The position numbers and the translations under genes were made by a program. The notes under the pieces are model-generated. The model ran no database searches, was not told the DNA's origin, and was given only the letters and a program-made list of their open reading frames with translations. Positions 1-64,000 of a stretch of 64,000 nucleotides of DNA are shown in pieces. Origin of the DNA: Acanthococcus lagerstroemiae (Eukaryota > Arthropoda > Insecta > Hemiptera > Eriococcidae); NCBI GenBank assembly GCA_031841125.1, contig CM063113.1, positions 29,533,312 to 29,597,311 of the forward strand. The letters are read 5' to 3'. How positions within the stretch are numbered: position 1 is the stretch's first letter; each line of letters opens with the position of its first letter.

Positions 1-513
1 TCAAAATGTCCATTGATGTGGTTAACAAAATCAGATCCACAGAGAGAAGCATTTTCTCCTTTTCATTTTCAAAATTTTCTAATTAGCAAAATTAACATTT
101 TAGTTATAACAAGCTAGATCGCTTTGCGGCCTAGTAATAGGGTCGGCCTTTCAGCTGAAGTCTAGGCAATTATTCCTACTAACCAACTTCGAACAAAAAG
201 TACAATCGCACCTCGATGTTGTTAAGCGTACGGGAACCAACCAGCAAAATCTATTTTTTATGGCGTTTACTGATAAGCTTTGATCAACGTGATTATACAC
301 TTTTGAATCGGGGGCCCAATTCTGAAAAATTCTACTTTTTACGCTCTTTCCAACGATACTAATATTTTTTCCATTGTATAAGGCTGGCCTGCGCCGACCC
401 TAAAAATGAGCCTTTTCCCCTTTGTACCTAGAAAAAGGCACGGTACTTGCATCATGTTCAGAGATTAAAACTGTAGCACTATTGCCATTTGTTGTATTGA
501 AAAATGTATAAGT
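1..513. other. AT-rich sequence, no gene seen
   Basis: No open frame, splice-bounded exon or repeat structure that I can name. It ends where a hAT-type terminal sequence begins at 514. Confidence 0.5.
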
Positions 514-1003
514 CAGCGGTTTTCAACCTTTTTTTCAAGTAACCGCCTCTCAGAAAAGCTGAATATTTTTGAAAGGCCCCTTATCATGGGAAGAATGACG
601 ATCAGAAGAATTTTTTCTTAAAAGCTCTAAAATCAATGAAAATAAAAATACATTTGGAAGAATGATGAAGAGAAATAATAGAATTTTATTGTACCAAATC
701 AAAAGAACTAGATCCGCTGACGAGGTAGGAGAAGGGGAAGGCAATCAAAAACTTTTTCACGATGCTCCACATTCCAGGGTAGAGGTGAGTGATGATGGCT
801 TGAAATCAGAATTCCATGAGCCTATTACCATCGTGGAAGCTGGCTTTCAGCGTCTCATTTTTCAACCGCTGCTGTCCTGTCTCAATACTCACAAAAGGAT
901 TCATGACCAATTGAGGAATTTCCGAAGATAAAATATCCTCAACACGTTCAGAAAAAAGTCCTTGTGCAAATCGGTCCGACAGACAGCTTACTATCCGCTT
1001 CAT
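514..1003 (-). pseudogene. hAT transposon 3' end with ZBED/FAM200-like transposase C-terminus
   Basis: Seen on the minus strand from about 1003 down to 700: a reading with FSERVEDILSSEIP and VMNPFV, then, in another frame, LYPGMWSIVKKFLIAFPFSY followed by LVSGSSSFDLV. In hAT transposases of the ZBED5/FAM200 kind the C-terminal dimerisation domain has the same order: a W/M-NPF segment, then a Y-P-x-LW-A/V-KK-x-L-AFP-x-SYLVE-GFS block. At 514 the sequence CAGCGGTTTTCAACCTTTTT looks like a hAT terminal inverted repeat, so the element's 3' end is probably intact here. The frame is broken at least once and the domain ends early, so it cannot be active. I see no 5' half or zinc-finger region upstream. 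The family assignment is by motif memory only. Confidence 0.6.
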
Positions 1004-1014
1004 CGCCGATGAAG

Positions 1015-1345
1015 TAGCTGGCTAATTGTTTGTCTCTGCATGTATTCTTGCCTTCCTGCCCATCTGTCGATCCGACTGTCCAACCGCGAAGTGATCACCC
1101 AGGTGGTAGACTGCCTGACTGTCCCTGTCTGTATCCCGAGTCAGTCAACTGGACTGTCAGTCAGTATACCTATCTTTTAGTCTGTCTGCTCGGCTGCCCG
1201 TTATCCGCTTATCTGTCCATCTAGCTGGTGAAGCAGCTAACCGACTGTCTGTGTCTGTATACACCTGGCCTTTCTACACATAAATCTGTCGAACTAGCTC
1301 ACTAAAATAAGAACAGCAAGACAGCAGACTGTCTGTTTTTCTGTT
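1015..1345. repeat. Degenerate CTGT/GACTGTC simple-sequence array
   Basis: The run is rich in variants of GACTGTC, CTGTCTGT and CATCTGTC. It also holds two related blocks, at about 985-1030 and 1200-1250, that share TATCCGCTT and TAGCTGG(C/T)-AA. It looks like an old simple-sequence expansion. The short open frames inside it are by-products. Confidence 0.5.
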
Positions 1346-4257
1346 GCCAGTCTGCCTTGTAGGTAAACCAGCGCATTGTCTCTCAATTTGAGCTCCGTCC
1401 TTGTGAGGAAACCTAATTTCAGTAACAGAGGCGAGAGAAACAGAGAATGAGCTCTTGGACAGAACAGGGCCAAGCTCATTTTGAAATGAGTTTACTGGTT
1501 GAATCTTTGACACACGCTGGAGTTTTAACTCAACTAATTGACAACTCATTTAGAAGAGGAGTTGATTCAACGAGATGCGTTACAAACACATTAAATCTGA
1601 TGAAGTGCCAACTCCCAAGGGAGGTACCAAAGAAGGAGAAATTTCTGCAGGGTCCTCGAGTAACAAACACCAGGAAAATCTGAAGAAGCTCACCATTAAC
1701 CCGATGAAAATCACTGTTCTTTAGTCAATACTGAAAACCGCGATAATGATAGCGCGGTTCGTACTTTCATATATTATTTAAATTAATCACAATGTAAACA
1801 CAGATTCAGTTGTTGTATTTGATATTCAAGTGGCTCTCTAAATAATAATGAATATACGTATCGACTGATGAATAAATTTTCAATCTGACATCCATTTTTA
1901 TTAACCATATGTAATCGCACATCAAAGTATCTTGCATTAAAAGTACTTATGCTTGTTTGTTACTAACGTAAATGACATTTCCTTTATACACCATGAAACT
2001 GCTCTAGAATTGCGAATCTGAGTCTCGACCCTCATCTGCATAACTTGCACAACATACCACAACTACACAGGTATACTTAATTTATGCGAAATTTTTCTTA
2101 GAAAAATCGGGGAAAACAAAATAATAGTCTCAACTCTTAGGCAACTATATCGAGCCCTCTAGCAGAATTACTTCGTAAACTGTGGTAATCTATTCTGAAA
2201 AACCAGTCACGCCACATTTTTCCGAGTTTTCCGAATTCTAACGACTGTTTTTTTTCTCTCCCTAATTATGAAACAAAAAGAAAAACAGACAGAGAGAAAA
2301 CAAGAGAAATAATCGTGTGTGAATGTAATAATAAAAAAGTGCCGTACATTTTTCACCTCTAAACAGAATATTAAAATATTTGACAATTCGCCTCGTGAAC
2401 TGCGAATTACAGTAGAGTTGATGAAACTCGAAAAATTTAATTTTAGCACGCGATGACGACAAAGGAATAGGAAAATGGCGCCCACTGACACCAACTCAAA
2501 CTATGTATTGCTTCACTAATGAATTTTGGAATAAATTATAATATTTAGAATAAAGGTATTGTTCTACAGAAAGTAAAACGAGATGATTAAACTTCACAAG
2601 GAATGATGGGGTTGTAATCATCAGCATCGAGAATCCATTTTCAATAATCTTTTTACAAAAGCCGACCGTGTTCTGAGTTAATTATTAACGTAATTTTATT
2701 CTGTTTTGAAACTTTGCCGAAATGAATACATAGAACTTTGCTATCTACAGTTCAACTCGATAAGTAAAATATAATATGTATTACTATATAGTTTGAGCGC
2801 ACTTGTTATCTTCATAATTTATGCGAACTTAAACTAATAATATTTTTTAAGAATAACTTTTCCATCGAATACTAACAAAAGCATCTTAAAAGTTTCCAAC
2901 TGAGCTTCAATATTAATATTTCATTCGCATTTTCAGATAGATACGGCTACACTTAGTCTGCCTAAAGTTCCATTTTTTGAAAATTAAATTACTTTATTAG
3001 CCCCCACTCCACCCCGTTTAACGAGAAGAAAATGTCCCGAAATCATGAATAGTAACCTATAAGTAAATAACAAATGGTACGAAGGGCAGGCGCTCCCTCT
3101 CACTACCATAGACACGCTTGAAATTCCTCAGACCCGGACTTTCTTGGGGCTCAGATTTTCCATCGTCTGATCTGCACATTGTCTAATCTGTTTTTGAGTC
3201 TTCGAGCGCAAAATCGTAATTTTTGAAAATGGCCCTAGACAAATTGCATTACCTTTTATTTATTTTTCCACCCTGATGTTTCCCTCCGAGCCCGGCTTTT
3301 CTCTTGACTGTCCTGATTTGACGTTAGTTAAGATCTCAGTTAAAATCTGCGGCATCAGGGTGAGCGGGTCGAAAGTCAAAATGAAACAAAATGCAATTAC
3401 GGATTTAGGACCGAAAAGGTCTTTTTAGTGCCGGAAATAGGTTTTTACTTCGAACCGTTTTTCCTCCAGACACTGGAAATTTGGCATTTCTCTCTCAAGA
3501 TGGCTGTGGTATTCAATCATATTTCTGATTTTTCCCTTGTCCATTAAAAGAACGAATATAGTAAAAATTATAGTAGGTAGGTTTGACAGTATAGACAGTA
3601 CTAAGACGTCGGTTCACTCACATGCCCGCAACGAACCTTTATGAAGAGAAACAGATGACGGGAAAGAGGTGAAGTAACAACGGGGTTGTAGAAAAGAAAA
3701 ACTGGTCAGCCTGTAGAAAGAAAGAGGTTCATTTTTAGGAAATTTCAGACTTAACATTTTACATTTGACAAGAAAAGACTCTACGTTTTACATTTGATAA
3801 GAAAACAAAACGACGGCGCATGGATGGTCGGTTGATACTACATATCTATGACTAGTAGAATAGTTCAGGCGCGGATCTGGGGGGAGCAATCTCCCCAATA
3901 AAGAAAATATATGTGGGGAGGAGTCAGCAAAAAAAAAAATTTCCACGCAATTCGCGCACTTTCCTCCCATGATCGTCTGAAATTATGCCTGGAATAGTTG
4001 ACCGTTACGAATTGTCGTTGGAGCCGTAGGTATACCTACTTTGAGTCATTAAGCTACGCTCAGCACTTAGAATGCGAGTGAATCTTCACTCAGTTTTAAA
4101 AAGCGCAAACGAACGGCGTACTAACTGAGGGCATACGCGATTTCAAGGTTAATGTTGCGTTTTGGTACAATTTCGTGCAGTAATGCCGAAAGTTGCTTTA
4201 ATCTTATTTCAATAAAGGTATACGTCTTTCTAATATTAACATTTAAACATCGTATTA
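1346..4257. other. Non-coding AT-rich stretch
   Basis: No supported gene. The open frames are under 100 codons, lack splice context and have no recognisable motif. A short segment at 3870-3920 (GGCGCGGATCTGGGGGG followed by CCCC runs) resembles the end of a GGCGGATC-type hAT MITE such as the one at 9596, but I found no partner end or target duplication. Confidence 0.5.
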
Positions 4258-4735
4258 CTATACAGAACGTTTAATTTCGGCCAGAAATTGATCAAGGACA
4301 ATAAGGTGCTAACGTAACTTTGAACGGAAAGTGAGGGGGTTAAGCTCTCTCCGAGTTACCAAGGATTGAACTTCATATCCCAGAAAGAGCTCCTCATATG
4401 GGATCCCATGCGGGGGATACCTAAACTGTTTACTATAAATAAACCTGAAGGTATTTTCTTGTATTTTCTCCATTTGATCTTTTAGTTTCTTGCTGGATGG
4501 ATACCAGATTGGAGATGCGTACTCGAAATGTGGTCTTATACTAACGAGTTTGTTTCAGGCCTTTGAAGGTTACTAGACTGTCTGAATAGGAAACCGAGTA
4601 ATGACCTTGCTTTCGTTATTATGTTATTGCAGTGTGTATGGTAGGTAAGAGTGGAATCTAAAGTTACACCAAGGTCTCTTATTTCTAATGAGTTATATGC
4701 TCTTAAAACAAGTCAAACCCCTAGCCAGCGTCTTG
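4258..4735 (-). pseudogene. CR1/Jockey-like LINE reverse transcriptase, C-terminal relic
   Basis: Reading the minus strand from 4735 downward gives AYNSLEIRDLGVTLDSTLTY, then KARSLLGFLFRQ. After a one-base shift near 4550 comes SIRPHFEYASPIWYPSSKKL, and then QMEKIQENTFRFIY and YEELFLGYEVQSL. This is the typical region after the catalytic core of Jockey/CR1-type non-LTR reverse transcriptases: D-LGV-xD, then R-x-LEYAS-x-W-P, then I-x-IQ. The frameshift and the absence of the catalytic YADD part make it a dead 5'-truncated copy. No poly-A tail or target duplication could be fixed. It is one of at least four distinct LINE lineages in the window. Confidence 0.75.
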
Positions 4736-6138
4736 TTCAACGTTTTTGAGAAGGCAAATTGAAGAAGTGCAATGAATGATTTCCTATTTTGCAGTTGGTA
4801 GTAGTGCCACCTCGCCTCGACGTTATAAGCCAAAAACTAACAAAAACGTCTCAGAAATTGCCCAAGAAATAAAGAATATACATTAAAAAAGTACGATTCG
4901 TTTTTGTTAGTGTCAAAAACTGTATTTCTACAACCGGAAAACGTCAAAAACGCTACTTTTTACGACCATAATTTCCAGTGCATGTTTATCAGTTTTCACC
5001 TCAAGGCAAATCTCATACCAAAACTGAATCACACGACTCTGAAACCATACTATTTGTTATTCATACAACTGTTTTCGACTTATCAGTCCTGAGCCCCCAC
5101 TCCTCCTTACCTGGTAGAGCATTCTGATTTCAAATGCAGGACTGCAGCCATGGGGGTACATGTTGGTGATCTGCCTCCCAATCATCTTTCAAAATTAGTA
5201 AACTGCCAGTTTCAAGTGCTTTTGGCAATTTCACGCATTTTAAGATTCTTTTTTTGATTTTTGATTTTTTTGCTTTAACATTTAAAAACATTTTTTTTCT
5301 CGAGATCGAGGCCTCAACAAATTTACTTTTCGCTGCAGCTCTGTTTAGATGGAGTTTCTGAGAAAATCCGTTCGGGGAACACAATCGTACGATATGTTAT
5401 TTATACGATACTAATCAGGATTCCCTTCCCTGTCCCTCTGTACCTGCTATCCAAAAATGTGTTTCAGGTCGTTTGCGTCTAATAGGTATTATTCGCCGAT
5501 ATTACGAACGCTTTTCGAAAAGCGGTTGCGAGCTAGCGTTTCGTCGATAAAACCGCATATCGTAATCGATAACCGTAGGTAATTTATACCACAAAAGTCG
5601 ACCACTTTGATCAACAACATTTCAACTTCCAACACGTGTCAAAGGCCTCAAAAACACGTGAATACGACCGAAAGAGATTTTATAATAAATAGTCGGTCGT
5701 TGATTTGGACGCTTCAAACTACTCTCATTCCCTCGTGTCTGCGTTATCTCTCGCTCATCGAACCATCGAACTTATCCCGGTCCTATCAACGCTTTTCGAA
5801 ATAAAACGAGTTATAATATTTTTTCTTATCTGGAACGGCAAGCTCGAGTAGATGCGATTAACACCGTCAGATATCTACGCTTCAAAATCGACTACACACC
5901 AGATTTTTCGAGAACTCTAACGGGTGACTGTACACACAGATATACAATTAAGAACGGTAATTATTACGACCAAATCCACAGAAGCCAACAGAGCAGAGGC
6001 GCTGCCAGAAATCCTTTAAAACAGACAGAGAAGCCGCTTAAAATAACAGAAGTTCGCATATAAAAAGTTCCGGAATGAGATCTCTAGCTAGTTAATCTTG
6101 TTGCACGAGAAAAAAAAAAAAATCCACATTAAATTGAA
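4736..6138. other. Non-coding stretch, no repeats recognised
   Basis: No gene can be supported. The 84-codon minus frame at 5130-5384 is lysine-rich, comes from A/T runs and matches no family I know. From about 5480 to 6060 the sequence is less AT-rich, with several CpG-containing words (TCGATAA, CGAACG). I see no exon signals around them. Confidence 0.4.
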
Positions 6139-6345
6139 AACTTAGGATAGGTAGGCGTGTAACGATAATTTTAATTCTGTACAAGTTCCTCACACGATCG
6201 TTTAACGAGAAAGGCCTCTATGCCTCTTTGTTGCTACAGACGTCGATTCGTGGTCACAAAACTTAGGATGGGCATTCTGCACGAGTTCCTCATGTGATCG
6301 TTTAACAAGGAAGGCTTCTATGCGTCTAGCTGCCGATGTATTCAA
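6139..6345. repeat. Two-unit degenerate tandem repeat, period about 101 bp
   Basis: The segment at about 6177-6235 (CTGTACAAGTTCCTCACACG, GATCGTTTAACGAGAAAGGC, CTCTATGC) recurs at about 6278-6332 with scattered changes. Each unit follows an AACTTAGGAT block, at about 6139 and 6259. The divergence suggests an old duplication. Confidence 0.65.
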
Positions 6346-6877
6346 GGCTTTTTATATAAGCTCCGGAGAAACTTAAAAAAAAAATAATTGTATGTCCCGT
6401 TAAACTTTCGAACCTTTTAAAATAAGCCCAGCTTGATGTCAATTCAGCTAAAAAAAAAAAATCTCTTATGGAGTATAACCCAGCCTTCACTCGGCATCAG
6501 CGTCTTTGCCCTTTGCATTGAAACTTGTCTCCGCCATCAAATAACGATTATTCTATTCAAATGGAAAATTCGAGAACACGTCCATCTCGGCGAGAAAAAA
6601 GTTATTTTTGATTCACGTGTTCAGCATACACGTGACTCAGGGCCAGTTTACAAATAACGCTGACCAACAACCGCATCACAATTACGCTGCGTAAAAGGAA
6701 TTTAACTCGTCGACAACGTTTCCCCCCCCCCCTAATTACGAAAACAAAACTCAATCATTTTCCCGTTTATGTTTGGCAATACAAAAAAAAAAATATTCCA
6801 TTTTAAACGCTAACCAGAATAGAGAAAGAATGGAAAATGTTTGTAAATAATCAAGAAGAAACAAAATCGACCTTTAC

Positions 6878-7036
6878 CTGTTTGATATGGTTCGCAAGCC
6901 CGGTCTACGGTAGAACACCAACAGCAACAAGGAATTACTGATCGTGGCTATTATCAAAGTGATGCAGAATAGAGCGTTCAGTATCATACTTTCGTTAATG
7001 CCCGCCAGTACTACCATTTCAGTCTTTCGGTATAAT
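6878..7036 (-). CDS. Exon of a class A G-protein coupled receptor (TM1 and first intracellular loop)
   Basis: The exon encodes 53 codons, with the first membrane segment of a rhodopsin-type receptor at the cell surface. It reads LYRKTEM-VVLAGINESM, then MILNALFCITLIIATISN with the TM1 asparagine, then NSLLLLVFYRRPGLRTISN. Hydrophobic TM1 followed by a basic YRRP-x-LRT-x-SN loop is typical of class A receptors. On the minus strand it is preceded by a pyrimidine-rich acceptor ending TTTACATTGCAG and followed by the donor CAG/GTAAAG. Its length is a multiple of three, and both junctions split a codon after its second base. An in-frame ATG near the exon start, followed by an N-glycosylation site (NES), could be the start codon. 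The loop recalls GPR161-like orphan receptors, but I cannot name the receptor. I found no other exon of it in the window. Confidence 0.72.
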
Positions 7037-7639
7037 CTGCAATGTAAACAGACAGATACACACGTTAAATTTACATAAGAAAGACGAAAACACCGCGGAA
7101 AAAGAAAGAACTTACCGTCAGCAGTTACACATCTGCTTGCGATAAGTATCAGAATTCTAATTAATTCTCTGCACAATATTTTATTGGTATCTCAGGTGGG
7201 GGGTACTTATGAACGTACCTCTCTTTCTTTGGTTTTCGTCCAAGACAAATTTTATGAATCATGTTCGCATTTCTCGCTAATTGCTATTTACTAGCGCAAG
7301 GTTGCGAGTATGTAACATATGACGGAAAGACAGATTATTCGTTTGTGTTTACTTTGGCAGGTTTCGAAGATCGATCAAAGCGTCTTCACTTTCACACCTC
7401 AGGCTGGAAAATCGGCACAGTAAACCTTCTCTCCATGCTGAGTGAGCTGAGGCTAGGGTGACGCAAGATTCTCTGACATTAATGAAAACAAACATTGCGG
7501 TATCCCAAGTACTGGCTATTCACTCGTCCAAATTCATTGGAGTGATGAGCTTTCGCGATTTCTCAATGCCCTCGTTACTTCGGGCAGCACACGGGGTAAT
7601 ACGGCTGATCAAGGTGTCGCAATAGGGCCAGAAGATAAT
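7037..7639. other. Presumed intron upstream of the GPCR exon
   Basis: On the minus strand this is the intron leading to the acceptor at 7037. The sequence has no supported coding content. The part from about 7500 may hold a badly decayed upstream piece of the R1-like LINE that becomes readable at 7640. Confidence 0.45.
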
Positions 7640-8720
7640 CAGGACGGGTGTACTTGAGTGATCAGTCTTAGTACCCCTGTTGTGGAACATGTCTTTTGAC
7701 AGGGTCCTGCGGCTCGCACTTTCGAGAGGAGCCCAGGCCATCTGCTTTGCCGACGACACACTTCTCCTTGTATAGGGGAGATCGGAGCAGGACGTTTGCG
7801 GCAGAACCATACTCGGTATCGAGATGGTATCTCGCTGGATGCAGGCGAATAGCTTACAGGTGGCTGCCCAGAAGACAGAAGCCGTTCTTTTTCACAGGTG
7901 TAAAGGGGGCAGGCCACAGCCATTTGACCCAGCAGTACAGGGTGAACCGGTATCGGTGTACCTCGGAATGACGATGGTCAACGAGCTGTATTGGAAGCCG
8001 CATCTCCATACAACGACAGAGAAAGCACAGCGGACGATGAAAGCGTTGCGTTAGCTTGTGCCGAACCTCCGGGGGCCGAGTGAGAGCCGAAGAAGACTGT
8101 ATTCGGCAGTAATCCACTCGGTTCTTCTATATAAGGCCCTCAATTGGCACCAGTCGCGGCATTCCACGAGAACAGAGAAGACATAGGAAGGGTCCAGCGG
8201 GCTATACGGCACCACGCATAATCTGCGCGTATAGAACCGTCTCGTACAAGGCGCGGCTCTTGTACTAGCTCGAATGCCTTCTATTGATCTGCTGGCTAGG
8301 AAGAGCGCTACTCTATAAGCACTTCCAGAACTCCCACCAGCTGATAGAAAAAAGAAAGGAGTAAAGAAGAAGATTAAGAGAGAAGTCCGGCGGCAAACAG
8401 TTCAAGAGTGGGTGGCTCGCCTCCAAGAGACCACCCATGACCGCTGGACATTGAGGCTAGTACACGACCTCGATGCATGGCTTTTGCGGCGGCACGGTGA
8501 GCTGACGTACCATCTTATGGAAATGCTCACCCGACATGGATGCTTCAATGGTTGTCGTAACCGTTGGAACACGGTACCCAGCCAGTACTCGCATTGTCCA
8601 GCTAACACGATTGGTACTGCGGATCTCAGTTCACCATGATGTGTGCGGGAAGAGGGCCGACACCCGTTCACCAGCTTTCCGGCACTGGGAATCGAAACCG
8701 CTTTTCGCAAGAATGCAAGT
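7640..8720 (+). pseudogene. R1-clade LINE, reverse transcriptase to zinc-knuckle end, many frameshifts
   Basis: Reading the plus strand across several frames gives the RT core SVLVPLLWNMSFDRVLRLAL. The catalytic box FADD is at 7746-7757, inside AICFADDTLLLV. Then come WMQANSLQVAAQKTEAVLFH, VYLGMTMVNELYWKPHLHTT and EKAQRTMKALR, followed by the C-terminal domain around LYSAVIHSVLLY. Near 8500-8640 there is a cysteine/histidine segment with MLTRHGCFNGC and HCP, like the zinc knuckle that ends R1-family ORF2. The codons LLLV are followed directly by a stop, and at least four further breaks occur, so the copy is dead. It lacks the endonuclease half. The GC-rich codon use differs from the AT-rich surroundings. 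A minus-strand R1-type endonuclease at 24023-24475 could be a piece of the same family. Confidence 0.82.
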
Positions 8721-9587
8721 AGGGCATGATTCTACTAAACCATATACATACATACAGTAACTAGAACATACTTGCCAACACAACTGAATAAATTACAGTT
8801 ATTGGGATACAAGCAGACAACTGTGATTAAGTAACAGGTTACAGTTAAGTATGAGAGAAATTATTTGATCATGGCAATGAGAATTGTTGAGGTCAAAAAA
8901 CGTTATTCAGTTAAATGATGGTATTTATCAATCGGATATAACCATACAAGCTGCCACTAATTCAATTTTTACAATCATGTTTATATCCACTTATAGATAA
9001 CAGCACAATTTAATAACGTTGGATCCATTAAAAACAATTCCGTTTGATTACATCAAGGGCTTAACTGTTACAGTTATAGACAAGTGGATAAGTTGACAGG
9101 GTTCTTACTGTTACAGTTACATCCATTATGAGTAGCCTAATATGATCAAGATTATTCCACTATGTAATTGTCAGGTAGTTGCAGTTTTGTGGATAGACAG
9201 AAGAATAAGTAGACAGCAAGGACATACTAAAGCCAACTTTTCTTCTGAGTGGAAACCTAATTGTACCCACCAAAAAAGTAAATTTTGCAAAATGATGAAC
9301 AGAAAGCTGAGACGACGAAAAAGGTCGAAACTTGAAATTTTGTCAACAGTTGATTCGATTTCGCCAAATGAGTGTTGGTTTTCACTGAATATATCGTTTA
9401 GAAGATGTTTGAGAAAGAGACTGCCCCATACTCAAATCGGTACATTCCTGGTTGGGTGGTGACAATTGTTACAACATATTTGGAAGACGTTTGGAAGGAA
9501 GGCTCCTCCTACCGAGTACACTTCGGGTTGGCAAAGGCCACTGTTACAACCTATCTTCAAAGTAAGAGCTAATATGATAGTGTAAAG
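8721..9587. other. Non-coding stretch with scattered ACTGTTACAGTTA words
   Basis: No gene. Several near-palindromic words built from AACTGT/ACAGTT occur, for example near 8800-8850 and 9063-9120, which is more than I would expect by eye. They may be remains of a short repeat. Confidence 0.4.
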
Positions 9588-9595
9588 ATAATCAT

Positions 9596-9857
9596 CAGTG
9601 GCGGATTTATGAGGGGCGGACACCCCCTTCGGGCCGAAGAAGAAAAAAAACATTGCGATTTTTGAGTTTTACTCCTGTTTTGAGTGTCTGCCACACTACA
9701 GTCTACAATGTTCATTTTGAAACGATTTAATCACATTATGAAACTTGTCTTCAGAAACTATTTAAAATGACATCCATCTCGGTTTTTTAGGGGGCGGAGG
9801 TGGAAAAATGTTTATTTTCAAACCACCCTTCTTGGAAAGTTTCTAGATCCGCCACTG
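9596..9857. mobile_element. Complete hAT MITE, 262 bp, with perfect 8-bp target duplication
   Basis: The element starts CAGTGGCGGATTTATG and ends AGATCCGCCACTG, which are imperfect terminal inverted repeats. It is flanked on both sides by ATAATCAT (9588-9595 and 9858-9865). An 8-bp duplication and a CAGTGGCGGAT end are what hAT transposition leaves. The interior is G-rich, then A/T-rich, and has no open frame that could be a transposase, so it depends on an autonomous partner. The perfect target duplication suggests it is not very old. Confidence 0.92.
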
Positions 9858-9865
9858 ATAATCAT

Positions 9866-10549
9866 AATTAACATAATAACCGGCATCCACGCTATAACCA
9901 AACTACATGAGTATAACAAGGATTCAAAAAGTCAACACGAAGCTAGAAATAATGAGTACTCTAATCAAATTTACGACTACATAATCAAATGGAATGGCCG
10001 TTGATAACCGCTAGATTCTTCAAATTGTCGGTAAGTGACAGTTAAACTCATCAAATGACAGTTAAATAACGATTAAACGCATCAAATTTGCCGTCAAATA
10101 ACGGTCATCGATAATTAACTGTCAGTTACCGCGATCGCTTATTTTATAGTCCAGTTCTATGACAGAACTAATGAAAAGGATGGGAGGAGAGTGAAAACGG
10201 GTAAATTACAGAGCATGGGTCAATTTCGTAGCAACCATTTTAGTCGTCTTTTCCCGCGTCAAGTTTATCGTCAGTCAAGGATGCCAAAGTTTAAAAACCC
10301 CATATAAAGCGTGATGGAATTTTCAAAATTGATATTGTCATTTTTGTAAAAATAGTAAAAATATTCTCGAAAAAAATCCACTTTTCTACTCTGGTTTTGG
10401 GCAGATTTTTTCATGCGAAGCGACGCTTCACACGGAAACTCCCATGTGGAGTGACTGCTCCTCGGTCTAAGTATATGGGTTCAACCCCAATATAAAATGA
10501 AATGACAGTTGAATTTTCAAAATCTTGTAATATGATAACCTTAAGCCGT
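9866..10549. other. Non-coding stretch; degenerate ACAGTTAAA words
   Basis: No gene. Between 10020 and 10130, variants of GACAGTTAAA and CATCAAAT repeat several times, similar to the words near 9070-9120. Confidence 0.4.
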
Positions 10550-10870
10550 TTTTTGTCAAGACCATTTCCTCAATGACATAATAAAAAACTGGATCCAATG
10601 ACAAAACAAAATGAAAAAAAAATAATCAAGTTGCGACAGTTCGTCAACGAGTAAATGATGAACTGTGCTAACGACATAATAACTGACGACAGACTGCGCT
10701 AAGCGGCGATGCCATTGACGATAAACTACGCTAAGTGACATAACCAAAGACAAGACAAAATTACGTAATGATTTTGTCCATAACAAAACAATGAAAAAGC
10801 AAAATGACAAAACTCATGACGTAACAAAAAAGATGACATGTTCGTCTGAGAAAATGACGAAAATTCGTTT
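10550..10870. repeat. Degenerate AATGACAAAACA / CTGTGCTAAGTGAC repeat
   Basis: Short words such as AATGACA, ACAAAACA and GCTAAGTGACA recur. The block 10640-10745 (GAACTGTGCTAACGACA, then CTGCGCTAAGCGGC, then CTACGCTAAGTGACA) matches, in inverted orientation, the segment near 31160-31250. This is a dispersed repeat family. The open frames inside are by-products. Confidence 0.5.
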
Positions 10871-10974
10871 TGCCTAACAACACTGTTTATTGTATTTAAA
10901 AAATAATGTAACATTTTTTTTTAATTTCGAGATAAGAGCTTTTTCCTGCCTTCTTTATTTCGTTACGATGTACC

Positions 10975-11210
10975 TCAATTTAAAAAACAAAATGAATACG
11001 CAAAAAATATAAAAATTGGGCAAGGCGACCCGCTAATCCCAAATTTGTTCAACTGCGTCATAGAGCAGGTATTTGAAAGTTTGAATTGGAAAGGGGATAT
11101 GAGACAACATTATTGAGGAAACAATGAGTCGATTTGGGTTTATAAATGACGTGGTACTCACGGCAACAGAATGCAATCAGTTAGAAGCAATGGCTGATAA
11201 ATTTGTTGAA
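10975..11210 (+). pseudogene. RTE-like LINE reverse transcriptase fragment
   Basis: The plus strand reads KIGQGDPLIPNLFNCVIEQV then FESLNWKGDM. After a frameshift it continues SRFGFINDVVLTATECNQLE and AMADKFVET. This is the RT segment running from the QGDPLSP box to the catalytic box, where FADD has decayed to FIND. It resembles the longer RTE-like frame at 37480, which reads RFADDIVIIGKSSRELKAM. It is truncated at both ends, and on the right it stops exactly where the foldback element at 11211 begins. Confidence 0.75.
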
Positions 11211-11623
11211 ACTGACTGACTGACTCAACACTTCATTCGCCTGCGGGTACCACACTCCTTGTATCAGCCTGTATGCAGATGAGTCTGCAACCACGGGAGA
11301 GCATTTTCATGTCTGCCTCGCGGACTGCGCCGACATGGGAATGTCGTCGTCCGCTAAGCTCCGCAGCGCCGCTTCATATTTTTTGGCGCGCTCATTTTTG
11401 GACGTTACGTTCGCATGATGAAGACATTCTCATGTCGGCGCAGTCCACGAAGCAAACATGAAAATGCTCTCCCGTGGTTGCAGACTCGTCTGCAAGATGA
11501 TGCACTAGCAGAGCGCAGTACTCGCAGGCTGGTACAAGGAACGTGATGCTCGTATGGGAATACAGGCTGACACAAGGAATGTGGTATTCGCAGGCGAATG
11601 AAGTGTTGAGTCAGTCAGTCAGT
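11211..11623. mobile_element. Foldback/MITE element, copy 1 (413 bp)
   Basis: The left end is ACTGACTGACTGACTCAACA and the right end is its inverse. The inverted repeats run inward through CTTCATTCGCCTGC and, further in, GAGAGCATTTTCATGTCT. The left arm is shorter than the right: the part of the right arm carrying GTACAAGGAACGTGATGC has no left partner, so the left arm has an internal deletion. No transposase frame and no clean target duplication are visible. A longer copy lies at 56458-56943. Confidence 0.85.
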
Positions 11624-11730
11624 AGTTTTATTATTACATATTATTTTTCGTAAAGCTCTTTCGGTCACGCTCCAAAGTAACGCTTTTTTCCATTGTGTGC
11701 CAAAGTAAAGACATAAAAATGTCAATATGT
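11624..11730. repeat. Flank shared, inverted, with the left side of the second foldback copy
   Basis: This sequence (AGTTTTATTATTAC, TTTTTCGTAA, GTCACGCTCCAAAGTAACG, GTGCCAAAGTAAAGACAT) is the inverse complement of sequence left of 56458. Either the foldback inserted into a larger repeat, or these bases belong to a larger element. Confidence 0.7.
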
Positions 11731-11739
11731 TTAGGCACT

Positions 11740-11959
11740 CTTTTCTAATTTCACTCTCAACCCGAGCCCTGGAATCCGCCCTTTCAAGCATTACTTCAGA
11801 GATGTCGGAAAGGCTGTTAGGGCTGTCTTCGCCCTGTTCTCGTCTTGCCGAAAAGCCGACCTCGGTCGAAATGTCGCGAGTTGCGACGTGGGCTCGAATC
11901 CGGGACCTCCGGTTTCCCAGATTAGCGCGCTATCCACTTGGCCAACCAGAACCCCATGC
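11740..11959 (-). mobile_element. tRNA-derived SINE, copy 1
   Basis: Read on the minus strand it begins with a tRNA-like head: GGTTCTGGTTGGCCAAGTGG (box A) and GGTCCCGGATTCGAGCCC (box B). A body follows that ends CTCGGGTTGAGAGTGAAATT. TTAGGCACT flanks it directly at 11731-11739 and 11960-11968, a target duplication as made by LINE machinery. Two further copies with the same head and body are at 49006-49198 and 52693-52886. The tRNA part lacks a good clover-leaf, so it is not a tRNA gene. Confidence 0.88.
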
Positions 11960-11968
11960 TTAGGCACT

Positions 11969-14900
11969 AATTACGAAGAACAATTTAAAAAAAAAAATTC
12001 TTTATATGCTTTTGCACTGACACGTATTAATCGAACTTCAATAACATTGATGTTTCTGCCCCTGCCGAGATGGACCAAGCTCTATCTCCAATGAATACAG
12101 ATACAGTTGTGCACAGCATTAGTTTATATACTAATAGCACATCCGCGGAATTTAATTTGCTGTATGGCGAGCATTTTCAAATAGCCACCATCTGTAAATA
12201 ACGACTCACACTGATATACTCGTGATGTAGCTACATAAATGGAGTTCCGCAGTTTATACTGAGCCCCAAAAAGTTAGCCAGCCCTCTTGAATTTGGACCA
12301 TCCCAAGAGTAGTATCGCGGTTTGGACCCAAATCGAAACGGCCAATACAATTAGTGGATCCAAAACGGACCCTCTCTATAGCCATGGCTCTGTAATCCAG
12401 TGTTACCAACCGTCCGACAATTGCCTGAGATCTTAGGCAATTTTAGATTCTTCTAGCATTTTCCCGGCACTCAGGTATTTTCTAAATTTTCCCGGCATTT
12501 TCACGATATCTATTATTTAACCCGGAATTCACGATTACACAATGTCAGGCATTTTCTACAGCTTACAATTCTGTCGATACTTTTTTTTATATTTCACATT
12601 TTTGAATATTGGCAATTTTGCTGCATGCGGAGAGCTACGAACTATCATTCTATCACTCATCAGTTGGCTGCAAGTCTGCTGTTTGTTTTTGTTGATAAAA
12701 CGAGAAATTACAGCTTAGAAAGCCTAGTGCAGTAATGTTTTTAGTTGTCAGTTGGCGTGTCAGTTTTAGTGCTATATTCAAAACATAAAATCTTAAGCAT
12801 TTTTATAATACAATCCCAGGTAACTCTGAAGTTATGAGTTGGTGACGCTGCTGTAATCGAGATTTAAATATCGTAAAACTAGCCTCAGGTTACCTTCTCC
12901 TGACTCCTGACCAGACCCGTGGCATTGAGGAAAACAAGGCAAATGGGGGTGTTGCCTCCGAGCAGGCGGTTTGCCCCAAGACATTTTCTGCTTCTTCTTG
13001 TTTTGTTTTTTTTTTTGCTTCAATTTTTTAATTTTGGAGCGTGAAATTTCCTCAGATTTACTTTCGCCGGAAACATGGTTGCCTCCTGGCCACGCTACCG
13101 ACCTGCTCTTGATTAACAGAACAAATAAGAGAAGCCGACTTCATTTTTAAAATCAAGCAAATGGTAACGCTGAGAGCTTTGATACATCCTCGCTCCCGTT
13201 TTTTGCTTTCAATTTCGTTTCGCAAGCCTACACTTCGATCTGAGCTGAATACGTCAATTACGGTACCATCAAATACCGCAGCTACTTTCGTTGCTCAATA
13301 ATGTAGGACCTATAGAACCTTTCAACCTCCCCTTAATACTTATATATACCGGATCAACATTCCCAGAATAACCGAATGCTTGCTTTAGAAGAAAACTGAC
13401 AAAAAAAAACAGGTAATTTATTTCTGTTTCTGCTTCCCAACGCCTCCATGTCTCAGCAGCAACCCTTAAAGGAAGATCAGGTCAATATAAAGAGACATCC
13501 CGGAGAGTGAATTTCCATCGTATTCCAAATAATACGCACCACTCTTCCACTGCAAAAGTAAGTATATGTATGTAGTAAGCCGGACAAGGTACGGCGACAA
13601 AAGATCGTACAACTCACGCTGCGAATCGATAATAAATATCGCAATTCAATTATCATCAATTAGGCTGAAAATGAATTTCGTTCTTGACACGAAAAGAGAA
13701 CCGTGTTGTCGTGGGGCCGAATTCGTTGTCATAATTTAAAAATCTTAATTTCAGTTTTACGATAAAAGGCGGCAGGCGACGCGCGGCAACCCGAAATAAA
13801 TCACGTTGGTAACGCAATTCACTTATTTTAATTATACCGACCAAATTTTCATTTTTTTCGCAAATAAACGCGACGACAGACGCCAGCCACGAAATTTTGT
13901 AATTTAGTAAATTAATTTAAAGTGAGCATTGTTCGCGCACAATTTGCAAGTTTTTAGGCGAACTTTTAATTATGAACCGTATATACGAGTATACACGACG
14001 ACTAAAAATATATATACTTATTACTTATACAATTTTTCCATCATTAGAAAATCGAGAGAGAAGAATTATCGGTATAAACTGAACTGGTACACGATTTACG
14101 AAAAAAATTGTATATTAAGAACCGGAAAGTGGCGTGTGTTTTGCGGGCGCCAGATGGTACACACGAATTAAAAAGCTCTTTTCAGTTAATTTCGATCGGG
14201 CGCATTCACGGCAAAGCCGGATGGAAAATGTGTTTAATTATTTTTAAAACCTACGCTAAATTGCGGCGGCGAAGGACAAGCCGGGTAAAGAATTTTTTCA
14301 AAACATTCGCGGATACTGTTACGTACAGTTTTCATATTATCTGGCTCAAATTTTTATTACTATGTATACAAAGCGCTGAAAAAAATCGTACACGATCTAA
14401 ATAATATCGCGGGGTATTTATACATTTCATTAATTAAGCTCGAAACACTACATTAATTACGACCGTATTGTGTACTAATTTTCCGAAAAGGTTCTCTAGC
14501 ACTAAGTCGGAGTCAAAAAAGGGTTCGATCATTTTTTTTCCTTCTGCGCTCAAGGGCAACTCTAGACCGGATTTTAAATGCTGCAAGTTCGAGGCGGGAA
14601 TTTCGAATATTTCTTCAAAAGGTGGTAGTTAATTTTCAGTAGTGTTCATATATTATGAAAGTGCACGCCGGAATTTTCGATGAGGCCGCAGAACTGACTT
14701 TTTACGACACCCGTCTCGTTTAGATTTTCACCAACCAAACGTGATGACGTTACACAGTCCGGTCCAACCAAATGTCCTTCATTAAAGAACTGAGATGAAT
14801 ATCAAATGAACTTCTCAAAACATCGACAAGTCGTCAATTATTTTAGACAACAGACTAGATCCGACGGAGGCGCGAATATATGAGAAAGGTAACGGCGGGA

Positions 14901-15149
14901 GGGGGCACTGTCCCTCTTTAAGAGAAAAATTTCGATTGATAGTTCAAAATGTGGTAACCAGTAAGTCAGGTCGAAGTTAACCAGATTTTAGGAGAGGGGA
15001 GAGGCTATGTAGACAGCAGAATGACGATTAAAATTAAAAAATTACTAGCTTCCTCAATTTTGCTGATCGGTTAGGAGAATTTGCCAAGTGTTGACTTTTC
15101 AAATACATAACATTGGGAGGGAAACACCCGGTCAGAGCCCTGTCGCTAG
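11969..15149. other. Long non-coding stretch
   Basis: No gene can be supported. Between 12420 and 12560, variants of TTTTCCCGGCA repeat. From 13480 to 14500 the sequence is CpG-richer, with overlapping open frames of 60-98 codons in both directions and no recognised motif. No paired ends of a transposon were found. Confidence 0.4.
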
Positions 15150-15328
15150 GAAGAGTTACAAGACAACTTAAGCGAGCACAAATGGATCTTAAGCAAGTTT
15201 TGAAGAATCTTTGCGAGTCTTACATAGAATCCCAAGAGCAAGCCCCACAGAAATCGTGAAGAGTTTCGAGCCTTGAAGAGTCATACCGAGTTGTAAAAGT
15301 CTGGAAGCGTCTTTTAGAGTTCTGAATG

Positions 15329-15693
15329 CAGGGACGTACCGATAGAGGGAAGCAGGTACCCCCCCCCACTCGCAGGAATCTTTTACTCAGCAGTTGGGAA
15401 ATTTACCATTCCAGGCAGGCGAGTTGGGAAAATCCAACAAGTTAAAAGTTTTTTTGTTGCTTTGATAGGTACTTGGGAATTGAGTTGAGAAGGGAAAACC
15501 CAACAAGTCAAAGGCTTCTCTTCTTTTGCATTGATACTTGAGAATTTTGAGTTGAGTCAGTTGGAAAACTCCAACAGGTCAAAAAGTTTTTTCTTTTTGA
15601 TACTTGGGAATTCTGAGTTGAGTCAGTTGGGACTTTCACAATTTTTAGCCCGCCCCCCCCCCCCCCCAGGAAAAACTCTTTGGTACGTCCCTG
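15329..15693. mobile_element. hAT-like repeat with internal subrepeats, copy 1
   Basis: The ends are CAGGGACGTACCGAT and TTGGTACGTCCCTG, an imperfect terminal inverted repeat. Inside, a unit of about 80 bp occurs three times with changes: TTGATACTTGGGAATT, GAGTTGAGTCAGTTGG, AAACTCCAACAGGTCAAA. A second copy with the same ends and subrepeats is at 33431-33822. The poly-C run before the right end is shared. There is no coding capacity. The 8-bp flanks do not match cleanly, so the superfamily call rests on the ends. Confidence 0.78.
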
Positions 15694-16329
15694 ATGCTAC
15701 GTCAAATTGAAGTACGGCTGAAACCCCCTCACTGTCTGAATCAAACTTATGAAACTTCAAAAGTATTAAACGAGTTTAGAAATATATTAAAAAGCCTTGA
15801 AAAGTCATAAAAAATGCAAATGATTCTTGAGATGTCGGGTCAGCTTTGAGCAAATTTAGAAGAGCTCAGAAAAGACCGTTAGCAATCGAGAGAGATGATA
15901 CAGAAGTATAGGGGTATCATGGTGTTATATCCCCTTCCCCTCGCCCAATCATGTGCACAAAGTTCGCATTTGGCAAATTCTGGGAGCCAATCGACGGAAC
16001 TGGAAAATTTGAGGATTTCCTTTTCTAGTCAACTGAAATATGTAATGTTTCAGCCTCTATTCCTTCTGTGTACCCCACCCCCTCCCGCTTCCTCTGAAAA
16101 AGTTCGCCAAATACGGCCTTGTTTGAAGCGTCCTAAACGTGCTTTGGAAATAACGGTGGAAGAATCTTCAAAATTCTTGATCAAACCTTAGTTTTAGTGA
16201 GGTCTGGAAAGGTCAGAGTTTTGAAAAGTTAGCGAGCCTTATACAGAGTCTTAAGCACTTTTGGGAGAGTTTTCGTGAACACCGAAGATTTTTCGGTAGT
16301 TTTAGCGTGTTCTAGAAATTCTTCAAACG

Positions 16330-16715
16330 GGAAGAGGTACTTCCCGCCCCACACTATTATTTGAAAAATTGATACTCGGTATGATAAAAAGTCGGCTAAA
16401 TTAAGAAAATGAGAACTTTTTCCTTTTTCTTCACGTTTCAATTGGAATTTTCTACAACTTGTCAGCATTTCTTCGATCCAACTCACCCCCCCCCCAAATG
16501 CTAGCTATGGCCCTCGTTTTCAACATATATAGAACGACACACTCGATAAGAATTGGTAATAAGTCGGCAAAACAGGGAAAGTGAAGACTTCTCTCGTTCT
16601 GTCCTTTTGATATTTCGATTGGAATTTTCCACAACTTTCGGCATTTATTCGGTTCACCCCCCCCCCCCCTCCAAAGAATACAAGCTATGGATCGCGTTTT
16701 AAACACATAAGAAAG
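16330..16715. repeat. Two-unit tandem repeat, about 180 bp period
   Basis: Both units contain AAAAGTCGGCTAAA-type sequence, TTTCAATTGGAATTTTCTAC, a poly-C run after TC(A)ACTCACC, and GCTATGG(C/A)-CTCGTTTT. The second unit begins near 16540. The shared poly-C tracts differ in length. Confidence 0.7.
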
Positions 16716-16880
16716 AATTTTAAAAGTAATCACATCTGAAAGAGCTTTAGCCACATGCCAAAGTTATGAAGAGCCATAAGCAAGTATTGAACACTTTCAA
16801 AGGATCTAAAAAAAGGTTTTGAAGTCTAAAAACGTTTTACACTATCACTGAAGTGCTTTAGCAAGTCTCAAGAGCTGCTC

Positions 16881-19800
16881 ACTCCATCACCCTGCTCGTC
16901 TAGAGAAAAAACTGAATAGAAATTCGATAAACGTTATACCAAAAAAAATAAAGAATAGAGAAAATTTCACGGCAACAGAAGATAGGTATCTGCATTTTCA
17001 ACATTAAAATAATAAGAAAATAATCAGCATATGAATCTTTCTAAGCTCTCAGCCTCCAAGTGTTTCATGCTTATCTACCCACTCAATTACCATATTGAGA
17101 GCTAAAAATAATCCGAATATTGAGAAGAGGTAAATGTATCCAATTTCTCATGCATCCCGAATTGCCCCTTCCAGGATTGATTCTCGGATTCTCCACTAAT
17201 CTGACGAATTACTTTCCGTAAGGTGCTATTGGGATGCTTCAGCAAAGTGGCTGACATCTGGTGGACAAAGGCAGAAGCTACCCAAAACAGGATGAAATAC
17301 ATAGCGCGCCATCTACTTTACAAATGGTGGCCAAAAATGGAAGTACACAAGACGGGATGAAATACACTAGCGCTCCATCGCCGTGACGCGACCACAGTTT
17401 GATTCCCAACTAGTCCGAACATCTTTAATCACCCGCTCGCGAACGGGTGCGAATGCCTTCCAGAATGCTCGGACTAACTTGGGATTCAAAATGGTGACCC
17501 AGTATACCTGTGTGAAAACTATGGAACCCTACTTTCAGGGGAAGAGAGGCCTCGAAATGCGATAACAATTTCAGTCTCCAAATTTTATGTGACATAGGAA
17601 TTTTGCACTGCATTAGTCCATCATTCCGTACCACCCAGTATTCGCATTTTGCAGTTCATGCCAGAAGGCGGATTTAATTTAGATATTATTCTGCATGCGT
17701 TTCAAACATTCTACAATCATTTTATTTTCAGCCTGCCTTCAAGATTGTTCAATTTTTTCGACTATTTCTGAGAATTCTTTTTAAAAAAGTGACACGCTGC
17801 CTTGCTCGCACAACTTGCCCAACTTGGCGTATCGTGTAAACCAACGTCACCAAATTCCTCTAAAATTGACATTTGTCGTTTCCGGAACTGCGGAGATAAT
17901 GGAAATTATGCGGTCGCCAAAAAACAACGGTAATTACCCTTCAAACTATAATACATTGTATATACGCCTAGTTGCTAATAAGCCATCGACTAGAAACTAG
18001 ATTGAAAAAAAAAAGTTATTAAGCGAAACTTTGCGGTATTTCCTGCTCGTTAATACTTACGGCATAAATGACGTAAATTCGATAACCGATAAACGCTGCA
18101 TTCGAGCAGCACACCGCCATATCCATTTTGTGCAACGATTAAAATCCTCAAGGGGCTGTATATGAAGCCATTATATATACACCATTAATTACCACCGACA
18201 TTATAAAAAACCGAGATATACTTAATTGAATAATAAGCTCCTCCCGGCGTCAGAACCAAGTTCAAGGATCTACGATAAATTCGAGTAAGTTCGAAGTTTC
18301 AACGCACACACGTGCATTTCGGGAACGAGTTCAAAATTTCAGAAGATTTTACATGTATCCGATAAGAGGTAAGAAATGCGAAGAGCGAATACCTACAGCC
18401 AAACTTGTTCGCCACGACATGTATTTTTTTAAATACTGTCGTAAGTTGTAATGTACCTTTTCTTGACGTGTATTCACGCGAACTCTTTGTCTCCTTATGC
18501 AGTCCCGTTATATACTTTCACTAACACAGGCACTTTTCCATTCTTCCTCTGTTCAATCCTTGTACACCAACCAGCAACTTAAATTCTCGGATCTGGGTAT
18601 TCCTCATAGTTTTATCCTTTCTACGCTGTTCCACCTTTGTCTAGACTAGAGCACGCATTTACTCTCCAGTTCGCATTTCTTACAATATCGATTTTGCACA
18701 CTTTCTGCGGATACCTGCGGTGGTTCCTTCATTGAAGGACACTACAAAACCCGCAATAGCAAGCATTGATTTTGGAGATTGTGGTAAGGAGAAGTAGATG
18801 ATCAGAGGAATGTATAGATTGTGTTTAGGAGGACGGAATCATTAGTCCTTGTCGCAAACAAGGACCTCTGTTTTACATCTTGTCCAGAGTAACTTGTCGA
18901 AGTATAATAATCGATTCTTTGTTGATAAATAGAAGAGGCAAAATAGCTCATATCTGCATGGTAAGCTGTCACAATACCGATAAATGTCATCCAGCGTCAG
19001 CAAGTCAGTAAGGTGACGCCTTTTTTAGTACCCGGTATTGTTTCTGCTGGCCTTGCTCTCTGGATAGGAAGGATCAATGATATTCTCCGATACAAAAAGA
19101 AACATACTACATACATATTATGTATACTTTCCTGATTGTGTAGCACTTTGTCAGAAACGCGGAATCAATAGTCTTTTCTGTGAAGAAAGCATATAGTCAA
19201 CACAATACCTGTTATCTGCGAAAGGTTTGTACACACCTTAATTTATCCGTATCGTGACAATGTACAGAGAGTCAAAAGGAGGGGCTCTTTCAAGTGCTGG
19301 ACAGTCAAATTCCAAGCTACTTCTCGATACAGTGTAAGTATTGTATTCAATATCACTTCTGAGTGCTCTTTCTACCCACACGAAGTAGGTAGAAAGTATA
19401 AAATACCATCAGCCATAACCACAGTGGCGAAGTGGGACTAAAAAGGTTATTAGGAAAATCAAAATAGGCCACCACAGTGACAATCACCGGCACCCTTTCC
19501 CCGCTTTTCCACAAAAAGAATTTGAAAAAATTTACATTTTTCATGACCTTTACTTTTAAGGGGAGCACGGGGAAGACTGAAACACTTTCTAAACTGTTCA
19601 ATAGTTACTTTATGAAATGAAGGTTGGTGAGATTTTATTCACACAATATAAATGTTGGATATACTTTTATGGAAAACAATTTCTGCGTTCCCGAATGAGA
19701 GCTTAAATGTGGAGGAATAAATTTGGCACGTAATTCTTTGGGGATAATGAAGAGTCGAAACCTAATGTTTATCCTCATAGAAAGAATGCGTCAATTAGTC

Positions 19801-20259
19801 AATTTCATTTAACCGATGAGCTTAAATTTTCAGGAGTTTATTTTAGGTGTTTTGTATCCTTTAAAACGCAATAATTGAATAAAGTCAGATACGCACAAAG
19901 AATTCCTATTCAGATCATTCGAGAACATGTTCCCATCCGGAGATAAAAACTAAAACCTAAAAATTAATGAAAAACAACGAGAGCGTCTTGAAAGTGTAAA
20001 CAACGATAGAGTAGTTCAATTACGAAGCACTAGGAGCGCTGATATGCCACAAGGTGGACCCATAAAATCAATTTAGCTCAACTACCCAATAAATAGACTC
20101 CAAAAACTCAACAATAAAGGGTTTATAATTTTGTAAAAGAAAAACATTTGGAGTTTTCAAGTTTGTTAATAATTTAAGCAGTAAAAACGAATAATTTTCA
20201 ACTTTCTTCCTGCCTTTAAGAAGAAGGTAGCAACTTTCGACATATTTCAGACTCATCAA
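16881..20259. other. Long non-coding stretch with one palindrome
   Basis: No gene. Near 17286 and 17350 the block GGATGAAATACA-TAGCGC-CCAT occurs twice, about 64 bp apart. A foldback at 17394-17492 is listed separately. The rest shows no paired ends, exon signals or family motifs. Confidence 0.4.
17394..17492. repeat. Inverted repeat / short foldback
   Basis: TTTGATTCCCAACTAGTCCG on the left is mirrored by CGGACTAACTTGGGATTCAA on the right. In the centre, CCCGCTCGCGAACGGGTGCG forms its own small hairpin. It looks like a small MITE, but no target duplication was found. Confidence 0.65.
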
Positions 20260-21060
20260 AGCCTTCAGAATTGTTCAAGACTATAATCGAAGGATCTCTG
20301 AACTGAGATTATTACTTCACGCTCTGCAAAGACTTTTTCAGAACTTTCCAGACCTTTACGAGCCCCGCTAAGATTTTTTAAAGACTTCTTCAGACCTATT
20401 TAAGATTTTATAAAACTGGTTTAGACAGTAAAATATGACTGGAAGAGTCAGAAACGTGTTTAGAAAAGCATTAAAAAGTCTCGAAAAGTATTAAACCCGC
20501 CTGGATGAGGGTTGAAGAGCGCTGAACAAGGCAGAAAGTGAAATATAAAATAGTCTCAGAATGGTCTCAAAAAGTTCTAATCATTAGAAGAGTTCTCAAG
20601 AAAGATCTTGAAGAATCTAGAGCAAGCTTAGAAGATCTTAATTAGTTTCAAAGGGTCTTGAATAAATTTGAAAAAGTCTGAAAAAGTCTGAGTCATGTCT
20701 GAAATAGTCTTAAAAAGACTCAGTCAAACCTGAAATAGTCTTAAAATGAATCCGGGAGCGCTTTTGTGGCGATCTAAAAGAGGTCTGCTCAAGTCTTGAA
20801 CAAATTTCGAAAAGCAGAAAAAAATCTCAAAGAGCACTGAACCCAACAGGATAGTCTCAAAAAGTCGGAAACCTGTCTAAAAGAGTCTTGAATAGGTAAA
20901 AGTTATGAAATAATATCTCAACAAGTCTGTTTTGACCGAATCCACAAGAATCTTGAAGTCTAAGAATCTAAAACTTAGCAAGAGCCTTGAAACAGTCTTG
21001 AAAAGTCCTAAAGAAGTCTAGATATTAAAGCAAGCGTGAAAGTTTGAATAATCTTTCCAA
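20260..21060. repeat. Degenerate AAAAAGTCTGA / TCTTGAA array
   Basis: Words such as GTCTTGAAAAAGTCTGA and CTGAAATAGTCTTAAAAAG recur throughout. No constant unit is obvious by eye. Same word family as 15150-16880. Confidence 0.55.
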
Positions 21061-21674
21061 GTATTCAGATCCTCAGGTGAAACCTAAATTCGAAATAAAA
21101 ATATGACCAGGCCACTTTGGTTTAGCCAAACCATATGTGTGCCAGACCACTGGGAATTTGCTCGGCTGCTCGACAGGCCACCCCCCCCCCCTTCATGACT
21201 TCAACGTTGCCACAACAAGATGAGTTCGTATGGTGCTCCACATACTACAGATTCTTCAAGCATGTCCAAGCTCAAAGTAGTCTCACCTGACATCAATTAC
21301 GGATCAGAACAGCATCCAAGTCTCTTCTCCTCTTGACACTGGTCATTTTTATATTCATGGTTCTAGCATACATTCCTGATTCCCACCCTGCCATGGGGAT
21401 ATGACTGTCGATCCTGATTGCAGAACGTACAATATCGTGTGGTCATACCTATACAGGAAATCCTGTTTAAAAAACTATGCAAAACCCTGAAAAAACAGCT
21501 ATCTTTGAGTTACAGAGCATCCGGCTGTCAATTTCATATCCTCGTGAACATGTAACAGTTGCCCACAGACAGGTTGAATTTTGACTGTACCCAGGATGCA
21601 TGACCAAAGGTCTAAAACTGAAAGGTGTGAAGTACAACTTTCGCAACTAAATCAAATATGGCGATTGGTGTACT

Positions 21675-21975
21675 CTCAAGTCGCTATCTGGCTGAGTGGT
21701 ATCCTGTCCGTCTCGCATATTTGCGATGAAGATTCCGTTCCGGGCGCCGGGAAGCCGGTGAACAGCTCAGTGTTGCCAGATGGAAAATTGAAAAATGTGC
21801 CAACAAGGAATTTTCCGTTACAAGTGCCAGAAAGCAGTGAACAGCTCAGTGTTGCCAGATGGAAAGTTAAAAAATGTGTCAACAAGAAATTTTCCGTTCT
21901 AAGCGCCGGAAAGCAAGTGAACAGCTCAGTATTGCCAGATGGGAGGTTGAAAAATGCACCAGCAAGAAATGTTTC
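21675..21975 (+). repeat. tRNA-like head followed by three 79-80 bp tandem repeats
   Basis: At 21680-21750 the sequence CTATCTGGCTGAGTGGTATC holds a good polymerase III box A (TGGCTGAGTGG). A weak box B-like segment follows (GATTCCGTTCCGGGCGCC). From 21758 a unit starting GTGAACAGCTCAGTGTTGCC occurs at 21758, 21837 and 21917. The 167-codon open frame through here (21581-22084) exists because the repeats carry no stop in that frame. It is not convincing as a gene. A SINE with a repeated body is my best reading. Confidence 0.6.
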
Positions 21976-22084
21976 AAGATTGTACCAGATTCCAAGTGAA
22001 ATGCACGATATAAAATGCGTAATTATTGAAACTATATCAGGATGTAGCAAAAATCATTTTGTTAAAAAACTAACGACAAACTAG

Positions 22085-23488
22085 CCCAGCTAATCTGTCA
22101 TATGAAAGCTGCGTGACTGAAGATCACGTGATCACTACACCTTGACAGGGTGAGGACCAACCAATTTCCGCATTCGTTTGACCAATTTAAAGTTCACAAC
22201 AGACGTATAGGAATTTTACTTTACAAACACTACTCACTTTTAAAAATTCAGTTCGACGGACTAGAAACGATCCGGCTACAATGTTCAAGGACGTCAACGA
22301 ATCCATACGTTACCGGAATGGTTTTAATGGCGTTTTTGTAAACACCTATCTGTTTCCGCGCGATAACGAACCACCCAGAGGGAATTAATAAAGCTTATTA
22401 GTAACTAGGTAGGTTTGTACGAACCCATACAGGACCATATCGTGTGTCGAAGTGCAAAGCACACTTCGCATTCTGGATAGTGACCGAGCTCTTAAAGTTG
22501 GGCAAAGTTATCGATTCGTTCGCCTCATTTCGTGCTCTTGCCCGCCAAGTAATAACCGAGTGTTATTCCAAAATTATAAACTCGATTCGCGAATATATAC
22601 AGCGAATTGCACGCCGCTGGGAATAACACACGTACATATGCTGTTCGAATATAAGCAGTAGCCTTGTTAATTTGTATAATATTCGTAAAAACAAACAATA
22701 TACCAACTCCAAAGCCTATACAGGAATTCCTTGGATATTTCTTCGATTCCTGCCGGCACGCATATTTACCCAACGATTGGCATTAGTTTGTTTTGGAGTA
22801 GGCTTTTGTTAGCTTTTTAAAAATTCATTTTCTCTGGAAGTCTTGCGAGATTCTTTAGCACGTGGGAGTGTTTCAAAAGCGAGCCTGGTAGTTACAGCTA
22901 CTTATAAAGGAATAGGAGAGTAACTTTAAACAAATAAATAATATTGTTCATGACGTTCCGTCAAAATGCTCTGATAAGTGGTCGGGTCCGATGTGATTAA
23001 AAATTGAGTATATAACTTCCCTCTTTCCATCCCCGAAATAGAGTAGACACGCGATATCGAGTGGCTACAGAAATATTTGACCTTTGGCATTCGAGGACGA
23101 GCACTCATCCGAAAATAAAACGCAACTTCAAAACACGAGCCGACATCTGAATTCGAGGAAAACATTCTGGATGCACAAGTGCATCTAATTATTCAGACCA
23201 GGTTTTTGTTATTCCCCATAAGTAAGACTTGAAGATCATCAGTGAACATGGAAATACACTTCTTAAGAGCTCCACTGTGATACTTTGCATACGATCGAGT
23301 ACCATGCAGCATTTAGGAGATTAAACGTTACATAACCTCTTCCCTCCTCTGGTTCTTTGTTATTTCATTCGATCATTATAACTAGCTCGAATGTTTCTGC
23401 AAGTACCATACATATATAGCATGAAAACAAACATATCGGTATTCATAATGATTTCGATCATTCATAAGTTTATCGAATGAAACTAGGT
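22085..23488. other. Non-coding stretch
   Basis: No gene, repeat or transposon end recognised. Open frames are below 85 codons and overlap on both strands. Confidence 0.4.
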
Positions 23489-23690
23489 GTACCTGTAGAT
23501 AGCACCTGGAAACACCAGGGTATTAACATTCGCCATATTTTGAGTCGTTTGGTGCCCGACGATTCACAATTCACTACGCGGAACATGCTGCCAGCATGCC
23601 GTGTATCAAATTGTGAATCATCGGGCACCAAGCGACTCAAAATGGCGGATGTTAGTACTTGGGTGTTTTCAGGTGCTCTACTATAGGTAC
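23489..23690. mobile_element. Palindromic MITE, about 202 bp
   Basis: The left arm GTACCTGTAGATAGCACCTG, ACATTCGCCATATTTTGAGT, TTGGTGCCCGACGATTCACA is mirrored by the right arm TGTGAATCATCGGGCACCAA, ACTCAAAATGGCGGATGTTA, CAGGTGCTCTACTATAGGTAC. The arms are about 85 bp with few mismatches and the loop is about 30 bp. There is no coding capacity and the target duplication is unclear. Confidence 0.82.
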
Positions 23691-24022
23691 CAATGTGCTC
23701 TCCAACTTGGATGAATAGCCATTACTTTTGATGGTGCTGTAAGAATGGTTTAAATTAACTGGAATTCAGTTAGTTCACATAGGTGTATGCTTTAAATGAT
23801 TATGATTAATTAGTAGTTCTTAGAATGCCCCCCTCCCCCATTATTAATTAGGTATCGATACGAATAATTAAGACGCCATATAGTTAGTAGAATAGATTGA
23901 AATGAATAAGTTATAACTGTGTGATGTCAATGATGCTGATTAATGATTATTTTCCAAAATATCATATATGTTCAATCAGCTAGCCTAGTATTAATGTTTT
24001 GGAGCATTTACCACAGTAACTC
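23691..24022. other. AT-rich non-coding stretch
   Basis: Nothing recognised. Confidence 0.4.
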
Positions 24023-24475
24023 TCACAACAGAAAAACAGATTGAGATTGAAAATAATAGATAGTGTAAGATTGAAATGAACATATGTTAGATGTGCGGAT
24101 AATGCTGATCAGTTGCCGATATGCAAATATTGCTGCACGTGGTCTTCCTGCATTCTTAACATAAACGAGGTGTCCCCGTGCCATCTGTATACCTCTCACT
24201 TGTTCCCGATGATACAATGGTTCCTGTAACAGGCATATATTTGTTTGCCCCTTTTGCAGCCTCCCGCTAAGTATGTAACAGGCAGCTTTGCACTGGTTCA
24301 GATTAATTTGCAATGTGGTGCATAGCTTTCCTCTGTTATCCTCAGACCGGCATCTTGACATCAAGCAGGTGATCCAGGAAGTACACAGCTTGTTGCCCTT
24401 GCTACTCCCATACTCCGACTTTTCGTTGATGCACTCTGCTAGAAGTGTAACTTTTGGTTCCTCCCTGCAATGAAC
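24023..24475 (-). pseudogene. R1-type LINE endonuclease, N-terminal fragment
   Basis: The minus strand encodes KLCTTLQINLNQCKAACYIL, then SGRLQKGQTNICLLQEPLYH and then GHLVYVKNAGRPRAAIF. The start of the AP endonuclease of R1/Jockey-type LINEs has this order: LQ-x-N-LNHCK-AA, then a LxQEP motif with the metal-binding glutamate, then PRA-I. The frame extends upstream without a stop to about 24475, probably the ORF1/ORF2 junction. It then loses similarity below about 24100, so only the first third of the endonuclease remains. Downstream domains on this strand are absent. It could be a truncated relative of the plus-strand R1 copy at 7640-8720. Confidence 0.75.
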
Positions 24476-25569
24476 AAAGTACCAAGACCCGACAGACAGT
24501 CCCTGATTCTGTTACTCTAACCTCTTTAGAAGTACTTGTGTTGTTCGCCCACTCGTAGGCAGCTGGCCTCCGTCGCCCTCCAGCTATCTTCCCTTCTCAC
24601 GTTGCGCCTTTCTTGTCTGCGCTCCCTTTCTCATTCCCTCCGTTATCTTATCTATGAACTCCAGATTTCCTGGTCCACTCGTTGATATCCCTGCTGCACC
24701 CGATCCACCCGTAGATGTCTCCGGCTCAGTTGGTCCACCCAAGAGTGTCCCTGGTTTCTGGTCTCCGTCTCCTTCGTCCCGCTCAACGTTACTCGCTCCA
24801 TCACTTCCAACAGCCCCTCCGTTGAACTCGTCACTCCAGCATTCCTGTTAATCCGGTATGTGCCAGCCCCAGCAGGTTCAATTTCCTTACTTAAAAAAAG
24901 AAGAAAAAAAGAGGATTTTTGTTGTTGGGTCTTTATATTGTCCCTACGAGTCTCGGAAGAAATAAACAGAACACCGTGGCAAGTACCCTGGATTCCACGG
25001 CAAGCTTTCTTACTGAGGGAAGTCAGCCGATACTTCTCAGGTTCCTATTAGTGACTGTTCTAGCCCAACAGCCATGCATCCCCTCGGCATAGGTAATACC
25101 AACCTCGGGGTTGGCTAGTACCCCCGCTCCCTACACCGATAATCATTCTCATTATGCTAGAAAAAATACTAATTTCAATGAATTTACAAATCAATTTTTA
25201 GTGTAACTTTTCATGAAGTACAATGATCGAACCCAATATTATTCCTATCACCTACAAAATAAGGGAAAACTTGGTCTTCTGCCATGTCAGTAGTTCCGTA
25301 TAATGTTTTCGGTCTGAACGAGGAAGAACCCCTAGATAAGATTTATTTTTGAACGGCCACGAGCTTCAGGGTCAATGTATCGATTTTGTGGTATTATCAA
25401 CGTATCTACATTTGTAACTCGAATTTATGACACAGTACGGTCGACATGTAAGATATAAGTTGGTTATACGCGTCACTGTTACTTCTTTCAAATAAACAGC
25501 TGGTTCGAATAGGTATTCACATTATTTCAGTATTAAGGTCTATGGAAAAACGTCGTATTTCCAATTTAA
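24476..25569. other. Non-coding stretch, C/T-rich in its first part
   Basis: From 24560 to 24850 the plus strand is C/T-rich, with repeated GTTGGTCCACCC / CCTGGTTTC-type words that give open frames on both strands. If the R1-type fragment at 24023-24475 is longer than I can read, its ORF1 would lie here, but I see no CCHC motifs. Confidence 0.4.
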
Positions 25570-25795
25570 ACAGGAGCCGTTATGGGGGCCGTTACGATTT
25601 TCGCTCAAGTATACCCCTGGCTGGAAGAAATTAATTTCCATGGAAATGTATAAACACGATTTTCGCTCAAATAAACTCAGTAGTATGACGCCATAGTAAC
25701 AGGAGCGTTACGGGGGGCCGTTACAGGGGGCTGTTACGGGGGGAGCGTTACGGGTTTCGTTCAAGTATACCCAGTAGTATAAAAGCATGTAAAAT
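25570..25795. repeat. Degenerate repeat with GGAGCGTTACGGGG units
   Basis: Variants of AACAGGAGC(C)GTTA, GGGGGCCGTTAC and TTTTCGCTCAAGTATACCC occur three to four times. Confidence 0.6.
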
Positions 25796-25820
25796 GCTAA
25801 AATACCGAAGTACGCCTTCG

Positions 25821-25986
25821 CAGAAGCGCAAATAGGGCTCAGAACTGGGGGGGGGGCTTGTGTCCCCTTATTATGAAGCAACAACACCACCCCCACATCA
25901 TTTTGTTGGTGGTTTTTCAGTGTTGGGGGGAGGCTATTTAGAAGTTTGAGGGAGACTAAGTTCCCCCCCCCCTATTTGCGCCTATG
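25821..25986. mobile_element. hAT-like MITE, 166 bp
   Basis: The left end is CAGAAGCGCAAATAGGG and the right end is CCCCTATTTGCGCCTATG, imperfect inverted repeats. The 8-bp flanks are CGCCTTCG (25813-25820) and GGCCTTCG (25987-25994), identical in seven positions. The interior holds poly-G and poly-C runs. There is no coding capacity. Confidence 0.8.
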
Positions 25987-27320
25987 GGCCTTCGGTTACA
26001 TTCTGAAAAATCGTGTGTTCAAATTAATTTCAATATAAAATTCGATAGCCGAGAGTACCTACCTACAAATCAATTTCCATTTCGAATTTTATTTTTTCTA
26101 CCCTCCTACCTTGGGTTTGAATCACATTTCAAGAGGTGGAGGGGTCCAAAGAGAAGTTTTATTCCCAGTGTTCACAAATAACTCCGCATGGTTTTGAGCT
26201 AAATCAGTGTTTTTAACAATTTTGTACTTTTCAGCATTTAGTTTATATTGACGTTTGTAAATTAGAGGTTAAATTTCACCTTTCTGTCGGGACGCTTAAA
26301 ATGTTGAAAATTAGAAAATATTTTAATGGAAACTCTTCTTAGTAGAAACCTAGTAACAGTATTTTCTCTCTCCCCACCTCCCGTTTTAAAAACATTTCGA
26401 CTTTTCTAAAATAAAGCCTGCATATACCTCATTGCCTGCCTTGATTTTCAAAATATGAATTATTCTACCAAAAACATATGTACTCCCGTTGGAAAGGGTA
26501 TCTCCTCCTAGAACTGTCTACCCCTCCCCCCATAGAAAATCTAGCGGAACCCACGTTCAGAATTCTCACAAACTTTCAATCAGATTTTTTCCGTGTCCAA
26601 AACGTTACAGGAATATCTTCATGATTTCAAGAAAATCTTCACGATTCGAGTAAATTGAAAGATAAGAACCAGGACCTGGATCCGCATCAGCGGAGGGGCA
26701 AATGGGGATATTGCCCCAACCACTTCTAATAGAAAGACCATATTATTTTCTATCTTCTTTTGATTTTTTTCCCTAATTTTTGGGCCTAAGATTTGCAATT
26801 GTGCTCCAAGTTACTCCCTTCTCTTCCCTGAAAAAATGATTACCAACCAGGAAAAGTGATCATGTTGCAGTCTAGACAGATCTTAGTATATAGATTTGAG
26901 TTGGTGTTTGGGTTTTACAACAGTACACCAGTATTCAGCACTAACCCAATTCTGGCTCAGAGGTGATCAAGCTCTCACTTTGTAGGGAGATTTGCTCTTT
27001 TTGTGGGTTCATCAAACTTGAAAGAGTTTTCAAGCTCAGCTCTTAATAATTTGGAAGCTTCCCAAGTAATCTGATCGACCGTCAATGCGCGTCCATTTGA
27101 CGTCACTTTCATGGCGGGAAATTTTGTAACGAAATATGACGCACATACTGGCCAAAAACCCAACCGTCGAGTAATGGTCAAAATTGTTCTCCCAACCACA
27201 AAAAAAAAAAGCCAAAACCACGGTAAGAAAGGTTTTCCACACAATACGGACGTTTACTCAAGGACGAAGAGACCTTCCGGGAATTTTATGGGCCAAAACA
27301 TATGACCTCCGCGACAATGA
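25987..27320. other. Non-coding stretch
   Basis: No gene. Near 26680-26720, GGATCCGCATCAGCGGAGGGGC resembles a decayed GGCGGATCC-type hAT end, without a partner. Confidence 0.4.
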
Positions 27321-27402
27321 TCACCGATGCGGTTACTCGGGTTAATTTTTCAAAAGAGTTTTCACCGATGCGGTTACTCGGGTTAATTTTTCAAAAGAGT
27401 TT
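27321..27402. repeat. Perfect 41-bp tandem duplication
   Basis: The unit TCACCGATGCGGTTACTCGG, GTTAATTTTTCAAAAGAGTTT occurs twice without a mismatch, at 27321 and 27362. Confidence 0.95.
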
Positions 27403-29168
27403 TAAGCTCTTAGATCTTTCACGCATAACTATGTCTCGTCATCCGAGTTTAGCCAGGAATGTACTCACCAAAATGCCAGATTGAGTTTAAACTTAATTAC
27501 AAATTGTTCAGCTAGACAAAAGGGGTAGGTAATATTTTCTCAATTTTGTCTCCTGATATCCCGAACTTTTCAACTCTCACTCGCTAAGGACGATTCTTAC
27601 CACTCGATCAAATCGACCGTTCGAGAGAAGGCTTTCACTATGACCCTGGGCTCAAGCATCACTTTTGTCCAACCCCCAGCCCACCGAAGAGTCAACCTCG
27701 AGGGAAAAGCGAGACCTTTCACCGTAATCTGTGGTCGTACTTAATGGTTATCAAGAGCTTCGAACTGGAAAATCTGATTATTCAACTAGGAAGAGATTCT
27801 TAAGACTTAATTAATGCCGAAACTGGTTTCAGAACGCACGAGTACATGAACTAATTAAAGCGCATTAAAAATTTATTGTCATACGGCCGTCCTGAAAAAC
27901 GGCGATCGAGTCTCTCGGTCGTTGTACAACCTAATTAGCTGCTACGTTCGATTTTCCAGACGCATTTCGTAGGCCCGGTACAGGAATTCATTTACGGGGG
28001 TGGATTTTATGATGTTGACCCACAGAAAATGATTAAAGCACTCATTTGCGGGCAAAGCGAGCAACATTTTTTCAGTACCAAAAAAAGTATTTAAAATTAT
28101 ATTTAAATGGTCATAAGAGGGACTATCCCCCAAATTGCTGCCCTCAAAACCGGCTATTGCATTTCGAGCGATTCGGGTTGAGTTTCAACTTACGGCACCG
28201 GCAACCAGTCCCTTCAAATCCGAGGACGCACGCGACCGAGCTTTTGCCATATTTATGAAATACGAACACAACACTCACCAATTTGAGGAAAACGTCTCGA
28301 ACTTGAGCGGTATCACTTACACGAATACATTTCGAAAAAGTGCGTACGATGCGAGAACACGACAATCGCGACGTATCAAATGCATGCGGCAATTGGCGCG
28401 AAACAAAAAATAATACCAATCGACAGTAGGTACAGCTGTTACTCGACTAAAATATCATTTTGTAAAATGCGTATAAAAATTTTTAAAACATTTTTTCGAA
28501 TTTTCCACAACTTTAAAACGCTGAACACAGACACAATATCGCGAGTCGAAAACTTCGATAAAAACTTTTTCGACTATGCGGAAACCCTTCGAACGCGAAC
28601 CGTAACCGTGTGGCGCGTAAGAACTGACTAGCCAGCCGAACACCGAACCGAAGTGATAATAAATCGAGAGTCGCTCCTGTTATCAGACGTCGTTAACGCC
28701 GCCGTAATCCGCCAATGAGCGCTGCTTTCGCTGATAATGCAACATTCCTCGGTGCCTGTGCGGAGGCTCAAGAAACTGATAAAACAGGTGTAAACGGGAA
28801 GAGAATGCGAGCGCGGGATTACCAATACACCTCATCCCGCCGGCTCATCGGATGTGATTATTAGTCGTGACGAAGCTGACCTACCTACACAATCGAAATA
28901 TTTCCCCCGTTTTTTTCCCCAGTTATTATTATTATTTTTTTCTTCTTTCTTAATTAACGTACTCTCCCGAATCAACTGCATAACCCGACTTCGTTTCCAT
29001 TTAACTCCACCACGTCCATGTTCTTAATTTATACCTCATCGAAATCCACCAACCAGTCAGGTAACCCGGACCTTCGACGTCATCTTTCAGCCGCGTAATT
29101 TCTCAACAAATTTCAATTAGGATTCGGAATCAAGGTGGCTGACACCTAGCAGTAGAGTTGAGAACCTA
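27403..29168. other. Non-coding stretch; CpG-richer around 28100-28850
   Basis: Overlapping open frames of 60-92 codons on both strands at 28046-28825, none with a recognised motif. No transposon ends were found. This is one of the few low-repeat, GC-richer islands, so it may hold conserved non-coding or untranslated sequence. Confidence 0.4.
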
Positions 29169-29176
29169 GTTTGAGG

Positions 29177-31057
29177 CAGGTCCGTTTCCCCAGCAGAGCC
29201 CATTTCAGATTCGAAGTTAAAAATTTCAGGATCGTTAGTGCTACGTTAGTGCTGATTGGTGCCGTAAAAATTTTCATTAGTGCTGCTCCCTTCCATACTT
29301 TTTAAAAATTTAATTTGGGAGCTGCCGGGGAAACGGTGGCACCGCCCATGAGGCCTAGCTCACCCGAAACACTCAGAATCGTTAGTGCTACATTAGTGCT
29401 GGTTAGTGCTGTGCAAATTTTCGTTAGTGCTCCCTCCTCCTTCCTACTCTTAAAAAATGAATGTTAGCGCCGCTGGGGAAATGGTGACACCACCCATGAG
29501 GCCTGGCTCACCCAAAACACTCAGAATCGTTAGTGCTACATTAGTGCTGGTTAGCGCCGTACACATTTTCGTTAGTGCGGCCCCTCTTCCCAAAAATAAT
29601 GAATTTGGGCGCTGCTGGGGAAACCGTGGCACCGCCCACGAGGCCTAGCACACCTGAAACACTCAGAACCGTTTGTGCTACGTTAGTGCTGGTTAGTGCT
29701 GTGCAAATTTTCGTTAGTGCAACCATGGCCCCTGCCCAACATGAATCCTCTTCCCGAGGTAGGCTACTCCTGCCGAAAGAGGCGATCAAGAGGCATGGTA
29801 GGCAGACAAGACGGTTCCCCACGGCGGAGGAAGAGGTGAAGGAGCAGATCGATTTCTGGGCTACCAATTCCCCAGCTCCCCGCCTTAATTTTTTTAAATA
29901 ACATTGAAAGGAATGCAGAACATATGCTGAAATTCTGAAACAAATCGGAACTAACGAAGCACTAAACACTCAGAGAGTTTTAACTCTGAAAACGAAGTTG
30001 AGGGTCACCCCCACACGACCGTTTATTTTTTTAATAAGTCAGGAAGATACAACACTAACGCTCATACTCTAGAACCAACCAGCACTAACATAGCACTAAC
30101 AATTCTAAAAATTTCAGCGCAAGGATTATAGGGGGGGGGGTATCATGTCTCGGGGTCCCACACAATAATTATTTTAATAGGTTGGGAAGTAATGCGGTAC
30201 TAAAGCTTATATTCTGGAACAAATCAGAACTAACCTAGCACTAATATTCCTAGAAAATTCCGCACGAAATTCGAAGGAGGGGGCTAAGGTTTCTCCAGAA
30301 CCCACGCTCTTTTTTTTTAAATGTGGATGTACATGACTGCAGGAGTTGGCGGGTTGCATTAATGATACTCTGCACAGCACTAACCAGCACTAACATAGCA
30401 CTAACGATTCTGAGTGTTTCAAGTGAGCCAGGCCTTCTGAGCGATGCCACCCTTTTCCCCAGCAGGGCCCAAATTAATTTTTTTAGAAGTAGGGAAGGGG
30501 GGCAGTACTAACGAAAATTTGCACAGCTCAAACGAGCACTAACGTAGCACTGACGATTCTGAGTATTTTGGGTGAGCTAGGCCTCATGGAGGGGGGAGGA
30601 GGTGTCACAGTTTCCCCAGCAGCGCCCAAATTCATTTTTTTTGGAGGGGGAGGGGTAGCACTAACAAAAGTGTGTACAGCACTAACCAGCACTAACGTAG
30701 CACTAACGATTCTGAGTGTTTTGGTTGAGCTAGGCCTCATTGGCGGTGCCACCGTTTCCCCAGCGGTGCCAACATACATTTTTTTAAAGTAAGGAGGGGG
30801 GCAGCACTAACAAAAATTTGTACGGCACTAATCAGCACTAATGTAGCACTAACGATTCTGAGTGTTTCGGGTGAGCTGGGTCTCATGGGTAGTGCCACCG
30901 TTTCCTCAGCAATGCCCAAATTCATTTTCCAAAAAGTATGGAAGGGGGAAGCACTAACGAAAGCTTGTACGGCACTAACCAGCACTAACGTAGCATTAAC
31001 GATCCTGAAATTTTGGACTTCGAATCTGATATGGGCGCTGCTGGGGAAATGGACCTG
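29177..31057. mobile_element. Complete foldback (FB-like) transposon, 1,881 bp, with subrepeat arms and target duplication
   Basis: The ends are CAGGTCCGTTTCCCCAGCAG on the left and its near-exact inverse on the right (CTGCTGGGGAAATGGACCTG). The arms consist of tandem units of about 146-153 bp. Four left units begin with ATCGTTAGTGCTA-type sequence at 29231, 29378, 29526 and 29678. Five right units, inverted (TAGCACTAACGAT), are at 30396, 30545, 30698, 30844 and 30991. Both sides are flanked by GTTTGAGGCAG (29169-29179 and 31057-31067). Allowing for overlap with the ends, this means a 7-9 bp target duplication. The middle (about 29735-30350) holds a GC-richer unique segment and decayed units. 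Drosophila FB and Galileo elements have this design. No transposase is visible, so this copy must be mobilised by another element. Confidence 0.9.
29725..29901 (+). other. Unique GC-richer core of the foldback transposon with an open frame
   Basis: The last part of a 108-codon frame (MAPAQHESSSRGRLLLPKEA, then EEVKEQIDFWATNSPAP) lies here and ends inside the element. Its composition differs from the arms. It could be a captured fragment of another sequence or the rest of the element's own gene. I recognise no family. Confidence 0.35.
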
Positions 31058-31064
31058 TTTGAGG

Positions 31065-31352
31065 CAGAGACGTCAAACTATCATGAAAATCTATACAGAT
31101 AATTATCGATAACTTTTTCTAGTATGTATCAATATATATCAGTAACTGTTGATTACTTGTCTCCCTGTTACTTAGCACAGTCTACCATTTATGTATGTTA
31201 GCACAGTCTTCCATGTCAGCGATACGTCACTTAGCATAGTTTACCACGGTTTAACCTTTGTTTAGCGCTATTATTATAGTTATTGATTAGCCAAATGACA
31301 TATCAATATGGATTTTTTGGTAAAAACATTAATCGATAGTTATCGATACCTC
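31065..31352. repeat. Short stretch with TATCGATA and CTTAGCACAGT repeats
   Basis: GTTACTTAGCACAGTCTACC and two variants lie between 31160 and 31250. They match, inverted, the block at 10640-10745. ATCGATA palindromes stand at both ends (about 31100 and 31340), possibly the ends of an older element into which the hAT at 31361 inserted. Confidence 0.5.
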
Positions 31353-31360
31353 CTTTTGGG

Positions 31361-32517
31361 CAGAGGTGGGTACGTTCACTTGTGAACGTCGTGCAGTTCG
31401 TGAACTCGTTCATATTTTTGACAAACGTGAACGTGAATGAGAACGATATTTTTAAGAGTGAACGTGAACATGAACGAGTGAACGAAAGTGAACGAGATTT
31501 CAGTATAATATCAAATATCTGATTTTAGTTTTCTGTGAAGAGTGATATTATGCTTCTTGTTCTTGTATGGTTTTATTATTTTGTACCATGTTCCCTCTTC
31601 CACGCATGATTTTTGGAACAACCAATTCAGCATGTACACTTTCTGAGCAGTGGTCTTGGGACTCAACATCTTGAAAAAGCCAGGGCATGCCAAGCCTATA
31701 AATAGAGTGAATACTGAAATGAGTTAACTGGACGAATGAGACGGTTGGTTTCTTTATTGAAAATCATTAGAAGAATCTTCTTCACATTTTTCCCTGTTTC
31801 CAATTATAATATTCTAATGGTGCTGTACTTCCCCCTTCACGCATTAGCCTACTGTAATTTTATCTGTTTTGTTTGGTTTAGTTTTGCAGTCGCAATTTAA
31901 AAAAAATTTTGCAGTGTTGCTGTAGAAAATTTCTACTGAGAGTAATGTAAGATAAATATTATGGGCGATGAACATGAATAAAAGCCAAAAAATGATGATT
32001 CTCTCTTGATGGAACTAGAGAAAAAGGATTAAGAAGGATTCAGGGGGCTGAGCTCCCACAAGCAAAATTAGCCCCCGCCCCTCCAGAAATAATTATCGAG
32101 TTCCGTGTATGTGATTCACCTCAAAATATTGAAGTAACTGAATAAAAAAGAATTACAAAAATTTTAATATTTTAGATTAACTGAGGCAAGAGCATAACAT
32201 AAGACATCAGAAATTCTATCGTCTGATAACTTTTGTCTTTATAACTGCAAAATAGACTAGCTTCTTACAGCAGGCTGGAACTTGGATCTAGGAATAACTT
32301 TTCGTATTAGCAGGGATGGGCGCGTTGTGAAATCAAGACTAAAATAAAGAATATTACGAAAATTAGAAAGGATGTGAACGCCGTTCACTCGTTCACAAAC
32401 AGCAAAAGAACGTGAACTGCTACGTATATTTGTAGGTGAACGTAAACTGAACGTGAACGAGCGAACTTTTAGGTGAACGTGAACGATTTTTAAAGTTCGT
32501 GAACTTACGCACCTCTG
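31361..32517. mobile_element. Non-autonomous hAT element, 1,157 bp
   Basis: The left end is CAGAGGTGGGTACGTTCACT and the right end is GTTCGTGAACTTACGCACCTCTG (inverse start CAGAGGTGCGTAAGTTCACG). Both ends carry repeated GAACGTGAACG words that continue inward for about 130 bp. The flanks are CTTTTGGG (31353-31360) and CTTTTGGA (32518-32525), an 8-bp duplication with one change. The interior has only short frames (the longest is 60 codons, on the minus strand) and no hAT transposase motif. A related end occurs at 34905-35009. Confidence 0.88.
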
Positions 32518-32525
32518 CTTTTGGA

Positions 32526-32984
32526 TGATACCTTGCCGTAGTGAGGAGGCTTAAGCGTAAAGAATAAAGAAAATACTCTCTTTGAGGTTATATATCGTTA
32601 AAATCGCGACCAAAAGCACCCAGGAGAAGGCAAACTCCGACAGATAAAACCCTTCGGAAGCAATGAAAACTTACAACAGTATCTCTTTCCAGGAAATGTA
32701 GCTTCTCCGAATAATAATTACTGATGATGGCGTTCCAATAAGTATAAAAATTTTTCGGACGTAAAAAGCTCCATTCGCATGTCCGGCAGGGAGCTACTTG
32801 GGGGAGCATCATAATCATCTAAAAGTTTTAAAAAGAAAGCAGCAATTAAAATACGAACTTGCAGGCCCGTGCGCAGAAATTATACAAGGGGGAGGGGGCT
32901 GGCCATATATTTCATGTTAAGTTAGGTTATAAAGGGCAGTGATCGCTATAAATTATTATATTATCTACATATCAACAAAGGTCA
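32526..32984. other. Non-coding stretch
   Basis: No gene; a 76-codon minus frame at 32588-32818 shows no recognised motif. Confidence 0.4.
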
Positions 32985-33430
32985 ATGGGCCCAACACCCC
33001 AGCACACGGGCCTGGGAACTTGGAATCTAAGAAGCATGGAGTTGGAAGATTAGAGAATCTTAAGAGAGAAATGAAGAGGCCTGACCTAGGAATAACTGGA
33101 ATAAGTGAAGTAAGGTAGAAAAATGAGAGTGATTTTTGGTCGGGAGATTTCAGAATAATAAATACAAAAGGGCAAGCAGGCGTCGGAATCAGAGACGAAA
33201 CTTGACTTTCAGTTTGGGGAGGGGGAAGGGGTGGAGAAAGAAAATTTGCCAACAAATATTTTTTCCAACTAAAAATTTGCCGACAAAATTTTTTAAAATT
33301 TTAAAATTTGCCAATTTTTTAATTAAAATATGTTTTAATATTGAAAAATATAAACAAACAACCGTTTTTAGAAAATGACAAAATTCAAATGAACAGTTTC
33401 AAAACCTGCCGACTGCCAAATTATTGGGGA

Positions 33431-33822
33431 CAGGGACGCACCGATAAGGGGGTAGGGGGCAACTTACACCCCCCTGTAGGAATTGTTTGCTCAACTGTTG
33501 GGAAAATTTACCATTTCAGTCAGGGGCGAGTCGGAAAAATTCAACAAGTTAAAAGATTGTTTTTGTCTTTTCTTTTCTTTTCATTCTTTCTTTGATATTT
33601 GGGAATTGAATTGAGAAGTTGAGAAAACCCAAGAAGTCAAAAGGTTTTTCTTCTTTTGCATTGATATTCGGGAATTTTGAGTTGAGTCAGTTGGAAAAAT
33701 CCAACAGTTTAAAAGGTTTTTTTCCCTTGCTTTGATACTTGGGAATTCCAAGTTGAGTCAGTTGGAACTTTCACAATTTTTCCCTCTCCCCCCTCCAGAA
33801 AAAACTCTTCGGTACGTTCCTG
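33431..33822. mobile_element. hAT-like repeat with internal subrepeats, copy 2, inside the LINE
   Basis: The ends are CAGGGACGCACCGATAAG and TTCGGTACGTTCCTG. The interior repeats the GAATTGAGTTGAG / TCCAACA(A)GTTAAAAG unit about three times, as in the copy at 15329-15693. The flanking 8-mers ATTGGGGA and ATTTGAGG share only five positions, so the target duplication is uncertain. Confidence 0.78.
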
Positions 33823-34117
33823 ATTTGAGGTGTTTCACACCCTTTCCCCAGTTTCATTCCTAGGAAGAAGATGAAAGGAGAAACTCAATTTTAAGAGGTG
33901 AATTTGACAAAACATTGAGAAATTTTTAAAGAAAGGGAAAGTTCCAGGAGTGGATAAGATACTAGCTGAATTATTACAGAACTTAGGAAAATATATTATA
34001 TTATGTACTTGATAAATTGTACAAATTAGTATGTTGTATTTATGATACAGGGGACATTCCGGACGACTTTAAAAAGATTGCCATTGTAACTATATACCAA
34101 AAAGGCAGGAGCAGATA

Positions 34118-34351
34118 TGAAGGGTTCAGAATGAAAACTCACATTTGCCATTTCACTTCAAGGGCGCAAATAGGCAAAATACTCTACACGGGTGCAGGAA
34201 TATCTTTGCTGCGCCTGTGAACGTGAAATATGTAATACATATCGCACATTGACGTGCGCAGCAAAGGTATTCCTGCACTCGTGTACAGTATTATGCCTAT
34301 TTGCGCCCTTGAAGTGAAATGGCAACGTGAGTTTTGATTCTGAACCCTTCA
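34118..34351. mobile_element. Palindromic MITE inserted in the LINE reverse transcriptase
   Basis: TGAAGGGTTCAGAATGAAAA on the left is mirrored by TTTTGATTCTGAACCCTTCA on the right. Further in, GGGCGCAAATAGGC is mirrored by GCCTATTTGCGCCC, and GCAGGAATATCTTTGCTGCG by its inverse. It interrupts the LINE between the KIAIVTIYQKG and ENYRTNSLL parts, so the insertion point is clear. The inner GCGCAAATAGG motif also ends the MITE at 25821-25986, which suggests nesting or kinship. Confidence 0.85.
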
Positions 34352-34904
34352 AGTGTGAAAATTATCGAACAAATAGTCTTCTTTCTCATGCTGCAGTAAT
34401 AGTATGTATGCTAATTTATAGGAGAATTGAGAATAGAATAGATGCAGAATTAGGAGATGGTCAGTTTGGATTTCGAAAAAGTAGAGGTACTAGGGAAGCA
34501 GTGTTAACTTTGAGATTAATTGTAGATGGGAGACTCAAATAGGGGCAGAATACATATTATAGCGTTCGTTGATATTGAAAAAGCTTTTTACAATGTTAAA
34601 TGGAATAAAATATTTGATATTCTAAAAAGATAGGAATAAAACTTAAAGACAGATAAGTTATTTTAAACTTGTATAAAGGACAGAAAACCGCATTAAGAAT
34701 AGAAGGAGAGAAAGGGAAAGCTACAGGCAAATATAAAAAAAGGTGTGAGGAACGGGTGGTCCTTATCTCCAGTATTGTTTAATCTGTACATAAAGTGGGC
34801 CATAAAAGAAATGAAAGAAAAATTTGAAGAGGGATGTGTTTGGGTGTGTAGGAGCAATGTTAGTGTCGCAAGTGTGAAACCCTCATGTCATGCCCACCTC
34901 CCCC

Positions 34905-35009
34905 TCATTAATTTCCGTTCGTTCAACGAACGGGAAAATGAACGAACAGCCGACGTTCATTTTTTAAACAAACATGAAAGGGCTGACATTTTATTTGTTC
35001 GCCACCTCT
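34905..35009. mobile_element. Truncated hAT end related to the 31361-32517 element
   Basis: The stretch ends GTTCGCCACCTCTG and holds repeated GAACGAAC/GTTCGTTC words, like the ends of the larger element. No matching left end or target duplication was found. Confidence 0.55.
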
Positions 35010-35442
35010 GCCCAATTAACATAATAAGTCGTCGTCGTCAGCTGCTGGGAACGTGGCATTGTCTTATCGCGGCACTCGATCGAAAAAATGCGATAATATG
35101 ACGTACCTTCTCAATGCCTACACCCAGTTTGAGTACAAGCACTTAGCTGCAGATTAATTACCATTCGATGGACTCGCTTTTCGATGGAACCGGGGGGCTG
35201 TCACTACAATCTGGTAAATGAAGTATTGTTCGAAATGATGTGCGAAATAATCGAGCTGTGTCCAATAATTGCGTGTTTCTAGTACTCTTGAAACGAGGAA
35301 TGAAACACGCTCTGCCGATAAGATTACTTTAAGTGAGTTGTTATTCTCGTGTACCTCCCCCCGCACTTTGCCTTCTAATGAATCACGTTACGATGAAAAA
35401 CAGAGCTCCAAAGGACCTACTGAGCAAGAACGTAACCAGAAA
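35010..35442. other. Non-coding stretch
   Basis: No gene or repeat recognised; short overlapping frames only. Confidence 0.4.
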
Positions 35443-35450
35443 ATAATTGT

Positions 35451-36233
35451 TGGTGATGCAAATATCGTATCAAAAATATCGTTATCTATCGATAATTTTT
35501 CCGCTGAATATCAAATAATAGAGTTTTTCCGATTATCGGATAATGTTCAACATCTATCGACATTTTTAAGGAAGAGCGATATTTCAATATTTTGAAAACC
35601 TCCAATACAGTGTGACCGATTAAGTTACTTTACTTCTTCCCTGTCGCCAGATCGGCTGTCTGGAAACGCCAAAATTCCTCAAAATTCGCCAGTCTCGCCC
35701 TTTCGCCAGACAGTGTTGGTGCAAAATTTTCCTAATAATACAATTTTTCCCTTTTCAAGTTCCCTAGTACCTTATTTAAGAGAAAAGCATTCAAGTAACA
35801 GATTTTTAGGTCCTTCTCCTGGGACGATTCACTGATGATGATATAAGCACGTATGTACTAAAAAGGTCTGTAAGTTCCATTGTTATAAAGTCTCTTTTGA
35901 TCAAATTTCAATTTTTCATCGTTTTTTCCTATTATTGAGCCAAAAATTTGGTTTTGACAGGAATTATTGTCCATGAGTCTATGACCTCACAACTGTATGA
36001 AGAAAGGGAACTTAGAAAATAATTAGTAAAATATAGTGAACAAGTATTATATAAAACACTGTTTGAAAAAATGATGATACAAGGCAAGTTAACTTGGTCT
36101 AAATATTTCCGATCAAAATACCAGAAATATCGATAATATCTATGGATATTTATAAAGTACAATATCGATATTTTTAACTATCGTGATAGTAACAATATTA
36201 TCATATCGAGTTTCTCAATATCTCGCATCACTA
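35451..36233. mobile_element. Non-autonomous hAT element, 783 bp, with perfect 8-bp target duplication
   Basis: The left end is TGGTGATGCAAATATCG. The right end inverted is TAGTGATGCGAGATATTG. ATAATTGT flanks both sides exactly (35443-35450 and 36234-36241). Both subterminal regions are dense in TATCGATA-type words (35470-35590 and 36110-36210), as in the hAT family whose ends read TAGTGATGCGAAATATCGATA. The interior has no transposase. Confidence 0.9.
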
Positions 36234-36419
36234 ATAATTGTGGGCATGAAAATCGGTTCGGTATTACTTTTTCTCATGAACCCCGAGACTGTAATCTTCT
36301 CATACGGGAAGGGGGCGGTAACATTTTTTATGCAACCAGAATAATCACTTTCTTATAAGAATACAGTGGATTCTGCTTAAGGAAGACACGCAAGATTGGA
36401 CATGCCCGCTGGGACATCG

Positions 36420-36633
36420 GGAAATTTCCCGATGGGCCGCCCCAGAATTGGGCTAATCTGGCTGGTTCTTTCGAAAGTTGAAATAAAAATGATTAGAAAA
36501 ACCTATACCTATAACTGTTTCAGGTGATTGACTGAGGCATATAATTATGAAAATTGTAATTTATCACCAGTGAGTAAAGACAGTGACTGTTAGTTTACAC
36601 TTTTACACTGGTTGTACGATAATAACCCCCTCC
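36420..36633. repeat. Dispersed repeat, copy A
   Basis: GGAAATTTCCC, CTGGTTCTTTCGAAAGTTGA, ACTGTTTCAGGTGATTG and AGTAAAGACAGTGACTG recur in the same order and orientation at 42846-43046. Confidence 0.8.
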
Positions 36634-37337
36634 AATACAATGGTCTAATGGCAGATTTACACCACTGTGCTAAAGTGCTGAGCTTAAGCAAAGAGCGGCA
36701 AAATTCAGGGAAACGTGGAAAACGAATAAGATGGAATAAAATTTGTTTCACGTACATTTTTGGCGGCGGAAAAAAAATTAGCGTACGACGGCAAATCAGG
36801 TAAATCTGGCCTTGCTAGCGTCTTCAAGTGGTAAGTAGAGATACCGAATGAAAAGATGCGTTCGTTTTATTTCCCCCCCCACCCCTCCCTCTTTCCCGCT
36901 GAATGGAGATGAGCCTATTCTTGCATATTTAATGAATAAACGAGAAAATTATGAAAAAATGGCTTTCTTTTTTCTTTATTCGGCACCTCTGACAGCGCGG
37001 TATAGTTTCCTTTTCCAAAAATAATTTCTCCTTCGAAGAGGAACGAGAACGTGACCCTAAGACTCAGAAGTTTTCATGGAAAGATCCTCAGAATGAGGCA
37101 CTTTGGAACGCTGATTTCGAATATTTCCTTTTTTCTAGTAGAGTAGCCAGCCTGGTGTGCGAGGGGGTCTGGTCTTGACCAAAGGGGTGGGATGTCAGAG
37201 GGGGTGTTAAAATGAGAAAACCCAATATTTGACGAAGTCACAAACCCTCCTGACTATGCTATCAACTTTTCCTTTAAACCCCAATTTAGGTTCCAGAATC
37301 CAAATTTGAGTCCTCGAGCGTTTAAATTTAAATCTTC
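36634..37337. other. Non-coding stretch
   Basis: No gene; A-, C- and T-runs. It may include an unreadable upstream part of the LINE at 37338. Confidence 0.4.
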
Positions 37338-38265
37338 TTGGAAAATCGAGATGATCCGCTATTTCCCAACATTTTCAATGCAGTACTGGAGGAAAGTTTT
37401 AGAAAGATGGACTGGAGGGATAAAGGACTAAAAATGGGGCTAAAGCACATTATTGGCAAATATAAATACCTAAATTCATTTGAGATTTGCGGACGATATT
37501 GTTATTATAGGGAAAAGCAGCAGGGAACTTAAAGCAATGGCGGAAGATTTGAGGAGAGAGAGCAAAAAGTTTGGTTTAACAATTAACTATGATAAAACCA
37601 AAATTTTGACCAACATCGAACACTTTGATCAGATTAGCATAGAGCATAACAATATCGAAATAGTAAAAGATTATAAGTATCTTGGCAAAAACATGACCAT
37701 AGAAAATAGAACCAAAAACGAAATCCAAATCAGGCAAGCCAATGCCTGGAAGACGTTCTGGGCCCAAAGGGATATTCTTAAGGGGAAACTCAAACTGCAA
37801 TCTAAAATAAAAATACTCGAAAGTACTGTCTACCCGGTACTGACATACGGGGCACAAACGTGGGCCTGTACTAATAACCAAATACACAAAATGGAAACAA
37901 TGCAACACGCCATGCTAAGGAATATATTGGGCATAAGATTAAGGGACATAATTCACGTTTCGGAATTTTTCACCAAAATAAAAACTAAAAACATTGTCAG
38001 GATCATCAGAAAACTAAAATTTAACTATGCAGGGCATGTTGCGAGAGAATCCAGATTGAAATAGAACAGAGTTTCCACTTTTTGAATCCCGGGCGAGGGA
38101 AATCGCAAAGTTGGGAGACCATCGAAAAGATGGGTAGATGAGGTGATCGCGGTGGCCGGCCCCAACTGGGCACAGAAGGCCGCAAACAGAATAATTTGGT
38201 TAGATCTGACCAACGCTCATACCCAGAACTGCGTGGCTGGGTGAGGAACGAGACTAACTCCCCCC
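37338..38265 (+). pseudogene. RTE-like LINE, reverse transcriptase catalytic core to C-terminus
   Basis: The first piece reads FPNIFNAVLEESFRKMDWRD (37338-37460). After a frameshift, a 194-codon open frame from 37480 carries the catalytic box RFADDIVIIG (FADD at 37486-37497), then KKFGLTINYDKTKILTN, DYKYLGKNMTIENRTKNEI, ANAWKTFWAQRDILKGKLKL, VYPVLTYGAQTWACTN and NILGIRLRD. After the stop at 38062 it goes on as NRKVGRPSKRWVDEVIAVAG and NWAQKAANRIIW. This is the longest intact coding stretch in the window and the best-preserved RTE-type piece. The family normally ends with GRP-x-RW-DDI-x-W-x-AQDR-W as here. An AATAAAAAATAAAA run at 38330 is probably the tail. Endonuclease and upstream RT are missing. 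Confidence 0.9.
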
Positions 38266-38344
38266 ACGAACCTATCTATCCAATGCAACTATTCCGTCGA
38301 TTTCGTTCCGCCGAGCCCTCGAGCTTGTAATAAAAAATAAAAAC

Positions 38345-39395
38345 ATGAAAAAAAAATTTTCAAGTCTCCTGTCTATTCTATATCTGTCTGTGTGTATTCA
38401 TGTCTTATCAGTAAAGAAACGGAAAATCCAGGCTGCCTTAATATTTTATCAGTAGGGACAGAGGAGGTACCTGTTACTAATATTTATATCGAGCACACAT
38501 AGTGTTTCATATCTATTTTGTATCTGTCTCTATGCCGATGTCATTGTCTAATCAGCAATATAAAAGCAAGTCCCATGTCTGTCATTATGTCTTGTCGGCA
38601 AGAAAACAGAATTCCAGGCTGTCAATATTTTTCGTAGGGAAGGATAGGGTAGCTATCACTAATATTTACCCATCATATATCTGTCTCTATGTTGATGTTG
38701 CCATGTCTTATCATATCAACTATGTATAGAAATGTTCCATGTCTGTTTATATGTTTGTCAGTAGGGAAAGAGAATTTCAGGTGGTCTTAATATTTTATTG
38801 GTAAGGAAAGAGAAATAGCAATCACTAGTATTTATTTGGGTACGCATCAAGTCTTACGTTCATCTTATATCTGTCTCAATGTTGAAGTCATAAAGTCTTC
38901 GAAACAGAATTTTAGGCTGTCTTAATATTTGATTGGTCAGGAAACATGAAGCAGTTATTACTAATATTTACATCAGGAACGTTCGAGTCGCATGTCTATC
39001 TTTTATCTACCTCTATGTTGATATCATAATGTCTTATCAACAATATATAGATAAGTTTCATGTTTGTATTTATGTCTTAGTAGGGAAGGAAATTTCAGGC
39101 AGTCTTGATATTTGATTTGTAAGAAAAGATGAGGTCGCTATTACGAATATTTACACCGGGTACATTGGAGTTTCACTTCTATTTTTTATCTGTCTTTATG
39201 TAAATACCATTATGTCTAATCAGCAACATATAGATAAGTTTCATGTCTGTCATTATGTTTTATCAGTGAGGGGAGAGAATGCTCAATATTTGATGGTAAG
39301 GCAATATGTGGTCGCTATCACTAATATTTACATCATTCGAGTCTCATGTTTATTTTTTATCTGTCTCTATGTGATATCATAATATCTCATCAGAT
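38345..39395. repeat. Degenerate satellite, about seven units of roughly 130-190 bp
   Basis: A motif like TTTATATCTGTCTCTATGTTGATGTC-ATGTCTTATCAG occurs near 38378, 38511, 38672, 38862, 38995, 39178 and 39350. Each is followed by AATTTCAGGCTGTCTTAATATTTG-type and ACTAATATTTACATC-type sequence. The spacing varies because of indels. Confidence 0.85.
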
Positions 39396-39399
39396 AACA

Positions 39400-39625
39400 C
39401 TTACTGATTGGACAGACTACACAACCACAGACAACCAATAGGAACACATCAAATAGGTTTTACCATACGGTACTACACACCACTATAAATACAAGACGAC
39501 AAAGAGAAGAGTGTTACAGTACTCCACTGAAGATGGCATAGCAGCCGAAAGCGCTATGGACAACAGAAACAAAAAAGTAAATTGGCACACCCAAAAACAG
39601 AATATATTGCAATGAGGTTTGTTCT
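39400..39625 (+). other. Possible retroelement terminal sequence with hammerhead-like motif
   Basis: A TATAAATACA box at about 39484 is followed at 39527 by CTGAAGATGGCATAGCAGCC and then GAAA (39547-39550). CTGANGA, a short GGC/GCC stem and GAAA are the core parts of a hammerhead ribozyme. Penelope-like elements and some short retroelements carry CTGAAGATGGC..GCCGAAA in their terminal repeats. Stem III and the cleavage site are not convincing here, and no reverse transcriptase is nearby. It directly follows the satellite. Confidence 0.45.
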
Positions 39626-40181
39626 AACGGAATAAAAAGCTATAACATGAATCTGTTTATGAACTGCGGAACTTTGAGCCTCCTGTGGCATTCCTCGATG
39701 TAGACCAAATGTGCAGAAATGTTTGTGGAGTGTTTTTACATAATTTAAGGAGAATTAAAAGCGTAAGCAAGCATAAAGTTGGAGATACTTAGGCCACCGT
39801 AATATATAACTTTTTCTCCTCGTCCCTCCCCCTACAGAACAGAGCATATTAGTACTCACTAAACTAAATTAATATCTTACTCATGTAAATGAATCTTACG
39901 TTTCACAACTCATCAAACTATCGGTGGCAATAGTTTTCTTTTAGAGTTTCAGTCTTGTATCATTGAACTATTTCTCGAACTGAGTATATCTAAACACATG
40001 TAACTTTGAGATGATGCACTTCGGCATCCTATGATCGAAGTTAATGAAAAATTGTTCGCCGACCTTTAACTTGCGGTTTGGTTAATAGATTCGTGATGAC
40101 TTTGCCTGTAGATTCATTTCAGGGCATAAATCGTGCTTCCGCTATTAAAATTTAATTGTTGACCTGATTCCGCGCGAGTCG
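39626..40181. other. Non-coding stretch
   Basis: No gene or repeat recognised. Confidence 0.4.
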
Positions 40182-40760
40182 ATGTTTCCTTGTCTTACAT
40201 CTAGCCGAGGTCTGGGAACAGATGCAGAGCTGCAGACTCGCAGAATTCGTTCGTTCATCTCGTCAACTCAGCGCAGGGTTCAATTTACAAAAACTCGGTG
40301 CTTTGTTTCTTGTTTTGATCGTTGCCAGGGTGAAGGCTTGATAGTGATTTTTCTGCCTGAATTACAGGCGATTACTACCCGCGAACACGAGAGTCCATGT
40401 CACGGGCTTAGATGCCTTACTAGCCGGACGGGGGCAACGTCCATCTGCCGAGAAACGAATTCTTTGTTCTTCGTCAACCGGAATCCGTATAGGTACTGGT
40501 ATCGTCCGTCCTTATATACTTTCCATGTTAAGTACGCGAATTATTTAATATATTTACTAATCAACATTCTAATCGTCGCGTTAATAACGTCAATGGGCCC
40601 TGCGATCTCACGAGGACCGCAGGATAGCATGTACATTAGCGATAATAAAAATTCTATTTTAATCGCGTCGTTCAAAATATTTGCTCGGCGATGGAGTATA
40701 GCGGATCAGCGAACACATGCATTTGATTTTGCTTTTTTCTCACTCTATGGTTCGATATAA
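40182..40760 (+). other. 192-codon open frame, not recognised
   Basis: This is one of the two longest open frames in the window and lies in a low-repeat, GC-richer stretch. The middle has a hydrophobic run (YANYLIYLLINILIVALITS) that could be a membrane segment. The rest is serine/arginine-rich and has no motif I know. No acceptor or donor stands out at the ends, and a TATA-like word (GATATAAAGG) lies at its stop. A chance open frame is the more likely explanation. Coding bias or an RNA read would decide. Confidence 0.2.
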
Positions 40761-41235
40761 AGGCGTGCTGCGTCGGTTTACGAATAGTCCGTAGTAACAT
40801 TCGAGCGAAACGTGAACATTTTCACGATAAACAAAACACGAGAAATTAGAAACGTGTACGCTATTTATACAAGAACATAAGCGATACGGCTAAAAATAAT
40901 ATAATAATGCAGGCCGGATACCAGAATTCTTCGATGAGGGTGGATTTTATGGTGCTGCCCCTCCCCCATGTGATAAGAAGACACTTAGTTGCAAGCGGCG
41001 TAAACCAAAGTTTTTCAATTAAAAGGGCTGTAAGTCTTCGGAATTTGAAAATAACGAACTTTCACTGCCAGTTTAATTGCTCATTTTGAACAGAAATTTA
41101 TCAAATGGTATCGTCCACCTTTGATAGTTGAATTGGCTCTACCAGTTTTAAAATTCCAATCAGAAAATTTGGATAGAATTGTTGAAGTGCACAACTTTCA
41201 ATTCTTGCAACTCCTTCTATTTGCGATATAGGTGA
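40761..41235. other. Non-coding stretch
   Basis: No gene; ends where the LINE endonuclease becomes readable. Confidence 0.4.
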
Positions 41236-42810
41236 TTGGCGTTAATAATAATTTTTGTTTCTCTTTTAATGTGCAGTTGCGACTTAAATGATAGGCCTGA
41301 ACGACGAACAGCTCTTATTGACCGGGGACTCTGCAGATTCAATATCGACATTGCTGCACTAAGCGAGACGCGCATCTCTGGAGAAGGCACAATCCAGGAG
41401 AAAAATTATACCATCTTCTGGAAAGGAGGGGGACCAACTCTCCCTAGCCAACATGGAGTAGGATTTGCAGTCAAAAATAAACTGTTAGAAAAACACAGAG
41501 AATCTCCAGCCGGGATCAATAATGAACAAATAATGAAATTCAGGCTGCAGATCGGAAAAAGCAAGCTTATCAATCTGGCGAGTGCGTATGCCCCTACAAT
41601 ATGCAAGCCACGGATGAAAGGAAAGAGCAATTCTATGAAAAGTTGAACGATATAGCATCGCAGATACCTGCAAATGAGAGCCTGATTGTACATGGCGACT
41701 TTAACGCCAGGGTACGTAAAGATCACGAAGCATGGGGCGGTGTAATCGGAAAATATGGCCAGGGAAAGATGAACACGAATGGAGAATTGCTCTTGAGCTT
41801 CTGCTCTCAGAACGGCCTGGTGATAACTGATACAATGTTCAAGCTTAAAGATATCTATAAAGGTACATGGAAACATCCGAGATCTGGACACTGGCACGCG
41901 ATCGACCACATCATGGTACAGAAACGTGACTTCAACAATGTAACCCTGACAAGAGTTTACAGAGGAGCGGAATACGATACAGATCATAGGCTACCGGCAA
42001 CCAGATTGAAAATCTACCCGAAAAAGTCCGGACAGTAGCCAGCACAAAACTCGGCTTGCAGACCGGACAATAAACCAACTACAGGACCCAAAAGTCAGTG
42101 CTATCTTCAACCGAGAAGTTACCAAAGTCCTGAATGCGCTGCAGAATGACAGAGACGGCAGCACAGAAGAAGGTTGGCAGGAAATGAAAGGCTGCATTAC
42201 GCTAGCTTCCAAGGGAACCCTCGAACTACTCTCAGAAAGAAAAATCCGGACTGGTTCAACGAAAACGACGAGGAGATCACCAAGGCGCTCCGAGATCAAA
42301 AAGCAACGTCACAGCCTGCTCCTAAGCAATCCAACTTGTAGGAAGACCATACAAAAATACAGTGCAGCAAACAGCAACGTGCAGCGTATCACCCGGCAAT
42401 TAAAAAACAAATGGCACCCAGAAAAGGCAGCAGAAATACAGAAGTTAACAGACTCGCAGACCACCGCAGAATACAATCTGTCCGATAAAGGATGTGCAGA
42501 GCTCACTCCTCCAGCAGGAAGCAGAAATAACAGACAGATGAAAAAGATATTACGACGAGTTCCTTAACCAATCGCCTGCTGTTGACCCTGAGCTGATAAA
42601 GACACTACCACAATACCCAGAAATACCAGAATCAGCCAAACGTCCCACCCTAGAAGAAGTGAATGAAGGTGTCAGCAAACTGAATAATAGTAAAGCCCCT
42701 GGAGAGGATAACCTACCTACGGAACTCTACAAGCATAGTGGAGGCAAGCTCACAAAGGTACTTCACGAATTATTTGCGCGGGTTTGGGAAACTGGAAACG
42801 CACGTTGATG
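41236..42810 (+). pseudogene. LINE of the craniofacial-development-protein-2-like type: endonuclease and linker
   Basis: The plus strand reads RPERRTALIDRGLCRFNIDI, then AALSETRISGEG, GVGFAVKNKLLE and LINLASAYAPT. After a one-base shift near 41600 it reads HGDFNARV, then HPRSGHWHAIDHIM and DTDHRLPATRLKI. These are the ordered motifs of an AP-type endonuclease: the SET motif with the metal-binding glutamate, GDFN, ID-x-x-x and the final DH pair. The linker follows, with NPDWFNENDEEITKALRDQK in one frame. Near 42640 comes the RT entry (LEEVNEGVSKLNNSKAPGED, NLPTELYKHSGGKL, LHELFARVWETG). The copy then stops, just before the repeat at 42846. The catalytic RT core is absent. Insect genomes hold many such copies, usually labelled craniofacial development protein 2-like. 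This one is dead, with at least four shifts. Confidence 0.88.
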
Positions 42811-42845
42811 GACTCGTAGGGTTGAATACGCCAATTGAGACTCTA

Positions 42846-43046
42846 GGAAATTTCCCACTGTACCCCTTGGGCCAAGTCGGTTGGTTCTTTCAAAAATTAA
42901 AATAAGATCAACTAGAAAGAATTGTAGGTAGAACTGTTTCAGGTGATGGTCTTGAGCATAATACAACGACATAACATTGTAATTTCTCAACAGTAAATAA
43001 AAACAGTGACCACTAATTTGTACTGAATTTAAAATGATAACCCTTC
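42846..43046. repeat. Dispersed repeat, copy B
   Basis: Same blocks and order as 36420-36633. It follows directly on the truncated LINE. Confidence 0.8.
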
Positions 43047-43329
43047 GTTTCTTAGTCCGTAAAATGACCCCCCCCCCTCATCTTTCATTCCGAAGTCGGA
43101 CCGGCATGAAACACATAGTGTCTTCAAATGGCTATTAAAGAGAAAGATGATGTTAGGAAATTTTTCAAGTGGAATTGGCATCATCAGTTCCTCACTTTTC
43201 ATAATCCACTACTGCTCCCAATAGTTTCTAATGTTAGTTTCGAAAAAAAAGAATTGAAATTAAGGTTTATTTTAGTTCCAATTGCAATGACATCCAGAAC
43301 AAAATTTCCTCTTCCCTGAAAACGGATGA

Positions 43330-44100
43330 TGTATCAAAATAGAAATAGTGTTTCTGGGTTCCTAAGTTCGAAATCTTGTCAGTTTTCTTTATCCAAAATT
43401 TTGAGATCTGATCTTAAATTTGAGACCAATCAAATTTGTCCTTACAGAAAATCAATTGATTTATCAAAAAAATAGTTTTGAAAGAGTGTGAAATCGATAA
43501 TTTTTTCTTTAGTAAGAAAAGTTCAAACTGACTCTGATTCATTTAGATACAAATTTCCAAATTTGATCCTTTCAATAACCAATTTGACTTTACTATAAAA
43601 AAAGATAAAAAATATGTGAAAGAATAGGATTTTTGGGTTTGTAACACAAAATTGTTAAATTCATGATACGATTCCGATTTGGATACCAAAATCCAAATTT
43701 GAGCCTTTCAAATCAACCAATTTGACTTCGCTAAAAAAAAAAAAAAAACACAAAATATTAGAAGAGAGATTTTTTAGGTTCTTAAGCACGAAAATTGTGT
43801 TAAATTCATGATACGACTCCGATTTGGATCTCAAAATCTAAATAATGATTCTTTCAAATCGACCAAATTAACTTCGTTAAAAAATTGAATGGAGTAGGGA
43901 GATAGAGGCTTTGTATCACCGATTTTGAAACTTCTATTACAGTTTTGATCCAACCACAATTTAGGCCTTGAAATTCAACTCTGAGTTCTTTAGATTGACC
44001 CATTTGACTTTTTACCGGAATTAAGGTTTCAAAAGCCAAAATTGAGCTGTTGAAGTGATCAAAATTGACTTCTCGGAAACCAAATGAAAGCGTGAAGTTC
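43330..44100. repeat. Degenerate satellite, about five units of roughly 140 bp
   Basis: Units share CGATTTGGAT(A/C)-CAAAATC, AATTTGAGCCTTTCAAAT, GACCAATTTGACTTCG and TTTTAGGTTCTTAAG. TTTGACTT-type anchors lie near 43445, 43585, 43722, 43866 and 44004. A poly-A run interrupts one unit. Confidence 0.75.
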
Positions 44101-47100
44101 AAAGCATCCTATGTTGCAATGTCAAAAGTTTACAAGAGAAGCAAAGAACTGTTTCAGCTGAGGTGAAGGAGGTGGGTTTAGCAAAATGGATGCTCAGCCA
44201 ATTCTCTGAAGCTTCAAACACATGTCCATGTACAAATTTTGGGGCTCAGTCATGCATAAGCTGAGAAAATGAGGGTTGACTTGCGCACATCCTAAGTCCA
44301 TGGGGAAGACAAGGCAAAACGTCTCAAGTCCATGGGAAAAGACAAAGCTAAACATTTTCAGTCCATGAGAAAGACAAAACAAAATATCGTAAGTGCCATC
44401 AACATCAAACGGAGTTAGTATGTTTTGCATATGGATCGCTCGCCGGCACACGTGCGTGCTGCGATCTTTGGGTTGAAATTAGAAGTACTTTGAGACTCTA
44501 TGGGTACTTAGGATATATTCAGTATTGTATGGGCGGCGGTTTTTAGAACGGTTTGCATACACAAAACCACTTTCGCAAAAATTGGCGCATAGGATGTTTT
44601 GAACTTCACGCCTTCAAATTATGTTATGAAATGGGAGAGTGGGTGGATGGATTCAGTCGTTCAGTTCGCAACTTCCATTATCGGGTCATTCAATTTTTGA
44701 TATCCGCTCTGGTAAGACCCAAAAACCAAATGAGAGTCCTATATGGACAAATTTGGTTTATTCTTTCAAAATTTTTTCAGCCATCGAATTACCATGAATT
44801 TTATCTGACCGTAAACTGTCAATAGAGGTGTAGAGGGGAAGCAATCTGGTTTCACATATGCGCTCTCTCTTTGTTTCGCCCTCTATCTCACTAAATGTGG
44901 GTGGAGCGTTACTACGTCACTTCCGTTGCACGTTTTGTGTTCCCTTCACGTTTTCTATGTTAAGTACCTATTATGAACCTGCGTAAAGAAGCTGAGTTTC
45001 AATAAATCAGTTAATATAATCATTTTTGACACAGAAAATCTTTCATGTCAGGTTTACGATATTAACAATAGAAAAATATTCCGATTTTTAATGAATTTTA
45101 AATTGGTTGTCGTTTACTATATATTACAACCCCAACTTAGGCTCTTACTCATGGCTGAGCAACTGGCATCAGGATAAATATGTTTTGAGGCTACTTTATC
45201 TAATTTTAAGGGCTTTTTATTGGATTCGTCTATTAGCGCGGATAAACAACAGAACTTGGGGTGAAAACCCCCGAATGAGTTTTGCCAAGGATGATTAACT
45301 CCTCTCCATTCTCGTTTTCCATCGTCAAAGAACTTGGAGAAGGCTTTTCCAAGATATAATAGGAGCCCCTCTCGAAGCTCTCCCTATTTGCCCTGATGGG
45401 GTCACTGCTAGAATGTCAGCTGTATGATTCCGGAGTGGATACGGGCGAACTCCAGTGCCATTCAATCATTCGACATCAGCTGAAATGCGATCCACACTCT
45501 TCTATAATTCAATTCCTCGCTTTAAAATAATTCAAAGAGATACTAACGTGTCATTTCCTTAACAAGCTATACAATTTTCCCAACTGAATGTTGTTATCGA
45601 TATGAAGCCTACATTCAATTCGATTCGATTAGAGTATAGAGGGCACTTACAATATTTCAGATTTAAAATTTAAATTTTCGCTGTTCCTCGCTCCACACCG
45701 GAAAGCCGATGCGCCGTTCAAATTTGGGTTCGGCGGTGAAATAAAATTTCCTCAATCTGAGCCGAACCGACGGCGACTCGTATCGACGATAGAGCGATGC
45801 GGTTAATGTCGGAGTATAAAATTTTATTTCAATGGCTCTTGAAAAATTTGCTGTGGCTTCGAAAGCGAGATAAGATATTATACGAAAGTGTACGCTAAGG
45901 TTATAACAATGTCTATACGGAGTAAAACGAGTATATTTTCGTTAAAATTATCTGCCTGGTTTCGTTTCGCAAATTAAATCAGTGCCTTTGATACTTGATT
46001 TTCCATCGGCAGGCAGAATGGCACCGGCGAGGCGGTCTGACCAGTTTCCTAAGCGTTGAATTTCGAGACGAAAAGTGCGAAATAATGATTTCCAATCATT
46101 TTTTTCTTCGTAGATACGACCACGAACGAATCAAAATAGATGTCGATTATAGCCAAATGTTTTCAAAAGTTTATTTTTAGACAATTTCAAATTCAATTAT
46201 CTTATCTATTGAACCTGACCGTGAGCTGTCCAACGTACATCAGGAAAAATCTGAAAATTATGAATGTTATCAGTTTTTTCACCAAGTTCAATACCGAATA
46301 GGAAGAGAATTCAGATTCTTGGTGAAATCTGGGAGGTGCGGGGAGACCAACATCATACACAAATACCTAAAGCGCACGCAAAAACCATAAATTCTGATTA
46401 ATAACCTCGATTTGTGGTCTGTACGAATAGTTTTAGTTAGGATTTCAACTGGGGAAAACAAAGCGCTGCACGAAGGTCTGCCATTTCAAAATGCAAGTAT
46501 TACTAGAAAAATTGGTGATAAGACTGGTGAACGATGAAACTGTGGAAGCATCCGGTCTAATTCGGCATTTTTTATTGTAGAAACAGAAGAAGCTAAGTTT
46601 GATCTGGCAGGAATATTTTAACACATAATTAATCTTCCTTGAAAAAATAAATTTCGGATCCTAGTATCAGGCGAGCTGATTTCCAGGGCTGTGGCAACAG
46701 GAGGAGGAATGGTCGCCCTCCCAATCATGTAACAAAAGTCGGACTTTTTAGGGCTCATCAGGTCCTTTTGAAACTCGTTTAGGATGTCAAATATGATTTA
46801 CTCGTATCCATATTTTTTCACGAGTTTCCCTGTCTCAGTATAGTGACGGATATAGGAAATAATAATTCATAAACGGTTAATTCAGAATGAGAAAGACATT
46901 CATAGTTGACGCCCTACCTCTTAGAGCATTCGGATCATTTTTGTACCCTCAAAATGGTAATTGAGTGATTTGATGGGAGAGTAATATTTAAAATGCTGAA
47001 AGAATAGGTATCGTTAATTATTTTCTCACGAATGTTGTTAATGAAAACTCCTTTCAAACTATCCTATTAAATTTCCTAACTCACTGAATTCTTAACGGAG

Positions 47101-47389
47101 TGATAATTTTTAGTGTTCTTTTCATGGGACATAAAGAATATATCCCCGCTCCCGAAGCTGGATAAATGAGTAAAATTTAGAGCTTCTCAACTATGCCAAG
47201 TCGAACAATGCTGAGAAGCGACATCAAGGGACGAATATGAACTAAAATTTTAGACAAGAGAAATTTTTTTGATTGTCTAATCAAGATTTGGAAAAATTTC
47301 ACAGATACGACACTATTTTACCTACAAAATTTTTACCTATCCCTGCTTTCCGAATAACTTCCTATTTATATTACTCATTTTCTTCAATC
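44101..47389. other. Long stretch without supported gene
   Basis: A short tandem repeat at 44290-44395 is listed separately. Frames of 60-90 codons show no motif. Sequence from 45600 to 46150 is CpG-richer and free of repeats. No transposon ends recognised. Confidence 0.4.
44290..44395. repeat. Three-unit 32-33 bp tandem repeat
   Basis: AAGTCCATGGGGAAGACAA recurs with changes at about 44294, 44326 and 44359. Confidence 0.85.
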
Positions 47390-47690
47390 TGTTCTCGGGA
47401 GAGGGACAATATTTGAGACCAAGATTCTTCAATGTTCATTTAAGAATCTTTAAAGCTGTCCTATTTTTATTTTATGGTCTTCAAGGCTCTTTCAAACTTG
47501 TTCAGGATCCGCTAGAAATCGTGTAATGACTTTTTAAGACGCTTCCATGTTTTCTCAAACTCCTAAGACCAGCTAAGTCTCTTCAGTGCTCACTTACAAC
47601 TCTGGAAGACCCATTTATACTTGTTAAGGATTCCTCAATTCAGACTCTCTCAGATTTACTTTGAGACTCGTTGAAAGCTCAAAAGACCCC
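47390..47690. repeat. Inverted AAAGTCTTGAA-type degenerate array
   Basis: Words such as TTCAAGGCTCTTTCAAACTTG and GACTTTTTAAGACGC are the inverse of the array words at 15150-16880 and 20260-21060. Confidence 0.5.
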
Positions 47691-47692
47691 TA

Positions 47693-47724
<32 letters not shown>

Positions 47725-47850
47725 CCTTTTACACCTTACACCTCGCTTTTCACTCCCCTTTTCCCCATTTTCTTTCCCCTTTACCCCTTTGCCCTTCCCT
47801 CTTTCCCTTTTCGTTTTTACCTTTTCCCTTTTCGCTTTTTCTTTTTTAGC
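47693..47850. repeat. (TC)n microsatellite and polypyrimidine tract
   Basis: About 27 bases of uninterrupted TC (47693-47719) run into a tract of about 130 bases that is almost only C and T. The open frames across it are by-products. Confidence 0.95.
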
Positions 47851-48398
47851 AAAGTAGTTTAAGGCACTTTACAGCTTTTCCAAATTTATTATTTAATCTC
47901 TATAACGTGAAACTTGACCTAAATGGGAATTCTTGAGTCACAAGATTTATTCTTCTTTTTCTGCTACAAGATTCTGGACCGGTGACCCGTTCCGTTTTAA
48001 GGGGCTAGAATCTAAAACACATCACTCTACCGTTTCAACGGTTGACCTCTTCTCCCTATCAGCTAATACGTTTGAATTTTCTTCGGGAGTCTTCCATCTG
48101 GCATTCGTCTCCCAGTAAACCCCAAGACAGGCACCCCCTACCAGCCACCCTCAGCAACCCCCGCAGAGCAGGTAAAAAAAGAGACTTCCGATATGATTTT
48201 GAATTTAGAGTCATTGTGTTGGCCAAAAGAGGTGGATACCATATTTCTAACGCCCCTGGATCCGCCGAAAGGGGCCAACAGGATTCATATTTGAAGTAAT
48301 TTTGATTGCAACCACTACCAATATTGGTACGCAAGGGGCAGGAACGAGAAAACTTGAAAGTTATCCAACACTACTTCAATTATATCAATAATCGGGTT
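47851..48398. other. Non-coding stretch left of the tandem duplication
   Basis: No gene recognised; overlapping frames of 60-90 codons on both strands without a motif. Confidence 0.4.
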
Positions 48399-48577
48399 TT
48401 TGAAGTTACTGAATATTCGTGTTTCGGATTATTGTATCTGTAATCCGAACCTCCCTATCAACATGGTTCACAGGATGCTGGGACGTGAACACTTTAAAAA
48501 GTGTTGGCCTATCCAAGTAAAAAGTCTCCACCTGGCGGATGGAAAGAGGAACCCCTTGAAAAAAGGACGCATGTGTT

Positions 48578-48725
48578 TAAAGTGTGGTCCAGTTAAGAAA
48601 CATAACTGGCTACCCGCAATACACATCGATATATGGGTATTTTGAAGTCGGAGGGGAAAGATGAGTTCGAGAAGACGTTATCAGCGCCGTAAACAAATTA
48701 TGTTTCTTAACTGGACCAGACTTTA
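48578..48725. repeat. Hairpin-forming inverted repeat, unit 1
   Basis: TAAAGTGTGGTCCAGTTAAG, AAACATA (48578-48604) is mirrored by TATGTTTCTTAACTGGACCA, GACTTTA (48699-48725). The arms are 27 bp with one mismatch and the spacer is 94 bp. The 81-codon frame crossing it has no recognised motif. Confidence 0.85.
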
Positions 48726-49005
48726 TTAATGCGAAGGGTGAATTTTATATTTTGATGAATTCATTATGAATTTTTTATTCCATCAAAAAGTTTGAGCTAG
48801 AGTATTGTCGCATGGAACACTGTAATGGTCAGAAAGTGGAAGAAACCACACAATTTATCAACGCAAATGTATTGTTGTAAATTTTGATCCCTGAACACGA
48901 TCCAGGTACCAGATCGTAGTCATTGGCGCGTGTAATAGCACATTTTCAAAAAATTCTATGGAACAGCCCGTCAGTTAGTCAGTCAGTCTGGATTATAGAA
49001 ACCCT

Positions 49006-49198
49006 TTTTTCCTAATTTGTTCTCAACCCGAGCCTTGGAATCCGCCCTTTCGAGCATTACTTCAGAGATGTGGGGGGGGGGGGGGTTGTTAGGCGAAAAA
49101 CCGGCTTAGGTCAAAATTTGGCGAGTTGCTACGTGGGCTCCAACCCGGGACCTCCAGATTCCGATACCAATGCGCTACCCACTCGGCCAACCAAACCC
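49006..49198 (-). mobile_element. tRNA-derived SINE inserted in the LINE, unit 1
   Basis: The minus strand starts with the same tRNA-like head as the 11740 copy (TTTGGTTGGCCGAGTGGGTA, then GGAGGTCCCGGGTTGGAGCC) and has the same body. A long G-run (C-run on the SINE strand) has grown in the middle. The direct flanks are ATTATAGAAACCCT at 48992-49005 and 49199-49212, a 14-bp target duplication. Confidence 0.92.
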
Positions 49199-49212
49199 AT
49201 TATAGAAACCCT

Positions 49213-50148
49213 ATTATCGAGAATCGTTACCGACAAAAACGGAAATTACTTTGAAATCGGGAAAGGAGTCTGACAGGGCGAGCCACTGTCACCTATCCTT
49301 TTTAATCTGGCATTGGAGGAAATATTTAGGAAACTTGATTGGGAAAATAAAGGTCTAAATTTAAATGGCACGAGTCTCCAACTTCAGATTTGCAGACGAT
49401 ATTGTTTTAATATCAAACTCAATGGGGGAGCTAGAGGAAATGATACACGAACTTAACAAAATTGGAAAAACAGCTGAATTGACAATAAACACTGATAAAT
49501 CAAAAATTATAACAACCTCAACGAACTCAACAAAAATCAAGATAGGAAACAAAAATCTTGAAGTAGTCGCAGAAACAGTCTCACTAGAAAATAGAACCAA
49601 AAAGGAGATAACACGTAGGATCACACTGGCGTGGAAGAAGTTTTGGACACTAAAGCACATCTTTAAAGGAAAATTCAAAAACATGCAAAAAGGCGAAATT
49701 TTTAATATGTGCATAACACCAGTTTTGACATACCTATGACTCCCCCACTTGGTCTCCTGCTTTCAGACCAATGAAGAAAATTGAGACAACACAAAACTCC
49801 ATAATGAGGTCGATTCTAGGCTTAAAAATCAAAGACCAAGTCAGTATAAAAAACATTTGGAAAAAACTACCCAACATCAAAAACTGTGTACAATTAATCC
49901 GAAATTTAAAATGGTGGTTGGCGATACATATAGCCAGACTACCTCAAGACAGGATAACCTATTAAGCTACCTTCTGGTATTTAAACCAATTCAAAAGAAA
50001 AAAGAGCAAACCAAAAACTAGGTGGAGGGACGAAATCGATCGATTTCTAAAAAATAAGCTTTTCCATCGAGTGGCACAAGATCGCACAGAATGGGAGAGG
50101 GTGAGGTGTACCTTTGCCCACTACGGGCCGAGAGCATACTTGGAATAG
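49213..50148 (+). pseudogene. RTE-like LINE, reverse transcriptase core to C-terminus, unit 1
   Basis: It begins at the SINE's right target copy with NGNYFEIGKGV, a stop where Q would be expected, then GEPLSPILFNLALEEIFRKL. After a frameshift a 124-codon frame (49365-49739) carries NFRFADDIVLISNSMGELEE (FADD at 49389-49400), LTINTDKSKIITT, NRTKKEITRRITLAWKKFWT and CITPVLTYL. A second shift near 49735 leads to MKKIETTQNSIMRSILGLKI. An in-frame stop near 49962 comes next, and the end reads KPKTRWRDEIDRFL, RVAQDRTEWERVR. The domain order and ending fit RTE-type endonuclease-reverse transcriptases. It is inactive: two shifts, two stops, and no endonuclease. Confidence 0.9.
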
Positions 50149-50361
50149 TGAACGCTCTTCGAAGGTGCGACCGAGGAAGCTAAATAGGTATTATTATAAA
50201 ACTAAATAAAGGTATAATAAAAAATTATCGATATACTTGAAGCTGTATGTTGAATAATATCGTCGTTTTCACATCCTGAACCCCTGTGTAACATTGTTGG
50301 TAGGGGTTACAGTCAGAATAACTTTAAAGATAAAGACAGCAACTCCAAGAACTCTATTTTT

Positions 50362-50614
50362 CCCGATGCGCATTACCAAGAAACCTGCCAGTTACCCGTG
50401 GTTCCCCTTTAGTTACCTGAGTATCTGGCGGGATTAATTATCCTTTAGTTACCTGAGTAACTGATGGGATTAATTATCCTTTAGTTACCCACGAAAAAGC
50501 TACCCATTTCCAAGATTGCAACCCTCAGTTACCCTCAGATTACCCAGAAACCCGTCAGTTACCCGTTGTTCCCCTTTAGTTACCTGGGTATCTGGCGGGA
50601 TTTCGCGCATCGGG
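50362..50614. mobile_element. MITE with CCCGATGCGC ends, unit 1
   Basis: The left end CCCGATGCGC is exactly mirrored by GCGCATCGGG on the right, 253 bp in all. Inside, CCTTTAGTTACC(T/C) occurs four times and TATCTGGCGGGATT twice. No target duplication is clear and there is no coding capacity. Confidence 0.8.
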
Positions 50615-52086
50615 TTGATATACCTGACGGTATCATCTGTAATTTTCAAGTTCAGCCCATTCAGTTAAGCTTTAAAAGAGGGAGTTTCTAACAAAGATTT
50701 CCATAAATGGATTTAGGGTTTCTGAAACTTGAGTAAGCAATCTTTTTTCATACTTTTACGTATGTATTTGATTTCCATGGTCTGTAATGTTTAAATTCGA
50801 GAGGGTAAATTCAACGAAGGCCACTGAACTTTGAATTTACTTTTTCTCAGAAATTCTTGATAGTGACACAATCGCACATTAATGAAAACGAATTTTCATG
50901 TTCAGATCTATTTTTCGACCTAACTTGTTTTAAAAGCTTCAAAGCAAAATTGCAGAGTTTCTCACGGGAAATGCTTTTAAACTTGGATCCCTCGGGTGGG
51001 CCCCCTCAAAATTATTCGATTTCAAAAAAATATAGGGTGCTGGGTTCTTATACCACAGGGAAACATTTCAAAAATTGTTGAAGTTTGGACCACCCTATTT
51101 CGACACCGGCTGTCAGAGCTCAAATTTTTCTGGACTGGCAGCGCAGTACTCTCGGTATATTTATTCATCATGTTCAAATTTCATCGCTTTCCACTTTTTT
51201 TACTTCACAACCTGCAGGAAATGAATCCGCGAACGCGTTATTGACATTCAGACCACGGCACCCGCATGAAGTGCAAAAATTCGAGTACACGGTTTCCGTT
51301 TTCTCTCGAGCGTGAAATGTCACTCTACACTCCAGCTCCTTGGGAATATCAAACCGAGCAATATTCTTACCGTCTCGAATATCTGTCGGCCTCCGTTGCT
51401 CAATTTTCGACCGAATATTAAATATCGCCGTACGGCTGAACTCAACACCCCATCACTATGCGGTATGGTTCCCGCGAGAGATGTAAAATTTTTTGACATA
51501 GTTTTTGCCACACATAGCCTTCAACCCTCAAGGACGTGTTTTGTCGAATTTACCGCACAAAACCACGTCTCGTCGGGTCGTCTCTGAAACATAACAATAA
51601 ACTCAATTATAATTGACCTTTATTACGAGTGGTCGTATACAGCGACAAAGGATTGCACTTCTTTATTGCTCCAGATACTTTTACAAGAAAATATAAGGTG
51701 ACCGGCCGAAAACTAGGTGATAGCTGTCTGGCTATTAGCTCGTTGAAAATTTATTATTCGGTGGATCGCGATTGTAGAACGGAAAAATAAGCTTGAATTT
51801 CATCAATAAACAATCCAAGTTGATAAAATTCCGTCGTAGAATTGCGTAACGAGGCGAGGCGTGTTCGGGGAATATTGAATTTTATTTCCTTTATATCGCC
51901 GTGCTCTGTGCACCGTCTTTATTGTTATCGACGCTACAATTGATAAATTATTTTCCATTGATAATGCTGGTATGCGGCCCAGGTAATCCTGCGAAATGCG
52001 CGTACAGATGCACTCGAACTTTTTGGAATGTGGCGACGGTTGCGAAAAAATTGTGAATGTTTCTCGCAAGGTGCGGTCGGTTGCGA
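50615..52086. other. Unrecognised part of duplication unit 1
   Basis: Overlapping frames of 60-91 codons on both strands without a known motif. Low repeat content. The same sequence lies at 54303-55774. Confidence 0.4.
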
Positions 52087-52265
52087 TTTGAAGTTACTGA
52101 ATATTCGTGTTTCGGATTATTGTATCTGTAATCCGAACCTCCCTATCAACATGGTTCACAGGATGCTGGGACGTGAACACTTTAAAAAGTGTTGGCCTAT
52201 CCAAGTAAAAAGTCTCCACCTGGCGGATGGAAAGAGGAACCCCTTGAAAAAAGGACGCATGTGTT

Positions 52266-52413
52266 TAAAGTGTGGTCCAGTTAAGAAACATAACTGGCTA
52301 CCCGCAATACACATCGATATATGGGTATTTTGAAGTTGGAGGGGAAAGATGAGTTCGAGAAGACGTTATCAGCGCCGTAAACAAATTATGTTTCTTAACT
52401 GGACCAGACTTTA
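52266..52413. repeat. Hairpin-forming inverted repeat, unit 2
   Basis: Copy of the 48578-48725 hairpin, with one change in the spacer (T at 52337 for C at 48649). Confidence 0.85.
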
Positions 52414-52692
52414 TTAATGCGAAGGGTGAATTTTATATTTTGATGAATTCATTATGAATTTTTTATTCCATCAAAAAGTTTGAGCTAGAGTATTGTCGCA
52501 TGGAACACTGTAATGGTCAGAAAGTGGAAGAAACCACACAATTTATCAACGCAAATGTATTGTTGTAAAGTTTGATCCCTGAACACGATCCAGGTACCAG
52601 ATCGTAGTCATTGGCGCGTGTAATAGCACATTTTCAAAAAATTCTATGGAACAGCCCGTCAGTTAGTCAGTCAGTCTGGATTATAGAAACCC

Positions 52693-52886
52693 TTTTTTCC
52701 TAATTTGTTCTCAACCCGAGCCTTGGAATCCGCCCTTTCGAGCATTACTTCAGAGATGTGGGGGGGGGGGGGTTGTTAGGCGAAAAACCGGCTTAGGTCA
52801 AAATTTGGCGAGTTGCTACGTGGGCTCCAACCCGGGACCTCCAGATTCCGATACCAATGCGCTACCCACTCGGCCAACCAAACCTC
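52693..52886 (-). mobile_element. tRNA-derived SINE, unit 2
   Basis: Duplicate of the 49006 copy, with the same 14-bp target duplication (right copy at 52887-52900). It differs by one G in the G-run and one inserted T next to the right flank. Confidence 0.92.
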
Positions 52887-52900
52887 ATTATAGAAACCCT

Positions 52901-53836
52901 ATTATCGAGAATCGTTACCGACAAAAACGGAAATTACTTTGAAATCGGGAAAGGAGTCTGACAGGGCGAGCCACTGTCACCTATCCTTTTTAATCTGGCA
53001 TTGGAGGAAATATTTAGGAAACTTGATTGGGAAAATAAAGGTCTAAATTTAAATGGCACGAGTCTCCAACTTCAGATTTGCAGACGATATTGTTTTAATA
53101 TCAAACTCAATGGGGGAGCTAGAGGAAATGATACACGAACTTAACAAAATTGGAAAAACAGCTGAATTGACAATAAACACTGATAAATCAAAAATTATAA
53201 CAACCTCAACGAACTCAACAAAAATCAAGATAGGAAACAAAAATCTTGAAGTAGTCGCAGAAACAGTCTCACTAGAAAATAGAACCAAAAAGGAGATAAC
53301 ACGTAGGATCACACTGGCGTGGAAGAAGTTTTGGACACTAAAGCACATCTTTAAAGGAAAATTCAAAAACATGCAAAAAGGCGAAATTTTTAATATGTGC
53401 ATAACACCAGTTTTGACATACCTATGACTCCCCCACTTGGTCTCCTGCTTTCAGACCAATGAAGAAAATTGAGACAACACAAAACTCCATAATGAGGTCG
53501 ATTCTAGGCTTAAAAATCAAAGACCAAGTCAGTATAAAAAACATTTGGAAAAAACTACCCAACATCAAAAACTGTGTACAATTAATCCGAAATTTAAAAT
53601 GGTGGTTGGCGATACATATAGCCAGACTACCTCAAGACAGGATAACCTATTAAGCTACCTTCTGGTATTTAAACCAATTCAAAAGAAAAAAGAGCAAACC
53701 AAAAACTAGGTGGAGGGACGAAATCGATCGATTTCTAAAAAATAAGCTTTTCCATCGAGTGGCACAAGATCGCACAGAATGGGAGAGGGTGAGGTGTACC
53801 TTTGCCCACTACGGGCCGAGAGCATACTTGGAATAG
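52901..53836 (+). pseudogene. RTE-like LINE, reverse transcriptase core to C-terminus, unit 2
   Basis: Same sequence and same breaks as 49213-50148, with the catalytic FADD box at 53077-53088. Because the disabling changes are shared, the LINE was already dead before the duplication. Confidence 0.9.
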
Positions 53837-54049
53837 TGAACGCTCTTCGAAGGTGCGACCGAGGAAGCTAAATAGGTATTATTATAAAACTAAATAAAGG
53901 TATAATAAAAAATTATCGATATACTTGAAGCTGTATGTTGAATAATATCGTCGTTTTCACATCCTGAACCCCTGTGTAACATTGTTGGTAGGGGTTACAG
54001 TCAGAATAACTTTAAAGATAAAGACAGCAACTCCAAGAACTCTATTTTT

Positions 54050-54302
54050 CCCGATGCGCATTACCAAGAAACCTGCCAGTTACCCGTGGTTCCCCTTTAG
54101 TTACCTGAGTATCTGGCGGGATTAATTATCCTTTAGTTACCTGAGTAACTGATGGGATTAATTATCCTTTAGTTACCCACGAAAAAGCTACCCATTTCCA
54201 AGATTGCAACCCTCAGTTACCCTCAGATTACCCAGAAACCCGTCAGTTACCCGTTGTTCCCCTTTAGTTACCTGGGTATCTGGCGGGATTTCGCGCATCG
54301 GG
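54050..54302. mobile_element. MITE with CCCGATGCGC ends, unit 2
   Basis: Duplicate of 50362-50614. Confidence 0.8.
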
Positions 54303-55774
54303 TTGATATACCTGACGGTATCATCTGTAATTTTCAAGTTCAGCCCATTCAGTTAAGCTTTAAAAGAGGGAGTTTCTAACAAAGATTTCCATAAATGGAT
54401 TTAGGGTTTCTGAAACTTGAGTAAGCAATCTTTTTTCATACTTTTACGTATGTATTTGATTTCCATGGTCTGTAATGTTTAAATTCGAGAGGGTAAATTC
54501 AACGAAGGCCACTGAACTTTGAATTTACTTTTTCTCAGAAATTCTTGATAGTGACACAATCGCACATTAATGAAAACGAATTTTCATGTTCAGATCTATT
54601 TTTCGACCTAACTTGTTTTAAAAGCTTCAAAGCAAAATTGCAGAGTTTCTCACGGGAAATGCTTTTAAACTTGGATCCCTCGGGTGGGCCCCCTCAAAAT
54701 TATTCGATTTCAAAAAAATATAGGGTGCTGGGTTCTTATACCACAGGGAAACATTTCAAAAATTGTTGAAGTTTGGACCACCCTATTTCGACACCGGCTG
54801 TCAGAGCTCAAATTTTTCTGGACTGGCAGCGCAGTACTCTCGGTATATTTATTCATCATGTTCAAATTTCATCGCTTTCCACTTTTTTTACTTCACAACC
54901 TGCAGGAAATGAATCCGCGAACGCGTTATTGACATTCAGACCACGGCACCCGCATGAAGTGCAAAAATTCGAGTACACGGTTTCCGTTTTCTCTCGAGCG
55001 TGAAATGTCACTCTACACTCCAGCTCCTTGGGAATATCAAACCGAGCAATATTCTTACCGTCTCGAATATCTGTCGGCCTCCGTTGCTCAATTTTCGACC
55101 GAATATTAAATATCGCCGTACGGCTGAACTCAACACCCCATCACTATGCGGTATGGTTCCCGCGAGAGATGTAAAATTTTTTGACATAGTTTTTGCCACA
55201 CATAGCCTTCAACCCTCAAGGACGTGTTTTGTCGAATTTACCGCACAAAACCACGTCTCGTCGGGTCGTCTCTGAAACATAACAATAAACTCAATTATAA
55301 TTGACCTTTATTACGAGTGGTCGTATACAGCGACAAAGGATTGCACTTCTTTATTGCTCCAGATACTTTTACAAGAAAATATAAGGTGACCGGCCGAAAA
55401 CTAGGTGATAGCTGTCTGGCTATTAGCTCGTTGAAAATTTATTATTCGGTGGATCGCGATTGTAGAACGGAAAAATAAGCTTGAATTTCATCAATAAACA
55501 ATCCAAGTTGATAAAATTCCGTCGTAGAATTGCGTAACGAGGCGAGGCGTGTTCGGGGAATATTGAATTTTATTTCCTTTATATCGCCGTGCTCTGTGCA
55601 CCGTCTTTATTGTTATCGACGCTACAATTGATAAATTATTTTCCATTGATAATGCTGGTATGCGGCCCAGGTAATCCTGCGAAATGCGCGTACAGATGCA
55701 CTCGAACTTTTTGGAATGTGGCGACGGTTGCGAAAAAATTGTGAATGTTTCTCGCAAGGTGCGGTCGGTTGCGA
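54303..55774. other. Unrecognised part of duplication unit 2
   Basis: Same as 50615-52086; no gene supported. Confidence 0.4.
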
Positions 55775-56457
55775 TTATTCACGAGCAGCGTCGTATGAAC
55801 TCTGTCTTAATCTTCAACACATCAAATCAAACCAAATCAATTTCTTTCCCTCCAACATATTGGTTAATAATACCAGGTACATATGCAACGAATAATAAAA
55901 TGTATTGCCGATGGGGTCTTGAACAAGGGTTGAAGTCGGGTCCGACTATGAAGCTGGTCCAGACTTTTCAAAACTCTGTAATGTCCCTTTGAACTCTTCA
56001 GCATCTTTCAAGACCGTTGAATAGGGTGAATCGTCAAAATTTGTTTCGAAATTTTTAACGCGACCCAGGTAAAAAGTTGCCTTTGGCGAAAAAGTGTTCA
56101 AGATTTTTGACATTTTCCTGTCTTTACTTTGGCACACAAATCGGAAAAACGTTACTTCCATGCGCCACGTTTCACACGTTACGCGTTACATATAAGGAAT
56201 GAAATAATCATTTCCATAGAAATTTTACTTTGACATTTTCTAGTCTTTACTTTGGCACATTCCAGGCATGGTATAACACAAATGGGAAAAACGTTACATT
56301 TGAAGAGGAACGAAAAGGAGTAACGAAAAAGAATTATAATTTCCATGGAAATCATTTTGATGTTAATATTTTTATGTTTTATGTCTTCGGAAAAAAGCGT
56401 TACTTTGGAGCGTGACGAAAAGAGAGCGTTACGAAAAATAACAATAATAATAAAACT
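55775..56457. repeat. Repeat region left of foldback copy 2
   Basis: From about 56100 it holds two or three copies of TTGACATTTTC(C)TGTCTTTACTTTGGCAC-type sequence (near 56105, 56230 and, partial, 56390). It also holds GCGTTACTTTGGAGCGTGACG. The last 60 bases match, inverted, the sequence right of foldback copy 1. The whole may be part of a larger element. Confidence 0.6.
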
Positions 56458-56943
56458 ACTGACTGACTGATTCAACGCCTTATTCGCCTGCAAGTACCAC
56501 ACTCCTTGTATCAGCCTGTACTCCCATGCACGCATCACGTTCCTTGTACCAGCTTGCGAGCATTACGCTCCGTTAGTGCATCATCTTGCAGACGAGTCCG
56601 CAACCACGGGAGAGCATTTTCATGTCTGCTTTGCAGACTGCGTCGACATGAGAATGTCATTGTCCAGCGAACGTAGAGTCGAAAAAACGAGCGCGCCAGA
56701 AAATATAGAGCGCCACGTGCACTGCGGATTGTAGCGGACGACGACATTCTAATGTCGGCGCAGTCAACAAAGCAGACATAAAAATGCTCTCCCGTGGTTG
56801 CTGACTTGTCGGCAAGATGATGCACTGGCAGAGCGTAGTGCTTGCAAGCTGGTACAAGGAACGTGATGCTCGCATGGGAATACTGGCTGATACAAGGAGT
56901 GTTATACTTGCAGGCGAATAAGGCGTTGAATCAGTCAGTCAGT
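56458..56943. mobile_element. Foldback/MITE element, copy 2 (486 bp), near full length
   Basis: ACTGACTGACTGATTCAACG at the left is mirrored by TTGAATCAGTCAGTCAGT at the right. The arms are about 205 bp and include TTATTCGCCTGCAAGTA, GTACCAGCTTGCGAGCAT, GCATCATCTTGCAGACGA and GAGAGCATTTTCATGTCTGC, all found inverted in the right arm. The loop is about 70 bp with GCGCGCC. There is no coding capacity. The left arm is complete here and supplies the part missing in copy 1. Confidence 0.9.
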
Positions 56944-57742
56944 TTACTCTGAAGCCTCCTCACCACGGCAATTTTGGAGGGTTTACCGTTGTGCGCCAAA
57001 GTAATTTTGAGGCTTTTTTCACATCGCATCTCTTATGCAGTACAGTTCCGGCCTCACAGAGCTACACCTTTTCCAGAGGGAGCAAATCGAGTTTTCCAGA
57101 GGGGCAAGCTGACACTTAAGCTCCCAAATTTCAACGAATAAACAAAACAAAGCTTTTCACATGGATTTTCAAGCCTGAATTTCGAAAACATAATCTTCCA
57201 GGAGGAAAGCTAAATTTCACCATCACTCCGACGCTCCTGTCATGTGCAGCTCTGACTCTGACCGTCAGTTCTTTTTCGGGTTTTAATTAGCAATAAACAA
57301 CAAAAAGTCGACGTCGACGACAATATCGGCTTCAACTCGATTTTTCAATCTATTCAGCGTGTCGACGAATTCGTCGAGTCAGAAAAGTGACCGGTTTTAA
57401 ATGTCGACAAAAGTGTCGAATTTAGTATCAGCTGTGTTTCCGGGGTTGTTCAACTTATCAGTCGAGTTCAATTTTTTCGCTTTGATTTGTCCGGATCAAA
57501 AATCTGATGGGCACTATTCTATTCGAAATCAACGACTCAAGAGACCTACTTTGATACGTTTTGTTCAACTCCTCAAGCCGATTTAGTTTTTACCCTTTTG
57601 TACCCTAAATTTGGAATTTTGGGACCAAATCAATATGGGATCAAAAATTTTATGCAATATTCGATTTTGTCAAATTAGTGTGATTACTGAGTGAATTTTA
57701 CATATCAAGAAAAAAGACCACATCAAAATCTCAACAATCAAA
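56944..57742. other. Non-coding stretch
   Basis: Near 56990 GTGCGCCAAAGTAA resembles the CCAAAGTAA words left of the foldback. 57305-57420 is dense in GTCGAC. No gene recognised. Confidence 0.4.
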
Positions 57743-58050
57743 TTGAAATTAAAAAATAATAAATGTGCTGTACAGTTGATAAAAAATAAAAAATGGAATT
57801 GGGGAAGTCCCGTAGCAAGACTGCAAGACAACCGTTGGACGTACAAATTGACCTTTTGGTACAATACGGGAACAAGAAGGCAAGGTAAACAGAAGATCAG
57901 ATGGAGGTACGGCTTCGGCAGGCTACTGGGACATAGTGCCTTTCAAAGGATTGCCCAGGACCGCAAAGTGTGGAACAGGCTGGGGGAGGCTTTTGTCCGA
58001 TTCTAGGGCCACGAGTACGCACTCTATTGTAAGTATGTACTTGTTAAAAA
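57743..58050 (+). pseudogene. RTE-like LINE C-terminal fragment with 3' end
   Basis: An 87-codon frame reads LIKNKKWNWGSPVARLQDNR, WTYKLTFWYNTGTRRQGKQK, IRWRYGFGRL, AFQRIAQDRKVWNRLGEAF and then stops at 58006. This is the end of RTE-type ORFs (KW-WAGH-AR-x-x-DNRW-x-W, then GR-x-RW-D, then W-AQDR-W-x-L-EAF). An AATAAAGC polyadenylation-like word follows. It is a 5'-truncated insertion. A satellite starts directly after it. Confidence 0.85.
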
Positions 58051-58079
58051 ATAAAGCTTGATTGTTTGATCAAATTACG

Positions 58080-60480
58080 ATCAAGTTTCAATTTTACCAT
58101 ATTTTTGGATTTTGAGATTTTTCAAAACTATTTTGATAATTAGTCCAATGTGACGAAAATGTTTCATGAATGCTAGCTGAATTTTCATACTCGAGTTGGC
58201 TGAAGAATCCTAATATCAATTTACCTTCAGTTTTCAACTTTGTCAAATTTTTCGATTTTTGAGATTTTTTACTTTTTTTAAATAATTTATCCAATATGAA
58301 GCCAATTGTTCATGAATCCAACTGAATTTTGGTATTAGAGTAGTTAGAAGGCTCCTATTATCAAATTCTTCCCATTTTCAAATTTTGGAATTTTGGAATT
58401 TTTTTGAAACTTTTTTTGATAATTTTTGTAACAGTTTCTCACGAATTTGATTGAATTTTGTATTCAGAGTAGTTGAGGAATTCTAACATCAAACTACGTC
58501 AAATTTTCAATTTAATTAATTTCTCGATTTTTGAAGTTTTTTTTATTTATTTTTTCTAATTTTTCTAAGGTGACGATAATTTTTCGGGAATCTATGGCTG
58601 AATTGTTACATTCGAGTAGGGTAAGGATTCAAATAGAGTTGATGAAGTCACCAAACACAAAATCACGTAAAAGTTTTAATTTTGTCAGATTTTTTGATCT
58701 TCGAGATACTTTAGCATTTTTCCCCACAATTTTTCCAAGCTGGCGGACGTTCTTCATGAATCTAACTACATTCAACTTGGTTGAAGGCTTCAATCTTCAA
58801 TTCGGTTAAAGTACCCAGTTCTCCACATTTTTTTGATTTTTTTTTTTAATAATTTTTTAAGATGATAATTTTCAATGAATCTCGCCGAATTTTTGTATTC
58901 AGTTTGGTTACAAAATTTTTATGTTCAATCATGTTTGAGAGTTTAGAAATGTGTTGATAATTTTTCTGATGTGACGTCAGTTTTTCAAATCTGGCTGAAT
59001 TTTCGTATTCGAGTTATCTAAAGTCAATTTAGACCACATTATTATTTTTGTCGAATTCTTTCATTTTGAGATTTTTAAGCAATTTCTTGATAGGTTTTCA
59101 AAGACAGATAATTTTTATAAATCTGGCCTATTTTTTTAAAACTAAAGTTTGTTGAGGACTCCGAACATGAAATCACGTCAAATTTTCAGATTCTTGACGT
59201 ACTTTGAAATTTTTTTTTCATGATTTCTGTAAAGCAACGACAATTTTTCATAAATTTAGCTGTATTCAACTGATTTTTTTTTGGCAGTTTTTTAAGATGA
59301 TAATTTTTGATGAATCTCGCTGAATTTTGATATACAATTTGGGTAAGGACTCTTAAATTACATTAAACTCACAATTTTTTCAAATTTTTCGAGATTGAAA
59401 AAAGAATTTGATAATTTTTCCAAAGTGACGACAATTTTTTATTTTTATTTGAGTTATAGTTGAAGACTTCTAATATCAAATCACGTTCGACTTTCAATTT
59501 CGTCAGACTTTTAAAAATAATTTTATAAGATGATGACAAATTTTGATAAATTTTGCTAAATCTTTAATATTCAATTTTTGATTTATTTTATTTTATTATT
59601 GTCGCGCTGTGGAGCTACATTCTCTGGCTATGGGCTCGGAAAAGATGTTTGTCTATATATGAAGCAGAGGTATGCACTATGTAGCGGCGGAAGGTTAAAG
59701 ACTCTTAATATTAAATTAACTACACTCAATTTTCAATTTGAAAAAATTTTTCGATACCTATTCAAAAACTGTTTGATAATTTTTCCAAGGTGACGACAGT
59801 TTTTCATGAATCTGGCTAAATTTTAGTATTCAAACTGATTGAATTCAAATTACGTTAAATACTTAATTTTGTCGAATTTTTTGACTTGAGATTTTTAAAG
59901 CACTTCTTCAAAAATGATTTTTTTTTCTCTGAATTTGGCTGCATTTTTTCATTAGACTTGTTTGAAGACTCAAATACCAAATTACGTGAAATTTTTAATT
60001 TTGTTAATTTTTCTGACTTTTGAGAAACTTGAATTTTTTTAAAATAATTTTTCCAAGGTGACAGCAATTTTGCACGAATTTAGCTAAATTTTGGTATTCG
60101 ACTTGTTTGGAAACTTCCTAATATAAAATTACGTTCAATTTTCAAATTTGTCAAAATTTTAAGTTTTATAAATTTTTTCAAAATTTTTAAGGTAATTTTC
60201 TTAATGATAAATTTTGATGAATCTAGGGGAATTTTCGTATTCAATTTAGCTGAAAATTCTTAGTATAAATTACATTCAATTTTTTAAATTTATTTTAAGA
60301 TTGCTTTCTATTTTCTTTTTTTAAATCATTTTTGCGACGTAACAGTTTTCTACGAATCTTGCTGAAACAGAAAACTTCTAATGCCAAAGTACGTTGACAT
60401 TACAATTTTATTGAATTGTTCAAACTTTGTGATTTAAAAAAAAATTATGCCACTGACCTTGGGTTTTGACCATCTTTGCA
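58080..60480. repeat. Large degenerate satellite, about 16 units of roughly 140 bp
   Basis: Each unit holds TTTTTCATGAATCTGGCTGA-type, ATTTTGGTATTCGAGTTGG-type, TTGAAGACTC-TAATATCAAATTACG-type and TTTTGTCAAATTTTTCGATTTT-type blocks, heavily diverged. Anchor copies lie near 58166, 58310, 58440, 58587, 58755, 58873, 59310, 59800, 60070, 60215 and 60345. A GC-richer insert interrupts it at about 59595-59695. Confidence 0.85.
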
Positions 60481-61356
60481 AAGTATTACTCCAAAATTCC
60501 ATTTGGTATAAAAAAATTTAGGAATATTGGACCAGCACATCCTAATCTGTCTGTTTAGGTGCCTTGTCGAGGGGGGGGGGGGCGAGTTCTGTAAGAGTCT
60601 CGACAAATCTATAGAGGTAAAATTAGTTCAACTGATCGTGTGTCTGCGGAGCCACCGACATCGCGGCGGAAAATTCGATTATGTCAATTGGTAGAGAAAA
60701 TGTAGGCAACTAATTAGTATTTTGAAATTTTTCTCTAAAATAAACCAGTTAGACCGGAGAGTGATTCTCATGACAACCTCTTAAATAGTGGCATAGCCAG
60801 AGGGACGGGTTGTGGGTGTCTGGACCCCCTTTGTGACTTTGGAAAGCAGTGGTTTTTCTAGTTTTAGCACCCTCTCCAACATCCCCGCCCACTTTGGTTA
60901 AGTTCAGACCCTCCCCTCAACCACTACGCGGTCTATGCTACTGCTCGTATAAGTGTGTGCATTCTTTTCGAATCACCCCTCTCATCTTTACAAACCTGAA
61001 TATTAGCTACAACCTTCATGATGCACCTCACCCCTCGTCTCCCTCTGACCGAAATCAAATCCCGCGAGCAGTCTAGCTTTCCATGACACCGTAATGACAA
61101 CCGCGCCGGCGGAACTCGCAGGAGAACGGGAAAATATGAATCCACGCTTTTCCAATTCGACATTCACGTCGGACGGTTGGAATTAATATGAAGCAGACCA
61201 CGGTACAGGGGTGTCACCGGAGAGATGCGAATGAAAAGTCGGGAGTGCACAAACACGGTTCCTGTCTGGTCTCGTTTTCCACGTCACCAACTCGAGAGCA
61301 GACACCGAGATAATAATTTCGCCATCGAGCGACTGGCTAGTACCCAATAAAGTGTT
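60481..61356. other. Non-coding stretch
   Basis: A G-run near 60575. No gene recognised. Confidence 0.4.
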
Positions 61357-61761
61357 TTGTTTTTGACTTCGTGCACGCGAACTCATCATCCCGGCAAAAT
61401 ATTTTCCAACTCGTCGTGCCCGTACGTGCGTTGTTATGTCTCAAACTGCGAGAAGACGAGAAAAAAGAGCAAACTCCCGAAATGCTCATACACTTCTTCT
61501 CCATTACAGTCTTTCCGTCCGCAGAACATTACACAGCTTCGATTACACACACGTTACGGGTCAATATTTCCTACGACACGATTTTCCGCCGCCGTTCCGT
61601 CGATAACGGAACCGAAACTACCCGCCATTTTCAGCTTTTCCCCGACGCGTGTCAATCGTAAAGCAGCGCTTTTTTACCAACCCCCTGCACCTGTGCCATT
61701 TCTATCTTCAGCCCGGCTGCCAAAGTATGAGATTTCGACGTATCCAACGTCCACCAGTTGA
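61357..61761 (+). other. 134-codon open frame in a CpG-richer island, not recognised
   Basis: The predicted chain is serine/threonine/proline-rich with scattered cysteines and no motif I know. A second frame (61371-61661) overlaps it. The stretch 61080-61850 has balanced GC and many CpG, unlike the surroundings, so it may be a promoter or untranslated region. Probably not a gene. Confidence 0.2.
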
Positions 61762-62218
61762 ACGACGAATTACCTAAGCTTGGCACGTCGGTGTACACGA
61801 TGGAAGTGCCATTAACGTGATCCACCTAAACGGCTACCTGTTCCCGTAAGCGATCATTGGCGATTTTTTCTTTTCAATAAAGATGGTTCAAGGACGAGCA
61901 ACGTCGATTTCCACAATTTTTTTTCTTTTTACTATGACGCAGTGCCTATTGTCACCAGCCTATTATACACCGTCGACATCACTCAAATCGTCTCCTACTG
62001 TTCTGAAGCGGCTAAGTCGGATTTCAGAATGGTCGCACTCGTATTCTCGCTGAAGCAATTTAGCTCTAGGAGTAAAAGGACAACAGGTTCGTGAACGCGG
62101 ATACGTAACCAAGGCCTTGTGTCACGACGACGCGCACACACGTTACTAGGACAAGGCCAATGCTACGGACAGCGAACACAGACAGGAGACAGCATCCCTC
62201 GACTAGATCGGCTCGAGA

Positions 62219-62647
62219 TCACTGACCGAGCCAACGATTGGTAACCGAATACCGGAGTACAAATGGTTGGGCAAGTTCACCGGCACTCATCGCGAGACAG
62301 TTCGCTGACGCGACTGCGATGGCGATGTCGATGCGCTCCACTTCGGCATCGTTCATCAGTTGATGGGACATCCTCCTGTGACAGCTTGGAATGATGTAAC
62401 ACCCAGAGATGAATCGTTCTTGTATTTCAATCGGCGTGAGTTCGTGTTCTTGGAATAGCGTCAGACACCAAACAGTTTGTAGCACGAGGTCCTGGGTGTG
62501 ATACAATGGTGTGAGAGAATCCGCCCGCTTGTGAAATTCGCTTCTTTGAAGAAGAAATCGGTGGTTGCTAAGTCTCGCCGACTGGGGCGAGGTCTGATCG
62601 TGATACCTGCGAAGACCATGCGAATGTTTTGGCCAATTAGCGGACAA
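62219..62647 (-). other. 142-codon open frame, not recognised
   Basis: This frame has protein-like composition, with QTVWCLTLFQEHELTPIEIQ, MNDAEVERIDIAIAVASANC and LAMSAGELAQPFVL, and codon use close to normal for a coding sequence. It could be an exon or a transposon remnant. A shorter plus frame (62498-62692) and a shifted minus frame (62461-62697) overlap it. I do not recognise a family and see no clear splice sites. Confidence 0.3.
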
Positions 62648-62699
62648 TCGGAACTGATGGTTCGCGAGTATGACTGTACAGTAAGTTCATGAATCATCG

Positions 62700-64000
62700 T
62701 GAAAATATCGAACTTGAAAACACATTTTACAATCTCCCGCGAATCTCCGGTGAAGTTGGATTTCAGGAGTTTTTAACAGGTGAAGTGCCATGTCACTCAC
62801 CGGTGGGTGACATTCTATGTATTCACGTTGTCTCGCGAAGGAAGCGTGACACGAAGAAATTGATGATAATGAAAGTTGATTTTTCCCCCGATAGAGTGCG
62901 TTTCTGCATTATAACATCGTCACCCACCAATGGGTGCAGCCGAATTTTTCATCACCGGCATAAAATAATAACTTAACTCTCGAATCCAAGAAAGGTTGAT
63001 TTTAGTTATTGGAACGTACTTTTCAATATGTTCAGGCACTGGAGATATTCTTAGTTTTTTGTTTGTTGTTAGGAGACTTCACGATTGAAAAAGAAACTTT
63101 ATTTTATCTCGCAATTTCGCGGAAAATTTCAAGAAGTGTAATTCATGTGATTTTCCATTTACCTGTTGTGCTCAAAGTAGGTGAGCGTATTTTCATCTTC
63201 CTCTTTCCTTGTTCATTTCTAGCCTATCTACAGCATTTTTTTCTTCAACTAACTTTTTTTTTTCAAACGTTCGAGCTCACAGGAACCTCAGGGCGGTGCA
63301 GAGATGAGTAACTATCCCCCACCAAAAGGGATTGGGCATGCGTCTGGGACCTCGCATACCATGTTTATGGGATGTCCACTCCCATAGCTACAGCTCTGCA
63401 TTCATTATCCCAAAACATAGAAAATAAAGAACATTAGCCTCATATTTGTATTAATCGTTTGGCAGTTTTTTGACTTATCAATTCGATGTATGGACATTCA
63501 CACTGCTACAACGAAGTCTTCAGCAGAACACAAGCGTGACCAACGAATTATTCGTTGACAGTGGCAGCCCTGGGGGGGGGGTGAGTTTCCTCTAATCAAG
63601 GAAAATTTAGGGCAATGTCGGTTGAATGGGAAAATCGAACCTCAAGAAAGCGAAGAAGACCCATTTTTGCCTGTCAAAAAAAATTTTGGACGCCTGAATT
63701 TGTCAACAAATGTAAATAAGAAAAGTTCCTCAGAACTTAGTTTTTAGCTCTGTTTTCTTTTTTCGATTTTTAATAGACGTTAATTGAACTCTAACAGTTC
63801 CAGTTTCGCCTTCTGTTTTGCAAATAGAACGACACTAATATATTTTTAAGGGTATTGGGTAGCCTACTCAAAGTAGTCAAGGTGAAAAAATAATCTCTAA
63901 TTATTAAAACGTTTTTGTATTTTTTTTTAATGATTACCTACTCAATTTTTGCTTCTGTTTTAATTTTGAAACAATCTTTCAAATTTGTATAGCTATTATT
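62700..64000. other. AT-rich end of the window
   Basis: A small inverted pair of GGTGGGTGAC / GTCACCCACC lies near 62800 and 62920. Otherwise I see poly-T and poly-A runs and no gene. Confidence 0.4.

Follow-up and report, generated by a model that had tools for sequence, protein, structure and literature searches.

The question raised by this locus is whether a repeat-rich segment in a 64,000-bp stretch of the Acanthococcus lagerstroemiae genome (the window, C8:29533312-29597311, in an assembly of 438 contigs and 658 Mb) is an inserted foldback transposon, as an earlier note made from the letters alone had claimed, and, if so, to which class it belongs and how it moves. Inspection of the window delimited an element of 1,879 bp at positions 29178-31056 (29169-31065 including the duplications), the parts of which are as follows.

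29169..29177, no strand: left target-site duplication, GTTTGAGGC
29178..31056, no strand: foldback element of 1,879 bp, seemingly non-autonomous
29178..29211, plus strand: left terminus, AGGTCC followed by GTTTCCCCAGCAGAGCCCATTTCAGATT, differing from the 27-mer end pattern at one position
29178..29723, plus strand: left arm, inner limit approximate, with units starting at 29226, 29373, 29521 and 29663
29724..30335, no strand: centre, limits approximate, common to related loci at ~79-86%
29725..29901, plus strand: open frame of 58 codons within the centre, judged non-coding
30054..30283, minus strand: two degenerate unit copies in the centre, 73% alike
30336..31056, minus strand: right arm, inner limit approximate, with minus-strand units starting at 31008, 30861, 30715, 30562 and 30413
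31023..31056, minus strand: right terminus, inward AGGTCC followed by ATTTCCCCAGCAGCGCCCATATCAGATT, differing from the 27-mer end pattern at two positions
31057..31065, no strand: right target-site duplication, GTTTGAGGC

The best self-inverted alignment of the arms extended over 554 bp at 85% identity and scored 624 bits, far above the maximum of 37.4 bits in 200 dinucleotide shuffles, bearing out the proposed foldback structure with tandem-repeat arms in opposite orientations. Four units of ~147 bp were recognized on the left and five good ones on the right, with about three more degenerate units further in. The spacings were 147, 148 and 142 bp on the left and 147, 146, 153 and 149 bp (minus strand) on the right; the earlier description, with four copies in one arm and five in the other at 146-153 bp, was thus nearly right, the left spacing really being 142-148 bp. 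Likewise, the duplication described as 7-9 bp is exact as claimed, and its length is precisely 9 bp (GTTTGAGGC). The longer frames of the element, of 142 and 127 codons, lie over the arms, in repeat sequence. The 58-codon frame of the centre was rejected as a gene, since among 10 copies the minor-allele fractions by codon position (0.062, 0.060 and 0.052) revealed no codon-position bias and several copies had stops or frameshifts. The window copy therefore seems to encode nothing, hence to be non-autonomous, and would need a transposase from another source; the word intact, as used in the earlier note, holds for its ends, arms and duplication and not for its coding capacity, which is seemingly nil.

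In a DNA search of the genome, 40 of 314 candidates were scored and yielded 398 matches; 38 stretches (L009-L046) were taken from the best of these, and two of the stretches (L026 and L027) turned out to be opposite ends of a single element. At the threshold used, 23 loci including the window had both terminal-specific ends, while the remaining loci had one recognisable end or none, or were cut by the stretch edge. With up to three mismatches allowed, the terminal-specific 27-mer was found at 219 places in the genome, 115 of them forward and 104 reverse, compared with no occurrence of the reversed control pattern in the 658 Mb; the ends are accordingly shared by other genomic copies, as the claim of a transposon demanded. 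Among the 100 exact ends listed, neighbouring ends less than 40 kb apart formed 26 inward-facing pairs (plus then minus), spaced 0.5-3.1 kb, no outward-facing pair and one same-strand pair. The exact end pattern had no match in public viral contigs, and the exact unit pattern had none in public viral contigs and genome contigs.

Comparison of the 9-mers flanking 22 two-ended loci revealed 11 exact pairs, 4 with one mismatch and 3 with two, so that a 9-bp duplication with at most two mismatches was present at 18 of the 22, versus 1 of 462 cross-pairs between loci (exact cross-pairs, 0 of 462). Since L033 and L043 count as one insertion (see below), 21 of the 22 loci are independent. Four loci (L015, L023, L024 and L025) were without a matching 9-mer at the expected place, having 4 or 6 differences. 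The count leaves out the 23rd two-ended locus, L029, which has no duplication (its flanking 9-mers differ at 7 places) and a left end with 4 mismatches; also outside the 22 is L032, the left end of which fails the 27-mer test, yet CTTCGTCAC is readable on both its flanks. Because the outermost positions of the 9-mers differ from copy to copy and agree within a copy, the outer C...G was assigned to the duplication. A 7-bp duplication with C...G termini was thereby rejected, and the ends previously read as CAGGTCC/GGACCTG were corrected to AGGTCC.../...GGACCT. Some 200-bp ends of different loci were identical over ungapped columns (L020 and L021, L021 and L028, and L033 and L042), which points to recent movement.

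The joined flanks of 17 copies were compared with the collected loci, and paralogous unoccupied sites were found for two of them, L045 (three places) and L021 (one place). For L045 the alignment in L026 covered 127 bases to the left and 138 bases to the right of the junction, and those in L011 and at ~241-370 of the window had shorter left sides; for L021 the alignment in L040 extended over 164 bases on the right and only ~20 on the left, and is thin. A single copy of the 9-mer was present at the empty junctions, identical for L021 and slightly different for L045. The repeat at 241-370 of the window is thus itself an unoccupied form of the L045 insertion site. A whole-genome search with the junction of the window element (40 scored of 79 candidates) gave no clearly spanning match, one repeat match extending five bases beyond the junction. 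The empty sites that the earlier note had suggested looking for were therefore found for L045, with good support, and thinly for L021, and no clear one was found for the window site.

Across 18 complete copies, the arms ranged from 1 to 16 forward and from 1 to 33 reverse units. Evidence for the way in which they vary came from L033 and L043, which were taken as one copied insertion because their flanks are homologous (about 110 and 197 bp, 94%) and their duplications are reverse complements of each other (ATTATTTTA and TAAAATAAT). In the alignment of the two, the gaps corresponded to a 135-bp arm piece (about one unit), 73 bp near one end and a 10-bp indel; differing by about one unit, they indicate that arms change after insertion. 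Both foldback copies (L033 ~1518-3059 and L043 ~1834-3175) lie within an apparent other inverted-repeat element with outer ends near CAGGCCCGTGCGCA, which seemingly carried the insertion to its second place. Unit pairs with an identity of 1.00 (to two decimals) were found at lag 2 in L021 and at lags 6, 8, 15 and 21 in L022, as expected for multi-unit duplication. Such pairs, together with the satellite-like arms, would also suit a satellite or palindromic tandem array formed by inverted duplication and flanked by coincidental 9-mers; the constant termini, the dispersed inward-facing end pairs, the matched 9-bp duplications and the unoccupied sites make this origin extremely improbable. Homogenization of arms within a copy was considered as well and gave no strong signal, the outer 200 bp being 0.917 identical between a copy's own pair of ends and 0.903 in cross comparisons (18 copies).

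A consensus built from 136 units of 16 copies (C13 and L043 left out) revealed that the first ~58 bases of the unit, with four GTTAGTGC boxes, are strongly conserved (20-base means of 0.82-0.92) and that the second half is less uniform (0.62-0.76) and seems to come in two types, in one of which the terminal motif GTTTCCCCAGCAGCGCCCA reappears in reverse. The conserved block starts ~49 bp from the element end. Nearly every ~147-bp unit has this GTTAGTGC-box block again, and many also contain a copy of the terminal 19-mer, without the outer 6 bases at which the end would be cut.

The earlier note had proposed looking for a longer copy with a P/hAT/Mutator-type transposase. Two large members bounded by the same ends were found.

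C13:365995-401323: large member of 35,329 bp, with the exact duplication ACAAAGTTA on both sides
C4:38802304-38821329: large member of 19,026 bp, with the exact duplication TCAAATTTA on both sides

The arms of the C4 element have six and seven anchored units. Nested in the C13 element is an LTR retrotransposon of ~10.7 kb (C13:376544-387279; L047/L048), which carries reverse transcriptase and RNase H domains and is young, its LTRs being 99.9% alike over 750 bp. Transposase matches in C13 were ordered on one strand (375917-376123, 389082-389738, 389713-390228, 392647-392907 and 393388-393741) and were taken as predicted exons. The C4 interior, as read outside the 5.8 kb of C4:38814000-38819799, was without the LTR element and was 98-99.8% identical to that of C13 where aligned, and its minus-strand frames of 173, 406 and 562 codons matched transposase relatives. 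The same ends thus also flank longer copies that contain pieces of a transposase, most likely of the Mutator/NOF-FB kind. Both genes are broken, that of C13 missing part of the catalytic stretch and that of C4 leaving the frame late in the catalytic piece.

An alignment of three transposase pieces found 33 relatives, its own members included. Those with a species name were a "NOF-FB transposable element protein" and one uncharacterised protein of Aphis craccivora, and two proteins of Macrosiphum euphorbiae, one of them "MULE transposase domain-containing". The Pfam MULE model (PF10551) matched 12 of 29 relatives at E<=1, with a best E of 1.1e-4; these matches, like every other MULE match seen, scored below the gathering threshold; the NOF-FB-named relative, P0031, had no MULE match at E<=0.1. 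Neither FLYWCH nor THAP turned up in the Pfam scans of the ORFs or among the 21 families listed for the 29 relatives, many of which are fragments lacking the N-terminus; within this reach, the lack of FLYWCH speaks against the label Phantom (N-terminal FLYWCH plus MULE domains). Structure models offered as evidence of a DDE core were discarded as too poor (pLDDT 53.8 and 60.8); the best PDB match of the latter model, a foamy virus integrase core at E 0.28, was not significant, and a PDB sequence search with two transposase pieces gave no match at E<=10 for one and a non-significant match at E 0.26 for the other. The C-terminal part of the transposase (L051:609-2294, minus strand) matched a zinc finger of the SCAND3 type with an E of 4.4e-6, which is at the curated cut-off.

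On the relatives of the transposase, the class is most likely the Mutator superfamily. A duplication of ~9 bp, as in the FB class and the Mutator superfamily, is what the 18 of 22 loci (at most two mismatches) had, and by its structure, with long inverted tandem-repeat arms of variable length between copies, and by its duplication the family is an FB-type element. Neither of the marks of Galileo and the P superfamily, a 7-bp duplication and a THAP/P transposase, was found. A Galileo-like foldback moved by a THAP-domain transposase would share the long, internally repetitive arms, in which the number of repeats changes between Galileo copies too; according to its descriptions, Galileo makes 7-bp duplications and has a THAP/P-type transposase, whereas here the duplications are of 9 bp, the transposase found inside the elements resembles MULE/NOF-FB, and the Pfam scans of the ORFs gave neither a THAP nor a P-element model. 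Membership of the P superfamily is therefore very unlikely.

We consider it very probable that the window holds a non-autonomous, FB-type member of a cut-and-paste family that is served in trans by a Mutator-like transposase, inserts with a 9-bp stagger and has its arms altered after insertion. A Mutator-like transposase of the MULE/NOF-FB type, made elsewhere in the genome, would bind the repeated arms, cut at the AGGTCC-type termini and insert the element with a 9-bp stagger, which would give rise to the 9-bp duplication; units of ~147 bp would afterwards be gained or lost, the presumed route being unequal exchange or slippage. We infer that a transposase of the C13/C4 type mobilizes the window copy and that it would bind to the conserved half of each unit.

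Another possible source of the activity is a sister transposase, the C13 and C4 genes being passengers. The genome contained 49 matches to the transposase relative P0004, 15 of which were in frames of at least 600 codons, mostly at 33-40% identity; at this identity the matches probably belong to other subfamilies. One sister gene on C10 is an uninterrupted frame of 1,099 codons (L050:2469-5765, minus strand) with weak matches to MULE (E 0.054) and, in its C-terminal part, to ubiquitin-hydrolase (E 0.11). That such sister genes are open and the C13 and C4 genes broken speaks for a sister as the mover. The C13 and C4 transposase, on the other hand, is flanked by the ends of the family itself in two elements whose shared interiors, as read, are as closely alike as given above, and the C10 gene lies outside a truncated family arm on its contig, so that we regard movement by a sister as unlikely and retain the C13/C4-type transposase as the preferred candidate. 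The C10 gene was also rejected as an internal gene of the family, on account of this position and because the arm lies between a different inverted repeat pair. This pair (C10:1153646-1154805 and C10:1159496-1160647; L050/L038) consists of 1.15-kb inverted repeats of 85% identity around the truncated arm, and is possibly a different long-armed element.

Between its arms the family has at least three kinds of centre. The first is common to C13, L020, L021, L025 and L028, with L023 joining via L021, and another to C13, L041, L042, L044 and L045. Since these two kinds are parts of the large interior, the short copies that have them look like internal deletions, and a transposase-bearing parent of ~19 kb may, through internal deletion, have given rise to the short copies. 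The third kind, that of the window, was found at ~79-86% in L009-L016, L019 and L046 (in L014 and L046 in part) and to a smaller part in L039. Because it matched the large elements over 67 bp only (73%, E 8.7e-6), descent of the window copy from the same parent as the large members is likely but less certain.

The family is new and of a known kind, with ends, arms and transposase pieces together in one genome. It resembles FB and FB-NOF of Drosophila in having long inverted tandem-repeat arms that vary between copies, and the link to FB-NOF is otherwise by the name of the one A. craccivora relative. It differs from Drosophila FB, the repeats of which are short, in its unit of ~147 bp, and also in its large members of 19 and 35 kb. 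Tm1 of root-knot nematodes, placed in the Phantom subclass of Mutator/Foldback, is described as having FB-like composite arms, mostly 9-bp duplications, non-autonomous groups sharing ends and a MULE-type transposase whose best matches come from aphids and mosquitoes; unlike the family described here, it has an arm motif of 13-15 bp and a 496-aa protein with a FLYWCH domain, which was not detected here. Tetris of Drosophila virilis, for which the Mutator superfamily is suggested, is described as a non-coding foldback with 8-10 bp duplications and with arm repeats of ~220 bp that can seed satellite DNA; no transposase-bearing member is reported for it, whereas here two large members hold transposase pieces. 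The remark in the earlier note that FB-type elements are rarely annotated outside Drosophila was thus partly right, nematode Tm1 and others having been described. In the titles and abstract openings listed by the literature searches, no report of a foldback element in hemipterans was recognised, which does not prove absence.

A tested parallel to the proposed binding of the units is Galileo, the arm repeats of which are described as carrying extra transposase-binding sites: its THAP domain binds both at a site ~70 bp inside the end and within the arm repeats. We raise, tentatively and with some doubt, the possibility that the arms are self-expanding landing platforms, in which the number of units would tune the load of MULE/NOF-FB transposase on each end, size would be traded for mobility and satellite-like arrays would be seeded by the same mechanism. 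If so, sizes of up to 35 kb and tens of units in one arm would have been traded for mobility, and FB arm repeats would for the first time have a demonstrated function outside the P superfamily. The presence of exact ends, varied arms, short derivatives and two large members in one genome makes such a role of the arm repeats testable.

Two further repeats were noticed in the window. A short MITE-like element with ~64-bp inverted ends (94%) was present at 11211-11623 and 56389-56945, with relatives elsewhere in the window. A 3.69-kb head-to-tail repeat of 99.9% identity (48399-52088 and 52087-55776, spanning 48399-55776) is either a very recent duplication or an assembly artefact.
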